A DNA stretch of 64,000 nucleotides from Clostridiales bacterium. GTDB taxonomy: Bacteria > Bacillota > Clostridia > Saccharofermentanales > Saccharofermentanaceae. Each line of letters opens with the position of its first letter. Positions within the stretch are counted from its first letter, which is position 1. Under the pieces are notes generated by a model. That model did not search any database and was not told the origin of the DNA. It saw nothing but the letters and a program-made list of their open reading frames with translations. Shown here one piece after another: positions 1 through 64,000 of the stretch. Position numbers and translations under genes: made by a program. The stretch covers positions 48,056 to 112,055 of the forward strand of contig JAFWLP010000019.1 in assembly GCA_017511005.1 (NCBI GenBank). Reading direction: 5' to 3'.

Positions 1-1261
1 ATGCAGCCATCTCACGCTCGCCCTGGAGTACGTGAACCTCAACCTGTGTCTGGCCGTCAGCAGCCGTTGAGAATACCTGGCTCTTCTTTGTAGGGATCGT
101 CGTGTTGCGCTCGATCATCTTTGTGCATACGCCGCCCATTGTCTCGATACCGAGTGAAAGAGGTGTAACGTCGAGGAGAAGGAGGCCCTTGACGTCGCCC
201 GTGAGAACTGCTGCCTGGATGGCCGCACCGATTGCAACGCACTCGTCAGGGTTGATGCCCTTGAAAGGCTCCTTGCCGAAATAATTCTTAACTGCATCCT
301 GAACTGCAGGGATTCTTGTAGAACCGCCTACGAGGAGGATCTTGTCGATGTCAGAAGGAGATACTGAAGCATCGCTCATGGCGCGCTTGACAGGATCCAT
401 CGTCTTCTGAACGAGGTCAGCGGTAAGCTCATCGAACTTTGCTCTCGTGAGAGTGATGTCCATGTGCTTAGGACCTGTTGCATCAGCCGTGATGTAAGGA
501 AGGTTGATGTTGGAAGAAGTAACGCCGGAGAGCTCGATCTTAGCCTTCTCTGCAGCTTCTCTGAGTCTCTGCATGGCCATACGGTCAGATCTCAGATCAA
601 CGCCATCAGATGTCTTGAATGACTCTACGAGGTAGTCGACGATCTTGTTATCGAAGTCGTCACCGCCGAGTCTGTTGTTACCTGCCGTTGCGAGAACCTC
701 GAAAACTCCGTCTGCGATGTCGAGTACGGATACATCGAACGTACCGCCGCCCAGGTCGAATACGAGGATCTTCTGGTCGGATTCCTTATCAAGACCGTAA
801 GCAAGTGATGCTGCCGTAGGCTCGTTGATGATTCTCAAAACCTCAAGGCCTGCGATACGGCCTGCGTCCTTTGTAGCCTGACGCTGTGAGTCAGTGAAGT
901 ATGCGGGAACCGTGATAACAGCCTGTGTAACAGTTGTTCCGAGATAAGCCTCTGCATCGCTCTTGAGCTTGCTGAGGATCATTGCGGAGATCTCCTGAGG
1001 TGTGTACTGCTTGTCGTCGATGGATACCTTATAGTCGGAACCCATCTCTCTCTTGATGGACTGGATAGTACGGTCAGGATTTGTTACTGCCTGTCTCTTA
1101 GCGACCTGTCCGATGAGACGCTCGCCTGTCTTAGTGAAACCTACAACTGAAGGTGTTGTTCTGTTGCCTTCCGGATTCGGGATGACTACTGTCTCCGAAC
1201 CTTCCATAACTGCAACACATGAGTTTGTTGTACCAAGGTCAATACCAATTACTTTTGCCAT
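1..1261 (-). CDS. dnaK: DnaK (Hsp70) chaperone, C-terminus cut by the window edge
   Basis: ATP-dependent cytoplasmic chaperone that folds client proteins with GrpE and DnaJ. About 420 residues are visible. The N-terminus reads [18 protein letters not shown], the Hsp70 phosphate-1 signature, followed by [13 protein letters not shown] (phosphate 2) and [14 protein letters not shown]. The nucleotide-binding domain is complete and the substrate-binding domain begins ([14 protein letters not shown]). The reading frame is open to base 1, so the gene continues leftwards. The ATG at 1261 follows a GGGAGG ribosome site. It is the last visible gene of hrcA-grpE-clpP-dnaK and should share the CIRCE-controlled promoter near 3.72 kb; dnaJ is probably outside the window. 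Confidence 0.97.
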
Positions 1262-1312
1262 TTTATTTTCCTCCCGGTCCTTTACGGACCAACAAATTTA
1301 TCTATCTCTTAA

Positions 1313-1915
1313 TTATGCTTTCTTACTCTCAAGGATCTTGTCGACGATACCGTATTCAAGGGCTTCCTTTGCCGTCATCCAGTGATCTCTGTCAGTATCC
1401 TTCATGAGGGTCTCAAGGTCCTTGCCGCAGTTGTCTGCGAGGATCTGGTTGAGTCTTACTCTCGTGTCCTTGATGTGATCTGCTGCGATGAGGATCTCCG
1501 TTGCCTGACCCTGAGCGCCGCCAAGAGGCTGGTGGATCATGACTTCCGCATTAGGAAGGATGCATCTCTTGCCCTTTGTTCCTGCCGAAAGGAGCACTGA
1601 ACCCATTGATGCTGCCATACCCATGCAGATCGTCTGGATGTCAGGCTTGATCAGACGCATCGTGTCGTAGATCATGAGGCCGTCGGATACGGATCCTCCG
1701 GGGCTGTTGATGTAGAACTGAATGTCCTTATCTGGATCCTCTGCCTCAAGGAAGAGGAGCTGAGCCGTGATAAGGCTTGCAGTTACCGCGTTGACCTCTT
1801 CTGAAAGGATTACGATCCTCTCCTTGAGAAGTCTGGAATAAATGTCATAGGCGCGCTCACCGCGACCTGTGGTCTCGATTACTGTAGGCACCAAACTTGA
1901 TCTTAAGTTATCCAT
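1313..1915 (-). CDS. clpP: ATP-dependent Clp protease proteolytic subunit
   Basis: Serine peptidase that forms the 14-subunit ClpP chamber and degrades proteins delivered by ClpX, ClpC or ClpA. Its 200 residues are the normal length. The catalytic serine lies in [14 protein letters not shown] and the catalytic histidine in [12 protein letters not shown]; a C-terminal aspartate completes the triad in the family. The ATG at 1915 has an AAAGGAGA ribosome site. Its position is unusual: it sits between grpE and dnaK rather than beside tig/clpX. It would therefore be co-transcribed with the HrcA regulon, with gaps of 34 bp to grpE and 51 bp to dnaK. Confidence 0.97.
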
Positions 1916-1949
1916 TTTCTGTCTCCTTTATTTTCAATTTGTTTTTTAC

Positions 1950-2570
1950 TTAGTTAGCCACCTGGACCTGGGCATGTCTTATTACCCTGTCCTTGTACTT
2001 ATATCCCTTGGCGAATACCATCGCTATCTCCTGCTCGCCAAGATCGTCATCATCAACGTGCATCATGGCGTCATGCAGATTAGGATCGAACTTTGTTCCG
2101 CGCTCCGCGGGTATCTCTTCGACACCGATCTTAGTGAGGGTGTCCTGAGCCTGTCTTCCGACGAGTTCCATTCCCTGAATGACTTTGTCAAGCGAAGTCT
2201 CATCAGACTTCTTTGCTCCGTCGACCGCCCTGTCGAGATTATCGATAAGCGTCAGGAACTCCTTTGTTACAGTGGCGATCGCGTCAGCGTAGAGGTTATC
2301 CTTCTCCTTCTGTGTACGTCTCCTGTAGTTGTCATACTCGGCATAGAGGCTCATGTATCTGGCTTCGAGCTCACTTGCGGCACTGTCGGATCCTGCCTCT
2401 TCAGCAACCTCTGCTTTTGTCTCTTCTTTGGTCTCCTCTTTTGCAGTATCAGCTGCAGTGCCTTCCGCGGAAGCCTTATCGGAAGCTGCGGCGTCTTCCA
2501 CGGAGCTGTTACCGGCGTCATCCTTTACAGGTTCGTCGTCAGCCCCGAAAAATAACTCTTCATCTGCCAT
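1950..2570 (-). CDS. grpE: GrpE nucleotide-exchange factor
   Basis: Exchanges ADP for ATP on DnaK. The roughly 206-residue product starts at MADEELFFG, where an AAAGGA site sits 8 nt upstream; an ATG three codons earlier (2579) would overlap that site. The first 80 residues are acidic and Ala/Glu-rich, probably disordered. A long helix follows (ARYMSLYAEYDNYRRRTQKEK), then the beta-wing domain ending in VIRHAQVQVAN, typical of GrpE. It lies 42 bp downstream of hrcA in the same heat-shock operon. Confidence 0.95.
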   Translation of the reverse strand: MADEELFFGADDEPVKDDAGNSSVEDAAASDKASAEGTAADTAKEETKEETKAEVAEEAGSDSAASELEARYMSLYAEYDNYRRRTQKEKDNLYADAIATVTKEFLTLIDNLDRAVDGAKKSDETSLDKVIQGMELVGRQAQDTLTKIGVEEIPAERGTKFDPNLHDAMMHVDDDDLGEQEIAMVFAKGYKYKDRVIRHAQVQVAN

Positions 2571-2612
2571 TTTTATCATCCTTTCCCTTTTGTTTATTCT
2601 GCATTTAATGTG

Positions 2613-3662
2613 TCAGGTAAATCTTTGCATCTCTTTGTTGAGCTTCTTCTTAACAAAGTCGATCTGCGATATTACCTTCGAATAGAGCATTCTCTTCGGT
2701 CCTATTACTCCGATGTTGCCCGAGACGGAATCAGTAAGATTGTATGTCGCGGTAATGAAGCTGCAGTCATCAAGACCTTCGAGGGCGATCTCCTGACCGA
2801 TCCTGATCATGAAGGAATCATCCGTGCTGTGATCTCTGGAGTTCTCCATCTCGTTGACATAGCCTGCCACCATTCCGGAATCGGAAAGCGTTCCGAGAAG
2901 ATCCCTTGCACGTCCGAGAGAACTGAAGTCAGGAAGCTCCAGGATCCTGTGCTCACCTTCAAGATAGATATTGAGCTCATCGGCCTGCTTGATGGCCGCA
3001 TAAGCTTCATACAGTACCTGCTTGAGGAGCGGCTCGGGTACTTCCGTTCCCTTGCCTGCAGTCTCAACCGTTACCAGCGTTATCTCATCCAGCGGCTTGC
3101 CGGTGAGATTCTTCTCGATGGCACCGGATATCTTCATGATCTGCTCATCACTGATGAAATTAGGGATCCTTACGACCTTGTCCTTGACGACGCCTGCGGA
3201 AAGAACCATGATCACGAGCGCCTTACCGGGCTCGATCATCAGGATCTTGAGCTGCTTGAGAAAACTCTTCCTGAGCCTCGGACTCATCGCGAGCGATACG
3301 AAGCCCGTAGCCTCAGAAAGCGTATGCGTGGCGTTCTTTATGAGATCAGTTACCTCATCAACGCTGGAATCTATCCTCTTCTCGATCTCGAGCTGCTCCC
3401 TGGGCGACAGTTCCTCAATGGTCATGAGTGAATTTACGTATTCACGGTAACCTTTGTCCGAAGGGATACGGCCGGCCGATGTATGGGGCTTCTCGATGAG
3501 ACCCATGTGCTCGAGTTCCGCCATGTCATTACGGAGCGTTGCGGAGCTGACCTGGAAATTGTGACGCTCGATCAAAGACTTCGAACCGACAGGCTCGTTT
3601 GTGGATACATAGTCGTCAACAATGGCGTGCAAGACTTCTTTTTTACGGTTGTCCAACTGCAT
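2613..3662 (-). CDS. hrcA: Heat-inducible transcription repressor HrcA
   Basis: Repressor of class I heat-shock genes that binds CIRCE elements and needs GroEL for activity in the family. The 349-residue product has an N-terminal winged helix (MQLDNRKKEVLHAIVDDYV, then SSATLRNDMAELEHMGLI), a GAF-like middle domain, and the C-terminal IGVIGPKRMLYSKVISQIDFV motif. I chose the ATG at 3662, which follows GGGAGA. The longer frame opens with a GTG at 3692 that falls inside the CIRCE operator, so it is unlikely to be the start. HrcA is first in its own operon and so autoregulated through the CIRCE at 3686-3712. Confidence 0.96.
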   Translation of the reverse strand: MQLDNRKKEVLHAIVDDYVSTNEPVGSKSLIERHNFQVSSATLRNDMAELEHMGLIEKPHTSAGRIPSDKGYREYVNSLMTIEELSPREQLEIEKRIDSSVDEVTDLIKNATHTLSEATGFVSLAMSPRLRKSFLKQLKILMIEPGKALVIMVLSAGVVKDKVVRIPNFISDEQIMKISGAIEKNLTGKPLDEITLVTVETAGKGTEVPEPLLKQVLYEAYAAIKQADELNIYLEGEHRILELPDFSSLGRARDLLGTLSDSGMVAGYVNEMENSRDHSTDDSFMIRIGQEIALEGLDDCSFITATYNLTDSVSGNIGVIGPKRMLYSKVISQIDFVKKKLNKEMQRFT

Positions 3663-3685
3663 CTTTTGGTCTCTCCCTTCTCCGA

Positions 3686-3712
3686 TTAGCACTCTATCCC
3701 TTCGAGTGCCAA
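3686..3712 (-). promoter_or_regulatory. CIRCE operator (HrcA binding site)
   Basis: TTAGCACTC, nine spacer bases, then GAGTGCCAA. This matches the CIRCE consensus TTAGCACTC-N9-GAGTGCTAA with one mismatch. It lies just downstream of the -10 box and upstream of the hrcA start, the usual place for HrcA repression. Confidence 0.95.
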
Positions 3713-3716
3713 CAAC

Positions 3717-3745
3717 AATATACTCTTAAAGTCAAAAATAGTCAA
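3717..3745 (-). promoter_or_regulatory. SigA-type promoter of hrcA-grpE-clpP-dnaK
   Basis: On the minus strand TTGACT (3740-3745) and TATATT (3717-3722) are separated by exactly 17 bp. The CIRCE begins five bases downstream of the -10, so the operator overlaps the expected transcription start. Confidence 0.88.
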
Positions 3746-3807
3746 ATGAATATTTGAGTGAAATCAGAGGCACCGGCATTGAGGCCGTAAAAAGCCTGTA
3801 AACACGC

Positions 3808-3898
3808 TGTTTTCGAGGCGCAGATAAGACTCAATAATTGCGCGGATCATCTTGTTTTCGCGGTGCAAAATAATAATCAATGAGCGCGCAGATCATCT
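3808..3898. repeat. Two imperfect tandem ~45-bp units in the hrcA upstream gap
   Basis: The 3746-4120 gap has no gene I can support. Within it a ~45-bp unit beginning TGTTTTCG and ending GATCATCT occurs at 3808-3852 and again at 3853-3898. A degraded third start (TGTTTCC) follows. The units share TGTTTTCG, a CAATAATTG/CAATGAGCG core and GCGCG/A-GATCATCT. No open frame spans them. The rest of the gap is AT-rich and ends in the promoter of the HAD gene (TATAAT at 4081-4086). Confidence 0.5.
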
Positions 3899-4120
3899 GT
3901 TTCCTAAAGTTTTTCTAAATTACCTGATTCAGGAAAAGATTTTAGTAAAATGTAGCATTATTACCAAAATGCTTTCCAAAAATCGACCAAACAGGTAATT
4001 TTCAGGAAATGATTAAAAAGCCTTTCCCCGTATAGCATATTATCTTACGAACCCGTCTTTATAAACACGACAATAGTTTATATAATACATTGGTTTTTAA
4101 GACTGTTATCCGGAGGCACA

Positions 4121-4822
4121 ATGAGAGGGATCGTTTTCGACATCGATGACACACTGTACTGCAGACAGGATCTGCTCGTAAAAGCAGCTGAGGACGTGCT
4201 TGGCGTCAGGATAGATGACTGGCGTGAGTTCATAAGGATCTTCTACGAGAAGAGTGACGTCAACATGGCCGGACTGGAATCCGGTGAAGTAACGACAAGA
4301 GAGACCAACGGCTGGCGTTATGAAGAGACTTTCAGGATCATGGGGCTCCCCTTTAAACACGGTGACGGGTGCATTGCCGCTGACGTTTACCTTGAGCTTC
4401 AGAGTCATATGTTCCTGAGCGAAAATATGAAGAAGGCACTTGACGCGTTTGCTTCTGATCCGTACACCAGGCTCGCAATACTCACCGCAGGTGAATCAAA
4501 GCACCAGTGGCACAAGGTCGACATGCTCGGACTGGACAAATGGTTCGACCGTGCAAACATCATAGTCACCGGTGACACTGATTTCTCCAAACCCGATGTT
4601 AGACTGTGCAGGATGATAGAGGAGCAGTTAGGCCTGAAGCCGGATGAGCTCTGGATGATAGGCGACAATTACGATAAAGACATAACGGCGGCCCTTGATG
4701 CGGGCTGGCATTCCGTATGGCTCAACAGAAGAGGTCTTCCGGAACCGGAAAGAAGAGCAGACATCGAAGTCTTCACCGATGATGAGCTTACGGATATCCT
4801 TATCTCGAATAGACTCCGGTAA
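4121..4822 (+). CDS. HAD-superfamily hydrolase (phosphatase-like)
   Basis: Predicted Mg-dependent phosphohydrolase in the cytoplasm. The 233 residues carry all HAD motifs: FDIDDT with the nucleophile Asp near residue 7, LTAG (motif II), FSKPD lysine (motif III) and GDNYDKDI (motif IV). An inserted helical cap follows motif I, as in the phosphoglycolate phosphatase/YjjG-like class. The ATG follows CCGGAGGCACA. TATAAT at 4081-4086 is a plausible -10 with a weak -35. Its 3' end overlaps the convergent phosphoesterase gene by 23 bp. The substrate cannot be predicted from the sequence. Confidence 0.88.
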   Translation: MRGIVFDIDDTLYCRQDLLVKAAEDVLGVRIDDWREFIRIFYEKSDVNMAGLESGEVTTRETNGWRYEETFRIMGLPFKHGDGCIAADVYLELQSHMFLSENMKKALDAFASDPYTRLAILTAGESKHQWHKVDMLGLDKWFDRANIIVTGDTDFSKPDVRLCRMIEEQLGLKPDELWMIGDNYDKDITAALDAGWHSVWLNRRGLPEPERRADIEVFTDDELTDILISNRLR

Positions 4823-5519
4823 GCACCTCTGTTTTGTAGGCTTCACGGTTTGGCAGTGGGTACGCATCAGCGATCCTGGCTGCAAGCTCATTGTCATAGG
4901 GTATGCTCAGGATGTTCATGCTGACAGGCGATAATTCCTCAGAACCGGGAATTCCTTCGATCAGGAGAGCGTGGCAGCGCGGAACACCGAGAGAATTGCC
5001 GATGCTTCCGGTATTTATCGCATATCCGAGATCAGTGGAACGTATATACGGCATGTGACAGTCTGCACTGATAAAGCCGCCGTGTGTTTTTCCTTGGGTA
5101 TCCGTGAATCCGGGCTTAAGTTCATCCATCGAAAGATAAGAATGATAATTATCATCAACGGGTCTTCCATGGAACAGCCTGAAACTGATACCGCTGATCA
5201 GCACCTCGTCTTCCAGAGGAAGTGATTCAAGCCAGTCAAGACGCTCCTGACCCAATTGTCCGCAGTAGAAAGCATTCGGTCCGGGATCCGTGCAGTCGGG
5301 TTTGGAGGCCCAGACACATCCGTCATCCCAGTTTCCCTTTATAAAATGCCTGCAGTTGGCCCTGACCCAATCCAGAGTCTTATCACTCTCGGGGCCTTTC
5401 CCTACTGCATCGCCCAGAAACCAGATGTCATCAGGACAGATCCTGTCCAGTTCTTTCTCGAGCGCGAGCGTTGCAGGCATGTTGCCGTGAAGATCGGCAA
5501 TAAAAAGTATCTTTGACAT
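4800..5519 (-). CDS. Calcineurin-like metallophosphoesterase
   Basis: Predicted metal-dependent phosphodiesterase or phosphatase of the YfcE/MJ0936-like type, 239 residues. Visible metal motifs are DLH at residues 9-11, GDAVGKG near residue 37, GNWDD near 62 and a single histidine in LFHGRP. The last motif, normally GHTH, reads ADCHMPY, so one of the two usual histidines is missing; INTGSIGNSLG after it matches the family's PGSVG turn. Activity may therefore be altered. The ATG has an AAGGGATAATA leader. It is convergent with the HAD gene and lies 2 bp upstream of the GGDEF-EAL gene's 3' end. Confidence 0.85.
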   Translation of the reverse strand: MSKILFIADLHGNMPATLALEKELDRICPDDIWFLGDAVGKGPESDKTLDWVRANCRHFIKGNWDDGCVWASKPDCTDPGPNAFYCGQLGQERLDWLESLPLEDEVLISGISFRLFHGRPVDDNYHSYLSMDELKPGFTDTQGKTHGGFISADCHMPYIRSTDLGYAINTGSIGNSLGVPRCHALLIEGIPGSEELSPVSMNILSIPYDNELAARIADAYPLPNREAYKTEVLTGVYSR

Positions 5520-5521
5520 TA

Positions 5522-7795
5522 TTATCCCTTTTCCGGTGAATTGATGGAATCTGTTACGAGTTTCTCTGCATCCTCTGCGGACAACGGGCGTCCCCAGATG
5601 TATCCCTGGATATAATTACAGTTTATGCTCTTAAGTGTCTCAAGCTGCTCGATATCCTCGACACCTTCCGAAATGACGTCGAATCCCATGACGTGCCCGA
5701 TCGAGATTATCGCGGCAACATACTCCCTGGATGAATCACTCGTATTCATCTTATCGATAAAGGATTTATCGATCTTAAGGAGATTGGCCGGGAATCTGTG
5801 GAGATAGCTGAGCGATGAATAACCCGTACCGAAATCGTCGATCGCGATCTGAATGCCCATGCGCCTTAATTCATCAATGCAGTTAAGGGCCTTGTCAAAA
5901 GACTCGATCATGATGGATTCCGTGATCTCCACCTCAAGCTGTCCTGCGGGAATGCCGCTGTCATCGAGAAGTCCCTTTATCTCATCAAGGAAGTCGCTCT
6001 TCATCAGGTGACGGACCGAAGCATTGATGCTGAGTGTCAGTTCCGCACCGGTTTTGCGGAGGAGTTCACCGAAGAACAGTGAAGCTTTCCTGAAGACCAT
6101 GCCGTCGACCCTGTCGATAAGGCCGACCTTCTCGGCAACCGGGATGAACTCAGCCGGACTTATCACGTTGCCGTCGCTGTCCTTCATGCGTGCGAGAGCC
6201 TCAAAACCGCGCAGTCTGTGCTTTATATCGTACTGTGGCTGCAGATTGAAATAGAACGTGTCATTCTCAAGCGCAGTTCTTATAATCTTCTCGATCTCAA
6301 GTATATGCTCGTCTCTGAACAGATCTGAAGTATATCTGAGAACATGTTCACTGCTGTTGACCTTCTTTATTTCGTTCATTGCCGCATTCGCGCAGGATAT
6401 GAGAGGATCCAGACCGTCTGCATCCGTCGGGTATTCCGCATAGCCGAAGCTAGCGGAGACATAAAGGTCATAACCGTCAACGGTCACGTTGCCGCCAAGG
6501 GCATCAACGTAACACATTATCAAGGATCTGACCTCTTCTTCAGTCTGATAACCGCTGATAACGATTATGAATTCATCACCGCTTACGCGGGCAAGGTATT
6601 CCTCATGTCCCGCGTCTTCCCTTACGGCAACGGCTTTCCACCGTTCGGTCACAGCGGTAAGAACACTGTTTCCGGCTTCAAATCCCAAGGTGTCATTAAC
6701 GCTCTTGAAATTATTGAGATCGATCGAGACTACGGTAAACTTCTCTTTTCGGCTGATAAGACCGGAAATGTACTCGGTTCCGGAAAAGCTGTTCGGCAGA
6801 CCGGTCAGCGCGTCGTAGTAACTCATATGCTCAAGGCGTTTAATGACTTTGTAGCGCGCGATGTGGGATGAAAGGAAGAACGTCGTAAGCTGGAGTGTCT
6901 CCTTGATCCGTGTCGTGTTCTCGGTATCGAAATTGACCGCCCATATAAATCCGAGCAATTCATTGCCCTGGCGGAGCGGGAACAGAACAACACTCTTAAC
7001 ACCCGCCTCGATCAGTGTCACATACCAGGGGTGATTGATCTTTCCGATGTGTTCCATCTCCTCATCATTCCTGATGATGATGCAATCCCCTTCATCGCCT
7101 ATCATGTCTATCCATGATCTGGCGACATTGTAATATCCCTCAAACTCGGTAACACGCTTGATCGTGCTGTTCGGAACATAATTTGTAGCAAGGATGGAGT
7201 ATTCCTCTTCATCATTGTTCAGCAGGAGCACGGTGCATCCTTCCGCCTTGCAGATAAGACGGATCTCGGATATGACGCTTTCCATGGCTTCCTGAAGATT
7301 GTTGGCTTTATGGAGCTTTATGCAGGTCTTGAGAACGTCATTTGCGGTCTGTGAAGTATTGATCGTATCAAGCAGTGAATCCGCAGCGGAATTCGGAATG
7401 GCAATATAGGAACAATAGGATAAGTTTTCTTCTTCGTAATCCAAAGGCATGACATAGATGTCAAACCAGACATCTACGTTATGGATATGCGCATAGGTGT
7501 GTATCTCTTTTTTCTCTATGGCAGCACGGTAACATACATCCTCAAAATTCGTGTTCTGCGGGAAATAGTAAGTGTATAGCATATCCGGAACGAACGTATA
7601 AGTCTTTCCGGACTGACCTGAGCCGTCGTCAGGCATCACCCGCGCGGCAATGATATCTTTATATTTCGTGTTGCCGGCAACAATACGCATATCACCGTAT
7701 CCGCCGTCATCCTTTTTTTCGACAGACACGATACAGGCCGGTGAGAATAAAGAATCAACAAATTTCTGAAAAACCACTGGGGTTCCTTTCTGCAT
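5522..7795 (-). CDS. PAS-GAF-GGDEF-EAL c-di-GMP enzyme
   Basis: Soluble 757-residue signalling protein with no membrane segments. Residues 10-130 look PAS-like, 160-310 GAF-like, 325-490 GGDEF and 505-750 EAL. The GGDEF signature is SGDEF (405-409), the family GH...GD loop reads GFEAGN, and no RxxD inhibitory site precedes it, so cyclase activity is doubtful. The EAL half looks intact: FEALAR (531-536), ITES, DDFGTGYSS (653-661), LKIDKSFI, EGVE and QGY. It is therefore more likely a phosphodiesterase, possibly GTP-regulated. The ATG at 7795 has a weak ribosome site; a GTG six codons later follows AAAGGA and may be the true start. Confidence 0.92.
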   Translation of the reverse strand: MQKGTPVVFQKFVDSLFSPACIVSVEKKDDGGYGDMRIVAGNTKYKDIIAARVMPDDGSGQSGKTYTFVPDMLYTYYFPQNTNFEDVCYRAAIEKKEIHTYAHIHNVDVWFDIYVMPLDYEEENLSYCSYIAIPNSAADSLLDTINTSQTANDVLKTCIKLHKANNLQEAMESVISEIRLICKAEGCTVLLLNNDEEEYSILATNYVPNSTIKRVTEFEGYYNVARSWIDMIGDEGDCIIIRNDEEMEHIGKINHPWYVTLIEAGVKSVVLFPLRQGNELLGFIWAVNFDTENTTRIKETLQLTTFFLSSHIARYKVIKRLEHMSYYDALTGLPNSFSGTEYISGLISRKEKFTVVSIDLNNFKSVNDTLGFEAGNSVLTAVTERWKAVAVREDAGHEEYLARVSGDEFIIVISGYQTEEEVRSLIMCYVDALGGNVTVDGYDLYVSASFGYAEYPTDADGLDPLISCANAAMNEIKKVNSSEHVLRYTSDLFRDEHILEIEKIIRTALENDTFYFNLQPQYDIKHRLRGFEALARMKDSDGNVISPAEFIPVAEKVGLIDRVDGMVFRKASLFFGELLRKTGAELTLSINASVRHLMKSDFLDEIKGLLDDSGIPAGQLEVEITESIMIESFDKALNCIDELRRMGIQIAIDDFGTGYSSLSYLHRFPANLLKIDKSFIDKMNTSDSSREYVAAIISIGHVMGFDVISEGVEDIEQLETLKSINCNYIQGYIWGRPLSAEDAEKLVTDSINSPEKG

Positions 7796-7822
7796 ATTAC
7801 ATCTCAGATCAAATCTATTCTA

Positions 7823-8773
7823 TCAAAATCCTATGCGTTTGATTTCCCTGATCAGGTTCGACGCATACGTTTCCGTTCCGACACAGTTCGGATGGAGGTT
7901 ATCAAGGTAATACTCTTCAAGGTGCGGTACGAGAGTCAGCCCGTCGATTACTTTAATGTTCGGATAACTGCCCGCTATGGCTTTGATGTTTTCGCAGTAT
8001 CTGTAGAAAACAGGCAGCGCATCAATATTGTCGCCTCTCCAGATAGGTGATATGCAGAGGACCGGGATATCCTGACCGTATATTTCTTCAAGTGTCTCAT
8101 AGTATTCCTCGACATCAGTCATTGTCTCCGCCCCGTACTGATTCGTACCGAGCGCGACAATGATCTTGTCGGGAGTGTAGCCAGGCATCTTCATCAGTGA
8201 TTTTTTGTCATAGATATATCCGCCAATTCCCTGATTGAGGATGTCATATTCAAGATAACGGTTTGCGATGCTTACATAGGATTCGGAAGAACGCAGCGGA
8301 CCGTATCCCTGGGTTATCGAATCTCCGAGCCAAAGGACTTTTGTATTCTTTACGGGTATCTGATAATCCGAATCTATCGAGAAGTTTCTTATGAGCAGGG
8401 TGGCATCTATGGCAAGGTAGATAACGACTTTGTGAGTTCCTTCAGGCAGGGAGAACCTTATGCTGCCTTCTTTCTTCATGTCTTTGACATAGACGATCTG
8501 ATGTGCAAGGCCGTCAACATAGATCTCCACGGAATCCTCCGAGCATTTCCATGTCATCCTGTATTCGAAAGACACTTCAGTCGCGTCAGTGGTGAATTCC
8601 AGTGTCTTGGCGGTCGAGGCGTCACATCTCTCATACCACATCTCAAGGGCTGACCGGAAATAATCCATCTGCTCAGCCGAATACTGGTTGGCCTTCAGGT
8701 AACCGTCAGCGGTCTCTTCGAATTCGTATGCCCCGAAATATATCTTCTTCAGTTCATCATTGGTCAATATCAT
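7823..8773 (-). CDS. SGNH/GDSL hydrolase with CE2-like N-terminal sandwich
   Basis: Predicted carbohydrate or lipid esterase, 316 residues, no signal peptide, so cytoplasmic. Residues 1-140 form a beta-rich domain like the N-terminal jelly-roll of CE2 acetyl-xylan esterases. The SGNH fold follows: WLGDSITQG with Ser152, NQGIGG, ALGTNQ with Asn211, and DNLHPN giving Asp291 and His294. The start overlaps the end of the upstream sensor-GGDEF gene by 17 bp, so the two are translationally coupled. That pairing suggests the ligand sensed upstream relates to an acylated sugar (inference). Confidence 0.86.
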   Translation of the reverse strand: MILTNDELKKIYFGAYEFEETADGYLKANQYSAEQMDYFRSALEMWYERCDASTAKTLEFTTDATEVSFEYRMTWKCSEDSVEIYVDGLAHQIVYVKDMKKEGSIRFSLPEGTHKVVIYLAIDATLLIRNFSIDSDYQIPVKNTKVLWLGDSITQGYGPLRSSESYVSIANRYLEYDILNQGIGGYIYDKKSLMKMPGYTPDKIIVALGTNQYGAETMTDVEEYYETLEEIYGQDIPVLCISPIWRGDNIDALPVFYRYCENIKAIAGSYPNIKVIDGLTLVPHLEEYYLDNLHPNCVGTETYASNLIREIKRIGF

Positions 8774-10664
8774 TTTTGTGCGCTTCCCTCTTCATCTCAT
8801 ACATCGCTTCATCCGCCATACGGAAGTATTCCTCATTCTCAAGGTCATTTTCCGGATCGACCACCACGTATACTACACTGACACTTAACCTGAAAGGCAT
8901 GTTCAGGTCTTCAGAAACCTGCCTTGACTTCTCTATTATCTCATTCTTTATGTCATTTACATCACCGGAAACATCGTAATCACCGATAATTACATATTCA
9001 TCACCGCCGTACCTGACGGCTTTCCAGCTGAACGGAACGGTACTCTTGATCACGTTTGCAACGGTCTTGATCGCCATGTCGCCTCTGAGATGCCCGTGTT
9101 TGTCATTTATCTCCTTCATCTTGTTGATATCTGCAACCATGATGACTGACCGTTTTTTTGACCTGCGGAGTTCATCCAGATAAGGGATGACGATCTTCTC
9201 ATATCCCATTCTGTTATATAGACCGGTAAGCTCGTCCCTTACAGAGATGTCGGCAAGCACCTTGTTAAGACTTTCAAGCCTTATATTCTGATGTGCCCTC
9301 TCAAGTCCGTATGCCACATGTCTGATCAGGGAATTGAGATAGAAATCCTTGATGATCTTCTGATTGTTCCTGCATACGAAATACCCGTAACTATCCGCTC
9401 CCATGTGAAGAGGCACTATGACGTATACGGATGTCTCAGCAGAATCCCCGTCATAATACGGGACCAGGTCGGACAACTGAATATTATGTCTCGGAACCGT
9501 AACGCCGTCCTTCATTCCATAAATGACATCAATCTCATCACTGTAACCTGAAGACTTGCAGCAGGCCTCATCTTCCATTGAATCAACAAAGTCCATGTCA
9601 AGGCAGACATAGAACTCTCCGCCTTCATAGTCATGGTTCTTTTCCCACATCTCTTTATATGCCAGGTGGATGTCCTGTGCAGATCTTACATGGGCGACCG
9701 CATCGTCAAGCTGTATCAGATGCCAGTCAAATATGGTTCTTTCAACCGGAATGAGGAACGCTCTCTTTCTTGCTTCCTGCTGTATTCTTATTCCATCCGC
9801 TCCAAGAGAACATCCGCAGCTCTCGCCGAGATCGAACTTCGAATCATAGATCATATCACCGAAGTCGGGGGCCCCGTTCATCAGGCCGGCAAGACTGTCC
9901 ATTGCCTGATAGCTTCTCTCATCCCATCCGCGGTCCACCGATGTCAGAGCGGGAGAGAAATGATTGCCGCTCATAAGGTTATCGTAACCGGTAACGATTA
10001 CGTCTCCCGGGACGTTTATCCCGGCCTTCTCAAGGACAACGCAGACCGCCAGGGCCATATTGTCATTAGCGCACATAAAAGCATCGGGAAGCTCCGTCAG
10101 ACCCGAGACCACAGCCGGGAACTGATCCTCAACTATTGCATAGCTCCAGTATCCGTTGAAAGATCTCTCCGGATCAACCGTAAGACCGTGTTCTTCCATG
10201 GTCCTGACCAGTGTCTCATATCTGACGTTATTATCTTCATTATCCTCAGGGCCGCTGATCCAGAAAACGTCTTTGACGCCGTGAACGGTTATCAGGTGCT
10301 CCACAAGCTCCTTCATGCCGTTGGTGTTCTCGGTCCTGATGCAGTTTATCCCCTCAAGATCAAATTCAAGGCATATTGCGGGAACTCCGGCCTTAAGGAT
10401 CTTCTCCTTCAATATCATATTCTCGCCGGCATTGTTCAGCGTGTTGCCGAGAAGCAGAACTCCGTCGAATCTGTCAAGCTGCGGAAGGTTAAGGATATTC
10501 AGTTCCCCGGTTATCTCATCCTCCGTTTTGTCATAGGACGTATAGTCAAGGAAAATGAACACGTCGATGTTATCCTCGGCAGCGCGCCTTCTTATGCCTT
10601 CCAGCGCGAAGTCCAGATAATCATCATTCCAGCCATTAGTAAACACAGCTACTTTCTTCTTCAT
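8757..10664 (-). CDS. LacI-type sensor domain fused to GGDEF diguanylate cyclase
   Basis: Cytoplasmic ligand-controlled c-di-GMP synthase, 635 residues. It starts at MKKKVAVFTNGW, where GGAGG lies 5 nt upstream; the longer frame (10715) has no such site. Residues 1-275 are a periplasmic-binding/LacI-type sugar-binding domain (FMCANDNMALAVCVVL, DVIVTGYDN), with neither DNA-binding helices nor a signal peptide. ESCGC follows (Cys 283 and 285). A helical/GAF-like linker runs to about 475, then GGDEF with motif YGGDEY (553-557) and intact GH..GD loop (KHGHLRGD). No RxxD inhibitory site is seen. It shares architecture with the genes at 24463 and 26993. Confidence 0.93.
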   Translation of the reverse strand: MKKKVAVFTNGWNDDYLDFALEGIRRRAAEDNIDVFIFLDYTSYDKTEDEITGELNILNLPQLDRFDGVLLLGNTLNNAGENMILKEKILKAGVPAICLEFDLEGINCIRTENTNGMKELVEHLITVHGVKDVFWISGPEDNEDNNVRYETLVRTMEEHGLTVDPERSFNGYWSYAIVEDQFPAVVSGLTELPDAFMCANDNMALAVCVVLEKAGINVPGDVIVTGYDNLMSGNHFSPALTSVDRGWDERSYQAMDSLAGLMNGAPDFGDMIYDSKFDLGESCGCSLGADGIRIQQEARKRAFLIPVERTIFDWHLIQLDDAVAHVRSAQDIHLAYKEMWEKNHDYEGGEFYVCLDMDFVDSMEDEACCKSSGYSDEIDVIYGMKDGVTVPRHNIQLSDLVPYYDGDSAETSVYVIVPLHMGADSYGYFVCRNNQKIIKDFYLNSLIRHVAYGLERAHQNIRLESLNKVLADISVRDELTGLYNRMGYEKIVIPYLDELRRSKKRSVIMVADINKMKEINDKHGHLRGDMAIKTVANVIKSTVPFSWKAVRYGGDEYVIIGDYDVSGDVNDIKNEIIEKSRQVSEDLNMPFRLSVSVVYVVVDPENDLENEEYFRMADEAMYEMKREAHKNDIDQ

Positions 10665-10806
10665 CCTGACCTCCGTTAAGCTGTCTCCATTACCATCTGC
10701 TTCGTCAACAAACAATCTCAGATATTAATATCTTCGCATTAAGGCGTGATTATTACTTTATTATTGAGTTAATCATCGGAAAACATATGAGGAATACGAG
10801 CCGGGA

Positions 10807-11574
10807 TCAAGAAGGCTGAACTTCCGGTTCTTTGTCAGGCTTCAGCTTTTTAAGCCTGAACACGAGCATCGCAAACAGCAGCGGCACCGTTATCTGAAGC
10901 AGGAAAATCCCTGCGTCAGCAAGCCGGGGATTTGCGAGGACGAGATCAGCATACGCAATGTCACCCGTCAGCTTCGGTACAATAAATCCCCCGATCCGGT
11001 ATATATAGACGTCATAAAGATTATAACTGCCGGCAATATACGGAATGCCGATCATCAGGACTCCCTGTAACAGTACCGGCACAACCGGAAAAGCGAAAAG
11101 ATAGAGCCAGAACAGCGAGATTGAATACATGGCGATCGAAGCCGCGCAATCAGTCACAAGTCTTGCAGCAAATGCTCCGGCCTGCTCTGCAGTGGTATGC
11201 GCACCGAGAACCAGCCCCATAAGTAATACCAGCAGCACCATAACGGCATAACACGCTATAAGGATGACGGAACCCGATATGAATCTGCTCATGACGCCGG
11301 CTGCTCTTCCCGTACCATGTTCCTCTGTCTGCAGAATGGAACTCCTTGTGTATTTTTTCCGGTAAACACTAAGGATCAGACTAAATCCCGCAAGAGGCGT
11401 GAACACGGTCGATATGTAGTTCTGCAACGCAAGGAAATACGTCAGGTCATTCCAGTATTTGTTCTTTGTTAACACTGCCGTGACAACGGCTCCGATAAAG
11501 GCGGCAGCCGTCAGTATGATGAATCTCTTCTTTTTGATCACGCTTAACAGTTCTTCTTTTATCAATCCGGTCAT
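10807..11574 (-). CDS. ABC-2-type membrane permease subunit
   Basis: 255-residue integral membrane protein with about six hydrophobic segments and a basic, Pro/Glu-containing C-terminal tail. The N-terminal MTGLIKEELLSVIKKKRF resembles ABC-2 permeases that lack a fused ATPase. No ATP-binding partner is encoded beside it. It starts 9 bp after the M13 peptidase stop, with GAGGTG overlapping that stop, so the two are one transcript. Substrate unknown. It could instead be an ATPase-independent membrane protein of similar shape. Confidence 0.6.
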   Translation of the reverse strand: MTGLIKEELLSVIKKKRFIILTAAAFIGAVVTAVLTKNKYWNDLTYFLALQNYISTVFTPLAGFSLILSVYRKKYTRSSILQTEEHGTGRAAGVMSRFISGSVILIACYAVMVLLVLLMGLVLGAHTTAEQAGAFAARLVTDCAASIAMYSISLFWLYLFAFPVVPVLLQGVLMIGIPYIAGSYNLYDVYIYRIGGFIVPKLTGDIAYADLVLANPRLADAGIFLLQITVPLLFAMLVFRLKKLKPDKEPEVQPS

Positions 11575-11583
11575 ATCAGCACC

Positions 11584-13671
11584 TCACCATACAAACACAC
11601 GCTGTTCCGGAGGCAGATACATGCCGTCACCGGGCTTGATGCCGTAAGCCGCGTCAAACTCTTCGAACTGCATCAAAGTATAATTAACCCTCAGGTACAT
11701 AAGAGGATGATGATCGTTCTTTATCGCATCCATCTGCTCCTGTTTGGAGTTCATCGATCTCCAATGCATCGCATAACTTCTGAAGAACAGATCATAATCA
11801 AAATCCTCATAATCTTCAGCGATCATCAGACAGACCTTTACACCTTCAATATCAGCGATCACCTCACCTGATACGCCGGATGACGCATCGTACTTGCCTG
11901 ATCCCTCAAAAGCTTCAAATGTGGACAGGTGATTTATTATCGTATTCTCCGCATCAGACCATTTAGACAATTCCTGCTCCGTTATCACTGTGGTGGGCAA
12001 GTAATCCGCATCCATGGAAATGTTATTGCTGTCAAATGCATGTGACATCTCATGTCCCAGTACTGTTCCGTATGTGGCAAGCTTAACCTCGACCGGATCA
12101 TCAGGAGAATAGATCGGAGCTCCAAGGACACCCATCTGAATGTATATTGTATTCTCCCCTCTGTAATAATTCGAATTGGTACTGGTGGTCGACAGTTTGC
12201 CGTCGTAGATATCCCAATAAGACTTGCCGGTCTTCATCTGAACCATATCACCTATATGCTCATATTTGATCCGGCTCAATATGCACATCGCATCAAGATA
12301 TGTTCCGCCATCTGCCTTGGACTTGAACTCAACACCCGAAAAATCAGCCATGTTGGAAGGTCTGATGATATTGAATCTCATTTTGTCGAGCTTATCCAAA
12401 ACAGCCGTCTTGCTCTCATCAGAAAGATTCTCATTGGCATTGATAAGGATACGGTATTGTTCTCTGATCTCATTGAGAACTCTCTCAATCTCATCATAGG
12501 TTTCCTGATTAAAATAATAGTCCAGATAAGCCTGATCCATTGCAGCAGTCAATGATGACTGTTGTATCAGATAGAAAAATGAATAGTCCGGATCTTTGGT
12601 AGCAAGTTCAGCAAAGGGATTTGTACGGTCAATTTTGGACTCGAGAAAGCACCGGTACGCTCCTCCATCGAGATACAGGATCGATTCCAAAGCCAGACGC
12701 ACTTTGAAATACGCCTTCATGTCCTCCACATTCTTTTGCGTATATATCTTCTCCAGATTATCAACATATACGGTATAACCCGAAAAAGCATTGCATGTGT
12801 CAATGGAATAATGTTCCAGCATATCCCTCAAAGGATAGTTCCCTGCCATTTCGAGTATCTCATCTCTGGTAACCACATCACGATAATCGATCGTCTCGAC
12901 CATTCCGTCGAGATCATTCATCTTCGACTCAAACCGGAAACAACCGTCAAGGACATTTCTTATCTCTTTGTCAGAGTACCCGCACCTGTCCAAAAGATAC
13001 TTAACCTTATACTCGACTTTTTCTTTTGCTTTATACGAATCCTCTGATATGTTGACATAATATCCGGAAGCTCCCAGCGTAGTCTCCGGCTTCTGTAAAG
13101 TGAGCACCTGATATCCGTCAGAGAAAATGTACGTGGCATTCTCGAGTTTTATAAGCGAGAACGCAAAAGGATTCTTCTCATTGTCCAGCATATAAGCGGT
13201 AACATCATCCAGTGTCTTAATACCGTCAATGAAATCCAGATATTTCTTTAAAGGCTCAACGCCGATCGAATCACGGTATTCCCAGTCACAGAACAGTTCA
13301 TCCGCCGTGCGCAGCAGATCGATATTCTCATCCTGAAACGACTCATCATCTAAAAGCGCTCTCTTGTTCTGAATAACATTCTTCTCGACTTCACCAAATG
13401 CTGACACATGGAAAGTCATATCCTCCGTCTGCTGCGATAACCATTCATAATTTATCGCAGATGCAAAATCATCCTTAAGATCTGCATCCGCCATCTTTCC
13501 GGCGTTCTCCAGAAGATTGGAATCGAGCCACTGATACGGCAGTCTTTCCGAGGTTGCCAATGAAGCTGAATCCTCATCACAACTGCATACCGTCAACATC
13601 ATTGCCGCAACAAGAGACGCGGCAAGCATTTTCCTTACACTTCCCCTTCCGATCGTTCCATACCCTTTCAA
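11584..13671 (-). CDS. M13-family (neprilysin-like) zinc metallopeptidase lipoprotein
   Basis: Secreted zinc endopeptidase predicted to sit on the outer face of the membrane and cleave oligopeptides. The zinc motif HEMSH is at about residues 540-544 and the third ligand is in GEVIADIEG (about 603). NYYRGENTIYIQMGVL before it and the C-terminal YLRVNYTL...PPEQRVFVW match M13 landmarks. The N-terminus is a lipoprotein signal (LAASLVAAMMLTVCSC; lipobox Cys near 31). I chose the TTG at 13671 because GGGAGG lies 7 nt upstream; an in-frame ATG lies at 13701. About 695 residues, normal for M13. Confidence 0.9.
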   Translation of the reverse strand: MKGYGTIGRGSVRKMLAASLVAAMMLTVCSCDEDSASLATSERLPYQWLDSNLLENAGKMADADLKDDFASAINYEWLSQQTEDMTFHVSAFGEVEKNVIQNKRALLDDESFQDENIDLLRTADELFCDWEYRDSIGVEPLKKYLDFIDGIKTLDDVTAYMLDNEKNPFAFSLIKLENATYIFSDGYQVLTLQKPETTLGASGYYVNISEDSYKAKEKVEYKVKYLLDRCGYSDKEIRNVLDGCFRFESKMNDLDGMVETIDYRDVVTRDEILEMAGNYPLRDMLEHYSIDTCNAFSGYTVYVDNLEKIYTQKNVEDMKAYFKVRLALESILYLDGGAYRCFLESKIDRTNPFAELATKDPDYSFFYLIQQSSLTAAMDQAYLDYYFNQETYDEIERVLNEIREQYRILINANENLSDESKTAVLDKLDKMRFNIIRPSNMADFSGVEFKSKADGGTYLDAMCILSRIKYEHIGDMVQMKTGKSYWDIYDGKLSTTSTNSNYYRGENTIYIQMGVLGAPIYSPDDPVEVKLATYGTVLGHEMSHAFDSNNISMDADYLPTTVITEQELSKWSDAENTIINHLSTFEAFEGSGKYDASSGVSGEVIADIEGVKVCLMIAEDYEDFDYDLFFRSYAMHWRSMNSKQEQMDAIKNDHHPLMYLRVNYTLMQFEEFDAAYGIKPGDGMYLPPEQRVFVW

Positions 13672-13767
13672 GCTTATACCTCCCGACAGCATACCCGGCA
13701 ACTGTCAAGATATTCTAACACAATGGAAAACAAAAGAAGAAATATCAGTTTGAGTTCTCAGGTAATG

Positions 13768-15744
13768 TCAGTTATTTTGCAGTCTTTCTTTTTTCATCAA
13801 AGAAACTACTGCAAATGATAATATGCCGGCAGCAGCAAAGCATAGAAAAGCCAATCCTGCCGACATGCTTTCTGCCTCGCCCGTAGCCGGGATCGCGGCT
13901 TTGGCTGAGGAAGATTTTGTTCCACTCCCGGAAGCAGGTTTCATTCCGCTGTCCGAAGTATTTTTATTTCCGCCGGATGAAGCGGGTTTGCCGGAGGAAG
14001 ATCCTGTTCCGCCTGCCGGAACATAACTGATCTCATCAGGGATCACAATACCCGACACAGTGATGCTTATTTCATAAGACGTTGTCACGCCCTCATACGT
14101 GATGGTCAGCGTCTGACTTGCCGCAGGTGCGGAAGTATCAAAACCGGTGACCATCTCAGCGGTTACAGGTATGATATCCACGGTTCCGTCAGAATATTCG
14201 ATACTGATCTCCATTCCGTCTACATCAAGTGTGTCCCCGACTTCATAAGACGTCCTGCCGGGTGTCTCTACCGAAATGGAAGCAACGGTAACCGGCTCTT
14301 CCGGGATCTCATGAGATGAGCCGTTTCCAAGCGTATCCATCGGATCGTTCATGGTCCTGTGACAAAGAGGAAAATGCTTATCGGGACACTTCGAAAAATC
14401 ATCATCCACAGGCCAGTCATTCAGATCATCGATCTTGGTAGGTTTCATATAACAAAACTTCCAGTTTCCCAATGCTTTATATTCAGGAGTGGTCGGATCT
14501 TCATAATCATCATCCAGCCAAAGCGGATCCAGACCATACCACGTTCCGTCAATGCATATCTCATTCCAGGCATGCGCTCCTGGCTCGCCATCGCGATAGA
14601 AGGCATACCCCACTATCAGATAGACGTCAATTCCTGCATACTTGAGAAGAGTGTATTCGAGAGTGGAATAGTCATGACATACACCTGTCCCGACGTTAAG
14701 GCAAAAGTCCAGCGTAGTACCCTCGAAGTCCAAGCTGTCAGAATCTTCGCATCTCATGTTCAAAAGCACATATTCCGTTATCTTCTCGATCTTTTCCCAA
14801 TCGTCGGCCTGTTCCGGAATATCAAGCGATTCAATGATGCTGTCCACTTTCTCACGGGCATCTCTGTCAAATTGAGTATACCAGATCCCGTTTTCATCAA
14901 AAAAGGCTGCCATTGCGTCATCCACGAAGAGTTCGGTGTATGCTTCAAAGGTTATGCTTTCCAGATAAGGCATCTCATACAGAACATCCAGGTTGCTTAC
15001 TCCCAAGGGAAGCACCACCCACTTCAAATTCTCAAGTTCTTTCAAAAACGAGATGTCATCAACATAAGTGCCGTACAGATTCAATCCTTCCAGCTCCTTC
15101 ATGTATTCGGTAAGATATCCGGTATCCTTGTTCTGCAGGTTACAACAGTAAAGGCTCAGTTCACGCACATGCTGTATCTTTTGGAAAAATACCTGATAAT
15201 CATCAATCCTGTGCGAAGTAAGAGTCAGACCGGAAAGGCGGGATAACCGGTCATAGTCTGCTGCGGAAAAACCTGTCACGTTGTCAACCGATAAATATTC
15301 AAGATTCTCAAATCCTACAACATCCGGGTAGTGTTCAACAGTATTCTCGCTCAAATACAACCAGGTAAGATCGGGATTATCAACACCCTCAAAATCGGCT
15401 GATCCCCATTGCAATGACAGTGTCAACGATTCAGCATTGGTTGAAAGCGCGTTAAAGAACTCTTTATCCAGTCTGAGGCCATCAACGCAAATTGATATAT
15501 ATTCGACATTGGTACACTGCGTTATCAGGTTAATGGTCTCCTCAGTCTCCTGATCACAATCAAACGCAACTGCAAATACTCCCAGCACCTGTGAAAGTGC
15601 CTCAGGGTCGTCCGCCAGTTCTGCCAGTCCGTCGAGATCAACATAAGAGTGATCCCCGTCTGCCATAACCGGCCTGCACGGCATAACAAAACCCATAAAG
15701 ACAGCAATGATCAAAGCAATCGCCATAATTCTTCTGTTCATCAT
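13768..15744 (-). CDS. Secreted LRR-transglutaminase-like surface protein
   Basis: 658-residue exported protein. A signal peptide (residues 1-28, ending VMA) is followed by divergent leucine-rich repeats (about 50-290). A transglutaminase-like cysteine-protease fold follows, with Cys356 in GTGVCHDYS, His391 in GAHAWNE and Asp406 in GLDPLW. Then comes an Ig-like Big_3-type domain (about 485-565) and a Ser/Gly/Lys-rich stalk. The C-terminus has IPATGE, a hydrophobic helix and MKKE, a sortase-like anchor with Ile in the LPXTG Leu position. The start follows AGGGGG. The catalytic triad is complete, so peptidase or crosslinking activity on wall or peptide substrates is plausible. Confidence 0.85.
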   Translation of the reverse strand: MMNRRIMAIALIIAVFMGFVMPCRPVMADGDHSYVDLDGLAELADDPEALSQVLGVFAVAFDCDQETEETINLITQCTNVEYISICVDGLRLDKEFFNALSTNAESLTLSLQWGSADFEGVDNPDLTWLYLSENTVEHYPDVVGFENLEYLSVDNVTGFSAADYDRLSRLSGLTLTSHRIDDYQVFFQKIQHVRELSLYCCNLQNKDTGYLTEYMKELEGLNLYGTYVDDISFLKELENLKWVVLPLGVSNLDVLYEMPYLESITFEAYTELFVDDAMAAFFDENGIWYTQFDRDAREKVDSIIESLDIPEQADDWEKIEKITEYVLLNMRCEDSDSLDFEGTTLDFCLNVGTGVCHDYSTLEYTLLKYAGIDVYLIVGYAFYRDGEPGAHAWNEICIDGTWYGLDPLWLDDDYEDPTTPEYKALGNWKFCYMKPTKIDDLNDWPVDDDFSKCPDKHFPLCHRTMNDPMDTLGNGSSHEIPEEPVTVASISVETPGRTSYEVGDTLDVDGMEISIEYSDGTVDIIPVTAEMVTGFDTSAPAASQTLTITYEGVTTSYEISITVSGIVIPDEISYVPAGGTGSSSGKPASSGGNKNTSDSGMKPASGSGTKSSSAKAAIPATGEAESMSAGLAFLCFAAAGILSFAVVSLMKKERLQNN

Positions 15745-15833
15745 ATTACCCCCTGAAGATCCCGGTCTTATCACGCTTTTCCGACACGGTTATCATGAAT
15801 TCGATTATATACCAGAATTACCGTAACTAATAA

Positions 15834-17324
15834 TCACACAAACCCGAATTTCTTCGCGGGTTCAGGCTTCTTAAGATTAAGTGGCAGCGAGAAATCTTCC
15901 GCATCCAGCAAAGCTTCGGGTACGGTATCGCATTCACCTTCAAAGTTTCTTGCGGCAAATTGAATAAGCGCATTCTCCACAAGGTTCCTGCAAAAGCGCC
16001 CGTTGCCAAATTCAGATATCTTTACGGCCTCTTTACAGAGTGCGTTGATCTTCCCTTTTGCTTCGGCGGTGATTCCGAATCCGTAATCCGAGGCCTTTAT
16101 CTCCGCGATACGGACCAGCGTATCCACATCATAATCTTTGAACTCGACTGAGAAAGGGATACGTGATCTTAATCCGGGATTGCGCGAAAGGAAACTCTCC
16201 ATCTTGTCAGGATAACCCGCAAAGATAACAACGGTATCCATCCGGTTGTTCTCCATCTGCTGCACGAGAGTATTAATCGCTTCATCACCGAAGCTGTTAG
16301 AGTAACTGTCCGCAAGCGAATAAGCTTCGTCTATGAAGAGGACTTTTCCCTTTGCCCTCTCGAAAACGCTCTCCACCTTGAGCGCGGTCTTTCCGACATA
16401 CTCTCCGACAAGACCCGCACGGCCCACTTCGACAACATCATCGTATCTGGTGAGCCCTATCTCATAAAAGATACCTGCAAGGATCCTTGCGACAGTGGTC
16501 TTTGCGGTTCCCGGATTACCGAGAAAAGACATGTTGAGAGCTATGGAGAGATCGTCTTTGCCATTATCGGCAAAAGCCTTCTTCATGCGCGCAAATGCAA
16601 CGATGCGTCTTACCTGTTCCTTTACGTCTTCAAGACCAGCAAGACTCTCGAGCTGCCCAAGATAATCCTTTTTCTCTGCGGCGGCGGGATCTATTCCGAA
16701 CATGTCCTTGAGTTTTTTCACGACCTCTTCGAATCCCTTATTGCCGATAAGACGGACAGCCCTGATATCGCTCCCGGTCATTCTGCTGAGCTGTTCTGCG
16801 GTATTTATCCCGGCTCTCTTGAGGCAGTTATATGTCCTGACCGAGAACTCCATTTCCTCGATCGTAACATTTTCAAGTGAAGCCTTATCCTTCATGTCAG
16901 CTCCGCTTTCGTCTGAATAGAGATCAGTTTCCAGGTCAGAACCGTCATCCATAAAAAGGTCATCATCTAAGTCATCCTCTATAAGACCCGGATCAAGATA
17001 TTTGCCCGTACGTTCTCCGAGTTCGGTCAGAAGGTTCCATACAAACAGCCCCAGAAACGTATTATCCGTTGCCAGATCATCTTTGGCCAGCTTACTTAAC
17101 GGCACAGGTCTGAAACCGCAGAAATAGGAAGTCAACTGTGAGCGCAGTCTCAATGGCATATCACCGCTGACGCTTATCAGGACCAGCCCCTTATTCCTGC
17201 CTGCCAGTATCTGCATGGAAGCTCCGCATTCATACAGAAGATCGAGCAATTCACCTGTATGGCGGGACTGATACATTTTCTCTTTCTCATAGGAGAATTT
17301 TGAAGATGCGGGAACCTTTAGCAC
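15834..17324 (-). CDS. CfxQ/SpoVK-type AAA+ ATPase, portion after an in-frame amber codon
   Basis: AAA+ ATPase of the CbxX/CfxQ family, 496 residues from the GTG at 17324; no ribosome site precedes that GTG. Walker A is GNPGTAKTT (Ala for the usual Gly), Walker B is VLFIDEAYSL, and GLRSRIPF fits the arginine-finger region. An acidic linker (EDDLDDDLFMDD) precedes a helix-hairpin-helix segment, MEFSVRTYNCLKRAGI...IRAVRLIGNKGFEEV, that strongly resembles the RNA polymerase alpha C-terminal domain. The same frame continues coding-like sequence upstream to 17486, where TAG interrupts it. The natural gene probably ran from 17630, so this may be a decaying gene or a downstream restart. Confidence 0.82.
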   Translation of the reverse strand: MLKVPASSKFSYEKEKMYQSRHTGELLDLLYECGASMQILAGRNKGLVLISVSGDMPLRLRSQLTSYFCGFRPVPLSKLAKDDLATDNTFLGLFVWNLLTELGERTGKYLDPGLIEDDLDDDLFMDDGSDLETDLYSDESGADMKDKASLENVTIEEMEFSVRTYNCLKRAGINTAEQLSRMTGSDIRAVRLIGNKGFEEVVKKLKDMFGIDPAAAEKKDYLGQLESLAGLEDVKEQVRRIVAFARMKKAFADNGKDDLSIALNMSFLGNPGTAKTTVARILAGIFYEIGLTRYDDVVEVGRAGLVGEYVGKTALKVESVFERAKGKVLFIDEAYSLADSYSNSFGDEAINTLVQQMENNRMDTVVIFAGYPDKMESFLSRNPGLRSRIPFSVEFKDYDVDTLVRIAEIKASDYGFGITAEAKGKINALCKEAVKISEFGNGRFCRNLVENALIQFAARNFEGECDTVPEALLDAEDFSLPLNLKKPEPAKKFGFV

Positions 17325-17483
17325 GTATATATTGCATCCGTTACCGGCATCATCGATCCTGCTCAGAGGAAATTCATCCTGTCTGACAACATTTTTGAAG
17401 ATCCAGTTAAGATCATCGTTATGGAGATAAGCTTTTCTGTCTGATACTGCACTTATCCCGAAGCCGCATTCCTGCGGTGTGAG

Positions 17484-17630
17484 CTACAACCCGAGGTGCC
17501 CTTCATCAGGCAGAACGTATGAGAATGAGACGAATCTCGCACCCGCGGAAGCGGCGGACCCGGATTCCATTAACGCACCCGGCATGATCTCGAGCTTCCT
17601 GGAAAACTTACAATTGATGAATTTATTCAT
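17484..17630 (-). pseudogene. N-terminal piece of the CfxQ-type gene, ending at an in-frame TAG
   Basis: The ATG at 17630 has an excellent AGGAGGTGA site 8 nt upstream and opens a frame of 48 codons (MNKFINCKFSRKLEIMPGAL..., ending DEGHLGL). It stops at TAG, 17484-17486. The same frame then continues without a stop (LTPQECGFGISAVSD, ...LNWIFKNVVRQDEF) into the AAA+ coding region. A single C-to-T change from CAG would explain the stop. TAG is a normal terminator in this genome (dnaE and the 18171 gene end with it), so reassignment is unlikely. A base-calling error, a real nonsense mutation or readthrough all remain possible. Confidence 0.72.
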
Positions 17631-17659
17631 ATGCTGTCACCTCCTGAAACGGGACAAAA

Positions 17660-17987
17660 AACAAAACTAAAACTTCATTCTGGCCGGCAATACCGGCTGG
17701 TGCCTTCTCAAACCGCTGATCTCTCAGGATCAGTTCTTGAGACAGCACCCGGTCCCCGATGCCGGACGGCTATTCCCTGGCCCCGCTCCGTGTCTTGCAG
17801 CTGACACATCATCGCAGGACTTATCCGGTTGCCCGCCGTCCGCTCAGGGATCACATTGTCAAGGTACAGTGGTGATCAGCGCAACAAAAAAGCTGTTGCT
17901 TTGACACCTTCCGGATGTGCGGACATACTTGTCCCTCACACTCGGACTTCGTCAAAACAACAGCTTGCATTGCTTCATTCAATTGAG
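17660..17987 (-). ncRNA. Unclassified structured RNA or long 5' leader upstream of the AAA+ gene
   Basis: There is no credible protein in 17631-18170, but the minus strand is densely structured. Reading 5' to 3': a long nested hairpin (17890-17966); a GATCAC/GTGATC stem; CCCTG and GGACGGC followed by their partners CAGGG and GCCGTCC in interleaved order, which implies a pseudoknot; an inner GTGTC/GACAC hairpin; then an extended helix built from ACCGG/CCGGT, GGTGC/GCACC, TCTCAA/TTGAGA and CTGATC/GATCAG. A U-rich run follows, then the AGGAGGTGA of the AAA+ gene. A good promoter starts it. It could be a regulatory leader or an independent RNA. I could not match it to RNase P, tmRNA, SRP, 6S or a riboswitch I know. 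Confidence 0.45.
17890..17966 (-). repeat. 77-nt nested inverted repeat ending in a T-run
   Basis: Outer arms of 16 bp (17890-17905 and 17951-17966) pair with one G:U. Inside are CCG/CGG, TGTG/CACA and GGACA/TGTCC arms, all nested. On the minus strand the helix ends AGCTTTTTTG, so it resembles an intrinsic terminator close to the start of the transcript. The GCAACA on its 3' side can instead pair with TGTTGC just downstream, an alternative fold typical of attenuators. The attenuation role is inference. Confidence 0.6.
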
Positions 17988-17993
17988 GTGCGT

Positions 17994-18022
17994 AGTATAT
18001 CACTGCGCTTCACGGCTTTCAA
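17994..18022 (-). promoter_or_regulatory. Promoter driving the structured RNA / AAA+ gene
   Basis: Minus-strand TTGAAA (18017-18022) and TATACT (17994-17999), spaced by exactly 17 bp, close to the SigA consensus. The predicted start near 17987 lies about 20 nt before the first hairpin and about 350 nt before the AAA+ start codon. Confidence 0.75.
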
Positions 18023-18170
18023 GCACTTTTTTACACTGTTTTATTCCATCCGAATCCAATTGTCCCTGTAACAGTTACCGGAAAAGTATGATTAAATAAA
18101 ATAAATACAATATGCGGGATATTTATCAGAGAACCGATCACTTTCTGATATGAAGGAATGGAGGATCAAC

Positions 18171-18674
18171 ATGGCAAAGTTACCGGTCAGGTGCACAAAG
18201 TGTAACGGAACTAATTCCATAGACATAGAACGGACCGCCGCAAAGTGCTCCTCCTGCGGAGCGGGAATCAACACCGCAGACGTTCTTGCCGGACAGCATC
18301 CGGAATGGTTCGAGTTAGACCAGAAGGAAAAAGAATTAAACAGAAAGATCAATGAGATCTATGACGGCACCGATCCGGTCTCCAAAGAATATGAGCGGAA
18401 AACAAAAAAAGCTCATTCACTTATCATTCTCGCCGTTATTATATCGGGGGCTCTTGCATCATATATTGCCTGGAACCTCACCAATGAAAACCTGTTAATT
18501 GAATTGCTTGCTTTCCTTTTCTTCATACCGTTTGCCGTCATCCCCATGAAGATAATAAGCAAAAAAATGAAAGAAAAAGGTGAGGAAGCCGCCAAGGCAC
18601 AGCATCCGGAACTTTTCGAGGATCTTATGAAGATCCGTAAGGAAAAGGAAGAATACATAGAAAAGCACGGATAG
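18171..18674 (+). CDS. Small zinc-ribbon membrane protein
   Basis: 167 residues. Two CxxC pairs near the N-terminus (CTKC and CSSC) form a zinc-ribbon-like knuckle. A charged helical segment follows, then two closely spaced transmembrane helices (LIILAVIISGALASYIAW and LLAFLFFIPFAVIPM), then a basic/acidic helix ending EKHG. I chose the ATG at 18171 because GGAGG lies 6 nt upstream; the ATG at 18150 lacks such a site. It ends in TAG inside a terminator stem. Function unknown; cytoplasmic zinc ribbon plus membrane anchor is all that can be said. Confidence 0.75.
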   Translation: MAKLPVRCTKCNGTNSIDIERTAAKCSSCGAGINTADVLAGQHPEWFELDQKEKELNRKINEIYDGTDPVSKEYERKTKKAHSLIILAVIISGALASYIAWNLTNENLLIELLAFLFFIPFAVIPMKIISKKMKEKGEEAAKAQHPELFEDLMKIRKEKEEYIEKHG

Positions 18675-18691
18675 CATTCGCATATCCGTGC
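18665..18691. terminator. Terminator hairpin between convergent genes
   Basis: GCACGGATA and TATCCGTGC form a perfect 9-bp stem with a 9-nt loop. On the minus strand it is followed by TTTT, serving the LUD gene. On the plus strand it overlaps the stop of the zinc-ribbon gene but is followed by A-rich sequence. Confidence 0.7.
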
Positions 18692-18716
18692 CAAAAAATA
18701 AACTTGAAGCTTCTGC

Positions 18717-19346
18717 TCAGAATCCCAGAGAATCATTGACAAGGATAACGTGTATCCTGTCGGCATGCCTGGAGAACCTGGTGATCAGGAACTGGCAGCA
18801 GATAGTGTCAGGAGATTTGCAGTTCATGCAGGATCCAGTTTTGGAGCACGGCGTATCAAGACCGAACCTCTGGGCATTTATAGGTGCAGCCACATTACGT
18901 GCCCGCTTTATCGCACCGTCAACGTCATCGCAGACCTTGTTCATTCCGACGATGAACAGAACTTTCTTCGGTCCCTGAGCAATCGCCGATACCCTGTTGG
19001 AGTTGCCGTCGATATTAACGAGGATACCGTCTTCTGTTATCGCATTACAGCTCGAAAGGAAGAAATCCGCATCATAAGCCGCGAGCATCGCAGCACGCTT
19101 ATCCTCAGCCGCATCCCTGTCAAGGAATTCGTAATTCCCTGCCTTGAGAGCTTCGACAAGCCCTATCTCATGTACGCTCATTCCGCCTCCCATTGTGACA
19201 GTCGAGCCTTCAGGGATCAGCTCAAGAGCGATCTTCCTGGCCTCTTCCGCAGACGAAGCGTAATAACCGCTCATATTCCGCGAATTAAGACCTTTGATAA
19301 CCTTCTGTGCCAGTTTCTCATTGCGTTTTACGATGTTCTCATTCAT
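18717..19346 (-). CDS. LUD-domain (LutC/YkgG-like) protein
   Basis: 209 residues of the LUD family (formerly DUF162), whose best-known members act in lactate utilisation with iron-sulfur LutA/LutB. Seen here are the family N-terminus with TVTMGGGMSVHEIGL, then DADFFLSSCNAITEDGILVNIDGNSNRVS and VLFIVGMNKVCDDVDGAIKR. A cysteine cluster (CSKTGSCMNC...CC) lies near the C-terminus. Stand-alone proteins of this form are common in Clostridia without lutAB neighbours, and none is present here, so the substrate is not assigned. The minus-strand terminator at 18665-18691 follows it. Confidence 0.88.
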   Translation of the reverse strand: MNENIVKRNEKLAQKVIKGLNSRNMSGYYASSAEEARKIALELIPEGSTVTMGGGMSVHEIGLVEALKAGNYEFLDRDAAEDKRAAMLAAYDADFFLSSCNAITEDGILVNIDGNSNRVSAIAQGPKKVLFIVGMNKVCDDVDGAIKRARNVAAPINAQRFGLDTPCSKTGSCMNCKSPDTICCQFLITRFSRHADRIHVILVNDSLGF

Positions 19347-19374
19347 GTGCCATTTACCTCATACTTTTCGCAGA

Positions 19375-19710
19375 TTACAACTTTTGCCAGGATAAAATCT
19401 CATCCATAGTGTAATTCGTCTTAATATAATCAAGAAATTCATAAAGATCCATCAATGTTGCGTCCGGAGCCTTAATTACTATATCAGCCTTAAGATCATA
19501 GAACCCGTAATGGATCTTGAAACCCGTGAGTTGTTTAATCTTCTGATCCAACTGACTTCTGCCACGCGCATTGAGATCCGGAGCATCCCACATGTCAGCT
19601 CCGTTGAAGACAACGTCCAGAACATGCCACTCTCCTGCAGTTCCGCCATTTACTCCCTCGAGTTCCTCTAAAGAAATCTCCCTGTTGAAAATGTCATTCA
19701 GATCGCTCAT
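19375..19710 (-). CDS. Peptide precursor-like protein with double-glycine leader
   Basis: 111 residues. The first 23 residues (ending ISLEELEGVNGG) match the class II bacteriocin / peptidase-containing-ABC leader pattern LSxxELxxVxGG, with cleavage expected after Gly-Gly. The remaining 88 residues are mixed-charge with no cysteines, unusually long for a bacteriocin core, and may be a folded protein or RiPP-like precursor. AGGAGG precedes the ATG, and a TTACAG-17-GATAAT promoter lies upstream. No peptidase-ABC exporter, modification enzyme or immunity gene is adjacent. The leader could be fortuitous. Confidence 0.6.
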   Translation of the reverse strand: MSDLNDIFNREISLEELEGVNGGTAGEWHVLDVVFNGADMWDAPDLNARGRSQLDQKIKQLTGFKIHYGFYDLKADIVIKAPDATLMDLYEFLDYIKTNYTMDEILSWQKL

Positions 19711-19760
19711 GGATTTATCCTCCTTTCAGAACTGAGAATTCTAATTGCTGGTTACATTTG

Positions 19761-19789
19761 ATTATCTCATAAAATAACCATGACTGTAA
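19761..19789 (-). promoter_or_regulatory. Candidate promoter of the double-glycine-leader gene
   Basis: Minus-strand TTACAG (19784-19789), 17 bp, GATAAT (19761-19766), about 45 bp upstream of the start codon. Confidence 0.5.
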
Positions 19790-19963
19790 TCTTCCGGGAT
19801 CGCCCTGGAATAATCCCGGTCAAGTCCTCATGAGATCTGCCCTGCATACAAGTTTACAAAACGCTAACAGTACCGAAACACAATCTGCAATCAATGTCAT
19901 GCCGCCGTTGGTATCATATAGACAGTTCCAATCCTCCTATGAAGATGATAATTTATTGATCTG

Positions 19964-20002
19964 GCTCCCGGCACTTCCTCTCCTTTCAAACGGGAGCTTT
20001 TT
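19964..20002 (+). terminator. Orphan intrinsic terminator on the plus strand
   Basis: GCTCCCG and CGGGAGC pair around a 20-nt loop and are followed by TTTTT. No plus-strand gene lies between 18674 and here, so it may end an unannotated small transcript in 19800-19960. A 7-bp CCGGGAT/ATCCCGG stem also lies in that stretch. Otherwise the 19711-20237 gap shows nothing coding. Confidence 0.6.
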
Positions 20003-20086
20003 CATGGCCGGATTTTTCCGGAGCACCGGCATTACGCAAAAGCCTGCACATGTCATTACACGATAATCCGACGGACCTGCTTTCCG

Positions 20087-20127
20087 TCAAAAAGAAAACC
20101 CCCGGGATGTGGCCACATACCCGGGGA
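20087..20127 (-). terminator. Strong terminator downstream of the small membrane protein
   Basis: CCCCGGG and CCCGGGG enclose the palindrome ATGTGGCCACAT, giving a long GC-rich stem. On the minus strand it is followed by TTTTCTTTTT. It sits about 110 bp after the stop of the 20238 gene. Confidence 0.85.
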
Positions 20128-20237
20128 TCCGTCCATTGTGTCGGTCGGAAGGAGTTTAATCCTTCTTCTACATTAGGATTATAACATTCTTGGTAAGAAT
20201 CAAGAAATCATTTTTTGATATTATCAAATACCGTTCT

Positions 20238-20453
20238 TTACAGACAGCTATCCTCTGAACAGTTTTTCTTAAATCTGTTCCTGTATTCCTTCGATGAACA
20301 GTTCATTATATTGGCTATCGCGGTCAGCGACATTCCGATCGCGAGATAAGGCGTGACCTTATCAGTGACCATTGAGATGATTATGAATGCGATCGCTGCA
20401 ATTCCCAAAACCAGTCTTACGATAAAAAGTGTTTTCTTAGATGTGTTCTTCAT
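20238..20453 (-). CDS. Small two-helix membrane protein
   Basis: 71 residues starting MKNTSKKTLFIVRLV. Two hydrophobic segments (LFIVRLVLGIAAIAFIIISMV and YLAIGMSLTAIANIM) are followed by a basic, Cys-containing tail (CSSKEYRNRFKKNC). Of two nearby ATGs I chose the second (20453), which lies 8 nt after AGGAGG; the first is only 2 nt from it. A strong terminator follows. No family recognised. Confidence 0.65.
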   Translation of the reverse strand: MKNTSKKTLFIVRLVLGIAAIAFIIISMVTDKVTPYLAIGMSLTAIANIMNCSSKEYRNRFKKNCSEDSCL

Positions 20454-20856
20454 GTTCATATCCTCCTAAAATCTGTCCGGGCGGTCATTCCCCGTTGTCA
20501 TGTTGTTGACCTCAGGATAGATTCCGCATGACCGGTTTTGAAGGACACGAACCGTCCAAAAGCCCGTATTTACTGAATGGGACATGCCGTGTCCCATTGA
20601 TATTTGCTGGAAAAAGGCTGTCAGATGCGAAACAATGGATTCTCTGATGAGTGTAGATTACCTGCGACCGCGGGAATTTGATATTTTGCATAAATAAGCT
20701 ATCTCAAACACACACGGCGTTCTGTGGGCATCAGAATTCCGTTGCATTTTCTGTTACCTCACGGAAAACATAACGGGAAAAACGCGGTTTTCGCGAAAAT
20801 GCCGTTAACTTTTCCGTTACCTCACAGAAAATCCCACAGAAAAATCACTTGCAAAA
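20454..20856. other. Non-coding gap with a palindrome and a short direct repeat
   Basis: No gene supported in about 400 bp. AATGGGACA and TGTCCCATT form a perfect 9-bp stem with a TGCCG loop (20576-20598), not followed by a T-run. GTTACCTCAC with flanking GAAAA occurs twice (20753-20762 and 20816-20825), 63 bp apart, around the self-complementary segment CGCGGTTTTCGCG. These may be protein-binding sites; nothing links them to a known regulator. Confidence 0.4.
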
Positions 20857-20886
20857 GAGGCTGCCTCAACGCGTGAGACAGCCTCT
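20857..20886 (-). terminator. Terminator of glnA
   Basis: GAGGCTGTCTCA and TGAGGCAGCCTC pair with a short CGCGT loop. TTTT follows on the minus strand, 25 bp past the glnA stop. Confidence 0.85.
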
Positions 20887-20910
20887 AAAAACCTATCTAA
20901 AAACTCAGTA

Positions 20911-22335
20911 TCAGAGATCGTAATACATCTCGTATTCCATGGGTGTGGGCATTGAGATGTGGCGGCCAAGGTCCTTCCTTCTGTTGGCGATCCAGATGTT
21001 GATCAGTTCGGGCGGGAAAACGCCGCCGGCGGTAAGGAAGTCGTGATCCTTTTCGAGCGCCTTGAGAGCAGAACCGAGAGACTTCGGAAGTCCTTTGATC
21101 TTTTTCTTATCCTCTTCGGAGAGATTGTAAAGATTGAAGTCATAGGGGCCGTAGCCTTCCGCTTCGGGATTGATCTTGTTCTTGATGCCGTCGAGGCCTG
21201 CCATGAGTATGGCGGCATAGCAATAGTAAGGGTTGCATGTGGCATCGGGATTTCTTAACTCGAATCTCTTCTTGTCCGGTGCTTTCGCATAAGCCGGAAT
21301 ACGGATTACGGCACTTCTGTTTGCGGTCGCATAGCCGATAGTAACGGGAGCTTCAAAACCCGGGAGAAGTCTCTTGTAGGAGTTGGTTGAAGGGTTGGAG
21401 AATGCACAGATCGCAGGCACGTGCTTCAGGACGCCTCCGATGAAGTAGAGCGCTGTCTGCGAGAGTCCCGAGTAACCCTTCTCGTCGTAGAATACCGGCT
21501 TGCCGTCCTTGAACATTAGCATGTGAACGTGCATACCGGAACCTGCCTCACCATATACGGGCTTGGGCATGAACGTAGCCGTCTTTCCTTCCCTGACAGC
21601 CTCGTTCTTGATGATGTATTTTGTGAGCATTGTCTTGTCGGCCATCTCGGTCATGGGTGCGAACTCAACTTCGATCTCCATCTGTGCAGAACCGACTTCA
21701 TGGTGATGGTATTTGACCTTGATGCCCTGGTTCTCCATCATCATGCAGACCTGGCTCCTGTAATCGTACTGAACATCCTGCGGAGGCGCGATGTGATAGC
21801 CGCCCTGGTGAGGTGTCTGGAATCCGAGACTGCCGAATTCACCCGTATTCCAGAATGCTTCGGCACCGTCAAGAGTAAAGCCGGAACTGTTCGGTTTATT
21901 GTTGAAAGTTACCTCATCGAAAACATAGAATTCGAATTCGGGACCAAGCAGGAACGTATCTGCAACACCAAGTTCCTTCATGTATTCTTCGGCACGCTTG
22001 CTGACGTTTCTGGGTTCCTGGTTGAAAGGAACGTTCTCCTTCTCACCTATTATCCTGACGTCACCGATCATGGAGAGAGTCTTGATCTCGCAGAAATCAT
22101 CAATTGCGGCACTCGAGAGATCAGGAATAAATACCATGTCACTCTTCTCGACAGGAGCAAAGCCGTAATTGCTGCCGTCAAAACCTATACCTGCCGTCAT
22201 GATCGATTCAGTGAATCTGTCCGCGGGGATCGTCAGATGGTGCCATCTTCCGTTCAGATCGATCATCCTGAAGTCAATCATCTTGATGTCATTCTCATCG
22301 ATGAAGACCTTCGCTTCCTCAAAATTACTTAGCAT
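20911..22335 (-). CDS. glnA: Type I glutamine synthetase
   Basis: ATP-dependent amidation of glutamate to glutamine, the main ammonia-assimilation enzyme, a cytoplasmic dodecamer. 474 residues from MLSNFEEAK, where GGAGG lies 8 nt upstream; a GTG three codons earlier overlaps the ribosome site. Landmarks are GFDGSNYGFAPVEKSDM, the ATP-site MPKPVYGEAGSGMHVH, NRSAVIRIPAY and the C-terminal PMEYEMYYDL. NLYNL sits where GSI-beta enzymes carry the adenylylated Tyr, so this is the beta-like form by length and C-terminus. No glnR, amtB, glnK or adenylyltransferase gene is in the window. Divergent from larA. Confidence 0.96.
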   Translation of the reverse strand: MLSNFEEAKVFIDENDIKMIDFRMIDLNGRWHHLTIPADRFTESIMTAGIGFDGSNYGFAPVEKSDMVFIPDLSSAAIDDFCEIKTLSMIGDVRIIGEKENVPFNQEPRNVSKRAEEYMKELGVADTFLLGPEFEFYVFDEVTFNNKPNSSGFTLDGAEAFWNTGEFGSLGFQTPHQGGYHIAPPQDVQYDYRSQVCMMMENQGIKVKYHHHEVGSAQMEIEVEFAPMTEMADKTMLTKYIIKNEAVREGKTATFMPKPVYGEAGSGMHVHMLMFKDGKPVFYDEKGYSGLSQTALYFIGGVLKHVPAICAFSNPSTNSYKRLLPGFEAPVTIGYATANRSAVIRIPAYAKAPDKKRFELRNPDATCNPYYCYAAILMAGLDGIKNKINPEAEGYGPYDFNLYNLSEEDKKKIKGLPKSLGSALKALEKDHDFLTAGGVFPPELINIWIANRRKDLGRHISMPTPMEYEMYYDL

Positions 22336-22445
22336 ATATTCCACCTCCGCTAAAGTATTAAAAATATTTTATCATACAGGATTGGCCTATAGGTCCTCCG
22401 TATGCAATAAAATTAACGATTTCAGGCTTTTAGGCACATTAATGA

Positions 22446-22473
22446 TTGAGAAACATTCCGCAATCTGTAAAAT
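22446..22473 (+). promoter_or_regulatory. Promoter of the larA-like gene
   Basis: TTGAGA (22446-22451), 16 bp, TAAAAT (22468-22473), 30 bp upstream of the ATG at 22504. Confidence 0.6.
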
Positions 22474-22503
22474 AGAGAAAAATCAATATCCACGGAGCGT
22501 TAT

Positions 22504-23757
22504 ATGAAGGTTGAATTCGGTTACGGCAAAGGTGTACAGACAGTTGACATTCCCGATAAGAATCTGGATCAGATCCTCGTTGCAAACGACATAGAACACG
22601 AAAGAAGAGGTCCCGATGCGGTTGTTTACGCATTGGAAAATCCTATTGGTTCACCCCGCCTCAAGGACCTCGCAAAACCGGGGCAGAAGATCGTCATCAT
22701 AACAAGTGATATCTCAAGACCTATACCGAGTTTTGACGTCATCCCTTCCATTCTTGACGAGCTCTATCTTGCCGGCTGCGACAGGAAGGATATTAAGGTA
22801 GTTTTCGCGCTCGGATCACACAGACCTCACACAGAAGAAGAAAAGATAAAACTCGTCGGAGAACGTGTATTCAGCGAAGTCGAATGCATCGACAGCGATC
22901 CGTCTGACTGCATTCACATGGGAACCACATCGAGAGGCACGCCGGTTGACATTACAAGAAGCGTCGCGGAGGCTGATTTCAGGATTGGTGTCGGCAATAT
23001 CGAGTTCCATTATTTCGCAGGTTATTCAGGCGGAGCAAAGGCTCTCATGCCAGGTGTCTCCACTCCTTCAGCGATCCAGGCAAACCACCGCATGATGGTC
23101 GATGAGAAGGCCTGCGCAGGCAATCTCAACGGCAATCCGATAAGAGCGGACATCGAGGAATCGGAGACATTCTGTCACTTGAGCTTTATCGTCAATCCGA
23201 TACTTGATGAACACAAGCACATCGTCTATTGCGTAGCAGGTAACGTCACCGAGGCTCACAGGGCAGGCTGCAAATATCTCGATCAGATGTACAGGAAGCC
23301 GCTTAAGAGAAGAGCCGATATCGTCATCGTCTCACAGGGAGGCGCACCAAAGGACGCAAACCTCTATCAGACACAGAAGGCTCTTGATAATTCCAAATAT
23401 GCTGTAAGAGACGGCGGAACGATAATTGTCATCGGTGCATGCAATGAAGGACTTGGCAGTGCCAAATTCGAAGAGTGGCTCACTACTGCAGAGACAGCCG
23501 ATTCGCTGATCGAGAGAGTCGGCAAGGACTTCCAGCTTGGAGGGCATAAAGCCGCAGCCATCGCGATGGTATTGAAGCACGCAAAGATCGTACTCATATC
23601 CGAGATGGATGATGACTTCGTAAGGAGCATCTTCCTCAAGCCAATGCACTCGGCACAGGAAGCTTTCGACGAGGCATACGCAAGATACGGCGAAGACTGT
23701 TCCGTAATATGCATGCCTTTCGGCGGCGCAACACTTCCCATGCCGCCCGAGGAATAA
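22504..23757 (+). CDS. larA: LarA-family nickel-dependent 2-hydroxyacid racemase
   Basis: 417 residues of the LarA family, which interconverts D- and L-lactate or other 2-hydroxyacids using a nickel-pincer nucleotide. The catalytic and cofactor residues are conserved: GSHRPHT with His106 and His109, EFHYFAGYSGGAKALMPGV with His169 and Lys179, and NHRMM with His195. TSDISRP is the family loop. The ATG follows GGAG. The larBCE cofactor genes are not in the window. Relatives act on malate or other hydroxyacids, so lactate is only the default substrate. It is followed 80 bp on by the PAP2 gene. Confidence 0.87.
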   Translation: MKVEFGYGKGVQTVDIPDKNLDQILVANDIEHERRGPDAVVYALENPIGSPRLKDLAKPGQKIVIITSDISRPIPSFDVIPSILDELYLAGCDRKDIKVVFALGSHRPHTEEEKIKLVGERVFSEVECIDSDPSDCIHMGTTSRGTPVDITRSVAEADFRIGVGNIEFHYFAGYSGGAKALMPGVSTPSAIQANHRMMVDEKACAGNLNGNPIRADIEESETFCHLSFIVNPILDEHKHIVYCVAGNVTEAHRAGCKYLDQMYRKPLKRRADIVIVSQGGAPKDANLYQTQKALDNSKYAVRDGGTIIVIGACNEGLGSAKFEEWLTTAETADSLIERVGKDFQLGGHKAAAIAMVLKHAKIVLISEMDDDFVRSIFLKPMHSAQEAFDEAYARYGEDCSVICMPFGGATLPMPPEE

Positions 23758-23837
23758 AATTTCACTCATTTGTAACCTAAAATCACCAGGGTTTTGTATT
23801 ACCATCTAGTAGAAGAATTAATTAAGAGAGGCTTACT

Positions 23838-24461
23838 ATGGCTTGGGAAGCAGATCTTCTGCTCTACATACAGGAACACATAAGATCGGATCTTCTGACT
23901 CCGTTCATGACTGTCCTGACCCATTCGGGTGACAACGGCATTCTGATGATAGCCTTCGCGGTAGGTCTTTTGATCATACCCCGCACCAGAAAGATCGGTA
24001 TAATCACCGCCATCAGTCTTGCGCTTGAAGCACTGCTCACCAATGTTCTCATCAAAAACATCGTCGCAAGGACCAGACCTTATGATGCGATCGACGGGCT
24101 GGTCAACATGATAGAAAAACAAAAAGACTACTCCTTCCCTTCCGGCCATTCCGGAGCAGCATTTGCCGTTATGGGAGCAATACTTCTCATAGCCATAGCA
24201 GGCCTTCCGGTCTTAGAGAAATCAGGTGAGTTTTCCCGCTCGAAAATGAGCACCGCTTACAAGATCTGTGCCGTTCTTGCGATCATTTACGCAGCGCTCC
24301 TCGCCTTCTCAAGACTGTATGTGGGTGTTCATTATCCGACGGATGTGCTTGGCGGTATCATATTGGGTGTCGGCACCAGCATTGCGGCATTCTTCATCTA
24401 CAGAATAGCCATCAAAAAGATTTCCGGAATAAAAGCCAGGAAAGCTGCTCAGGATAAGTAA
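23838..24461 (+). CDS. PAP2-family membrane phosphatase
   Basis: 207-residue integral membrane lipid phosphatase (undecaprenyl-diphosphate or phosphatidate phosphatase-like). The three motifs are complete: KNIVARTRP, PSGHSG and SRLYVGVHYPTDV. About five hydrophobic helices place the active site at the outer face. A basic C-terminal tail follows. The stop is 1 bp from the convergent sensor-GGDEF gene. Role in recycling undecaprenyl carrier or in membrane lipid turnover cannot be separated from sequence. Confidence 0.9.
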   Translation: MAWEADLLLYIQEHIRSDLLTPFMTVLTHSGDNGILMIAFAVGLLIIPRTRKIGIITAISLALEALLTNVLIKNIVARTRPYDAIDGLVNMIEKQKDYSFPSGHSGAAFAVMGAILLIAIAGLPVLEKSGEFSRSKMSTAYKICAVLAIIYAALLAFSRLYVGVHYPTDVLGGIILGVGTSIAAFFIYRIAIKKISGIKARKAAQDK

Positions 24462-24462
24462 A

Positions 24463-26766
24463 TCAGATATCCGGCTGGCGGCCGGTCTTTTTTCTTATCT
24501 TCTCCTGATACAGGAGCTGGTCCGCGTTGTTCATCATCTCATAGATATCGACTCTGCCGCTGATCTTAAACTTGTAGATACCCGTACTCATCTCGATCGG
24601 ATAAGGCTTGCCGGCGAACTTGTTATAACGCTTGGTGACCTTCTCTATCCTTGCTTTCATTGAATCGACGTCACAGTCAGCTCCGGTAACTGCAAGGGAC
24701 AGGAACTCGTCGCCTCCGATACGTCCGATGATGTCCATATCCCTGAAGGATTCCTGCAGGACCTGGGAGATGGTCTTCAGCGCGAAATCGCCGTCATCGT
24801 GACCGTATTTATCATTGATCAGCTTGAGGTTATCGAGATCCGCATAGCAGATGATCGCAACCTTGCCCTGATTCGAAGGCTCGTCCAGTACGCGCTCGGC
24901 ATTGGATATGAATCCTCTTCTGTTGAACAGACCTGTCAGTTCATCCGTCTGTGCTATCTCTTCAAGCTTCGTATTGTCCCTGATGAATCTCTCAAGAGAT
25001 ATCTGAAGTGACTGCTTAACCTTATTCTGTTCCTCGATCATGAACAGCGATCTGAGCGTAACGGAGATCTGTGTGGCCGCGGAAGATACGCTGTATGACT
25101 CAGACATATTGAGTTCATTTACAAGCAGACCGTAAACGTCACAACCGACAAATAGAGGTGATACGATCATTGTCCTGCGGTCACTGCCGGTTATGAATTC
25201 ATTGTCGAAGATACTCTCTGTTCGAAGGAGCTGCTGTTCATCAGGCAATGATCTGAGACCGTCATCATCGAGGATCGCTTTGAGCAGTATGGATGCTGGC
25301 GGCATCCAGTTGAATTCACCGTAATTCTTCACGTTGCCCTGGAAAAGATACAGAAGCGACTTCTTGAATCCGATACCCTTAAGGCTTCCGAGCAATTGCT
25401 TGTACGGAATCTCGGACTCGTTCTCTGCAAGGAACACGTCGCCCATCTGACGGTTGACGACACCCTGCATCCTCTCAGTCCTTCTTCTTGCCGAATGTGC
25501 GGGCAGGATTCCGGAAAATGCAAGACGTCTGAAGTATCTTGAGAACACATCGTTGATAAGGAATCGTTCGTCATAATTACTCACCGACTCCATGGCTTTG
25601 CTCTGTAAAGTCTGAAGGATGTTAAAGCATTTCTCTCTTGTTGAAAGCACGAAAAGATCCGTTCTCAGCAATACTGAGAACTTCACGTTCATTATTTCGA
25701 TCGCCTTCTCTTTATCACCGGTTCTGATCAGCTCAAGATACGCTTCCAGGAAATCATTCAATGCCTCCGATATGGATCCCGAATCGACGAAATCATTAAA
25801 CAGATAGCTCTTGACTCCATTGACGAATCCGTCTCTGTCGATCTCATATTCATTAAGCTTCAGCCGCTCACTTATAACGTCTGCATCAAAGTCATCGCAG
25901 CCGCAGGAATTCCTCTGAACGAGATGAGTCTCAACCGTCATGTCCTTCAGAGCCGTGCCGTTGATATAATTCTCGGCATTGAGAACGGCTTTATAAGCGA
26001 GCGACGCGGAACTGGCTTCGACAGTGGTAAGCGGCGGTTCGAGCGATATTGCAAATATGTCATCGTCGAAGCCTCCGCTCATGATATCTTTGCCGGGTAC
26101 GAGACCTCTCTTCCTCAAGGCATTGTATCCGCCGACAGCCATCGAGTCATTAGCGAAAATTATCGCATCAAGATGATCGTTGCTGTCGAGAAGTTCGTCA
26201 ACAACGCTCTCGCTCGCCATTGAGAAATCGCCGTAAACGATCTTGCGGGCATCGAACGGAATTCCGTTCTCCTTAAGGGTATCCCTGTAGATATCAAGCC
26301 TTTCCCTCGCATCACGGTTGGTAATAGGGCCTGACACGAAACCGATATCTTTTGCGTTGTGTTTATTGATAAGATGGTTCAGCAGACCGTTTAATCCGGA
26401 ACGGTTGTCAAAGGTTACTGAATGATATCCTTCAAAATCCGAGAACAGGCAGACAATCGGCACGTCAGGCATGAGCTTAAGGAATCTGGTCTGTACTTCC
26501 ATATCAGCTCTTGAACAGATCAGGCCCTGAAGGATGTAGATTATGTCGACGTTTCGTTCCGTAGGAAGATTGAAGATCGAATTGTACTGATACTCATATT
26601 TTTTGTCAGCATATCTGCTGTCGGTCTTTCCGATGTAGTGTCCGGGGAATACGAAAAGATTAGCATCCAGCGCCTTTGCGGCCTGCTCGGCACCTATCGC
26701 GGCCTGATTCGAGAAGAAATTATCTATATCATCAATGACTAAACCGATATTGAGCCTGCGTCCCAT
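24463..26766 (-). CDS. LacI-type sensor domain fused to GGDEF diguanylate cyclase
   Basis: 767 residues, soluble. Residues 1-280 form a LacI-type binding domain (LNIGLVIDDIDNFFSN, IIFANDSMAVGGYNAL, MSGGFDD) without DNA-binding helices. SCGC is at 287-290. A long helical/GAF-like region follows and ends in a coiled segment, then GGDEF with IGGDEF and the loop KYGHDDGD. RDMD sits five residues before GGDEF, a canonical RxxD product-inhibition site, the only one among the five GGDEF proteins here. The cyclase looks active. The ATG follows AAGGGAG. It lies downstream of the GH16-like sensor gene but hairpins in the 226-bp gap suggest separate transcription. Confidence 0.93.
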   Translation of the reverse strand: MGRRLNIGLVIDDIDNFFSNQAAIGAEQAAKALDANLFVFPGHYIGKTDSRYADKKYEYQYNSIFNLPTERNVDIIYILQGLICSRADMEVQTRFLKLMPDVPIVCLFSDFEGYHSVTFDNRSGLNGLLNHLINKHNAKDIGFVSGPITNRDARERLDIYRDTLKENGIPFDARKIVYGDFSMASESVVDELLDSNDHLDAIIFANDSMAVGGYNALRKRGLVPGKDIMSGGFDDDIFAISLEPPLTTVEASSASLAYKAVLNAENYINGTALKDMTVETHLVQRNSCGCDDFDADVISERLKLNEYEIDRDGFVNGVKSYLFNDFVDSGSISEALNDFLEAYLELIRTGDKEKAIEIMNVKFSVLLRTDLFVLSTREKCFNILQTLQSKAMESVSNYDERFLINDVFSRYFRRLAFSGILPAHSARRRTERMQGVVNRQMGDVFLAENESEIPYKQLLGSLKGIGFKKSLLYLFQGNVKNYGEFNWMPPASILLKAILDDDGLRSLPDEQQLLRTESIFDNEFITGSDRRTMIVSPLFVGCDVYGLLVNELNMSESYSVSSAATQISVTLRSLFMIEEQNKVKQSLQISLERFIRDNTKLEEIAQTDELTGLFNRRGFISNAERVLDEPSNQGKVAIICYADLDNLKLINDKYGHDDGDFALKTISQVLQESFRDMDIIGRIGGDEFLSLAVTGADCDVDSMKARIEKVTKRYNKFAGKPYPIEMSTGIYKFKISGRVDIYEMMNNADQLLYQEKIRKKTGRQPDI

Positions 26767-26836
26767 ACTCAGGTACTCCCTTCAGAACATATACGGATAT
26801 ACTAACATAAATCTGTAAGCGTTGCCTTACAGGCTT

Positions 26837-26862
26837 AAAAAGCATTAACATTTGCTTTTTTA
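26837..26862 (-). terminator. Hairpin with T-run between the two sensor-GGDEF genes
   Basis: On the minus strand AAAAAGCA and TGCTTTTT form a short stem ending in a T-run. A second hairpin, CTGTAAG/CTTACAG around GCAACG, lies just downstream. Together with the 21-bp inverted repeat they suggest termination after the GH16-like gene. Confidence 0.45.
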
Positions 26863-26917
26863 TCTGCAGGTTCTCATTCAAACGTTAATACACTCACTCA
26901 CACAACTTTTCCGGAAA

Positions 26918-26989
26918 GCAAAATATAATACCCTGTACGAGTTAATTGCGTAGCAATTACTGTTTGAAGTACAGGGTATTATATTTTGC
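26918..26989. repeat. Perfect 21-bp inverted repeat after the GH16-like GGDEF gene
   Basis: Arms 26918-26938 and 26969-26989 are exact reverse complements (core ATAATACCCTGTAC). The 30-nt loop contains a second stem, AATTGC/GCAATT. It begins three bases past the stop codon. The T-rich part is within the arm, so it is not a textbook terminator, though 3'-end formation in either direction is plausible. Confidence 0.8.
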
Positions 26990-26992
26990 GCC

Positions 26993-29900
26993 TTATGCGC
27001 CTCTGGATCTCTTTCTTGCCATCTTGTCGGCATACATTTTCGAATCAGCTTCAAGGATCATGTCCTCAATATCAATAGAACTGTCAATGGTACGCTCCGA
27101 AACGCCGAGACTTGCACCAACTTCAAAAGGCTTGTCGGTCATTGCCGGATCGCTGTCAGCAGACTCCTCGATCTCGCTCCTGATCTTCCTGATCTCGCCT
27201 TCAAGCTTCCTGTCGCCGATGATGGCAAAAGCAAATTCATCACCGCCGTATCTGGCTGCGATTCCGTCATCTCTGACGTATTTCATTATCGCCCTCGCGA
27301 GCGTCTGAATTGCAACGTCACCGTGCTCATGTCCGTATGTATCGTTGATCATCTTGAGCCTGTCCATGTCTATCGAGAATAAAGACAGTATTCTTCCGGA
27401 ATTCGCGGGAGAATTGAGAAGCTTCTTGAGAACAGTAAAGAATCCTCTTCTGTTGTACAGGCCCGTAAGGAAATCCTGCTCGGACAGGAGCTCATTTGTC
27501 CTGCTCGTGGCGATAAGTTTGCGGTTGTTGTTGACCGCATTGACCGCAGCATTGATAAAGTGTCCGAACTCCTCGAATCTCTGCTCGGATCTCATCGTTA
27601 CCTCATAATAACCGTTTACCACATATCCGAATGATTCGGTGTTCGATCTTATCTGCTTGAAAAGCAGCACGTTGATATTGCTGTCATTGCACAGGATCAG
27701 ATCGTAATCTGGTATCGGATATCTCATCCGGTAGAATTTCTGGGCGAAGGTGTACTTGTTTGCCCTGCCGTGGAAAATGCTGTGACAGCAGCCCTCGGGT
27801 TCAATAACGCCGACAAAATAGTACTGGCTGCGCCACATCCAGATCGAGTTCTGAAGATTATCAGCGGCTTCGTCAAGGTTATCCGAAGATGTCATCCTCG
27901 AAACAAAGCGGCCCATCTCGAGCATGTGCCTGAATGAGTCCTGATTCTCCTCGGCCAGTTCGTCAACAATAGTTGACCACGGGAATTCCGAACGGTGTTT
28001 GCATCCGCAGGACTGCATGAACATCGATCTGTACGGTATCAGGAATGAATCTTCCTCTTTGTCCTTTATCTGATCCCAGTCGCGGATCCTCTTCAGTATC
28101 TGCTCCGATATCTGCTTATAATCAAGCTCGCATGTCGTTAAAACGGGATCGTTATACTGTCCCTGCCATATTCCGTCAAAGCCTGTGACTATTACGTCTT
28201 CAGGTATGTTCTTTCCGTTCTTGCGGAGCGCATCTATGACACCTATGGCCATCGAATCGTTTGCACAGATGATGGCGTCAGGAAGCTCGTAATCACCGCT
28301 CTCAAGGAGCTCGTTCATTACGGTATATGCCGGAGCCTGCCAGAAATCACCGTAGAAGATCTTCGCTTTCTTTGAATCTATTCCGTGTTCGTCAAGGACT
28401 CTCCTGAATATCCTGATCCTCGCCTCGGAGAACGGATTATCCCTGAATCCGCCGAACATGTCGAGCGTCTTTGCACCGTGTTCTTCGATGACGTGTCTGA
28501 CGATCTTTTCGAACGCCGAATCATATTCGAAATCAGCATTGATGCAGCCTTTAACAGGATGCTGGAAAGTTATTACAGGAATCCCCTTCTCATGTCCTAT
28601 CTCGGCGAGCCTGTCGATTACTTCCTTTGTCTTGATCATCTCTCCGAAGATTATGATGCAGGCAAGATCCATCCTCAGCAGCAGGTTCGCGAAATTGAGT
28701 TCCAGCTCGGTCTGGACCGGATCGGGATTGTCAACGTTGAAAGTAAAGCTCGATACTATGTAATCCTTGTTGATCTCTTCGGTCTGAAGGGCTCTTAAGA
28801 AAAGGCTGTAGTTATCGGAATCATCCCAGACGCCGCACACCGCGATAAGCTTGCGCTTTTCCCTGGGACCCTGTCTTTTCCTGAGAAGGATATTACGAAT
28901 ATGTATCGATGCCTTTGATATGGCATTAATGGCAAATATGATCGAAGCATTGTCGTAATCCTCAGGTGCCTCGAACATCATCCTGTGCTTCTGCCAGTTG
29001 CGGTCAAGCCTTATGACATAAGGCTCGGTTATCTGTTCGCCTTCCTGTCCGTCTTCCGCATTATCAGCCTTGAATATGCATCTGATGGTACGTTCCTCAT
29101 CAGATCTTCCGTCGAAAGAAAACTCGTAGAATTCTCCTTTCTTAAAAGGGAAACCGCCCTGCAGAAGTCTTGTCTCGCCGGACACGCCCGAAATGAAAGA
29201 CGGCGTGATGATGAGCTCGTCTTCCATAAAGCTCACATTCGCGTTCAGATCGCCTTCCGCAACATAGAAAGCATTGTTCTTGTTTGTATTGTTCCCGCCC
29301 TCTGTATCGAGCGTCAGTACTCTTGCAGGCCTTACGACCTTTCTGTTATAAATCGGTTTCTGGTAAAGCCTTATGTAATCAACGGCGTACTCCGCATCGT
29401 TGTCTTCAAGCTCTGCCTTGACTCCGTTCTTCTTGCCCATCCTGTCTTCACCGACAGAAACACCTATCACGACATGGAACGGCTTGTTGAACGGTGCAGG
29501 ATATGGTTCCTCTGTCTCTCCGTTCCTGGCAAACCAGTAAGACGTCCGGTAATACTCCTTGCCGTCACATGAGAAGATTATCTCGTCCTGATCCCATTCA
29601 CACGCGAAAATATGGAAGTCATTGGAAAAATCGGTATTAAGTCTGTGAAAGCTTCCGGAACGCTGTGTGTACGGATATCCGAATGCAATGTTGGAAAATG
29701 CCTCATCCGTTCTCGAACCTGATATCTCAACAACATTGATCTGGCCGTGAAGCGGAAATTCCTTATAATCGTCAGCATCAGCATCATAGCCTTCGGAAGG
29801 CATAAGCCTGATATAGCTGAGGAGACCTTTGGCCTTAGGAACCTTGATCCTTGCTATGAGCTTGCCGTATGTGAATTCCTTCTTGCCGAGCGTGGTGACC

Positions 29901-30136
29901 CTTCCGGAAAGATATCTCATCTCGCCGGAATTATTGGTAGTGATCTTAGGTCTTATGCTGAGAAAACCATCAGCTACTTTAACACATTTGCTGCCGCAGT
30001 ATTCCTGACGCTCACCATTGATCCATCCGGGTGCGCGTGTCTCGGCACTCCAGACTTCCTCATTCAATTCACCACTGTTAAACTCTTCGGACCAGACAAT
30101 GTGATATCCGTCCGGAAGCGAGACTTTGTTACTCAT
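26993..30136 (-). CDS. GH16-like / CBM-like / LacI-type sensor fused to GGDEF diguanylate cyclase
   Basis: 1047 residues, no signal peptide or membrane helix. Residues 1-262 follow the GH16 fold (IVWSEEFNSGELNEEVW, SGRVTT...YGKLIARIKVP, FNKPFHVVIGVSVG, VDYIRLYQ). The active-site ExDxxE reads Q132-I-N134-V-V-E137: nucleophile Glu and assisting Asp are replaced and Glu137 remains, so it should be inactive. Residues 285-420 resemble a CBM4/9 domain. A LacI-type binding domain (428-700) follows with AIICANDSMAIG, then SCGC (709-712), a GAF-like linker, and GGDEF (YGGDEF 964-968, GHEHGD loop) without an RxxD site. It is probably a cytoplasmic glycan sensor controlling c-di-GMP. The start lacks a clear ribosome site. 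Confidence 0.9.
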   Translation of the reverse strand: MSNKVSLPDGYHIVWSEEFNSGELNEEVWSAETRAPGWINGERQEYCGSKCVKVADGFLSIRPKITTNNSGEMRYLSGRVTTLGKKEFTYGKLIARIKVPKAKGLLSYIRLMPSEGYDADADDYKEFPLHGQINVVEISGSRTDEAFSNIAFGYPYTQRSGSFHRLNTDFSNDFHIFACEWDQDEIIFSCDGKEYYRTSYWFARNGETEEPYPAPFNKPFHVVIGVSVGEDRMGKKNGVKAELEDNDAEYAVDYIRLYQKPIYNRKVVRPARVLTLDTEGGNNTNKNNAFYVAEGDLNANVSFMEDELIITPSFISGVSGETRLLQGGFPFKKGEFYEFSFDGRSDEERTIRCIFKADNAEDGQEGEQITEPYVIRLDRNWQKHRMMFEAPEDYDNASIIFAINAISKASIHIRNILLRKRQGPREKRKLIAVCGVWDDSDNYSLFLRALQTEEINKDYIVSSFTFNVDNPDPVQTELELNFANLLLRMDLACIIIFGEMIKTKEVIDRLAEIGHEKGIPVITFQHPVKGCINADFEYDSAFEKIVRHVIEEHGAKTLDMFGGFRDNPFSEARIRIFRRVLDEHGIDSKKAKIFYGDFWQAPAYTVMNELLESGDYELPDAIICANDSMAIGVIDALRKNGKNIPEDVIVTGFDGIWQGQYNDPVLTTCELDYKQISEQILKRIRDWDQIKDKEEDSFLIPYRSMFMQSCGCKHRSEFPWSTIVDELAEENQDSFRHMLEMGRFVSRMTSSDNLDEAADNLQNSIWMWRSQYYFVGVIEPEGCCHSIFHGRANKYTFAQKFYRMRYPIPDYDLILCNDSNINVLLFKQIRSNTESFGYVVNGYYEVTMRSEQRFEEFGHFINAAVNAVNNNRKLIATSRTNELLSEQDFLTGLYNRRGFFTVLKKLLNSPANSGRILSLFSIDMDRLKMINDTYGHEHGDVAIQTLARAIMKYVRDDGIAARYGGDEFAFAIIGDRKLEGEIRKIRSEIEESADSDPAMTDKPFEVGASLGVSERTIDSSIDIEDMILEADSKMYADKMARKRSRGA

Positions 30137-30157
30137 TCAAAATAATAAATCCGCAAA

Positions 30158-30814
30158 TCAATTATCTACGGCAAAAATATCCGCGTCTCCGTTGCTGCGT
30201 GCCATAACATACTTGTAGCAGTCATCGGCACTGACCTCAAATGCTTTGAAAATTTCCTTAACCGCATCATAGATGGCCTTGCATCTGATGATGTCAACGG
30301 TATCGTGAGCCTGCGAGAAAAGACCGAAGATAAGCATGTCATACATCTTATAGAAATCGACCTTGAACGCATCAAATTCGTTGATGGCCCTGAGGAACAG
30401 TTCCTTGTTCTCGGGTTCATATGTGCGCAGGATATTAAGGAGATGCATCTCCTTCTTAACGCAGCCTGCGATGGCATTTACGCTTGCCTTAATACCGGGG
30501 CTTACCGTTCTCGTGTTGTAACGCACGATGGTCATGGAGAGCTCATCAATCATATCAACGCATTCCTCGATATGTCTTGCCATCTGAAAGATATTGATGC
30601 GTCGCTCGGGATCCGGCTCGACGGCATGCAGCCTGTCGGCAAACTCGTGGAATACGTGATCGCCGTCATCTTCAAGCTTATTAATGCGTCTTGATATCGC
30701 GACTCTGTCTTCAATCTTCTCGAGCATACCCATGAGCTCGACACATTCCTCGTTTAAGATCTCAGACAACTGCTGAGCATGATCAAATAAATATTCTCGA
30801 TCCTCGCTTGTCAT
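30158..30814 (-). CDS. DUF47/PhoU-like protein
   Basis: 218 residues, all-helical PhoU-like protein of the DUF47 family, in which members usually accompany PiT phosphate transporters and are thought to regulate them. Typical features are INKLEDDGDHVFHEFADRLH and the repeated acidic helices with MARHIEECVDMIDEL. The ATG at 30814 follows GGAGG by 8 nt. No PiT gene is adjacent here; instead the GH16-like cyclase follows after 21 bp, probably on the same transcript. That linkage is unusual. Confidence 0.82.
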   Translation of the reverse strand: MTSEDREYLFDHAQQLSEILNEECVELMGMLEKIEDRVAISRRINKLEDDGDHVFHEFADRLHAVEPDPERRINIFQMARHIEECVDMIDELSMTIVRYNTRTVSPGIKASVNAIAGCVKKEMHLLNILRTYEPENKELFLRAINEFDAFKVDFYKMYDMLIFGLFSQAHDTVDIIRCKAIYDAVKEIFKAFEVSADDCYKYVMARSNGDADIFAVDN

Positions 30815-30845
30815 TAGATAAGCCTCCTGAACGGTCATTTGAATA

Positions 30846-30875
30846 ATTATATAGTAACAAATAACTTATATTCAA
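30846..30875 (-). promoter_or_regulatory. Promoter of the DUF47 gene (and probably the GH16-like cyclase)
   Basis: Minus-strand TTGAAT (30870-30875), 18 bp, TATAAT (30846-30851), about 30 bp upstream of the chosen start. Confidence 0.65.
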
Positions 30876-30932
30876 TAGAACACATTTGTCATGCGCTCTC
30901 ATATAAGGACAAAATAATGCTTATTCAAAACT

Positions 30933-30965
30933 AAAAAGGGATGCCTCATGCGATAGAGACATCCC
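30933..30965 (-). terminator. Terminator of sepF
   Basis: GGGATGTCTC and GAGGCATCCC pair around an 8-nt loop with one mismatch and are followed by TTTTT on the minus strand, about 30 bp past the sepF stop. Confidence 0.85.
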
Positions 30966-30992
30966 CGTTATTTGTTTAAGTTATTTTCGTTA

Positions 30993-31484
30993 TCAGAGAG
31001 CGGAAACCTTTGTACCCATCTGCTCAACTTCCTGGTTCTCAACTACGAGGTTAACAGACTTAGGTGTGCATACAAAAGTTGTCTTAACAGGTGTAGGTTC
31101 AACTCTTCCGCCTAATGCATAAACACCGCCGGAGATATAGTCAACAACACGCTGATTCTTATCTGTATTTGTAAGGTTGCAGATTACGATATGACCTTCA
31201 CGGATGTGATCGCAAACGATCTGGCTTGTTCTGATGTCATAAGGTGTAAGCATGATGACTGTTGCATTCTGCTGCATTACAGGAGTTGTAACTGCGGGCT
31301 CCTGAACGAATGTGCGAGGCTGCTCCTGAATATAAGGCTCCTCTGCGATAGGCTCCTGATCATATACTTCATTATCATAGTAGCCTTCATTCTCTTCTTC
31401 GTAATAATTATTCTCTTCAACTTCCTCTCCTGTAGGAACTACAGTGAACATGTTTTCGAAGAAACTCTTAACCTTGTTGCCCAT
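30993..31484 (-). CDS. sepF: Cell-division protein SepF
   Basis: 163 residues. SepF polymerises on the membrane and tethers FtsZ. The N-terminal MGNKVKSFFENMF is the amphipathic membrane-binding helix. A Glu/Tyr/Asn-rich linker (15-70) precedes the SepF domain (75-160), with ATVIMLTPYDIRTSQIVCDHIREGHIVICNLT and RVVDYISGGVYALGG. AGGAGG precedes the ATG. In Bacillus sepF follows ylmE; here too the YggS gene is just upstream, but a terminator and a strong promoter separate them. ylmG, ylmH and divIVA are not adjacent. Confidence 0.95.
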   Translation of the reverse strand: MGNKVKSFFENMFTVVPTGEEVEENNYYEEENEGYYDNEVYDQEPIAEEPYIQEQPRTFVQEPAVTTPVMQQNATVIMLTPYDIRTSQIVCDHIREGHIVICNLTNTDKNQRVVDYISGGVYALGGRVEPTPVKTTFVCTPKSVNLVVENQEVEQMGTKVSAL

Positions 31485-31541
31485 TTGTTTTTTTCCTCCT
31501 TAAAAATTCGCCCGACCAAGGACATTCAATAACATAATGGG

Positions 31542-31570
31542 ATATTAACGAAAATTGATTTTCGTCTCAA
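31542..31570 (-). promoter_or_regulatory. sepF promoter with an internal palindromic operator
   Basis: Minus-strand TTGAGA (31565-31570), 17 bp, TAATAT (31542-31547). The spacer and one flanking base form a perfect palindrome, ACGAAAAT-TG-ATTTTCGT (31548-31565), centred between the two boxes. That is the ideal place for a dimeric repressor or activator. The binding protein is unknown. Confidence 0.7.
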
Positions 31571-31626
31571 TAGTTTTAGGCAATATGACACAAGAAGGTA
31601 ACTTAAAACGGGGTTTTATTACAAAA

Positions 31627-31664
31627 TGTAACAAAAATCACGGTTTCGTGACCGAACATTGTTA
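31627..31664 (-). terminator. Terminator at the end of yggS
   Basis: TCACG/CGTGA stem followed by TTTTT on the minus strand, enclosed by weaker GTAACAA/TTGTTAC arms. It overlaps the last codon of yggS and separates it from the sepF promoter. Confidence 0.55.
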
Positions 31665-32399
31665 CAAAGGCTTATATTCTGCCCTGTTTCCGAATATGGC
31701 CGTACCTATCCTTATGTGTGTGGAACCCTCCAGAATGGCACTCTTGTAATCCTGGCTCATGCCCATTGACAGGACATCAAAGCCTTCAAGGCCGGAATAT
31801 TTCTTCAAGTCTTCGAAAATGATCCTTGTCCTGGCAAATACTTCCCTTGCCTGTCCTTCATATGTCTCTATCGGAGCCATTGTCATAAGACCGCAGACCT
31901 CAACGGCGGGCAGAGCCATTATCCTGTCTATCGCAGGCTTTAATTCATGAGGCGCAAACCCGTGCTTGCTCTCCTCACCTGACACATTGGCCTGTAAAAG
32001 TATCCTGGTGGTAACATTGTTACTCAGAGACCTTTTCGATATCTCCTCCGCAAGTTCGACCGTATTCACTGAATGGATCAGATGCGTCTTTCCTATAATG
32101 TACTTTACTTTATTCTTTTGAAGTGTTCCTATAAGATGCCAGTTGACGTCCAGATCAAGTGATGAGAAACGCTCTGCCTTCGGCACGAGTTCCTGGACCC
32201 TGTTCTCACCGAGATCCTTAAGTCCGCTCACGGCGGCAGCTTCCGCATACTCCACGGGGAAGACCTTGGTGACACCGATAAGCGTTACGCTGCCTTTCTC
32301 CCTGCCGGATGCAGTCTCGGCATCCTCTATGGCTGTCCTGACGGACATGATGTTGTCAGAGATCCTCTTCTTCAGTTCTTCCGTGTAATCAAATTCCAT
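31662..32399 (-). CDS. yggS: YggS/PLPBP-family pyridoxal-phosphate homeostasis protein
   Basis: 245-residue single-domain TIM-barrel protein that binds pyridoxal phosphate without known enzymatic activity and buffers PLP in the family. The PLP lysine is in LIGVTKVFP. Other signatures are DLGENRVQEL, WHLIGTLQKNKVKYI, HSVNT and LSMGMSQDYKSAILEGSTHIRIGTAIFG. It starts directly after the HlyD-like gene (1 bp gap). The pairing with sepF matches the Bacillus ylmE-ylmF order. Confidence 0.95.
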   Translation of the reverse strand: MEFDYTEELKKRISDNIMSVRTAIEDAETASGREKGSVTLIGVTKVFPVEYAEAAAVSGLKDLGENRVQELVPKAERFSSLDLDVNWHLIGTLQKNKVKYIIGKTHLIHSVNTVELAEEISKRSLSNNVTTRILLQANVSGEESKHGFAPHELKPAIDRIMALPAVEVCGLMTMAPIETYEGQAREVFARTRIIFEDLKKYSGLEGFDVLSMGMSQDYKSAILEGSTHIRIGTAIFGNRAEYKPL

Positions 32400-32400
32400 A

Positions 32401-34848
32401 TCAATCTACCTTGTCTCCCGGCTTAACAGTCTTGGGGTTGGTAATGATGACCGTATTAAGGTTGGGTACAGAAGACGTTCCGACCTGATCGATGATCGCG
32501 AACTCTCTGTCATTATCAAGAACGATTACACGGACCTCTTCAACGAAGCCCTGGTTATTCGTATAGACGGAAGCAATGCCTGAGAAATCAGATACGACTA
32601 TTCCATTCTGTTCAATCTTTCCAGTCTGTTCATTCTTAATCTTATTTACCGTCATTCCGAGACCTGTCGCAGTGTCAACAAAGGATGCCATATAACCTTC
32701 AGTATAGAGCCTGTCGATCTTCTTGAGATTTGTATAATCGTTTGGCGTGGAGAACGCCACAAGATAACCGCCGTCAGCCTGCGCCTCGGTATAGATCACG
32801 GTACATCCGCCGACCGAGGTATTCTGCTGCTCAATGACATTGCCTTCCTCATCCTTCTTATCTTTGGGGATGATGGTAATGTTGAAGATTGCATCCTTGG
32901 TAAAAGTATCAGGGCCGACAGCCGCATCGGGGGCAAGATATACGCAGAACGCGGGATTGCCTTTCGGAGCATATACCTCATTGACAAGGCTTGGAACGGA
33001 AACTCTCATGCCGTCTGTCTCGGTAATAACGATCTCGATGTCAACAGTTCTCAAGTCAAGAAGCGCTTCAACGCATCTCGAAGTTTCAAATGTGATCAGC
33101 ATGCCCGAGGAGTCGCTCTCACAGCGCACAACCTTACAATTGTCGATCGCGACACCTTCCGCACGGATGTTGATGTCATGGAGCGTTCCAGCCGCGAAGT
33201 CAGATGCAGCCGCATCATTAGATGAAAGATACACGGACAGATACTGACTCTCATTCTGGGCGATCCTGACGACCGGAGTATCCGCTTCAACGCTCAGGTC
33301 AGAGGATATTGCACCGGTTGAATTGTTTATCATTCCCTTTACCTCAGAGATGGGGAGCGTAAGGAACGTGCTGTAATCCAGTGCCTCCTCCTTGCCGTCA
33401 AGACGGAATGATACGATGCCCGGTCTGTGTGCCTTTACAACGGACGCATATTTCTCGACCTGGGCCTCATATATCGCTTCATCGTTTCTTAAGACTGAAA
33501 TCCTCGCATCATCGAAATCTATCTTGCTCATCTCGTCTTCACGCTCATCAAGAATAACGTTGACCGATGAAACATATGAGGACATGTTACTGAGATTTCC
33601 GCCCATGGCGTCATACCTTACAAGATCAAGAATCGACGAGAGGTTCTTGTTATAGTTTCTGTAGATGATGTCCGCTTCAGAAACACCGCCCGCGAGTATG
33701 ATCTCCTGCTGGACGTCCGATATCTGTGACTGAACGTTTCTAAGATCCGTGACAACGGATTTCATCTCCTCGGGAACGACTATCGCAAGTTCCTGATCCT
33801 TTGCGACTCTGGAGCCTTCCGTTATCTGTGTAACGAGCTCACCCGCATTGACGCAGTTGATGGTATCCTCATCCCTTACGATAAGCGCCCTTGCACCGAT
33901 CGTGTGCTCTACGGCACCGGTCGTGACGAATGAGAAATTAGGTTTCTCAGCAATATAGTCATAAAGGTGATGCACAACGAAAACGAGCACGAAAAGCGCC
34001 GCAGTCACTGCAACGGCACCGAGGATCCCGTTCCTTATCGCACGGCCCTCCGCACTCTTCTGGGACGGATTCTTGCGCTTAAAAGCATTCTTCTCTATCT
34101 TCGCCTGCTCCCTGATCCTGGCTTCTTCTTTCTGTCTGGCCTGTTCAAGGATCTTCTTCTGTTCCCGCTGTCTGGCAATCTCCTTCGCTCTTTCCCTGTC
34201 CTTCTGCGTCAGGGGCTTCTTTACGGCATTCACCGAAGATGTCTTTTGCGGGGTTCCGGAATACTTTGAAGCTGGTCTGTTTGCAGTGCCTTTCCTGCCG
34301 GCTTCCATCTTAGAAGGAGCCGTCTGAGGGATTATGCCCTTTCCGGACTTTATGCCTTTTCCTTTTATGCCCGGCTGTTTCTGAGGCACATTGGAACTGC
34401 CGGGCTGACCGCCCTTAATTGCTGTCTTACCGTTAAATGTCTGCTTGGCGCCCGAAGACGGTTTTGTCCCTGCGGGCCGTTTCATTGCGTTTGCAGACCC
34501 TGTTCCGTAGCCGGCCTTCTGCGGATTAACCATATTGCTTCCTGAAGGTCTTGCAGACATATTTCCAGCTGTTCTTGAAGGCATGTTTGCTGAAGTCTTT
34601 GCAGACATATTGGCGGACTGCTTGGGAGCCATCTTACCGGAAGGTTTTCCGGAAGTTTTTGCAGAATTAACCTGTGCAGATCTGCCGGGGATAATGCCTG
34701 CATTCTTGCCTGAAGAACGGAACTGACCGTTTCCGGCAGGCTTTACACCGGGTTTTGCCTGTTTCTTTGCGGGACCTGACGGCTTCCCGCCGTTCTTCCC
34801 TGCAGCTCCATCCTGCGGACTGTTATACCACTGCTTACCGTCAGCCAT
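32401..34848 (-). CDS. HlyD-like membrane protein with long basic disordered N-terminus
   Basis: 815 residues. The first ~270 are low-complexity, rich in Lys, Gly, Pro, Ser and Ala, with degenerate repeats such as SAKTSGKPSGKMAPK and SANMSAKTSANM. A charged coiled segment (KDRERAKEIARQREQKK) precedes a single transmembrane helix near 287-307. The extracytoplasmic part has a biotinyl/HlyD-like start (VNAGELVTQITEGSRVAKDQELAIVV), a helical hairpin, and repeated beta domains. No exporter or outer-membrane partner is encoded. GGAGG precedes the ATG, overlapping the upstream stop. Position beside yggS and sepF hints at an envelope or division role (inference). Confidence 0.7.
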   Translation of the reverse strand: MADGKQWYNSPQDGAAGKNGGKPSGPAKKQAKPGVKPAGNGQFRSSGKNAGIIPGRSAQVNSAKTSGKPSGKMAPKQSANMSAKTSANMPSRTAGNMSARPSGSNMVNPQKAGYGTGSANAMKRPAGTKPSSGAKQTFNGKTAIKGGQPGSSNVPQKQPGIKGKGIKSGKGIIPQTAPSKMEAGRKGTANRPASKYSGTPQKTSSVNAVKKPLTQKDRERAKEIARQREQKKILEQARQKEEARIREQAKIEKNAFKRKNPSQKSAEGRAIRNGILGAVAVTAALFVLVFVVHHLYDYIAEKPNFSFVTTGAVEHTIGARALIVRDEDTINCVNAGELVTQITEGSRVAKDQELAIVVPEEMKSVVTDLRNVQSQISDVQQEIILAGGVSEADIIYRNYNKNLSSILDLVRYDAMGGNLSNMSSYVSSVNVILDEREDEMSKIDFDDARISVLRNDEAIYEAQVEKYASVVKAHRPGIVSFRLDGKEEALDYSTFLTLPISEVKGMINNSTGAISSDLSVEADTPVVRIAQNESQYLSVYLSSNDAAASDFAAGTLHDINIRAEGVAIDNCKVVRCESDSSGMLITFETSRCVEALLDLRTVDIEIVITETDGMRVSVPSLVNEVYAPKGNPAFCVYLAPDAAVGPDTFTKDAIFNITIIPKDKKDEEGNVIEQQNTSVGGCTVIYTEAQADGGYLVAFSTPNDYTNLKKIDRLYTEGYMASFVDTATGLGMTVNKIKNEQTGKIEQNGIVVSDFSGIASVYTNNQGFVEEVRVIVLDNDREFAIIDQVGTSSVPNLNTVIITNPKTVKPGDKVD

Positions 34849-34850
34849 TT

Positions 34851-36128
34851 TTATTTACCTCCGACAGCAAGCATGCATGCAAGCTTAGCCTGCTCTTTTG
34901 CGAGGCTTCCTTGCATATAAGCAATGTAAGGCGGCTTCATGGGTCCGTCGCATGAGAGCTCGGTGGTGGCACCCTGAACGAATGCACCTGCCGCCATTAT
35001 TACCTGATCATCATAGCCAGGCATATCCCACGGTACAGGCGTAACAAAAGAATCAACCGGAGAACATGACTGGATGGCGGCACAAAACTCCGACATCTTG
35101 CCCGGATCCCCGAATTCGATGGTCTGAACGATGTCTCCTCTTATTTCCCTTGAAGAAGGGCTTGTCTTATATCCTTCACCTTCAAGGATCTCAGCGGCAA
35201 ACACAGCGCCCTTAAGGCATTCGCCTACGCATGCGGGCGCGGTGAAAAGTCCTCTGGCAATCATGGAATTCGCGCCGAGCGTGGGACCTACCTCACTTCC
35301 GAGTCCGGGTGTCGTAAGATGTCTTGCGGCGTTCTCGACAAGGTCTGCCCTTCCTGCAATATATCCTCCGGTCCTGGCGATACCGCCGCCCGGATTCTTT
35401 ATGAGCGAACCTGCGATGACGTCAGCGCCTGCTTCAAGCGGTTCCCTCTTCTCCGTAAATTCGCCGTAGCAGTTATCCACTGCAACGATAATGTCTTCTC
35501 TTACCGAATGGACAAGCTCCGCGATCTTCTCAATATCATCGCACAGGAGAGCTCTTCGGCCCGTATATCCTCTCGATTTCTGGATGAAGACCATTTTGGT
35601 CTCCGGCTTTATCGCAGCCCTGATAGCCTCAAGATCCGGAGATCCGTCTCCGAGGAGGTCAACTTCCTCATAACCGATTCCGTAGGATCTGAGAGACATG
35701 TCGTTATTGCCGGCAGAAAGACCTATTGTGGCCATAAGGGTATCATACGGCCTTCCAGTGACGGAGAGCATGATATCCCCGGGTCTCAGGGCACCGTACA
35801 GCATGGCCGATATGGCCTGGGAACCGGTGCTGATCTGCCATCTGACATAGGCTTTCTCCGCTCCGAATACTTTCGCGAAAATATTCTCGATCTTCTCTCT
35901 TCCAACATCGTCATAGCCGTAGCCCGAAGTCAAACCCATGTGGGTATCGGAGAATTTCTCGCTCCTGAAAGCGTCGAGCACCTTAAGCTCGTTATAAGTC
36001 ACAATATCGTCTATACGGGCATAAACATCAGAAAGCGATTCTTCAGCCTTAACCGCAGCCTCGACCGCCCTGTCACTGACACCGTATTTTCTGTAATTTT
36101 CGATACTGTTCCTAACCAAGCTATCCAT
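34851..36128 (-). CDS. PLP-dependent methionine-gamma-lyase-family protein (YnbB-like)
   Basis: 425 residues of the family labelled methionine gamma-lyase or aluminium-resistance protein, fold-type I PLP enzymes of uncertain substrate. Family marks are HMGLTSGYGYDDVGREKIE, YVRWQISTGSQAISAML, VAVDNCYGEF and the PLP lysine in GSLIKNPGGGIARTGGYI. The C-terminus ends YMQGSLAKEQAKLACMLAVGGK. No ribosome site is visible; a TGTTATAAT extended -10 lies 8 nt before the ATG, so the message is probably leaderless. It leads the group with the HlyD-like gene and yggS. Confidence 0.87.
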   Translation of the reverse strand: MDSLVRNSIENYRKYGVSDRAVEAAVKAEESLSDVYARIDDIVTYNELKVLDAFRSEKFSDTHMGLTSGYGYDDVGREKIENIFAKVFGAEKAYVRWQISTGSQAISAMLYGALRPGDIMLSVTGRPYDTLMATIGLSAGNNDMSLRSYGIGYEEVDLLGDGSPDLEAIRAAIKPETKMVFIQKSRGYTGRRALLCDDIEKIAELVHSVREDIIVAVDNCYGEFTEKREPLEAGADVIAGSLIKNPGGGIARTGGYIAGRADLVENAARHLTTPGLGSEVGPTLGANSMIARGLFTAPACVGECLKGAVFAAEILEGEGYKTSPSSREIRGDIVQTIEFGDPGKMSEFCAAIQSCSPVDSFVTPVPWDMPGYDDQVIMAAGAFVQGATTELSCDGPMKPPYIAYMQGSLAKEQAKLACMLAVGGK

Positions 36129-36136
36129 AACTTGTA

Positions 36137-36145
36137 ATTATAACA
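36137..36145 (-). promoter_or_regulatory. Extended -10 promoter giving a probably leaderless mRNA
   Basis: Minus-strand TGTTATAAT, a perfect extended -10, ends 8 nt before the ATG at 36128. Transcription would start at or next to the start codon. The -35 is weak, and no Shine-Dalgarno is present. Confidence 0.55.
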
Positions 36146-36253
36146 TAAGAGGTCTGTTAACCCGCAATCATTGCCTGAAGATTGCTTATTATTTCTTGAA
36201 TTCAAATTATAGCCTGCATACAGGCTTGACTTCCCGCCTGTTCAAAAGATCCT

Positions 36254-37222
36254 TCACTGCCCGTAAATGGCAAGCTTAAGTGCTCCGGGATAGCATTCAA
36301 ATGATACTTTGTGTCCGGAGAAATCCTCGCCGTCATAGTTGCCGTTCAGGTCTCTGGAGCCGGTTGCCTCGACCGTTAGTCTGGTGGTAACGAAAACATC
36401 CGCTTCCTTATAGCCCTCGTGCCTGCCTTTCTTGTATTTGGTAAGCAGGAAAAGAGAACGGAAAAGATTGACGGATTCTATTGAACAGCAATTGATGAGG
36501 CCGTCATCGATCTTCGCATTGGGCGCGGGGCAGAAACCGTCACCATAGTAGGACGCGTTGCAGACGGCGATCAAGGTAAATACGGATTTGACCGATTCGG
36601 CAGGCTTGCCGTCTCCTCTTAAAGCACGATATTTGAATTCGAATTTTCTGTTGCCGAAAATACATCCCAAAGCGGAAGTGACATAGGCTGTACTCCTCAC
36701 AAAGGCTGAATCCGGATGAGCCAGCACCTTGCCTTTGGCTCTCAGCTGCACTTCGGTGTCAAGACCTATCGATGCGACATTAAGACACCAGGCCGAACTC
36801 GAATCGATCCTGTTGCCGTCGCGGTCAAACGAAGTGACCTTTATGAGATCTGTATTCTTTATGCGGAAATTGTTTTCGAGAACATCCCTGACACATAACC
36901 CGCAGTCTGTCCTGTGGTCCTCATTCATGACGGATCTGGTGAAATCATTGCCTGTACCAAGCGGAATGACGGCCATGGGGGTCTTTGACTCAGCCAGGGC
37001 ATTTGCGACTTCGTGGATCGTTCCGTCACCGCCGCAGGCAACAACGAGAACGTCATCTTCCGTTGCAGCCTTGCCCGCAACCTCGCTGGCATGGCCTGCA
37101 AACTCTGTAAATATGGTCTGGGATTCGCCCGGATGTTCTTCCGAGTACTGTGAATATGCCGCCTTAAAGCGCGCCAGAGCCTTGGAGTCAGCTCTGCTGT
37201 TAACGATAAAAAGCTTCTTCAT
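36254..37222 (-). CDS. Diacylglycerol/lipid kinase family protein (YegS/BmrU-like)
   Basis: 322-residue kinase with the DAGK catalytic domain: LVVACGGDGTIHEVANAL (nucleotide site GGDGT) and AVIPLGTGNDFTRS. The C-terminal beta-sandwich ends in FECYPGALKLAIYGQ. It phosphorylates diacylglycerol or related lipids at the membrane surface in the family. It lies 11 bp downstream of the acyl carrier protein gene and belongs with the MarR regulator to a short lipid-related operon. Confidence 0.9.
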   Translation of the reverse strand: MKKLFIVNSRADSKALARFKAAYSQYSEEHPGESQTIFTEFAGHASEVAGKAATEDDVLVVACGGDGTIHEVANALAESKTPMAVIPLGTGNDFTRSVMNEDHRTDCGLCVRDVLENNFRIKNTDLIKVTSFDRDGNRIDSSSAWCLNVASIGLDTEVQLRAKGKVLAHPDSAFVRSTAYVTSALGCIFGNRKFEFKYRALRGDGKPAESVKSVFTLIAVCNASYYGDGFCPAPNAKIDDGLINCCSIESVNLFRSLFLLTKYKKGRHEGYKEADVFVTTRLTVEATGSRDLNGNYDGEDFSGHKVSFECYPGALKLAIYGQ

Positions 37223-37233
37223 GCAACGTCAGA

Positions 37234-37497
37234 TCACTTCTGTTCCGAGAGCTTCACTACGACGTCGATCATGTCATCCACGGTCTTGACCTGGTCAAGA
37301 AGTTCGTCGGGGAGACGGACATTGTATGTCTCCTCAACATCTATTACGAATTCGTATAATTGCAAAGAATCAAAGGGCAGATCGGTATTAAACGCAAGAT
37401 CGGACGTGATCTCCTCAGGAGATATCTCGAGCGTTTCAGCCATGATCCTAATCACGTCTTCTTTAACCTTAGCTCTCAGGTTGTCAGAGTCAGCCAT
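37234..37497 (-). CDS. Acyl carrier protein
   Basis: 87 residues from MADSDNLRAKV, preceded by GGAGAA; a longer in-frame start at 37530 lies inside the upstream gene. Four-helix ACP fold with the phosphopantetheine serine in the DSL motif (LPFDSLQLYEFVIDVEE). It carries acyl chains for fatty-acid or other acyl transfer. Slightly divergent from AcpP around the serine (FDSLQLYEF rather than DSLDTVEL), so it may serve a specialised pathway. Overlaps the MarR gene by 8 bp and is followed by the lipid kinase. Confidence 0.88.
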   Translation of the reverse strand: MADSDNLRAKVKEDVIRIMAETLEISPEEITSDLAFNTDLPFDSLQLYEFVIDVEETYNVRLPDELLDQVKTVDDMIDVVVKLSEQK

Positions 37498-38029
37498 CTT
37501 GTTTTTTCTCCTTTGTAGTATCTTTAGCAACCTGCCTTGCGGTTGCTCTTACGTTCTCGCTGCTGTCATAACGTCTGAGCTGCTGCTCAACATATCTGTC
37601 GACCTCGTCAACGAGATCGAGCAGATGTTTCCTGTCTTCGGCATCGTATCCTGCAAGAATGTGCTTGGCCAGCACTCTGTGGAACTTGCTGTTCATTCTG
37701 CATGCAAGCTTTCCGTTATGCGTAAGGCTTATCCTTACAATGCGCTTGTCGCGCTTATCACGTTCCCTGTGGACATATCCCTTCTTAACGAGCCTGTCTA
37801 TCGCAACCGTCAGCGTTCCCGTGGTAATACCAAGGTCTTCAGCCGTATTCGTCATGGTGCGGGCATCGTAAGGGCCAATCGCGGTAAGAGTATGCATCTC
37901 AGCAATAGACAGATCCTTGAAATAACCTGCCTGAAGAGATTTCTCCTCTGTCAAAACAACATTCTCAAAGATCCTTACCAGGGCCTCTGACATCTGTTCT
38001 TCTTCTTTAAGCAAAACAGTCTCTCCCAT
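37490..38029 (-). CDS. MarR-family regulator (FabT-like context)
   Basis: 179 residues. A winged-helix MarR domain: LSIAEMHTLTAIG, NTAEDLGITTGTLTVAIDRLVKKGYVHRERDKRDKRIVRISLT, followed by dimerisation helices and a basic tail. The ATG at 38029 or the TTG just before it may start translation; no good ribosome site is seen. The overlap with an acyl carrier protein gene resembles FabT regulators of fatty-acid synthesis. Divergence of the rest of the fab cluster from this spot means the target is unproven; it probably also controls its own operon. Confidence 0.88.
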   Translation of the reverse strand: MGETVLLKEEEQMSEALVRIFENVVLTEEKSLQAGYFKDLSIAEMHTLTAIGPYDARTMTNTAEDLGITTGTLTVAIDRLVKKGYVHRERDKRDKRIVRISLTHNGKLACRMNSKFHRVLAKHILAGYDAEDRKHLLDLVDEVDRYVEQQLRRYDSSENVRATARQVAKDTTKEKKQDG

Positions 38030-38048
38030 CAATTTGACTTACGGTTTA

Positions 38049-38079
38049 ATTATATCAAAAAATATAGCTAATTGAGCAA
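38049..38079 (-). promoter_or_regulatory. Candidate promoter/operator of marR-acp
   Basis: Minus-strand TTGCTC (38074-38079), 19 bp, TATAAT (38049-38054). The AT-rich spacer contains an imperfect inverted repeat (AATTAGCTATAT against ATATAATTAA), as expected of a MarR autoregulatory site. Confidence 0.4.
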
Positions 38080-38097
38080 GTACCGTCAGCCGGGAAG

Positions 38098-39009
38098 TTA
38101 CATATGCACGGCTTTCTTATCCCTGTTAACGAATACGACCGCAAATACCAGAACGATCAGTGCTATTCCTCCGGCGATCATGATAACACCGTCACCGAGT
38201 TCGAGACCGTCCAGAGCTTCACTTACATAAGTTCCCATAAGATTGAAAAGAATGTGAGTGACGATTGAGATCAATACGGAACGGTATTTGTATCTGAGGA
38301 ACCCGAAGAACAAAGCAAGAACCGTTGCGTAAGCAACCTGTACGGGAATCAGATGCATGGCTCCGAAGAAAATGCTCGAGATAAGTATACATATCCACGG
38401 TCTGGCTCCGGTTTTTTCCAGGAATCCAAACACTACACCCCTGAAACACAGTTCTTCAAGTATTGGTCCCAGGATGATGCCATATATGATGGTAAGTACC
38501 GGATCTGAAATTATGCCGGCCGATTCGAGTATCTCGTTATAGGATTCGATCAATTTCGGGAAAAGCCAGCTGACCAGCGTCAATGCCGCATTGATCGCGA
38601 AAAAGAGACTGACGGCTATGCAGATGCCGGCCGTAACGGATCTTACTCCGAATACTTCGCGGAGCCTGACCTTCGGTTTCTTCTTTACAAAGCCCTTATA
38701 GTACCAGAATGCGAAAACGGCAACTCCGATAACACTATATACAAGATATGAATAGGCCGCATATTTCTCGGTAAAGAGCGTCATGATGTAATCCATCAGG
38801 CCGATCGCGTCTGCCGGAACATTTTCTCCAGTCATAGTCTCAACTGTGGCCGCCATCAGGAACGGCACCTGCGCCAGCGTCTGTATTGCCATGACGGCAG
38901 CAACAGGCACAACGGAAAGGAAGATATAACCGATCCTTACCTTCTTTTTTGCCGGTTCCTTCTGTACGTTTACGGTATTGTCAGGAACACCGTTGATATT
39001 ATCTGCCAT
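38098..39009 (-). CDS. CPBP-family intramembrane metalloprotease
   Basis: 303-residue polytopic membrane protein of the CPBP (Abi/Rce1-like) family. The motifs are ILEELCFRGVVFG (EExxxR), FFGAMHLIPVQ and HILFNLMG. About eight hydrophobic segments are present. A basic N-terminal tail (VQKEPAKKKVRIG) precedes the first helix. Members cleave membrane substrates or act in bacteriocin immunity; no bacteriocin gene is adjacent. Starts 15 bp after mutS2, so co-transcription is likely. Confidence 0.9.
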   Translation of the reverse strand: MADNINGVPDNTVNVQKEPAKKKVRIGYIFLSVVPVAAVMAIQTLAQVPFLMAATVETMTGENVPADAIGLMDYIMTLFTEKYAAYSYLVYSVIGVAVFAFWYYKGFVKKKPKVRLREVFGVRSVTAGICIAVSLFFAINAALTLVSWLFPKLIESYNEILESAGIISDPVLTIIYGIILGPILEELCFRGVVFGFLEKTGARPWICILISSIFFGAMHLIPVQVAYATVLALFFGFLRYKYRSVLISIVTHILFNLMGTYVSEALDGLELGDGVIMIAGGIALIVLVFAVVFVNRDKKAVHM

Positions 39010-39024
39010 AACTTTCTTCCGTCC

Positions 39025-41523
39025 TTACCTGAACTTTACGATAGTAACGCCTGCATCTCCCTCGCCCTGTGCTCCTGCACGGAAGGAATCGACGCGGTCA
39101 TCCTTTATCAGGATATCATGAACGCATGCTCTTAACGCACCCGTTCCCTTGCCGTGGACTATCCTTGCTTCTTTTATTCCTGCGAGCACGCAGTCTTCAA
39201 GATACCTGTACAGGCTTGATTCCGCTTCTGCCGTTGTCATTCCTATCAGCATGATCTCCGATGCCGTTGAAGACGCGCTGTTGAACTTGACCTTTGAGAT
39301 ATCCTCGGCGCCGCTCTTCGCTGCTGGCCTGCCCTTCGCCTTTGAAGCCGCCTTGCCGTTTCTGGTCCTCATAAACTCATCACGCTGGACCTTTGTCGGC
39401 ATCATTAGCTGGTTCTTCCTGACAGCGATCTTCATGCTGCCGCAGAGGATATTAACGGTACCGCTTTTCGAGAGTTCCGATTCGGCAATACCGGTCTGAC
39501 CCAAAGAAGGCACATAATAACATTCTCCTTTGATGACTTCCTTTACGGGCTCACCGCTCAGCGCAACTGAATCGACTGCCTCTTCGTCCTCTGCTTCAAG
39601 ATCATCCAGGCCAGCTCTTATCTTGCGTCTTAACTTATCGAGCTCCCTTTCTCTCTCAGCCCTGTCCATATCCCTGGACCTGCGCCTTAATTCACGCAGT
39701 TCCTCACCTAGCTCTTTCTCCTGTTCCTGAAGGAGCTTCTTCTGCTCGTTTCTCATATCGTTCAGGATCTTTGTCTTGGACTGCTTGAGCTTTGCGTTCT
39801 CTTCTTCCAGACGTGCCTTCTCAGCTTTCAGTTCCACATTAAGCCGGTTGTTCTCCTCGGCCAGAGTCTGCGCTCTCTTGGATTCCACTTCAGCCCAGGC
39901 AAGAAGCTCCTCATACTGAAGCTCGTCTATTGACATTCTCGCCTTTGCATTATCCAGAATGTGCCTTGCAAGGCCGAGTTTGCTCGATATTACGAAAGCG
40001 TTAGAAGAACCGGGCCTTCCCGTTATCAGCTTATATGTCGGAGCGAGTGTCTCCGTATCGAATTCGCAGGATGCGTTCATTACGCCTTCCGTTGTCTCGG
40101 CATATCCCTTGAGCTCCCTGTAGTGGGTAGTGGACATGACGATGCAGTTCTTCTTTCTCAGTTCCTCGATGATGGATATCGCGAGCGCGGCACCTTCCGC
40201 AGGGTCGGTTCCGGAGCCAAGTTCATCGAGGAGTACCAGGGACTTTCCCCTTATGTTCTTCAGTATGAAGACTATATTTGACATATGCGACGAGAAAGTC
40301 GACAGACTCTCTTCAATGCTCTGTTCGTCTCCGATGTCAGCCAGCACCCTGTCGAAGACACAGACCTCCGAACCGCTCTCAGCCGGTACCGGTAGTCCCG
40401 CCATCGTCATGAGCACCAGAAGACCGCATGTCTTAAGTGATACCGTCTTACCGCCGGTATTCGGTCCCGTAACGATCAGTGCATCATATCCCTCGCCAAT
40501 GCTTATATCGACCGGGACAACGCTGTCACGGGGGATCAATGGATGTCTTGCGCCCTTAAGCCTGATACGTCCCTCCGTATTGAGTTCCGCACAGAAAGAA
40601 TCATTCTCAACACCGTATTCGCCTTTTGCGAAAATAAGATCAAGCCGCGATGCTATAGCGGTGTTGTTCTCTATGAGTCCGCCGATCTCAACAACTTCAT
40701 TCGTAAAACTCTTCAGGATCCTCTGTATCTCAGCCTGCTCGGCAAAGGTAAGTTCCGCTATCTTGTTATTCGCGTCGACAACGCTCATGGGCTCGATGAA
40801 AAGTGTCTGCCCCGAAGACGAAGCACCGTGTACGATACCTTCTATCCTTCCGTTGAAATCCGCTTTGACAGGAATGCAGTATCTTCCTTCCCTGAGCGTT
40901 ACAATGCTCTCCTGCAGCATGTCAGCATGGCTGGAGATGACACGGTCCAGCAGTGACCTGATACCGCTTGCGATATTCTTGCGTTCCCTTCTTATCGAAG
41001 ACAATTCCCTGCTCGCTTTGTCCGATACCTCATCCTGACCGAGTATGGAAGCTTCGATCTTCTCAAGGAGCTTGTCACAGGTCTCGAGCTTGTCGATATA
41101 AGAGCAGATATCCGGCTCGGTATCATCGATGAACGGTGAACCCGCAGATCTGGCTTTGGTAAGTGACTTCCTGATCTCTCCCGAAGCCCTTAGAAAAGAA
41201 GCAACTTCAAGAAGCTGTCCGCACGTCAGCGTACCGTCAGCCCTGGCATATACCAGTGCTTCTCTCAGGTCTCTCATACCGCTTAACGGGATCATGCCAA
41301 AACGCATGACGTGATCCATTGCCTGTCTCGCACAAGACAACTCGGAAGCCACATAATCCGCATCACAACAAGGTGCCATGTCGGCGCATAGCTCACGCCC
41401 GTACTGTGTTCTCGCCTTGGATGTTACAGCTTCCCTTATCTTGTTAAATTCAAGCGTATTCAAGACACGCCCGCGGATCTTCTTCCGCTCCAGGCTTTCT
41501 TCAAAGCTCAAAAATTCATACAT
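39025..41523 (-). CDS. mutS2: Endonuclease MutS2 (RqcU-like) with C-terminal Smr domain
   Basis: MutS-related ATPase that in Firmicutes acts in recombination and as a ribosome-collision factor. About 832 residues from MYEFLSFEESL. Walker A is TGPNTGGKTVSL, Walker B LVLLDELGSGTDP, and STTHYRELKGYA is the His signature. A long charged coiled coil (about 540-650) and KOW-like segment follow, then Smr with VHGKGTGALR. The Smr entry motif, usually LDLRG, reads IMLIG, lacking the acidic residue implicated in nuclease activity. Followed by the CPBP gene; preceded by pfkA 33 bp upstream. Confidence 0.94.
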   Translation of the reverse strand: MYEFLSFEESLERKKIRGRVLNTLEFNKIREAVTSKARTQYGRELCADMAPCCDADYVASELSCARQAMDHVMRFGMIPLSGMRDLREALVYARADGTLTCGQLLEVASFLRASGEIRKSLTKARSAGSPFIDDTEPDICSYIDKLETCDKLLEKIEASILGQDEVSDKASRELSSIRRERKNIASGIRSLLDRVISSHADMLQESIVTLREGRYCIPVKADFNGRIEGIVHGASSSGQTLFIEPMSVVDANNKIAELTFAEQAEIQRILKSFTNEVVEIGGLIENNTAIASRLDLIFAKGEYGVENDSFCAELNTEGRIRLKGARHPLIPRDSVVPVDISIGEGYDALIVTGPNTGGKTVSLKTCGLLVLMTMAGLPVPAESGSEVCVFDRVLADIGDEQSIEESLSTFSSHMSNIVFILKNIRGKSLVLLDELGSGTDPAEGAALAISIIEELRKKNCIVMSTTHYRELKGYAETTEGVMNASCEFDTETLAPTYKLITGRPGSSNAFVISSKLGLARHILDNAKARMSIDELQYEELLAWAEVESKRAQTLAEENNRLNVELKAEKARLEEENAKLKQSKTKILNDMRNEQKKLLQEQEKELGEELRELRRRSRDMDRAERERELDKLRRKIRAGLDDLEAEDEEAVDSVALSGEPVKEVIKGECYYVPSLGQTGIAESELSKSGTVNILCGSMKIAVRKNQLMMPTKVQRDEFMRTRNGKAASKAKGRPAAKSGAEDISKVKFNSASSTASEIMLIGMTTAEAESSLYRYLEDCVLAGIKEARIVHGKGTGALRACVHDILIKDDRVDSFRAGAQGEGDAGVTIVKFR

Positions 41524-41555
41524 AGTTCTGCCTATCCCCTGCAAGACTCCGGCTG

Positions 41556-42611
41556 TCAGCCGAGTCTCTTCGCATTCGCTATGACTTCAGGCGTGATCGT
41601 CTTTGTCATCTCGAGACCTTTCTCGATGTCGACATCCGTGATCTCACCATGCTGCATGGCGACAATTCTGTTAAATCTCTTCTCGATGAGACAGTCGATA
41701 GCCCTTATGCCCATAAGACTTGCAATCGTTCTGTCCCTCAACGTCGGCGAACCGCCTCTCTGAAGGTGTCCGAGGATCGTGGGACGAGCCTCGATGCCGG
41801 TCGCTTCCTCGATCTGTTTTGCGATCTCCTCGGCTTTGCAGACACCTTCCGCAACGATAACGATGTAATGCTTCTTTCCCGTGTTGCGTCCGTCAAGTAT
41901 GACTCTCAGAACATCCCTGTTAAAGTCATACGGGACTTCAGGGATCAGTATGCTCTCGGCACCGGTTGCAATGCCGACATTGAGAGCTATCCATCCGGCA
42001 TTTCTGCCCATTACTTCGATAACGCTGCAGCGCTCGTGGGAAGATGCCGTATCCCTGAGCTTATCGATGCACTGCATCGCGGTATTCATTGCCGTGTCAT
42101 ATCCAATCGTATACTCTGTCGATGAAATATCGTTGTCGATCGTACCCGGCATACCGATCACCGGCATTCCGATCCTCGCAAGCGCTCTCGCGCCTTTGTA
42201 GGAACCGTCACCTCCGATGACGATCAATGCGTCAAGTTCATAAGCCTCCATCATGCGGGCACCCTTGAGAACTCCCTGATCGGTCATGAAAGTCTGGGAT
42301 CTTGCAGTCATAAGGAACGTTCCGCCGCGCTGCAGAGTCTCGCTTACGCTTCTTCCGTCGAGCTGCTTGATCTCACCTTTCCAGAGTCCGTGATATCCTC
42401 TGGTAACACCGTACATCTCAAATCCGGCATTTATTCCGGCCCTGACAACGGCTCTGATGGCCGCATTCATTCCCGGCGCATCGCCGCCGCTCGTAAGAAC
42501 TCCGACACGCTTGACCGGTTCGACCGTACTCTTGTCTATCTCATCGTAATCTATTGCTTTAAGGCTTTTGATCTCCGGGAGGTTACTCTCGTCATATAGA
42601 AGTCTGCCCAT
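41556..42611 (-). CDS. pfkA: ATP-dependent 6-phosphofructokinase
   Basis: Phosphorylates fructose 6-phosphate in glycolysis. 351 residues with about 32 extra N-terminal residues before the canonical KRVGVLTSGGDAPGMNA. GGDGSYKGA and PGTIDNDI have glycine at the positions that distinguish ATP- from PPi-dependent enzymes, and EVMGRNAGWIA and GHLQRGGSP are intact. The ATG at 42611 follows GGAGG, so the extension is real. TATAAT lies about 40 bp upstream on the minus strand. Upstream is the membrane cyclase, downstream mutS2. Confidence 0.96.
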   Translation of the reverse strand: MGRLLYDESNLPEIKSLKAIDYDEIDKSTVEPVKRVGVLTSGGDAPGMNAAIRAVVRAGINAGFEMYGVTRGYHGLWKGEIKQLDGRSVSETLQRGGTFLMTARSQTFMTDQGVLKGARMMEAYELDALIVIGGDGSYKGARALARIGMPVIGMPGTIDNDISSTEYTIGYDTAMNTAMQCIDKLRDTASSHERCSVIEVMGRNAGWIALNVGIATGAESILIPEVPYDFNRDVLRVILDGRNTGKKHYIVIVAEGVCKAEEIAKQIEEATGIEARPTILGHLQRGGSPTLRDRTIASLMGIRAIDCLIEKRFNRIVAMQHGEITDVDIEKGLEMTKTITPEVIANAKRLG

Positions 42612-42737
42612 AATTATTCCTCCGAAACGTCGAAAAGATTTCAGGCACCATTATACACTAAAAAATTGAGCAGTTATATTGAGACGCTCCTCACCACGCG
42701 GCCTTACATCCATTCCCGTCCTCATCCGTGCATTCCG

Positions 42738-44201
42738 TCAGCGGAATGTGCCGTACTTGCTCTTGAACGAAGCCTTTTCTTCGTACATCGCCTCGTCTGC
42801 TCTCTTGAATACGGATTCAAACGTTACGTCATCGGGACCGTTCTCGGCTATGCCGACTGATGCCGAATACCTGAACCACGGATCCTTGTCCTCCTGCGAG
42901 AAAGATTCCTCAAAATCGCTCCTGAGCTTCTCGGTCAGGGCTATGCGGTTCTCATAATCATCGCCCTGAAGTATGACAACAAATTCATCTCCGCCGATCC
43001 TATATACGGTCGAATTCGCAAACACTCCGCTTATCATATCGCAGCAGCCGGTTATGTATGTATCACCGGCCTTATGACCGTACTCGTCATTAACGTGCTT
43101 TAAGTTATTAAGATCAGCCATTACCACGGCATACCTGCCGCCTTCCTTTGCACTTTGACGGCCCAGCATCTCGGACTTTCTGATAAATGCCGCCTTGCTC
43201 CCGACACCGGTCAATGCATCCTTTGCCGTCTGATCGCTGAGCTTGTCGATCCTCTGATCCTTGTTCTTGAGATCATTCTCGGCTTTTACCTTATCTTTGA
43301 GGTCATCGACTATGCTCATCTGCATGTTCCTGATGCCCTGATATATCTCGGATATCTCATCGTTACTCTGGATATCGAGCTCCATTACGCCTGCAGTCTC
43401 ATAGTCTTTGTTCATCGTGGGATTGAATCTCTTCATCTCCTTTGTCATCGAGACGATGGGCTTGGTAATAACCCTGTCTACGAGTACCATTGCACCTGCA
43501 ATGACGATTGCCGTATAAACAAGCGCACCCAGTATCATGCTTATGAGGAAGGATGTTCTCTCAAGCATGACCTCCTCCATGCTGATATCACATCCTACTA
43601 TGCAGACACAGTTGCCTTCGGAATCATAAACAGGCTTAAAATCCGAGCAGAGCCATCCCCAGTCGCCATTAGTGATCGTGGGATCCGGAAGATCGGTGAG
43701 ATCCGTTTCCCTGAGTTCTTCTTCCCTTAACTCAAAATACCCGGTCTCATAAAGAGGTGTCGAATCATCATCGATGAGGTACATATCATAGATTGCATCC
43801 GCATCACCGTGATCGATAACATAGACATATTCGATACCTTCCATGTTGGAAAGATAATCCGAAAGCAGTTGTCTGATCTTGATGTATTCATTCCACAGAT
43901 CACGATCCCTGAGAAAATCTTCGACAAGTTCCTCATTATCCTCTTCCACAGCCTGCTTCCTAACAGCCTGGTATTCGCCTGACCTTATGGTTTTTCTGAG
44001 CCTCGCAAGATAGTCACCGTCCAGCATGGATGCGACGTTGCGTGCATTATCTGAAGCACTTTGCCTGTAGTAGGAATTAATCCGGTTTGCACTTATCGAG
44101 AATGTGATCGCGGCAGTACCAAAAGCAACTACCAAAACCGTAGTCGCCACGAAGATATACATCTTCAGCTTTACTGAAAAGAATCCCCTGCCGCTTTCCA
44201 T
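42738..44201 (-). CDS. Membrane-bound sensor diguanylate cyclase
   Basis: 487 residues. Transmembrane helices at about 14-36 and 216-240 flank an extracytoplasmic Cache-like sensing domain (GIEYVYVIDHGDADAIYDMYLID, VYDSEGNCVCIVGCDISM). A HAMP-like segment (VITKPIVSMTKEM) and a helix lead to the GGDEF domain, with VMADLNNLKHVNDEYGHKAGD and IGGDEFVVIL. No RxxD inhibitory site precedes it. An active cyclase responding to an extracellular small molecule is likely. AAGGAG precedes the ATG. Confidence 0.94.
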   Translation of the reverse strand: MESGRGFFSVKLKMYIFVATTVLVVAFGTAAITFSISANRINSYYRQSASDNARNVASMLDGDYLARLRKTIRSGEYQAVRKQAVEEDNEELVEDFLRDRDLWNEYIKIRQLLSDYLSNMEGIEYVYVIDHGDADAIYDMYLIDDDSTPLYETGYFELREEELRETDLTDLPDPTITNGDWGWLCSDFKPVYDSEGNCVCIVGCDISMEEVMLERTSFLISMILGALVYTAIVIAGAMVLVDRVITKPIVSMTKEMKRFNPTMNKDYETAGVMELDIQSNDEISEIYQGIRNMQMSIVDDLKDKVKAENDLKNKDQRIDKLSDQTAKDALTGVGSKAAFIRKSEMLGRQSAKEGGRYAVVMADLNNLKHVNDEYGHKAGDTYITGCCDMISGVFANSTVYRIGGDEFVVILQGDDYENRIALTEKLRSDFEESFSQEDKDPWFRYSASVGIAENGPDDVTFESVFKRADEAMYEEKASFKSKYGTFR

Positions 44202-44316
44202 TCATCACTCCTTACGGATCATGCGCGTATGCATAAAGTATAACATGACACAGGGTAATGCAGCGAAACGCATTTGATGGATCAGTTACTCACAGCCTGC
44301 ATAATGACGGTCTACG

Positions 44317-45066
44317 TCATTCTTCAAGCTTTATAGAATCCATTACCTCTCCGATATTGTCATGGAACACGAGGGCTGCACTTCTGTCGGCAAAAGTCTT
44401 ATCCCTGTTAATGACGATAAGATACTTGCCGCTGAAATCGTACGCAAGCGAAGCAGCTGGCTGAACCGCCAGCGAAGTTCCTCCGATAATGAGGCAATCG
44501 GCTCTGAACACCAGCCGTTTTGACTCTATCCACGCGCTTTGAGGAAGACCTTCACCGTAAAGCGTAACATCAGGTCTTACCATTCCGCCGCACTTAGGAC
44601 ACTTCGGGATCGGCCCTTCGGATTTGAAGATGAAATCATAAGGATATTTCTCGTGGCACTTCATGCAGTAATTGCGGAAAGTGGTGCCGTGTACTTCCTG
44701 AACATTTTTACTTCCTGCCCTCTGATGAAGGCCGTCGATATTCTGGGTTATGATCCCGTCAAGCTTTCCGGCTTTCTCCATCTCGGCAAGCTTGTAGTGA
44801 GTCCTGTTGGGTTCTATGCCTGCCGTATTGAGTTTCTGTCTGTAGAATTCATAAAAAACAACCGGGTGATCGACGAGACAGTCGATACTGAGGAGATACT
44901 CGGGACTGTACCTGTCAAACTTAACATCGTGCTGGTTATAAAGTCCGTCTTTGCTTCTGAAGTCCGGGATGCCGCTCTCGGTCGAAACGCCCGCGCCGCC
45001 GAAGAAGACTATATGCTTGCATTCTCTGATTATCCTGTTAAGTTCAGCCACTTTCTGTTCGTCCAT
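44317..45066 (-). CDS. cobB: Sirtuin NAD-dependent protein deacylase
   Basis: 249 residues from MDEQKVAELNR, with GGAGG 7 nt upstream; the longer frame from 45165 overlaps dnaE and is not used. Motifs are GAGVSTESGIPDFRS, TQNIDGLHQRAG with the catalytic His in VHGT, two zinc Cys pairs (CMKC, CPKC) and IIGGTSLAVQPAA. It removes acyl groups from lysines using NAD. It starts 13 bp after dnaE, so it is the tail of the uvrB-dnaE-sirtuin run. Confidence 0.95.
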   Translation of the reverse strand: MDEQKVAELNRIIRECKHIVFFGGAGVSTESGIPDFRSKDGLYNQHDVKFDRYSPEYLLSIDCLVDHPVVFYEFYRQKLNTAGIEPNRTHYKLAEMEKAGKLDGIITQNIDGLHQRAGSKNVQEVHGTTFRNYCMKCHEKYPYDFIFKSEGPIPKCPKCGGMVRPDVTLYGEGLPQSAWIESKRLVFRADCLIIGGTSLAVQPAASLAYDFSGKYLIVINRDKTFADRSAALVFHDNIGEVMDSIKLEE

Positions 45067-45079
45067 GATGTTACCTCCT

Positions 45080-48000
45080 CTACATGATCTCAATATTGTC
45101 TTCACCGACCAGTTCAGCAAGTTTGTTAAGCACTGCCTGATCGGGAGCAACCCTGCATATGTCATCGAGTCTCGTTACACTCTGATCCGAATCGAAAACG
45201 ATCTCCACTGCCATATTACCATGAAAATACGCAAGAAAATTCAGAAGTCTTGAGAAACCGGTTGAATCCGGTCTGCCCTTATAACGTATCCTCAGCACCT
45301 GTTCTCTGTTACCGTCAGCAGGCTGCGGGATATTCTGACGCGGTCCTTCAGACCGTACTGCTTCAGGTTCCGAACCGTTCTGTCTTACGTCATTCTGATT
45401 CGATACGTTCGTCTGAACGGCGGACGGAATTACCGCAGCAGACGCTGCCTGTCTTGACACCTGCGAATCGGGTCTCTCACTTAATGCAGTCTGGTATGCC
45501 CTGTCGTTCCTGATCCTGGAAAGAAGGGACGGATCATCGGTCAGTTCAAAACAGCTGTCGGCAAACATCGAGAGCTCACCGCCTTCCCTCATCTGCCTTC
45601 TTCCGATAAACAGATAGGGCTTATTCTTCTCAACCATTCTGTTGTATGTATCGAAATTCTTGCCGAAGAGAAGCACTTCAAACGTTCCGCTGAGATCTTC
45701 GCAACTGATGGTGCTCATCATGGTCTTTTTCTTCGTGTAACCTGTCTTCTTATCTGTTACCATTCCGCACATGGCAACCTGCCTGTTGTCATCAAGTGCA
45801 TCACTGCCGGAAAGCGCAATGATATCAGCCGCTTCGGACATATCGAAAGTAGAGGTCTCAGATATTATCTTCGAATAAGAAGCCAAAGGATTGCCCGAGA
45901 GATAAATCCCTACCATCTCTTTCTCATATCCGAGTTTCTGGCTGTCCGGATATTCGGCTATGTCAGGAATAAATATAGAAGGCACGGAAACTCCAACATC
46001 ACCAAGATCAAAGAGTGACAGCTGTCCTTCGATGTTACGGCTGTCCTCATGAGATATCCGCTCAAGTTCCGTCTGAACACAAGCCGTCATCTGGGCTCTC
46101 GTCAATCCGAATGAATCCATGCAGGATGCAAGGACCAGCGCTTCGGCGACATTCTTCTTAACGCCTGTCCTGGCAGCCCTTACGATAAAGTCTTCAAAAG
46201 ACTTATATTCCCCGTTCTTTTCCCTGTCATTAAGGATATCGAGGACCGCACCCTCACCGACATTCTTGATAACGGATAATCCGATCCTTATCCTCCGGTC
46301 ACCTTCGGTAGTAAACCGTTCGCGGCTCCGGTTGATATCCGGAGGAAGTATCTCAATACCCATGGATGAACAGCACGAGATATAATATGACGCTTTGCCC
46401 AGATCGTTCCGGAACGAATTAAGCGTTGCCGCCATAAACTCAGTCGGATAATAGTATTTGAAATAAGCTGTCCAGTAACCTACCACCGCATAGCAGGCGG
46501 CATGAGATTTGTTGAATGCATATCCTGCGAATCCGGATACATCGTCAAAGATCTTGGCAGCCACATTCTCCGGAACACCTCTTTTGATGCATCCGTCGAT
46601 CTGACGTCCCTTGTCATCAGTTCCGCCGTACATGAACAGATTCCTGTAATTCTCCATCATGGACTTTTTTTTCTTGCTCATCGCACGTCTGATATTGTCA
46701 GACTGTCCCATGGAGAAACCGGCAAGATCCCTTACGATCTGCATAACCTGCTCCTGATAGATCGCGCATCCGTAGGTAACGTTAAGGATCGGTTCGAGAA
46801 GCGGGTGATCGTAAGTAATGTGAGAAGGATTCTTCTTGCAGTCAACATATTTGGGGATCTGATCCATAGGTCCCGGTCTGTAGAGCGAAATGCCGGCAAT
46901 GATGTCTTCCAGACTGCCCGGTTCGAGCTGCTTCATAAACGAAGTCATTCCGCGGCTCTCAAGCTGGAATATTCCGACTGTCTCTCCGCGTCCGATCATC
47001 TTAAAAACTTCAGGGTCATCAAGCGGTATCCTGTCAAGATCGATATCCCTGCCGTAATTGTTCTTAACAAGTTCCTTCACGTCCTGCAAAACAGTAAGCG
47101 TCCTTAGTCCCAAAAAGTCAAACTTGAGGAGTCCGATGCTCTCAACGTCCGACTTGGCAAACTGAACCGCAACCGTATCGTCGTTAACGGCCAGCGGAGC
47201 AATATCCGTGATATCCTTTCCTGATATTATTATTCCGGCAGCATGCGTTCCTGCGTTGCGGGGAAGCCCTTCAACGCGCATTGCCATGTCAATGACTTTG
47301 CGGGCCTCGGGATCGGTATCATACGCCTCTTTGAATTCCGTGCTTATCTCAAGAGCCTGCTTCAAAGTCATACCGACAGAGAATGGTATCATCTTGGTCA
47401 GTTTATTGCTCTGTGAGACAGGCATGTTAAGAACACGGGCAACGTCCTTGACGGCCTGCCTTGCCGCAAGCGTACCGAATGTGATGACGTGTGCGACTCT
47501 GGTCTTTCCGTATTTTGCCTCAACGTAATCGATGGCGATCTGCCTTCTCTCATCATTGAAGTCAACGTCAAAGTCCGGCATCGATACTCTCTCGGAATTC
47601 AGGAATCTCTCGAAAACGAGACCGTATCTTATCGGATCTATATCCGTTATGCCGACAGCGTAAGCAACCAGCGATCCTGCACCGGAGCCTCTTCCCGGTC
47701 CTACCGTAACCTCATGTGTCTTGGCATAATTAATGAAGTCCCAGACAATGAGATAATAGTCGGTATAACCCATGCTGTTTATTACGGAAAGCTCGTATTC
47801 GGCCCGCTTAATATAGTCTTCTGAACTGCCGGTGGGAGGCGTGACTTCGAACCTCTTCTCAAGACCCTTATAGGTCAGATCGGCAAGATATTCCTCATGG
47901 CTGCTGTAACCTTCCGGGACTTCGTAAACGGGAAGATGGATAGTCTCAAAATCGTATTCGGCATGACACATATCCGCTATCTTCCCGGTATTGTCGATCG

Positions 48001-48790
48001 CTTCCGAAAGCTCCGGGAAGAACCGCCTCATCTCAGTCTCAGACTTTACATAGAACTCATTGCATGACATCCGCATCCTGTTCTCGTCATCTATCCTTGC
48101 GGCCGTGGATATGCAAAGCAGGATATCCTGCGCCTCATAGTCATCCTTCATCAGATAATGACAGTCATTCGTGGCAACCAGGGGAATGCCTGTCTCGTTG
48201 GAAAGCTTCACAAGAGCGGAATTAACCCTGGCCTGCTCGGGAGTGGTATTTGCCTGGATCTCCAGATAGTAATTGCCTCTGCCAAAGAGTCTGTCATACC
48301 ATATTGCTGTCTGCGCGGCTTTCTCCGTCTCGCCTGCAAGGATAAGCGAAGGAACCTTGCCTGCCACGCATGCAGAGAGGCAGATCAAACCATCATGCCA
48401 CTTCTCAAGCAATTCCTCGTCGATCCTCGGTCTCCTGTAAAAACCTTCGGTAAAACCTGCCGAGACAAGCCGGTTGAGATTGGCCAGTCCCTGATTATCC
48501 TTTGCCAGGAGAATGAGATGATTGTAGTATCTGTCTTCGCTTCCCGGAGCAACAGTCTTGTCAAACCGCGAACCTGGTGCAACATAGACCTCACATCCTA
48601 TAACGGGATGAATGCCGTTCGCCTTCATCTCCCTGTAAAAAGATACGGCACCGTACATTACACCATGATCCGTAATGGCACATGACGTCATGCCCATATC
48701 CTTAAGTCTCTCGGCAAGATCCTTTATCTTTATGGCTCCGTCAAGAAGACTGTATTCCGTATGAAGATGCAAATGACAGAATCCGCTCAT
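45080..48790 (-). CDS. dnaE: DNA polymerase III alpha subunit (DnaE type)
   Basis: 1236 residues. The N-terminal PHP domain retains metal-binding histidines (HLHTEYSLLDGA, ITDHGVMYGAV). The polymerase core has GPGRGSGAGSLVAYAVGI and catalytic aspartates in MPDFDVDFNDERR. Finger and HhH regions include YRPGPMDQIPKYVDCK and GCAIYQEQVMQI. An OB-fold domain follows, then a Gln/Asn-rich linker. It ends in TAG. Its ATG overlaps the uvrB stop (TAATG), so translation is coupled. In Clostridia DnaE usually works alongside PolC. Confidence 0.97.
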   Translation of the reverse strand: MSGFCHLHLHTEYSLLDGAIKIKDLAERLKDMGMTSCAITDHGVMYGAVSFYREMKANGIHPVIGCEVYVAPGSRFDKTVAPGSEDRYYNHLILLAKDNQGLANLNRLVSAGFTEGFYRRPRIDEELLEKWHDGLICLSACVAGKVPSLILAGETEKAAQTAIWYDRLFGRGNYYLEIQANTTPEQARVNSALVKLSNETGIPLVATNDCHYLMKDDYEAQDILLCISTAARIDDENRMRMSCNEFYVKSETEMRRFFPELSEAIDNTGKIADMCHAEYDFETIHLPVYEVPEGYSSHEEYLADLTYKGLEKRFEVTPPTGSSEDYIKRAEYELSVINSMGYTDYYLIVWDFINYAKTHEVTVGPGRGSGAGSLVAYAVGITDIDPIRYGLVFERFLNSERVSMPDFDVDFNDERRQIAIDYVEAKYGKTRVAHVITFGTLAARQAVKDVARVLNMPVSQSNKLTKMIPFSVGMTLKQALEISTEFKEAYDTDPEARKVIDMAMRVEGLPRNAGTHAAGIIISGKDITDIAPLAVNDDTVAVQFAKSDVESIGLLKFDFLGLRTLTVLQDVKELVKNNYGRDIDLDRIPLDDPEVFKMIGRGETVGIFQLESRGMTSFMKQLEPGSLEDIIAGISLYRPGPMDQIPKYVDCKKNPSHITYDHPLLEPILNVTYGCAIYQEQVMQIVRDLAGFSMGQSDNIRRAMSKKKKSMMENYRNLFMYGGTDDKGRQIDGCIKRGVPENVAAKIFDDVSGFAGYAFNKSHAACYAVVGYWTAYFKYYYPTEFMAATLNSFRNDLGKASYYISCCSSMGIEILPPDINRSRERFTTEGDRRIRIGLSVIKNVGEGAVLDILNDREKNGEYKSFEDFIVRAARTGVKKNVAEALVLASCMDSFGLTRAQMTACVQTELERISHEDSRNIEGQLSLFDLGDVGVSVPSIFIPDIAEYPDSQKLGYEKEMVGIYLSGNPLASYSKIISETSTFDMSEAADIIALSGSDALDDNRQVAMCGMVTDKKTGYTKKKTMMSTISCEDLSGTFEVLLFGKNFDTYNRMVEKNKPYLFIGRRQMREGGELSMFADSCFELTDDPSLLSRIRNDRAYQTALSERPDSQVSRQAASAAVIPSAVQTNVSNQNDVRQNGSEPEAVRSEGPRQNIPQPADGNREQVLRIRYKGRPDSTGFSRLLNFLAYFHGNMAVEIVFDSDQSVTRLDDICRVAPDQAVLNKLAELVGEDNIEIM

Positions 48791-50805
48791 TATCTCTTTC
48801 CTTTAAGTTCGATTATAATGTCCCTTATCTCGGCCGCCCTCTCAAAATCAAGATCCTTGGCAGCCTTTGTCATCTCAATGGTAAGCTTGTCGATAAGCTT
48901 CTTATTCTCTTCCTCTGTTCCGCCTGATACGCCTTCGTTGATCAGCCTTGCAGCATCTATGCCGCCTGAAGACTTGCCTCTTCCCCTGCTTCCAGAAGAT
49001 TCCCTGCTGTTCTCGGCAACGATGTCAAATACGTCCCTTACGGCTTTCTTTACGGTCCTTGGGGTTATTCCGTGAACCTCATTGTACTCGCTCTGTATCT
49101 TCCTTCTGCGGTTTGTCTCCGACACTGCATTCATCATGGAATCCGTTACTTCGTCAGCATAAAGGATAACCCTTCCGTGATCGTTCCTCGCGCATCTTCC
49201 GATTATCTGGATCAGTGATCTCTCAGACCTCAGGAAGCCTTCCTTGTCTGCATCGAGGATCATCAGGAGAGATACTTCCGGAAGGTCTATGCCTTCTCTC
49301 AGGAGATTAATGCCGACGATGACATCAATCTCATCGTTACGTAGCTGATTGAGGATCTGCATACGCTCAACAGCCTTGATATCCGAGTGCAGATAAGTGA
49401 CCCTGATATCCTCCTTCTTAAGAAACTCCGTAAGGTCTTCAGCCATTCTCTTGGTGAGAGTCATGATGAGGCTCTTGTCACCGGACTTCTTCTGTTCCTT
49501 AAGTTCGGCGAGTATGTCTTCGATCTGCCCGTCAACGGGACGTATGAATATCTCCGGTTCAAGAAGACCTGTCGGTCTTATCACCTGCTCAACGGTCTGT
49601 TCGCTGTGTTCTTTCTCATATTCAGCAGGAGTGGCACTGACAAAAACAGTCTGTCCCATGCGCTGTTCAAACTCATTGAACTTCAGCGGTCTGTTATCAA
49701 ACGCGGAAGGAAGTCTGAATCCGTACTGAACCAGCATCTCCTTCCTTGATCTGTCGCCGTTATACATGGCACCGACCTGAGGTATGGTCTGATGCGACTC
49801 ATCTATGAACAGCAGGAAATCATCGGGGAAGAAATCCATTAATGTGCACGGGGGTTCGCCTGCCTCCCTGCCTGCAATATGTCTTGAATAGTTCTCTATA
49901 CCTTTGCAGAAACCGGTCTCTCTAAGCATATCCATATCATAGCGGGTACGCTGTTCAAGTCTGTACGCGGCGATCATGTCACCGGTCTCTCTTAATTCCT
50001 TAAGTCTTACTTCAAGTTCAGCCTCGATCTTATCTATGGCCGTATTGAGCTTGGCTCTGCCGGTAGCATAGTGCGAGGCCGGAAACAGTTCGATGTAATC
50101 CCTTGTAAATTCGGTCTTTCCCGAGATTGCATCCACATAACTTATCTTGTCTATCTCGTCACCGAAGAAACTTATCCTGGTAAGCGTGTGCTCCGAATCA
50201 GGAGTCCAAATATCGATTATGTCACCCTTGCGCCTGAACGAGCCTCTGGAAAGATCAAAATCATTGCGCGTATACTGCATGTTCACGAGCTGTGCCATAA
50301 CGGCATCCATCGGGATCTCAAGTCCGGTCTCGAGCATGAGTGCCAGAGAAAGATAATCATCCTTCTCACCGATACCGTAAATACAGGATACGGAAGCAAC
50401 TATGATGACGTCGTCACGCGTAAGCAGTGACTTGGTCGCCTCATGGCGCATGCGGTCGATCTCGTCGTTGATCGATGAATCCTTCTCGATATATGTGTCA
50501 GTCGCCGCTATATATGCTTCAGGCTGATAATAATCGTAATATGAGATGAAGTATTCGACGGCATTCTCCGGGAACAGTTCCTTGAACTCGGCATAAAGCT
50601 GACCTGCCAAAGTCTTGTTGTGAGCAAGGACCAGAGTCGGTCTCTGGACCTTCTCAATGATGTTGGCCATGGTGAAAGTCTTGCCTGAACCAGTGACGCC
50701 CAAAAGTGTCTGGGCCCGCATACCTTCATTAATGCCCTTGACAAGGGAATCTATCGCTTCCGGCTGGTCACCGGAGGGCTTGTAATCCGAAACTAGCTTA
50801 AACAT
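48790..50805 (-). CDS. uvrB: UvrABC excision-repair subunit B
   Basis: 671-residue DNA-damage helicase-like protein of nucleotide excision repair. Walker A is [14 protein letters not shown], the beta-hairpin region [16 protein letters not shown]-like [11 protein letters not shown], motif [19 protein letters not shown], and the UVR domain at the C-terminus ([15 protein letters not shown]). The gene has its own SOS-controlled promoter at 50855-50883. It is first in uvrB-dnaE-cobB. uvrA and uvrC are not in the window. Confidence 0.97.
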
Positions 50806-50854
50806 ATTGCACTTATCCTAAAAACGCTGATAACCTGAGATATCTTCCAAGATG

Positions 50855-50883
50855 ATTTTAGAACGTTTGTTCGTTGTTTGCAA
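50855..50883 (-). promoter_or_regulatory. uvrB promoter
   Basis: Minus-strand TTGCAA (50878-50883), exactly 17 bp, TAAAAT (50855-50860), about 50 bp upstream of the uvrB start. The LexA box lies within the spacer. Confidence 0.8.
50860..50873 (-). promoter_or_regulatory. LexA (SOS/Cheo) box
   Basis: CGAACAAACGTTCT on the minus strand matches the Gram-positive SOS box CGAACRNRYGTTYC at all but the last base. It occupies the promoter spacer of uvrB, so LexA would block polymerase until DNA damage. Confidence 0.85.
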
Positions 50884-50895
50884 GCCGTGCTTTCC

Positions 50896-51816
50896 TTATT
50901 GGCCGCAAAACGGGATACCGGCAAACAGCTCCATGACACGCTCCTTCGAAGGCGGCGTCGTTCCTTCGGTCTCGGCTGCGGCAGTAGCCAAAGCCATGCA
51001 GAGTCTGAAAGCATCATCCGAAGACATTCCGTTATCCATCGCATAGGCAAGCCCGGCAGTCATGGCATCTCCGCACCCGGTGGTGCAGTTGACCTTTACT
51101 TCTATAGCCTTTGAATAGAACCTCTCACGTGCGGCATTTGTAAAGACCGCGCCCTCTCTTCCCATGGAAAAAAGACACCACGATACTCCTTCGGAGATGA
51201 TGTTGAAAGCTTCGCTGAATGCACTGTCCGGATCATTTGCAAGACCGAGTTCATCGCAGGTCGGCTTAACCGCAAACGGAACAGCGTCAATACCGGCCTG
51301 AAGATAACGGTCTGAGCAGTCAAGGATCACCTTGACTCCGCCGGTTTCCGAGAACTTCCTGATGAGATCCGCATAGATGTCAACCGGTGAACCCAATGGT
51401 GGTCTTCCGCTGATTATGACAATATCGCCCTTTTTCAGATTGCCTGATATCAGTTTCTTTAGTTTTTCGACAGACTCCCTGTCATATAAAGGGCCTTCGG
51501 CATTGACATCGGTCGTTACGCCGTTCCCGCCGGTTATCTTGATGTTGGTCCTTGTATTGCCTGAAGGATAATTTACTCCAAGCACCGCAAAATCCTTCTC
51601 GAGGCTCTTCAGGAGCCTGTCACCGTCTTCACCGCAGAAACCGATGCAGACTACAGACTCTTTGCCCAGTGCTTTGAGAGTCTTGGAAACGTTGATTCCC
51701 TTTCCACCGGGATCGCTCCTCATTCCGTAAGACATATTTACGCTACCGGGCATAAGCCCGTCCTTAACGTGCAGGCTGACATCAATGGCGGGATTAAGAG
51801 TAACCGTGTAGATCAT
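50896..51816 (-). CDS. PfkB-family kinase, probably 1-phosphofructokinase
   Basis: 306 residues. The N-terminal MIYTVTLNPAIDVS and SDPGGKGINVSKTLKALG are typical of FruK/LacC enzymes, which phosphorylate fructose 1-phosphate or tagatose 6-phosphate. The C-terminal anion-hole motif, usually GAGD, reads TTGCGDAMTAG; the catalytic Asp is kept and the Ala is Cys. No fructose PTS gene is adjacent; instead it follows an AlkD-like gene by 4 bp, so the sugar specificity is only inferred from the family. Confidence 0.87.
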   Translation of the reverse strand: MIYTVTLNPAIDVSLHVKDGLMPGSVNMSYGMRSDPGGKGINVSKTLKALGKESVVCIGFCGEDGDRLLKSLEKDFAVLGVNYPSGNTRTNIKITGGNGVTTDVNAEGPLYDRESVEKLKKLISGNLKKGDIVIISGRPPLGSPVDIYADLIRKFSETGGVKVILDCSDRYLQAGIDAVPFAVKPTCDELGLANDPDSAFSEAFNIISEGVSWCLFSMGREGAVFTNAARERFYSKAIEVKVNCTTGCGDAMTAGLAYAMDNGMSSDDAFRLCMALATAAAETEGTTPPSKERVMELFAGIPFCGQ

Positions 51817-51820
51817 AGCT

Positions 51821-52510
51821 TTATGCCTTTCTTCTGAGAGTCTTCAGGTATTCCTTCTGTTCCGGTGTGATGCGGTAACTTTCGACCGCTTTCTGTATAG
51901 CTTTGTTGTGTGTCCATCTGTCAAGTTTCTGACCTTCTATGTAAGGCAGGGCCACCTCATACTGCTTGGCGAGGGCGGTCGCAAAATACCACGCGGTCAT
52001 CATGTTGACATAGTATTCGTCTGAACGTATCTTCGATACTTTTGCAAGATATGAAGGCTTGAAATCCTCATCCAGGAAATGCTCCATGAGCATCCCGACC
52101 GCAAATCGCTTAACATATGTATGTCCGGACTTCATCCACTTCTCAACATAACCTAACAAAAGGCTCTTATTCTTCCTGAATATCTTCGGTGACATCTGAT
52201 CGCATGTTGCCCAGTTGTCAACATAAGGCAGGAACTGATCCACAAGCCGGATGCACTCTTCGGCATCCTTCATCCCGGACAGGATAAATGCGTGCAGCTG
52301 ATTCTCCTCGAAAAACTTATGCGGAAGATCACTAAGAAAAAATGCTATGTCGTCCCTTTTGGAAAGCTCTTTTGCCAGCTGCCTCAATGCGGGAGTTCTG
52401 ACACCTATTATCGATCCGGGATCGACCGTTGGAATGATGGTTACCTGCATGTCACGGTAACCTGTATCCTGAAGTTTTAATAATTCTCTGTGGATATCAT
52501 CTGTGATCAT
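51821..52510 (-). CDS. AlkD-like DNA alkylation repair protein
   Basis: 229-residue HEAT-repeat-like all-helical protein of the AlkC/AlkD superfamily, DNA glycosylases for alkylated purines. Signatures are IIGVRTPALRQLAKEL, HAFILSGMKD, FLPYVDNWATCDQMSP and DEYYVNMMTAWYFATALAKQYE, ending RWTHNKAIQKAVESYRI. Located between yuiD and the PfkB gene with gaps of 9 and 4 bp, so it is operonic. Activity on DNA is inferred from the family. Confidence 0.88.
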   Translation of the reverse strand: MITDDIHRELLKLQDTGYRDMQVTIIPTVDPGSIIGVRTPALRQLAKELSKRDDIAFFLSDLPHKFFEENQLHAFILSGMKDAEECIRLVDQFLPYVDNWATCDQMSPKIFRKNKSLLLGYVEKWMKSGHTYVKRFAVGMLMEHFLDEDFKPSYLAKVSKIRSDEYYVNMMTAWYFATALAKQYEVALPYIEGQKLDRWTHNKAIQKAVESYRITPEQKEYLKTLRRKA

Positions 52511-52519
52511 GGAAAGATA

Positions 52520-52981
52520 TCAGAATACGATGTACATGATCACCGCGGTCGCAACACCCAGGATGCATCCTGCCGCAACCTGAAGCGGAGTATGGCCGAG
52601 AAGCTCCTTGAGTTTCTCCTCATTCGGCAGATCCGCACCGGTGAGCTTCTCAAACATATCAGCCATGACATTCAGAAGCTCAGCCTGTTTGCCCGCCTGA
52701 TACCTGACATTCATTGCATCATGCATTACAACGATCGCAACTATCATGGCAACGGCAAACAATGCGGAATCAAACCCTTCATAAAGACCTGTTGCCACAG
52801 CCACCGATGTCACGGTCGCGGAATGGCCGCTCGGCATACCGCCGTCACCGAAAAGTCTCTCGATACTGAACTTCTTGGTCAGTATCAGATTACTTATGCA
52901 CTTGAATACCTGAGCCAGAAACCAGGATACAACTCCCACTATCAGGATCTTGTTTGTGATTATCTGCAGGAAAAATTCCAT
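52520..52981 (-). CDS. Divergent PAP2/YuiD (DUF212) membrane protein
   Basis: 153 residues from MEFFLQIITNKIL, preceded by AAAGGGATAAT; a longer start at 53002 is possible. About four hydrophobic segments. It has the shortened phosphatase-like motif GGMPSGHSATVTSVAVATG and VVMHDAMNVRYQAGKQAELLN, diagnostic of the DUF212 divergent PAP2 family. Function not established. It heads the yuiD-alkD-pfkB operon, and a terminator-like hairpin 84 bp upstream may regulate it. Confidence 0.88.
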   Translation of the reverse strand: MEFFLQIITNKILIVGVVSWFLAQVFKCISNLILTKKFSIERLFGDGGMPSGHSATVTSVAVATGLYEGFDSALFAVAMIVAIVVMHDAMNVRYQAGKQAELLNVMADMFEKLTGADLPNEEKLKELLGHTPLQVAAGCILGVATAVIMYIVF

Positions 52982-53064
52982 ATTATCCCTTTCTAATTCC
53001 AAAATTCTAATTTATTTTACTCTACAAACAACAAAAATAAAGACTTGCAAATTTCCGGGAAGCC

Positions 53065-53097
53065 AAAAAAGATGCCGCAGGTCTTCCCTACGGCATC
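53065..53097 (-). terminator. Intrinsic terminator upstream of yuiD (possible attenuator)
   Basis: GATGCCG and CGGCATC form a 7-bp stem (longer with G:U and mismatches) and are followed by TTTTTT on the minus strand. No minus-strand gene precedes it, so it must end a short upstream RNA or act as an attenuator for the yuiD operon. Confidence 0.75.
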
Positions 53098-53214
53098 TCT
53101 ACAAACAAACTCAAAACTTATATATTGCGGTCTCGTTCTTACGCTTATGATGATACATTACCATTAAGGCACCACAAGGAAACATCTGTTAACAATTCGT
53201 GAACAAAGACCGCC
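53065..53214 (-). ncRNA. Candidate small RNA or riboswitch-like leader of yuiD
   Basis: The 52982-53396 gap has no convincing gene. On the minus strand GGCGGTCTTTGTTC (53201-53214) pairs with GAACGAGACCGC (53127-53138) across a ~62-nt enclosed region, then a short AT-rich linker leads to the terminator. A 24-codon frame lies inside (MFPCGALMVMYHH...) but has no ribosome site. The arrangement, closed junction followed by terminator followed by gene, fits a riboswitch or sRNA. I matched it to no known class. Confidence 0.35.
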
Positions 53215-53396
53215 AATTTTGAAATCTCATACACAAATTGCCGTCTGAAGACTTAAGCCGCGGAAAAACAGCGTGTTTCCGGCTGCGCACCGTATTGGTG
53301 ACATGATTCTTACAGGGTGGTGCTTGATGTTTTCGGACCTTGAGGTGATACTGTGGACACATCTGCAGGTGATTTTACGAAAGGAACGGATTTGAC

Positions 53397-54281
53397 ATGG
53401 TCGAATTTGGCGAACAGTTAAGAAGAGCAAGAGAAGCAAAAGGAATGACACAGCAGTCCCTTGCCGAACAGTTATATGTAACAAGACAGTCTGTTTCAAG
53501 ATGGGAATGCGGCGACCGTTATCCCGATCTTCTTACAACAACGAAAATAGCTCAGATACTGGAAGTGAGCCTTGACGACCTTTTATCCGGAAAAGAAATG
53601 GAGAAAGTAGTAGAGAGAAACCCTGTAGTCGAAAACAAAGTTGCAAACAACATTATGACCGCGCTTTATGCGGTGGTCTTATTGTCAATGATCATTCCCA
53701 TACTTAACGGCTTATTGACACGTCAGGCATTCGCCGATACCAATATGCCGGGATATGACTCTTATGTCATCATTAAGGCATCCATAGTGATACTTGAGAT
53801 ATTCTGCTTTACGTTCGGTCTCGTCAATGCAATAAAAGGGTCCCTGTCACCCAAAAGAATGGGCGCGGTAATAGGAGCTTATTTCGCGGCAAACTGCATT
53901 TCCGGCGCGGAATCGGTTATCAGATCATTTCCTCCCCAGTCGGTCGTATGGAACCTGAACAATGGAGATTTCTTAAAAGTATCATTTATGATCACGCTTA
54001 TGATGCTTCCCGGCATTGCGGGAGCAACCGGCACATTTTTTTATTTCATAAGGAACAAAAACCTTCCCGTCTGGCCCGTAGTGATAACCTTAGCTTCAAT
54101 TATCGGAATAAGCCTGAACATCTTTAGCAAAATGAACATTCTCACCAATTACAGCGATAATTTTTCGATGAATCATACACTGAGTCTGGTACTGGTAACA
54201 GCAATATACGTTCTGATCATCTATCAGACATTTACATTGGTGTTCAAGAGGAAAAGGGCAAAGGAAACAGCCGGCAAATAA
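53397..54281 (+). CDS. XRE-type HTH regulator with membrane domain
   Basis: 294 residues. Residues 4-62 are a Cro/CI-type helix-turn-helix (QLRRAREAKGMTQQSLAEQLYVTRQSVSRWE, then KIAQILEVSLDDLL). A charged linker leads to about five transmembrane helices from residue 85 onward. Proteins of this form are common in Firmicutes and couple a membrane signal to DNA binding, but the target here is unknown. AAAGGAACGG precedes the ATG. Single-gene unit ending in a strong terminator. Confidence 0.88.
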   Translation: MVEFGEQLRRAREAKGMTQQSLAEQLYVTRQSVSRWECGDRYPDLLTTTKIAQILEVSLDDLLSGKEMEKVVERNPVVENKVANNIMTALYAVVLLSMIIPILNGLLTRQAFADTNMPGYDSYVIIKASIVILEIFCFTFGLVNAIKGSLSPKRMGAVIGAYFAANCISGAESVIRSFPPQSVVWNLNNGDFLKVSFMITLMMLPGIAGATGTFFYFIRNKNLPVWPVVITLASIIGISLNIFSKMNILTNYSDNFSMNHTLSLVLVTAIYVLIIYQTFTLVFKRKRAKETAGK

Positions 54282-54345
54282 GAGAGTAAGAACAACGGGC
54301 GGATTCATTGACGGCTTCTGATCATTTCCATCACAAACAGCAAAC

Positions 54346-54386
54346 GGGGCATCTCATATGAATTTGAGATGCCCCATACTTTTTTC
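54346..54386 (+). terminator. Terminator of the HTH membrane-protein gene
   Basis: GGGGCATCTCA and TGAGATGCCCC form an 11-bp stem; a TTTTTT run follows four bases later on the plus strand. It also lies at the 3' end of the convergent obg gene. Confidence 0.88.
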
Positions 54387-54400
54387 GTAAAACGGCCGTA

Positions 54401-55678
54401 TCAGTCGAAATAGTCGAATTCGAGGTCACATACCTTAACGGTGTCGCCTTCCTTGCAGCCCATTTTCCTGAGTTCCTCAAAGACACCTTCGTTCTCAAGA
54501 GTTCTCTGAAAGAAGTTGGTTGACTCGGTATCTTCGAAATTGGTGGAATTAAAGATCTTGCTGATCCATTTTCCCGTTACTTCAAAGTTGCCGTCCTCAT
54601 TGATTATGATCTCGAACTTCTTTCCTTCGTCAAATGTATAGACCTTCTCACCGCCCTGGGCGATATCATGAAGGACCGTCGGCGGAAGCTTAGATACCCT
54701 CTCGGTGATCTTGTCGGCAAGTTCCTGAATGCCTATCTGACCGGCAGCGGAAATGATGAAAACATCCTCATATCCGAGCTCTGTAACATTGTTAACAAAC
54801 TCCTGAGCCTCTTCATCCGTCACTCCGTCGCACTTGTTTCCGACAACGATCTGGGGTCTTGATGCAAGTTCCAGACTGAACTCCTCAAGTTCTTTGTTGA
54901 TCGTCGTGAAATCATCCATCGGGTCTCTTCCGTCAGTTCCCGAGAGGTCAACTACATGAACGAGAAGTCTTGTCCTCTCAATGTGTCTTAAGAAATCGTG
55001 TCCGAGGCCTGCGCCCTCGTGGGCGTTCTCGATGATACCCGGAATATCCGCGATGACATAAGAGAAATCATCCTTGGTTACCACACCGAGAACCGGTTCC
55101 AATGTCGTAAACGGATAATCAGCGATCTTCGGCTTTGCTCTCGTAAGCACGGAAAGCAGCGTTGATTTGCCTGCATTCGGGAACCCTACGAGTCCGACAT
55201 CCGCAATGAGCTTGAGCTCCACCTGAAGTTCCCTTTCCTCACCGGGCGCACCGGGTGTGGCAAACTGCGGAGCCTGTCTTACTGAATTGGCGTAATGCAT
55301 GTTTCCGAGACCGCCCTTGCCGCCTCTGGCCACAACGATTTTCTGACCGGCTTCGGTAAGATCCGCGATGACCTCGCCCGTGACAGCATCTTTAACGACA
55401 GTGCCTACGGGAACGCCTATCACAAGGTCTTCACCGCGTCTGCCGTACATTTTCTTGCCCATTCCCTTGGCGCCGTTCTCGGCAATGAACTTATGCTTGA
55501 ATCTGAAGTTCTGAAGGCTCGTAAGATTAGGTGCCGCCTGCAGTATGACGTTGCCGCCGTCACCGCCGTCACCGCCGTCGGGACCGCCGTTGGTAATATA
55601 TTTCTCCGTATGGAAGCTGAGTGCGCCGTTGCCGCCGTCACCTGCTTTCACATAGATCTTAGAGTGATCTATAAACAT
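54401..55678 (-). CDS. obg: GTPase Obg/CgtA
   Basis: 425 residues from MFIDHSKIYVKAGDGG, with GGAGG 5 nt upstream (a start at 55699 is possible but lacks a site). Glycine-rich Obg fold (GGDGGDGGNVI), then G domain with GFPNAGKSTLL, DIPGI and NKCD, then the OCT domain (KKFEIIINEDGNFEVTGKWI). Needed for large-subunit ribosome maturation and stress responses. It closes the rplU-prp-rpmA-obg operon. Confidence 0.97.
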   Translation of the reverse strand: MFIDHSKIYVKAGDGGNGALSFHTEKYITNGGPDGGDGGDGGNVILQAAPNLTSLQNFRFKHKFIAENGAKGMGKKMYGRRGEDLVIGVPVGTVVKDAVTGEVIADLTEAGQKIVVARGGKGGLGNMHYANSVRQAPQFATPGAPGEERELQVELKLIADVGLVGFPNAGKSTLLSVLTRAKPKIADYPFTTLEPVLGVVTKDDFSYVIADIPGIIENAHEGAGLGHDFLRHIERTRLLVHVVDLSGTDGRDPMDDFTTINKELEEFSLELASRPQIVVGNKCDGVTDEEAQEFVNNVTELGYEDVFIISAAGQIGIQELADKITERVSKLPPTVLHDIAQGGEKVYTFDEGKKFEIIINEDGNFEVTGKWISKIFNSTNFEDTESTNFFQRTLENEGVFEELRKMGCKEGDTVKVCDLEFDYFD

Positions 55679-55759
55679 CTGATCCTCCCGCAAATACAAG
55701 AGCAGCCAATCGCTTGCAAGCGACAGACTGCTCCTCTTGTTCTTTACTGAATGCCTGAA

Positions 55760-56041
55760 TTAGGCTACAGGATAAACGCTAACCTGCTTCTTATCCTTGC
55801 CCATACGCTCATACTTGACCTTACCGTCAATCAAAGCGAAAAGTGTATCATCAGATCCGATTCCTACGTTTGTGCCGGGATGGATCTTGGTGCCACGCTG
55901 TCTAACAAGGATATTGCCGGCCAAAACTGACTGTCCGTCACCTTTCTTCGCTCCTAATCTCTTGGACTGGGACTCACGGCCATTCTTGGTGGAACCCATT
56001 CCCTTCTTGTGTGCGAAGAGCTGTAAATTAAACTTAATCAT
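55760..56041 (-). CDS. rpmA: 50S ribosomal protein L27 with cleavable N-terminus
   Basis: 93 residues. The N-terminal [10 protein letters not shown] precedes [20 protein letters not shown]. The NLQLFA extension is the Prp cleavage site known from Firmicutes L27, where trimming exposes the N-terminus that reaches the peptidyl-transferase centre. The gene for the protease lies directly upstream (2-bp gap). Confidence 0.97.
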
Positions 56042-56043
56042 AA

Positions 56044-56415
56044 TTACACCTCCGGTGTTCTTGAATGAATTATCTCTACGTACTTCTTCTTAGTCTTGTT
56101 ATAATCTCTGGCAATGCCGATAAGACCTAATTCGCAAGTTCTCATTATTACCTGAGCCCTGTCCTTTGTCTCATCGCCGCCTAAGTCCGGAACCGTTATC
56201 CTTAAGTTGACATCTTCAGTGCCTTCATTGCTGATCCGGAAGAATGATTCGCCGTCGTAACCGCAAATATCTTCCAGGGCGTTTGCTGCAGTATAAAAAA
56301 GTGTTGATACTGAGCTGCAGATGATGTCTCTGCCGGGATCGTCGTAACCTGCATGTCCGTTTGCGTAAATTGCGCGGATCAGATTGCCTTCCCTGTTGAC
56401 GATAACGGAAATCAT
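56044..56415 (-). CDS. prp: Ribosomal-processing cysteine protease Prp
   Basis: 123 residues. Catalytic His21 in [12 protein letters not shown] and Cys33 in [18 protein letters not shown], the Prp motif pair. It removes the N-terminal extension of L27, whose gene is next downstream. It is placed between rplU and rpmA as in other Firmicutes. Confidence 0.95.
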
Positions 56416-56421
56416 AAAGAC

Positions 56422-56724
56422 TTACGCGTTGATAGCCTTGATAAGTACACGTGTGTAAGGCTGTCTATGGCCGTTCTTTCTTCTGTAGCCCTTCTTAGCC
56501 TTGTACTTAGAGACGATAACCTTCTTATTTCTTCCCTGCTTTACGATCTCACCGGTAACTGTAGCCTTAACATCACCTGCTACGATTCCGTTGTCATCAG
56601 ATACTGCAAGTACTTCATCGAAAGTAACCTGGCTGCCAGCCTCACCTTCAAGCTTCTCAACGAAGATCTCATCGTCAACAGAAACCTTGTACTGCTTGCC
56701 GCCTGTCTTAATTACTGCGTACAT
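56422..56724 (-). CDS. rplU: 50S ribosomal protein L21
   Basis: 100 residues: [19 protein letters not shown], then [26 protein letters not shown], the L21 C-terminal signature. First gene of rplU-prp-rpmA-obg. AGGAGG precedes the ATG. A promoter and structured leader lie upstream. Confidence 0.97.
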
Positions 56725-56817
56725 ATTCGTTCCTCCTGTTCTTCCAGTCTCGCTGCTTAATCCCTAGGCAGCGCCGAAAATAAGCGCATTTTAAAAAAGC
56801 CCGTCGCATGCGGTCAC
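56725..56817 (-). promoter_or_regulatory. 5' leader of the rplU operon
   Basis: About 95 nt between the predicted start and the rplU ATG. It contains GCGG-GTGA-CCGC, a CGCATGCG palindrome followed by a T6 run, and a GCTGC/GCAGC hairpin (56752-56772) just before the ribosome site. Autogenous L21 leaders are known in Firmicutes; whether this is one needs a covariance search. Confidence 0.4.
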
Positions 56818-56823
56818 CCGCGT

Positions 56824-56852
56824 ATAATAAACCACGGGCAGTTCAAAGTCAA
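56824..56852 (-). promoter_or_regulatory. Promoter of rplU-prp-rpmA-obg
   Basis: Minus-strand TTGACT (56847-56852), exactly 17 bp, TATTAT (56824-56829), close to the SigA consensus. Confidence 0.85.
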
Positions 56853-56888
56853 CAATAATTTTATATATAAAGGACTTTACCGGATCCG

Positions 56889-58448
56889 TCAGCCTGCCGT
56901 CAGCACGATGAGTGCCGCGACAAGTCCGAACAGGAGACCCGTGATCTCGTAAAAATCCGATATGCGCTTGATAGGCATGGCACAGCCGAACGGTATGACA
57001 CCAACGGCTACACCGGTCAGCGATGCCCTTATGAGTTCCGCATTCTCCTGTATCAGTCCCATTACCAGCAGCACTGCAGGCGGAAGAAGGGCTTCGATGA
57101 AATACATCGGGCTTCCGAAATACGCCGAGGCTCCCTGCCCCGAGAATCTTGATTTCTTATCGGCAAGTATGAGTGCGGCAGCCGAGACGCTCATGAGAAC
57201 GAACACGATCAGTGCTGCTATTGGATTGGCATCATTTTTCAGTGTGTCCTCAACATTGGTGAGATTGAGTGATGCCGCCACAAGTATCATGAGTTCGACT
57301 ATTCCGGTAATGACCGAGACAAGAAAGATCGTAAGACCGTAGTCTTTTCTGGTGTACTTGACTTTATTGGACAGCAGGAGCTTTATCTGTGCCAGTGCCA
57401 TAAAGACTATCATCAGCACAGGCGAATAAAGTGCCACATATTTTGTAAAGGACACCGTCTGCGGAATAAACGTCATTACGGCTCCGCACAGCGCTATCCA
57501 GCCTGAGAGCCCGAGGAATATTATCGCGCCGAGACTGTCACGGCCTTTAAGTTCCCTTGCGCCTTTATCAGGCACGGATACCGGCACCATGAAAAGGAAG
57601 AGCGCCAGCGCCGCAACTGACATGAACAGACAGAAGACGACACCGGTCATCCATATCATGATCCTTGAAGCCGAGAAACCCCTTCCGAACGTCGTTCCGA
57701 GATACTGGGCAAGCTCATTCTGGAACGAAGGCAGAGACAGGAGACCCGTCACACCGGTTCCGTTCTGCGCCAGTGACAGATATCTCATCTGATTATGGGA
57801 TACGAACACCTTGGACTTGAAGATCTTTCCTCTCTGGGTGGAATGTCCGTACATCGTGTCTACACCTGAGATCTTCTCGAAGATCATCTGTGAACCGCCC
57901 AGTTCCGAAGAAGAACTTGCTTTGTTGTCAAAACCGAATATGGCACAGGGTACCGAAGGATAATCACTTGAATAGCCTTCAAGAGAAACGTTTCCCGGAT
58001 ATTCCGGATCGATCAGTATGTATCCCTCGATGTTTCCTTTATCCGAACCGAGCAGATCGTCCATTACCTTGAAGGCAGTGCTTCCGACAGCACAAACGAC
58101 CACTTTGTCATTTTTATATTCATTCGGGATCTCATAAACATAGTCCGGTTTTGAACTCCGTCTGTCAGGTTCGATTATCTCAAAACCGAAGCCGGCGGCA
58201 GCAAGACTGTTTCTCAATGACACCCTGGAGATATCCTTGCCGTCAGAATATATGAGCAGTGTTTTGCCTGCCTGATCCTGACCCGACAGCGACATTCCGT
58301 AAAGTCCAAAAAGAAGAACGGCCATGATAAATGACAGGCCCAAAACGAACCAGGCTGCCCCTGGAACTTTCATGGGCCGCATCTTCCTGAATCCGTACTG
58401 AGGTGCGGTCTTCTCTTCCGGCTTGATGTCCGAGTTCTTCTTCATCAT
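56889..58448 (-). CDS. Large membrane protein with extracytoplasmic alpha/beta domain, unknown function
   Basis: 519 residues. A cytoplasmic basic N-terminus, then a transmembrane helix (about 32-53), then a ~200-residue alternating alpha/beta domain outside the membrane (TLLIYSDGKDISRVSLRNSL, KVVVCAVGSTAFKVMDDLL, GYILIDPEYPGNVS). About seven more helices follow to the C-terminus. The outer domain resembles an alpha/beta hydrolase-like or receiver fold, but no catalytic triad is evident. It starts 3 bp after murC, so a cell-envelope role is plausible. No family recognised. Confidence 0.65.
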   Translation of the reverse strand: MMKKNSDIKPEEKTAPQYGFRKMRPMKVPGAAWFVLGLSFIMAVLLFGLYGMSLSGQDQAGKTLLIYSDGKDISRVSLRNSLAAAGFGFEIIEPDRRSSKPDYVYEIPNEYKNDKVVVCAVGSTAFKVMDDLLGSDKGNIEGYILIDPEYPGNVSLEGYSSDYPSVPCAIFGFDNKASSSSELGGSQMIFEKISGVDTMYGHSTQRGKIFKSKVFVSHNQMRYLSLAQNGTGVTGLLSLPSFQNELAQYLGTTFGRGFSASRIMIWMTGVVFCLFMSVAALALFLFMVPVSVPDKGARELKGRDSLGAIIFLGLSGWIALCGAVMTFIPQTVSFTKYVALYSPVLMIVFMALAQIKLLLSNKVKYTRKDYGLTIFLVSVITGIVELMILVAASLNLTNVEDTLKNDANPIAALIVFVLMSVSAAALILADKKSRFSGQGASAYFGSPMYFIEALLPPAVLLVMGLIQENAELIRASLTGVAVGVIPFGCAMPIKRISDFYEITGLLFGLVAALIVLTAG

Positions 58449-58451
58449 GCG

Positions 58452-59900
58452 TCAGGGGCAGAGCTCATCGCCAAGTGTCCTGATGTCTTCAGGTCCCAAT
58501 ATAAGAATAATGTCACCGGGGCTGATAAGCTCGTCGATCCTTTTTTTGAGTTCTTCCCTGTCTTCAAAGAATTCCGCGTCTCCCCCGCGCCTGTTTATCT
58601 CATCGGAAATGTCTTTGCTCGAGATATCGTGAGTGTTGATCTCCCTGTCGGAGAATATCTCTGCAAACAGCACTTTCCTGCAAGGCAGAAGGCTTGTTAC
58701 ATAATCTTCGAAAAGGCTTTTCGTGCGGTTGAAGGTAAGCGGCTGGAATACAACGAGGATATCATTGTGAGGCATGTTGGACGCCGCTTCGATGGTTGCT
58801 CTCGCAGCTGTCGGGTGATGCGCATAATCGACCACGACATCACAGTCCTTATACTTGCCCTTTACTGTATATCTTCCGTCAGCTCCGCTGAAGGTGTTGA
58901 GCGCAGTCTGAATGGCAGAAGCTGAAGCACCGTTAAGATAAGCTGCAGCTGCAGCATTAAGCGCATTAGCAATGTTATGGCTTCCGGGGATATTCAGACT
59001 TACTTTAAATCTCTCCTCTTCACCGATAACGATGTCGAATTCGGGAAGGCCGTTAATGAACTCTATGTTCTCAGCAATGAAATCAGCCTTTTTGCCTGTT
59101 GCTTCGCATACTTCATTATCTGTTGCACAAGCAACGACATGAGGGAACCTGCGTCCCGTCTTATCAAAGTATTCCTTAGCCTCAGCAAGAGACCTTGCAA
59201 TGTTCTTATCATGTCCTGATACGACAACATAGCCGTCATCGTCAACTAGTCTTATAAAACGCGCGAAAACATCGATAACATCTTCGATCGTCGGATAGCA
59301 GTCGACGTGATCATGATCGATATTTGTTATGACTGCAGTAGTTGATGAGAAATTCAGGAAGGATCTGTTAAACTCGCATGCTTCAGATACAAGAAGCTCA
59401 TGCGATCCTGTTCTGATGGTGCCGTTAAAGATATCAAGATCTGCGCCGAGATGAACCGTAGGATCAAGTCCCGCATCGATCATCATCATCGATATCATCG
59501 AGGTCGTTGTCGTCTTTCCGTGTGTTCCGGATACGTTTATCACGTTCCTGTATGTTCTCGTGAAAGCACCGAGGAACTCGGCTCTGTCAAATATCTGAAG
59601 CCCGAGTTCCGTTGCCCTTCTGACCTCCTCGTTATGAGGAAGGATGGCGGCGGTCTTGACCAGATAATCCGGTTTGAAATCATCGATATTGTCAGCGATC
59701 TGGCTGTTGTATATGGCGATGCCCTGTTCCTTCAGCATCTCCGTTCTCTCTGAAGGATGATTGTCGGAACCTCCGGCAACAAAACCTGCATGCGCGGCAA
59801 GTCTCGCGAGTCCGTTCATCGAGATGCCGCCGATGCCGATAAAGTATATCCTGGCACCTTTTTCTATGTCGTTCAATGTAAAAGTCTTAGGGTCCAACAC
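58452..59900 (-). CDS. murC: UDP-N-acetylmuramate-L-alanine ligase
   Basis: 482 residues. Cytoplasmic Mur ligase that adds L-Ala to UDP-MurNAc. YFIGIGGISMNGLARL is the N-terminal nucleotide-sugar site, INVSGTHGKTTTTSM the ATP loop, VVVDYAHHPTAARATIEA the central motif. The usual FQPHTYSRT reads FQPLTFNRT. Translation probably starts at the GTG (59900) or the TTG next to it, after GGGAAG. Followed at 3 bp by the membrane protein gene. Confidence 0.95.
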   Translation of the reverse strand: MLDPKTFTLNDIEKGARIYFIGIGGISMNGLARLAAHAGFVAGGSDNHPSERTEMLKEQGIAIYNSQIADNIDDFKPDYLVKTAAILPHNEEVRRATELGLQIFDRAEFLGAFTRTYRNVINVSGTHGKTTTTSMISMMMIDAGLDPTVHLGADLDIFNGTIRTGSHELLVSEACEFNRSFLNFSSTTAVITNIDHDHVDCYPTIEDVIDVFARFIRLVDDDGYVVVSGHDKNIARSLAEAKEYFDKTGRRFPHVVACATDNEVCEATGKKADFIAENIEFINGLPEFDIVIGEEERFKVSLNIPGSHNIANALNAAAAAYLNGASASAIQTALNTFSGADGRYTVKGKYKDCDVVVDYAHHPTAARATIEAASNMPHNDILVVFQPLTFNRTKSLFEDYVTSLLPCRKVLFAEIFSDREINTHDISSKDISDEINRRGGDAEFFEDREELKKRIDELISPGDIILILGPEDIRTLGDELCP

Positions 59901-59948
59901 TTATGACACTTCCCTGTCTGCAGTTTTTTTCGAAGTAATTCTATCATT

Positions 59949-60434
59949 TTAGGAGCGCATAGCAAAATCACCGACTACGGCATTTGTAAATGAAATCAGG
60001 TCGGCGGGCTTCATCTTAAGCTGAACGCCCCTCTGGCCTGCACTTACGCATATGCTGTCAATGAGTTCTGCCATCTCATCAATGAATGTCCTGTACTGCT
60101 TCTTCATGCCAATGGGAGAACACCCGCCTCTGATATATCCCGTAACATTGAGAAGATCTTTGACGTGTATCATGTTCACGCTCTTGCATCCGGCGAGTCT
60201 GGCTGCCTTCTTAAGATCGATCTCGTCATCAACGCTGATGCAGAACACAAGATACTCGCCTTTGTCAGAAACGGCAGTCAGTGTCTTGAAGACTTCCTCA
60301 TATGGAATGCCCAGATATTCCGCAACGTGATGACCGTCCAGGTCATTCTCATCGTACTCATATTCCTCATATGTATAATCGATCCCTGCTTTATCAAGGA
60401 TCCTCATGGCATTGGTCTTCTTGAACTCAGACAT
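59949..60434 (-). CDS. ybaK: YbaK/EbsC-family Cys-tRNA(Pro) deacylase
   Basis: 161 residues from MSEFKKTNAMRILDKAGIDY, with GGAGA 7 nt upstream. It hydrolyses mis-charged Cys-tRNA(Pro) in the family. Typical segments are EYLGIPYEEVFKTLTAVSDKG, VFCISVDDEIDLKKAARLAG and GGCSPIGMKKQYRTFID, carrying the lysine-containing loop of the active site. Divergently transcribed from the VOC gene 100 bp away. Confidence 0.92.
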   Translation of the reverse strand: MSEFKKTNAMRILDKAGIDYTYEEYEYDENDLDGHHVAEYLGIPYEEVFKTLTAVSDKGEYLVFCISVDDEIDLKKAARLAGCKSVNMIHVKDLLNVTGYIRGGCSPIGMKKQYRTFIDEMAELIDSICVSAGQRGVQLKMKPADLISFTNAVVGDFAMRS

Positions 60435-60533
60435 ATTATTCTCCTTAGCGTTTGCTGAAGCATATTCTATCTTTATTGCCAAGCGGTTTCAAACTGTTAA
60501 AATAGACTAATCAGTGAATTCCGGGAGAATAAT

Positions 60534-61376
60534 ATGCTTAACAAAGAATACCCTTTACATGATATGAATCTTGTTTTCGACATGATCGAGAACGCCATAG
60601 CCAAAGGCGGCACGCATGACAAAACAGCCGAAGAGATGAACCTCCTGATGCATCTTTACGCAGGACTTCCCGCGGAAGCAGTGGAACAGGGCATGATGTT
60701 CATACACGGAAGAGCATGCGAGATCCCCGCAACATCCGACATCATTCCGCTTCACGTAAGACTCATGAACCTTCTTGAATATCTTGAGAAAGTCGAGTAT
60801 CTGGCAGAGATCCCGAAGACAATGTCCAACGAGGAGATCACCAAAAGGAGTGACATATTGAAATCCCTTGATGATCACGAGAAGGTATTCGGAACGCCGC
60901 TTCTCGGCTATCAGTTCAGCAGCACGGACAACACGCCCAAAGAGGTAAAGGAAGGCGAAGAAAAGGAAAGCGACAGACTGCTCCTCATGAACAGCCAGGC
61001 AGCAGTATTTGCATGTGAAGACATCTACAAGACAGCTCTTTTCTACGAAAACAAGCTCGGCTTCAAAGCTTCACATCTGGACGATGAAGCCATGCCCCAC
61101 ATCAGGCTCTCAAGAGACAATATCGCAATAGTCCTTGTAAAGGGCGAGGGTGCCATAACAAAGCCTGCCAGGGAATTCGGCATCAAATACGATATGTATG
61201 TCTATTGCTCGGAACCTTTCCTTCTCCATAACGAGATCGCAGGCAACGGCATCAAGATCATCGAAGACCTCCCTGACGCAAAAGAAGCCCAAAAACAGAA
61301 TACCAACCGGCAGTTCGTTTTCGAAGACACCGACGGAAGGCACATCTGCGTATCGCAATACCTTGAAAACAACTGA
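60534..61376 (+). CDS. VOC (glyoxalase-like) protein with helical N-terminal domain
   Basis: 280 residues. Residues 1-145 are helical with no family I recognise (TAEEMNLLMHLYAGLPAEAVEQGMMFIHGRACEIP). Residues 150-280 match the glyoxalase/bleomycin-resistance fold: AAVFACEDIYKTALFYENKLGFKASHL and FEDTDGRHICVSQYL. Only part of the usual metal triad is evident (His near the C-terminus), so enzyme versus ligand-binding role is open. The ATG follows GGGAGAATA. Confidence 0.75.
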   Translation: MLNKEYPLHDMNLVFDMIENAIAKGGTHDKTAEEMNLLMHLYAGLPAEAVEQGMMFIHGRACEIPATSDIIPLHVRLMNLLEYLEKVEYLAEIPKTMSNEEITKRSDILKSLDDHEKVFGTPLLGYQFSSTDNTPKEVKEGEEKESDRLLLMNSQAAVFACEDIYKTALFYENKLGFKASHLDDEAMPHIRLSRDNIAIVLVKGEGAITKPAREFGIKYDMYVYCSEPFLLHNEIAGNGIKIIEDLPDAKEAQKQNTNRQFVFEDTDGRHICVSQYLENN

Positions 61377-61385
61377 GAATTCTAA

Positions 61386-61418
61386 AAAGCCTGCCACAGC
61401 TAAGTGGCAGGCCTTTTT
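61386..61418. terminator. Bidirectional terminator between the VOC gene and the DUF4097 gene
   Basis: GCCTGCCAC and GTGGCAGGC form a perfect 9-bp stem with a 6-nt loop, with AAAAA before and TTTTT after, so it works for both convergent genes. Confidence 0.92.
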
Positions 61419-61434
61419 GTCGGATTTATTGCTG

Positions 61435-62499
61435 TCAGATCTTGTGGAATCCTACATTACCGGATGAGCAGTTGATTTCCATGTCATTGGTACCATTACC
61501 GTTAATGTAATCCTTGCCGTCCTTTGTGAAAGGAAGTTCGTAGTTGAATTCTCCGCTGGAGATCTTTACGTGAACCGTAATATCTGAATCTTCCGGAATG
61601 CTGACGTCGATGCCGCCGGAACTGCAGTTGATCTTTGATGTCTCCGGTGCTTTTCTGAGACTGATATCTGAATGACCGCTGGAAGCCTTTGTGGTGAGAT
61701 CCTTTATCTCATCCGCATCAAGCTTAATTCCGCCTGAACTTACATCTACGTTAAGCGTGTTTACTGTACCCATTGCAGCTGTAACTCCGCCTGAAGATGA
61801 ATGGATCTTTGCCTGGCCAACTGTCCCCTGCTGCTCGATATTGATCTTGCCTGAAGATGAATCAATGTCGAAAGACTTGCAGTCACCGTTCTGAATGATA
61901 ACGATATTACCGGAAGATGCCTTGATCTTTAAGGAATCGCTGTTGCCGTTCTGTGTAAGACCGACATTGCCGGAAGAAGACTTCAATTCGATAACAGTTG
62001 CAGAGCAGTCGATATTCATGTTGCCTGATGAAGCATGAGAATTCAGATTCTCTGTGGTGAAACCGTCCAGATCGATGTTGCCGGAAGACACTTCGATTAC
62101 GAAGTCATCCAACTCCTGAGCTTCCGGGATCGTGATCTCAAGACTTTTCTCTATCTTGTTGAAGTTGATCGACTTGGTTGAAACACAGTATCTGACATAG
62201 AGTGTATCACCGTCTACCCATGTGTGGACCTGATGGTCGGAATCGAGCTCTGTGTTGGCAGTCTCTTCTACCGTAACACTGTCAGTGTCTGTACCCTTAA
62301 CCTTTACATTGCCTGATATGTAATCGATATTTATCTTTGTGATCTTGTCGTCGATCTCACGGTCGCCTGCCGTGTACTTTTCGGCGTTCTCGTACTGGTA
62401 ACTGAATGTGTTGAACAGACCGAACGAGCAAGCTGTTAAGCAAAGTGCTGAAGGTACGATAAGAGCCATTGCTCCCGCTGCTAAAAATTTTGTGTTCAT
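61435..62499 (-). CDS. DUF4097 beta-helix lipoprotein
   Basis: 354 residues. A lipoprotein signal ends in LCLTAC, anchoring it outside the membrane. From about residue 55 it is a repeated beta-strand domain of the DUF4097/LiaG type, with eleven SSG-centred turns (SSGNIDL, SSGNMNI, SSGGIDV and so on) spaced about 20-25 residues. Such proteins accompany cell-envelope stress regulators. It starts at the stop of the anti-sigma gene (1-bp overlap), so it is the third gene of the ECF operon and probably an envelope-stress effector or sensor. Confidence 0.9.
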   Translation of the reverse strand: MNTKFLAAGAMALIVPSALCLTACSFGLFNTFSYQYENAEKYTAGDREIDDKITKINIDYISGNVKVKGTDTDSVTVEETANTELDSDHQVHTWVDGDTLYVRYCVSTKSINFNKIEKSLEITIPEAQELDDFVIEVSSGNIDLDGFTTENLNSHASSGNMNIDCSATVIELKSSSGNVGLTQNGNSDSLKIKASSGNIVIIQNGDCKSFDIDSSSGKINIEQQGTVGQAKIHSSSGGVTAAMGTVNTLNVDVSSGGIKLDADEIKDLTTKASSGHSDISLRKAPETSKINCSSGGIDVSIPEDSDITVHVKISSGEFNYELPFTKDGKDYINGNGTNDMEINCSSGNVGFHKI

Positions 62500-63458
62500 T
62501 ATTTCTTTCCTCCCTTATTTTTTCCAACTAAGAAACCGATTCCGGCTATTAAGAGTCCTACACCGCCGATAGAAAGCATGAGGGCGAGTGAGGGTGCTGA
62601 GGCAAATGCTACTCCTGTGAGTCTTGCGGAATTTGCAGCATTTATCGTGAGCTGGGCGAGAACGCCGGACAAAACTCCTACTGAAGCGATCGAAAGGCCG
62701 GTCTTGACTGCTGCATTCATGCGGACATATCTTACGATCGCAAAGATCGCCCAGCACATTCCTACCAGGGGCATTGAGATTGCAAATGCCATGGGGAAGA
62801 ATTCAGAAAGTCCGACATGAAGGCCGATAAAGAGCATCATGAGTACGAATGTTGCCGTGTATGCGCCCATTACCGCAAGACCCTTGTTGTTCTTAAGATA
62901 AGCTGTAACAGGTCTTCTGTAAGCAATGAACGGTGCAAATACCATCGTTAATCCGAAGAGGGTTGAAGATGCCGCTAGCAGGAACCAGTCGCCTCCTGTG
63001 TAGATGCAGACAACACCTAAGAGCAGTATTACGCTTGCCGTAAATGATGCCATAGTCATGAACATCCTGTTCTCACGGAGCATGAGCGGTACGATGATCA
63101 GTGATGCAGCGACCAGGATACCCGCGAGTACGATAAAGAACCATGTAAGGCCTGCGCCTGTTGCAAGGTTAACGATAAGGCATACAAGGATCGGTATAGA
63201 GAATATCAATCCGATAATGCTTCCTGCCAGCGCGCTCTTTCTCTTAAAAAACTTGGCCTGGGTTCCGATTACTTCTTCTTTTTCCTTTACGATCTTTTCA
63301 TCTATCGTAATGTCGTTCAGACTGTTCAATATCATTTTGCAGTCCGGACATTCAGCCAGATGTTCTTCTACGATCTTTCTGCTGGCTTCGCTGCAGATTT
63401 CGTCTTTATATAACGGAAGAAGATCCGAGATCAAATCACAATTATATTTCATTTTCAT
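62499..63458 (-). CDS. Putative anti-sigma factor with zf-HC2 motif and multiple membrane helices
   Basis: 319 residues. The N-terminus (CDLISDLLPLYKDEICSEASRKIVEEHLAECPDCKMI) has the HxxxCxxC zinc-finger of anti-sigma factors, here HLAECPDC. About eight transmembrane helices follow from residue 75. It overlaps the sigma gene by 17 bp, the usual arrangement for coupled sigma/anti-sigma synthesis. It should hold the sigma factor at the membrane until envelope stress. Confidence 0.88.
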   Translation of the reverse strand: MKMKYNCDLISDLLPLYKDEICSEASRKIVEEHLAECPDCKMILNSLNDITIDEKIVKEKEEVIGTQAKFFKRKSALAGSIIGLIFSIPILVCLIVNLATGAGLTWFFIVLAGILVAASLIIVPLMLRENRMFMTMASFTASVILLLGVVCIYTGGDWFLLAASSTLFGLTMVFAPFIAYRRPVTAYLKNNKGLAVMGAYTATFVLMMLFIGLHVGLSEFFPMAFAISMPLVGMCWAIFAIVRYVRMNAAVKTGLSIASVGVLSGVLAQLTINAANSARLTGVAFASAPSLALMLSIGGVGLLIAGIGFLVGKNKGGKK

Positions 63459-63936
63459 CCATCCTTTCCTTGATCTTTAGTCTGGCTCTGTGATACGTAA
63501 CCCGGGCCCAGGTCTCGGTCTTTCCGAAGATCGATCCGATTTCCGCAAATGACAACTCACCGAATATCCGCAGTTGGAACACTTCCTTGTATGGTTCCTC
63601 CAGATTGTGGAGTATTAAGTGGATCTTCAGAGATGTGTCCCTGTCGGTGAGCTTCTCCTCTATCCCTTTGTTTGTATCCGGAAGCTCTTCGCTCAGTTCG
63701 TCATCCTGTCTTGAAACGCGCCGTTTCTCATCTATGAAGATGTTTTTTGCGATTGCGCACAGCCACGTAAAGCTCTCGCTCTCTCCCTTGAAGGTCTTGT
63801 CAGTCGATATCGCCCTGAAAAAGGTCTCCTGGGTTATCTCTTCGGCGTCATTCCGATCCTTGGCAAGTGTCATGACGTATGAGAATACCTTCATATAAAA
63901 GGCTTCATAAAGCTTTTCAGCGGTATTCTTATCCAC
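63442..63936 (-). CDS. ECF-type RNA polymerase sigma factor
   Basis: 164 residues. Region 2 is YEAFYMKVFSYVMTLAKDRNDAEEITQETFFRAI, with SFTWLCAIAKNIFIDEKRR. Region 4 is LEEPYKEVFQLRIFGELSFAEIGSIFGKTETWARVTYHRAR. It starts at the GTG (63936) after AAAGGTG. It directs polymerase to AAC/CGTC-type promoters, and a matching site sits just upstream, implying autoregulation. First gene of the sigma/anti-sigma/DUF4097 operon. Confidence 0.94.
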   Translation of the reverse strand: MDKNTAEKLYEAFYMKVFSYVMTLAKDRNDAEEITQETFFRAISTDKTFKGESESFTWLCAIAKNIFIDEKRRVSRQDDELSEELPDTNKGIEEKLTDRDTSLKIHLILHNLEEPYKEVFQLRIFGELSFAEIGSIFGKTETWARVTYHRARLKIKERMDENEI

Positions 63937-63970
63937 GTATCATTTCACCTTTCTTTTGTGATCTCACCTG

Positions 63971-63999
63971 TTAGACGGAGAAATCCCAAATTCGTTACA
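63971..63999 (-). promoter_or_regulatory. ECF-type autoregulated promoter
   Basis: Minus-strand TGTAACG (63993-63999) and CGTCTAA (63971-63977) are separated by 15 bp. These are the AAC/CGTC signatures of ECF sigma promoters. They lie about 35 bp before the ECF start. The window edge truncates any further upstream sequence. Confidence 0.7.
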
Positions 64000-64000
64000 A

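Follow-up and report, generated by a model that had tools for sequence, protein, structure and literature searches.

RsgI6 of Clostridium thermocellum is an anti-sigma factor whose extracellular sensor domain is a glycoside hydrolase of family GH10 with very low activity that still binds polysaccharide (PMC4711584); RsgI sensors in general are treated in a further article (PMC6056542). C. thermocellum also has GlyR3, a LacI repressor of a gene cluster related to beta-glucan, with laminaribiose as the sugar to which it responds (PMC5483248). A term search found neither "c-di-GMP" nor "diguanylate" in a review of hemicellulase regulation (PMC10766802). A sequence-only reading of the DNA studied here knew of no described system with the layout reported below, and in the open-access PMC titles and abstract starts searched, no description of GH16-GGDEF or LacI-GGDEF proteins was found either.

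The window, i.e. the whole 64,000-nt stretch of DNA that was analysed, carries on its minus strand a gene in which three carbohydrate-type domains precede a single GGDEF domain, and by analogy this layout resembles that of a ligand-gated cyclase. Here we describe the domains of its product, the fate of its catalytic residues, its relatives and neighbours, and the readings that these allow.

Domain architecture of the fusion protein

The ORF, its length and its strand were as the sequence-only reading had given them. The gene and its segments are as follows:

26993..30136, minus strand: GH16-CBM-LacI-(middle block)-GGDEF fusion gene, 1047 aa
29351..30136, minus strand: GH16-derived domain, residues 1-262 (Pfam PF00722, 48.9 bits; 3azx, E=2.3e-24)
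29726..29743, minus strand: former catalytic motif, residues 132-137, QINVVE (typically EIDIME in unfused relatives)
28856..29350, minus strand: CBM4-like domain, residues 263-427 (1gui profile match, E=2e-10)
28037..28855, minus strand: LacI-type sugar-binding domain without helix-turn-helix, residues 428-700 (Pfam)
27485..28036, minus strand: conserved middle block, residues 701-884 (median dN/dS 0.038, the lowest of the five segments)
26996..27484, minus strand: GGDEF diguanylate cyclase domain, residues 885-1047 (motif RYGGDEF, 962-968; RxxD I-site absent)

Pfam identified GH16 (48.9 bits, cut-off 22), Peripla_BP_3 (68.5 bits, cut-off 26.5) and GGDEF (106 bits, cut-off 23.8), and the laminarinase of T. 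maritima (3azx) matched residues 9-259 with E=2.3e-24, so that the proposed GH16, LacI-type and GGDEF domains were all recovered. The CBM4/9-like domain, also proposed earlier, scored below the Pfam cut-off in the window protein taken alone (CBM_4_9, 16.8 bits; cut-off 25.9); the cut-off was passed by its relatives L092 (30.2), L032 (37.9) and L144 (48.3), and a profile built from seven fusion CBMs matched both the CBM of Laminarinase 16A (1gui, E=2e-10) and, in hhalign, the CBMs that three GH16 proteins of the window's genus carry without being fused (E=4.6e-37). Judged by sequence, residues 263-427 have a CBM4 fold, with glucan binding as a putative function.

In an alignment of 56 rows, R573, N626, D627 and D654 of the LacI-type domain, which we take to be its sugar-binding positions, are invariant, as are D923, D925, N931, D932 and G964-F968 of the GGDEF domain, presumably its metal and nucleotide residues; the cyclase core is in this respect intact, as had been claimed. 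At the place of the optional RxxD inhibitory site the window protein reads RDDG, and none of 48 fusions has the site there. No N-terminal helix-turn-helix was matched by Pfam in the window protein, where GH16 and CBM stand in front of the LacI-type domain. The middle block gave no convincing match to PDB (best E=0.21). Searches of NCBIfam and PHROGs yielded GGDEF and LacI-like matches and no further names.

Neither a signal peptide nor a membrane helix was seen in the window protein, in agreement with the sequence-only reading: its N-terminus is not hydrophobic and the highest mean hydropathy over 19 residues is 1.62. Likewise, hydropathy and Pfam revealed neither a transmembrane helix nor an anti-sigma domain of the RsgI type. 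The protein is predicted to be soluble and cytoplasmic; export was ruled out by the N-termini of the fusions.

Loss of the catalytic motif

The laminarinase sequence GEIDIMEM aligns with GQINVVEI of the window protein, in which the ExDxxE set of nucleophile, assistant and acid/base is incomplete (Q132/N134/E137). These residues are encoded by CAG (29743-29741), AAT (29737-29735) and GAG, and a change of one base would make each of the first two a codon for Glu or Asp, as the sequence-only reading had observed. A sequencing error at 29735-29743, which could have undone that reading, is ruled out at Q132 since Gln occupies the nucleophile position in all 24 close fusions, the window protein included. 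Of the two replacements, only that at 132 is general in this clade: Asn134 is a minor variant (5/24), Asp being kept in the other 19, and the acid/base Glu is kept in 22 of the 24.

The full E/D/E set was found in none of the 39 GH16-CBM fusions (38 scored in one comparison and L078 read separately). Of the 15 that lie outside the close clade, eight have Ser at the nucleophile position, three Arg and two Asp; the remaining two retain Glu there, with the acid/base replaced. Over the fusions as a whole Q, S, R, D, C and T are all seen at the nucleophile position. E/D/E is intact in 5 of the 10 fusions without a CBM (L133, L135, L137, L139 and L148) as well as in all 22 sampled unfused GH16 relatives, which have a hydrophobic, lipobox-like N-terminal stretch that the fusions do not have. 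These data suggest that GH16 hydrolysis has been lost in the GH16-CBM branch. The proposal of a dead GH16 is confined to that branch because of the five CBM-less fusions with an intact ExDxxE, the kind of homologue that the sequence-only reading had itself set against its proposal; for the same reason, enzyme activity may persist in some of the cytoplasmic GH16 copies. Changes of the nucleophile from Glu to Gln or Ser are used by crystallographers to trap substrate.

Extent of the fusion family

The GH16-GGDEF architecture, for which a database search had been suggested, proved to be widespread in the genus. A search of 115 genomes of the family with the first 432 residues detected the 24 close fusions, with identities of 64-100% and frames 1038-1149 aa long, along with more distant ones, and contigs were scanned by LacI-domain patterns for the best 80 of 337 relatives, corresponding to 78 loci. 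In total, 49 GH16-LacI-GGDEF fusions were verified on one frame (the window, 47 further loci and L078), of which 39 are GH16-CBM-LacI-GGDEF (24 close and 15 other) and 10 are GH16-LacI-GGDEF. As these come from separate genomes, the possibility of a lone chimera in a metagenome bin was rejected. By count of rows, and with many of the genomes incomplete, no fewer than 48 of the 85 genomes of the genus have the fusion; 44 of the 48 were read and the other four (G010, G057, G062 and G078) rest on frames of 871-872 aa. No genus genome has two fusions among the matches listed. An unfused GH16 relative is also listed in 18 of the 24 close-fusion genomes, one of them as a fragment at a contig edge, and the window's genome bin (76% complete) gave no other GH16 match.

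The record titles of the fusions name Saccharofermentans, Mageeibacillus, Ruminococcaceae, Clostridiales and uncultured Clostridia, and the sampling sites, where given, are ruminant gut and horse faeces. Three records carry no MAG label and are presumably isolates: Ruminococcaceae bacterium AB4001 and YAD3003, each with a dead GH16-CBM, and YRB3002, with an intact triad.

Outside the genus, samples of the order (188 genomes), the class (391) and the phylum (398) were searched with a GH16 profile; the matches listed for the order are those outside G169, G153 and G154, a match of G154 being listed elsewhere at 518 aa. We read 40 regions with GH16 frames in other genera, of which 21 belong to the class sample and comprise every listed place with a frame of at least 800 aa, while 19 belong to the phylum sample and comprise every listed frame of that size plus three of 719-755 aa. 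None of these frames carries GGDEF, and nearly all of them start signal-like. No fusion was thus observed outside the genus in these genomes; since they are samples and the contig scan took the best 80 of 337 relatives, its absence there is not proved.

Gene neighbourhood and c-di-GMP setting

Two neighbours of the fusion gene in the window recur at other loci:

24463..26766, minus strand: partner gene of 767 aa with a LacI-type domain and GGDEF (Pfam), the next gene downstream
30158..30838, minus strand: PhoU_div/DUF47-like gene (Pfam 18.3 bits, under the cut-off of 24.4), 21 bp upstream of the fusion gene

Of the 38 GH16-CBM loci, 32, window included, have a partner homologue no more than about 3.1 kb downstream; among the remainder, L123 and L124 are cut by contig ends, and it is absent from the fetched flank of L112, L117, L132 and L149. 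The PhoU_div-like homologue stands just upstream in all 22 other close-clade loci and also in L116, L118, L120 and L121. In the stretch fetched for these 22 close-clade loci, SepF is present in 21 and a downstream LarA in 16.

Eight loci of one branch (L119, L122, L123, L125-L127, L129 and L130) have a different arrangement, in which a PLD-family gene comes directly after the sensor, with an overlap of 4 bp, and is followed by a GH5 gene and, where the contig reaches, by the partner; a ninth locus of this branch, L124, is cut. The PLD and GH5 families were named by Pfam for L119; the N-terminus of its GH5 protein is signal-like, and endoglucanases are the closest match to this protein (3vdh, E=2.9e-86). 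In L144, GH5 and the partner follow directly, and no GH5 homologue was found in the fetched flanks of the close-clade loci.

The window's genome contains 18 GGDEF matches (17 above the cut-off), 5 EAL and two MshEN. PilZ was found neither in this genome nor in any of 39 genus genomes, in searches whose controls matched. A search of the window's genome for the c-di-GMP-I riboswitch gave no match, and no control matched either; Rfam, run on the window and three loci, returned nothing except one tRNA each in L119 and L126.

Phylogeny and proposed grafting of GH16

In a tree of the GH16 domain, 38 GH16-CBM fusions form one side of a branch (support 95/87). Parsimony on a GH16 tree of 70 rows with the motif columns removed required three changes for triad status, five for the nucleophile and six for the acid/base, which indicates that the catalytic residues have been lost more than once. 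For the LacI-to-GGDEF core, a tree with 72 rows was computed by a quick method with SH-aLRT values only, and the program warned of long branches; it unites the GH16 fusions, four proteins without GH16 (L138, L142, L143 and L144) and L141 in one group (84), with GH16 presence changing four times, and places the Lachnospiraceae and Ruminococcus LacI-GGDEF proteins outside. The simplest reading, with moderate support, is that GH16 was grafted once and later lost in some lineages. Records named Lachnospiraceae, Ruminococcus and Oscillospiraceae contain LacI-GGDEF proteins that lack GH16 and are about 650 aa long.

Cleft region and selection

The sequence-only reading held that a subsite-like framework is retained. 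This holds only in part: of the 72 positions invariant in the enzymes, the window protein keeps no more than 44, compared with 42-48 in the close clade, 40-56 in the other GH16-CBM fusions and 44-60 in the CBM-less ones. The framework is also changed at five positions that presumably line the GH16 cleft: Trp110, Trp127 and Asn225 of the 22 unfused relatives (window numbering) are replaced by Arg, Phe and Gly in 23 close fusions, and His151 and Trp232 are lost in all 23. The cleft region thus appears to have been rebuilt rather than simply retained, which argues against carrying laminarinase specificity over directly; the window clade may no longer have the original specificity, having lost conserved Trp, His and Asn from the cleft.

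The GH16 domain is under purifying selection, about as strong as that on the LacI domain. Over 23 close sequences, the median dN/dS is 0.086 for GH16, 0.106 for the CBM, 0.080 for LacI, 0.038 for the middle block and 0.054 for GGDEF, calculated from pairs with dS<1.5 only (40-58 of 253 pairs depending on the domain, 42 for GH16). Moreover, 87 of the 262 GH16 residues, Gln132 included, are invariant over 23 close fusions, and the close clade shows no variation at Arg110, Phe127, His130, Gln132 and Gly225.

Proposed function

On balance, we consider it probable that the protein is a cytoplasmic cyclase whose GH16-CBM graft serves, with the LacI-type domain, as a non-cutting receptor for imported oligosaccharides of the beta-glucan type. 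We infer ligand binding, the identity of the ligand, its effect on the cyclase and the downstream target as follows: i) a GH16-CBM glucanase would have been grafted onto an older LacI-GGDEF protein, becoming the input half of the cyclase, ii) GH16 would have been kept, without hydrolysis, as a ligand-binding pseudoenzyme domain, iii) GH16, CBM and the LacI-type domain would most likely bind imported oligosaccharides of the beta-1,3/beta-1,4-glucan type, iv) binding would alter the dimer state of the GGDEF domain, v) c-di-GMP would report glucan supply, jointly with the neighbouring LacI-GGDEF protein, and vi) the target may be an MshEN-domain protein, since PilZ was not found. The beta-glucan theme is favoured by indirect evidence, namely the GH16 ancestry, the laminarinase-type CBM and the GH5 neighbour in one branch. 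Weighing against the proposal are the altered cleft of the window clade, the five fusions with an intact triad, the grouping of GH16-less relatives with the fusions, and the absence of a second GH16 match in the window's genome bin (76% complete) and of a GH5 homologue in the flanks fetched for the close clade.

An alternative is that the LacI-type domain is the sole sensor and that GH16-CBM is a ligand-free scaffold, structural or oligomerising. The core can do without GH16, since the four GH16-less relatives and L141 group with the fusions, and the shorter LacI-GGDEF proteins mentioned above do not have it; the altered GH16 cleft and the invariant LacI positions, presumed to bind sugar, also favour this alternative. 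However, the invariance of a third of the domain (87 of 262 residues), extending to the replaced cleft positions, and the presence of the fusion in over half of the genus genomes counted speak against it, and the GH16 is accompanied by a glucan-type CBM and, in one branch, by a GH5 gene. We regard a sole LacI sensor as unlikely, if the most serious of the alternatives.

It is less likely still that GH16 retains some other chemistry, e.g. transglycosylation or catalysis through a different nucleophile, or that its ligand is no glucan but, for instance, a fragment of envelope or exopolysaccharide. The five residues fixed in the close clade are what a new function predicts, and a PLD-family neighbour occurs in one branch, but the nucleophile position varies so widely among the fusions that one shared new chemistry is hard to reconcile with it. 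Finally, although the catalytic residues were lost several times, drift of a functionless GH16 in a decaying fusion is very improbable in view of its low dN/dS and of the uniform replacement pattern in the close fusions.

Returning to the proposed receptor for imported beta-glucan oligosaccharides, its history can be stated tentatively. GH16 would have been grafted once and been catalytically competent at first, as five living fusions still carry E/D/E; catalysis would then have been lost repeatedly, through nucleophile replacements of the substrate-trapping kind (Glu to Gln or Ser), giving receptors that hold imported beta-glucan oligosaccharides without cutting them and report through c-di-GMP. 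We consider this full sequence of events possible rather than probable.

Comparison with known systems

For most diguanylate cyclases no natural input is known, and here the ancestry of the input domains points to few candidate ligands for one of them. The fusion is open to testing because the gene occurs in the presumed isolates AB4001, YAD3003 and YRB3002. If the proposal is true, 1) one genus would hold an evolutionary series from enzyme to receptor, 2) c-di-GMP would be linked to polysaccharide supply in gut bacteria, and 3) degenerate glycoside hydrolases would serve as intracellular and not only as extracellular sensors.

Laminarinases (3azx; CBM, 1gui) and the lipoprotein-like GH16 proteins of the genus share the GH16 family with the fusion and mostly also its CBM4-type module. 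The unfused GH16 proteins of the genus are the closest unfused relatives of the fusion's GH16 domain, but they keep ExDxxE (22/22 sampled) and look exported, whereas the fusion has an incomplete set and stays inside the cell. LacI-GGDEF proteins of Lachnospiraceae, Ruminococcus and others have the core in common with the fusion, and many also have the middle block; unlike the fusion, those examined gave no GH16 or CBM match. GlyR3 resembles the fusion in having a sugar-responsive domain of the LacI family, as predicted here, but it binds DNA, while the fusion has no helix-turn-helix and its output domain is, by sequence, a maker of c-di-GMP.

By analogy, RsgI6 is the nearest precedent. Both proteins have a glycoside-hydrolase fold, near-inactive in RsgI6, as the input of a signalling protein, polysaccharide binding being retained in RsgI6 and putative in the fusion. 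RsgI6 is a transmembrane protein with its GH10 domain outside the cell and a sigma factor as output, whereas the fusion has a GH16 domain inside the cell, with replaced catalytic residues, and a diguanylate cyclase as output. The use of a degenerate glycoside hydrolase as a sensor is therefore known; what is new, as far as the literature searched shows, is the GH16-LacI-GGDEF combination and its intracellular location.

Possible c-di-GMP effectors and GGDEF proteins

The window's genome contains 18 GGDEF and 5 EAL matches, in contrast to PilZ, for which no match was found across 39 genomes of the genus. Two MshEN matches were detected in the window's genome and may be effectors. Besides the 1047-aa sensor, Pfam detected GGDEF in four proteins of the window (one GAF-GGDEF-EAL, two LacI-GGDEF and one with GGDEF alone):

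5522-7795 (-), GGDEF protein
8757-10715 (-), GGDEF protein
24463-26766 (-), GGDEF protein, the LacI-GGDEF partner
42738-44201 (-), GGDEF protein

A 255-aa ORF at window 10807-11574 (-) had no Pfam match at E<=0.001.

Domain variation and the middle block

Four relatives (L138, L142, L143 and L144) have no GH16 and carry about 155–185 residues ahead of the LacI domain; of the two scanned with Pfam, L144 gave a clear CBM_4_9 (48.3 bits) and L138 none. Proteins at two further loci:

L145:5734-7920 (+), Barstar-LacI-GGDEF protein, with N-terminal Barstar (67.4 bits)
L115:4575-7310 (+), leucine-rich-repeat and choline-binding-repeat protein, 911 aa

The Barstar is another unusual module joined to the same LacI-GGDEF core, and the L115 protein sits between sensor and partner.

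The sensor's middle block was analyzed by dN/dS and by a search against solved structures:

window 27485-28036 (-), middle block, residues 701-884

These residues gave no convincing match to solved structures; they have the lowest dN/dS among the sensor segments, and the sensor has this block in common with Lachnospiraceae LacI-GGDEF proteins.
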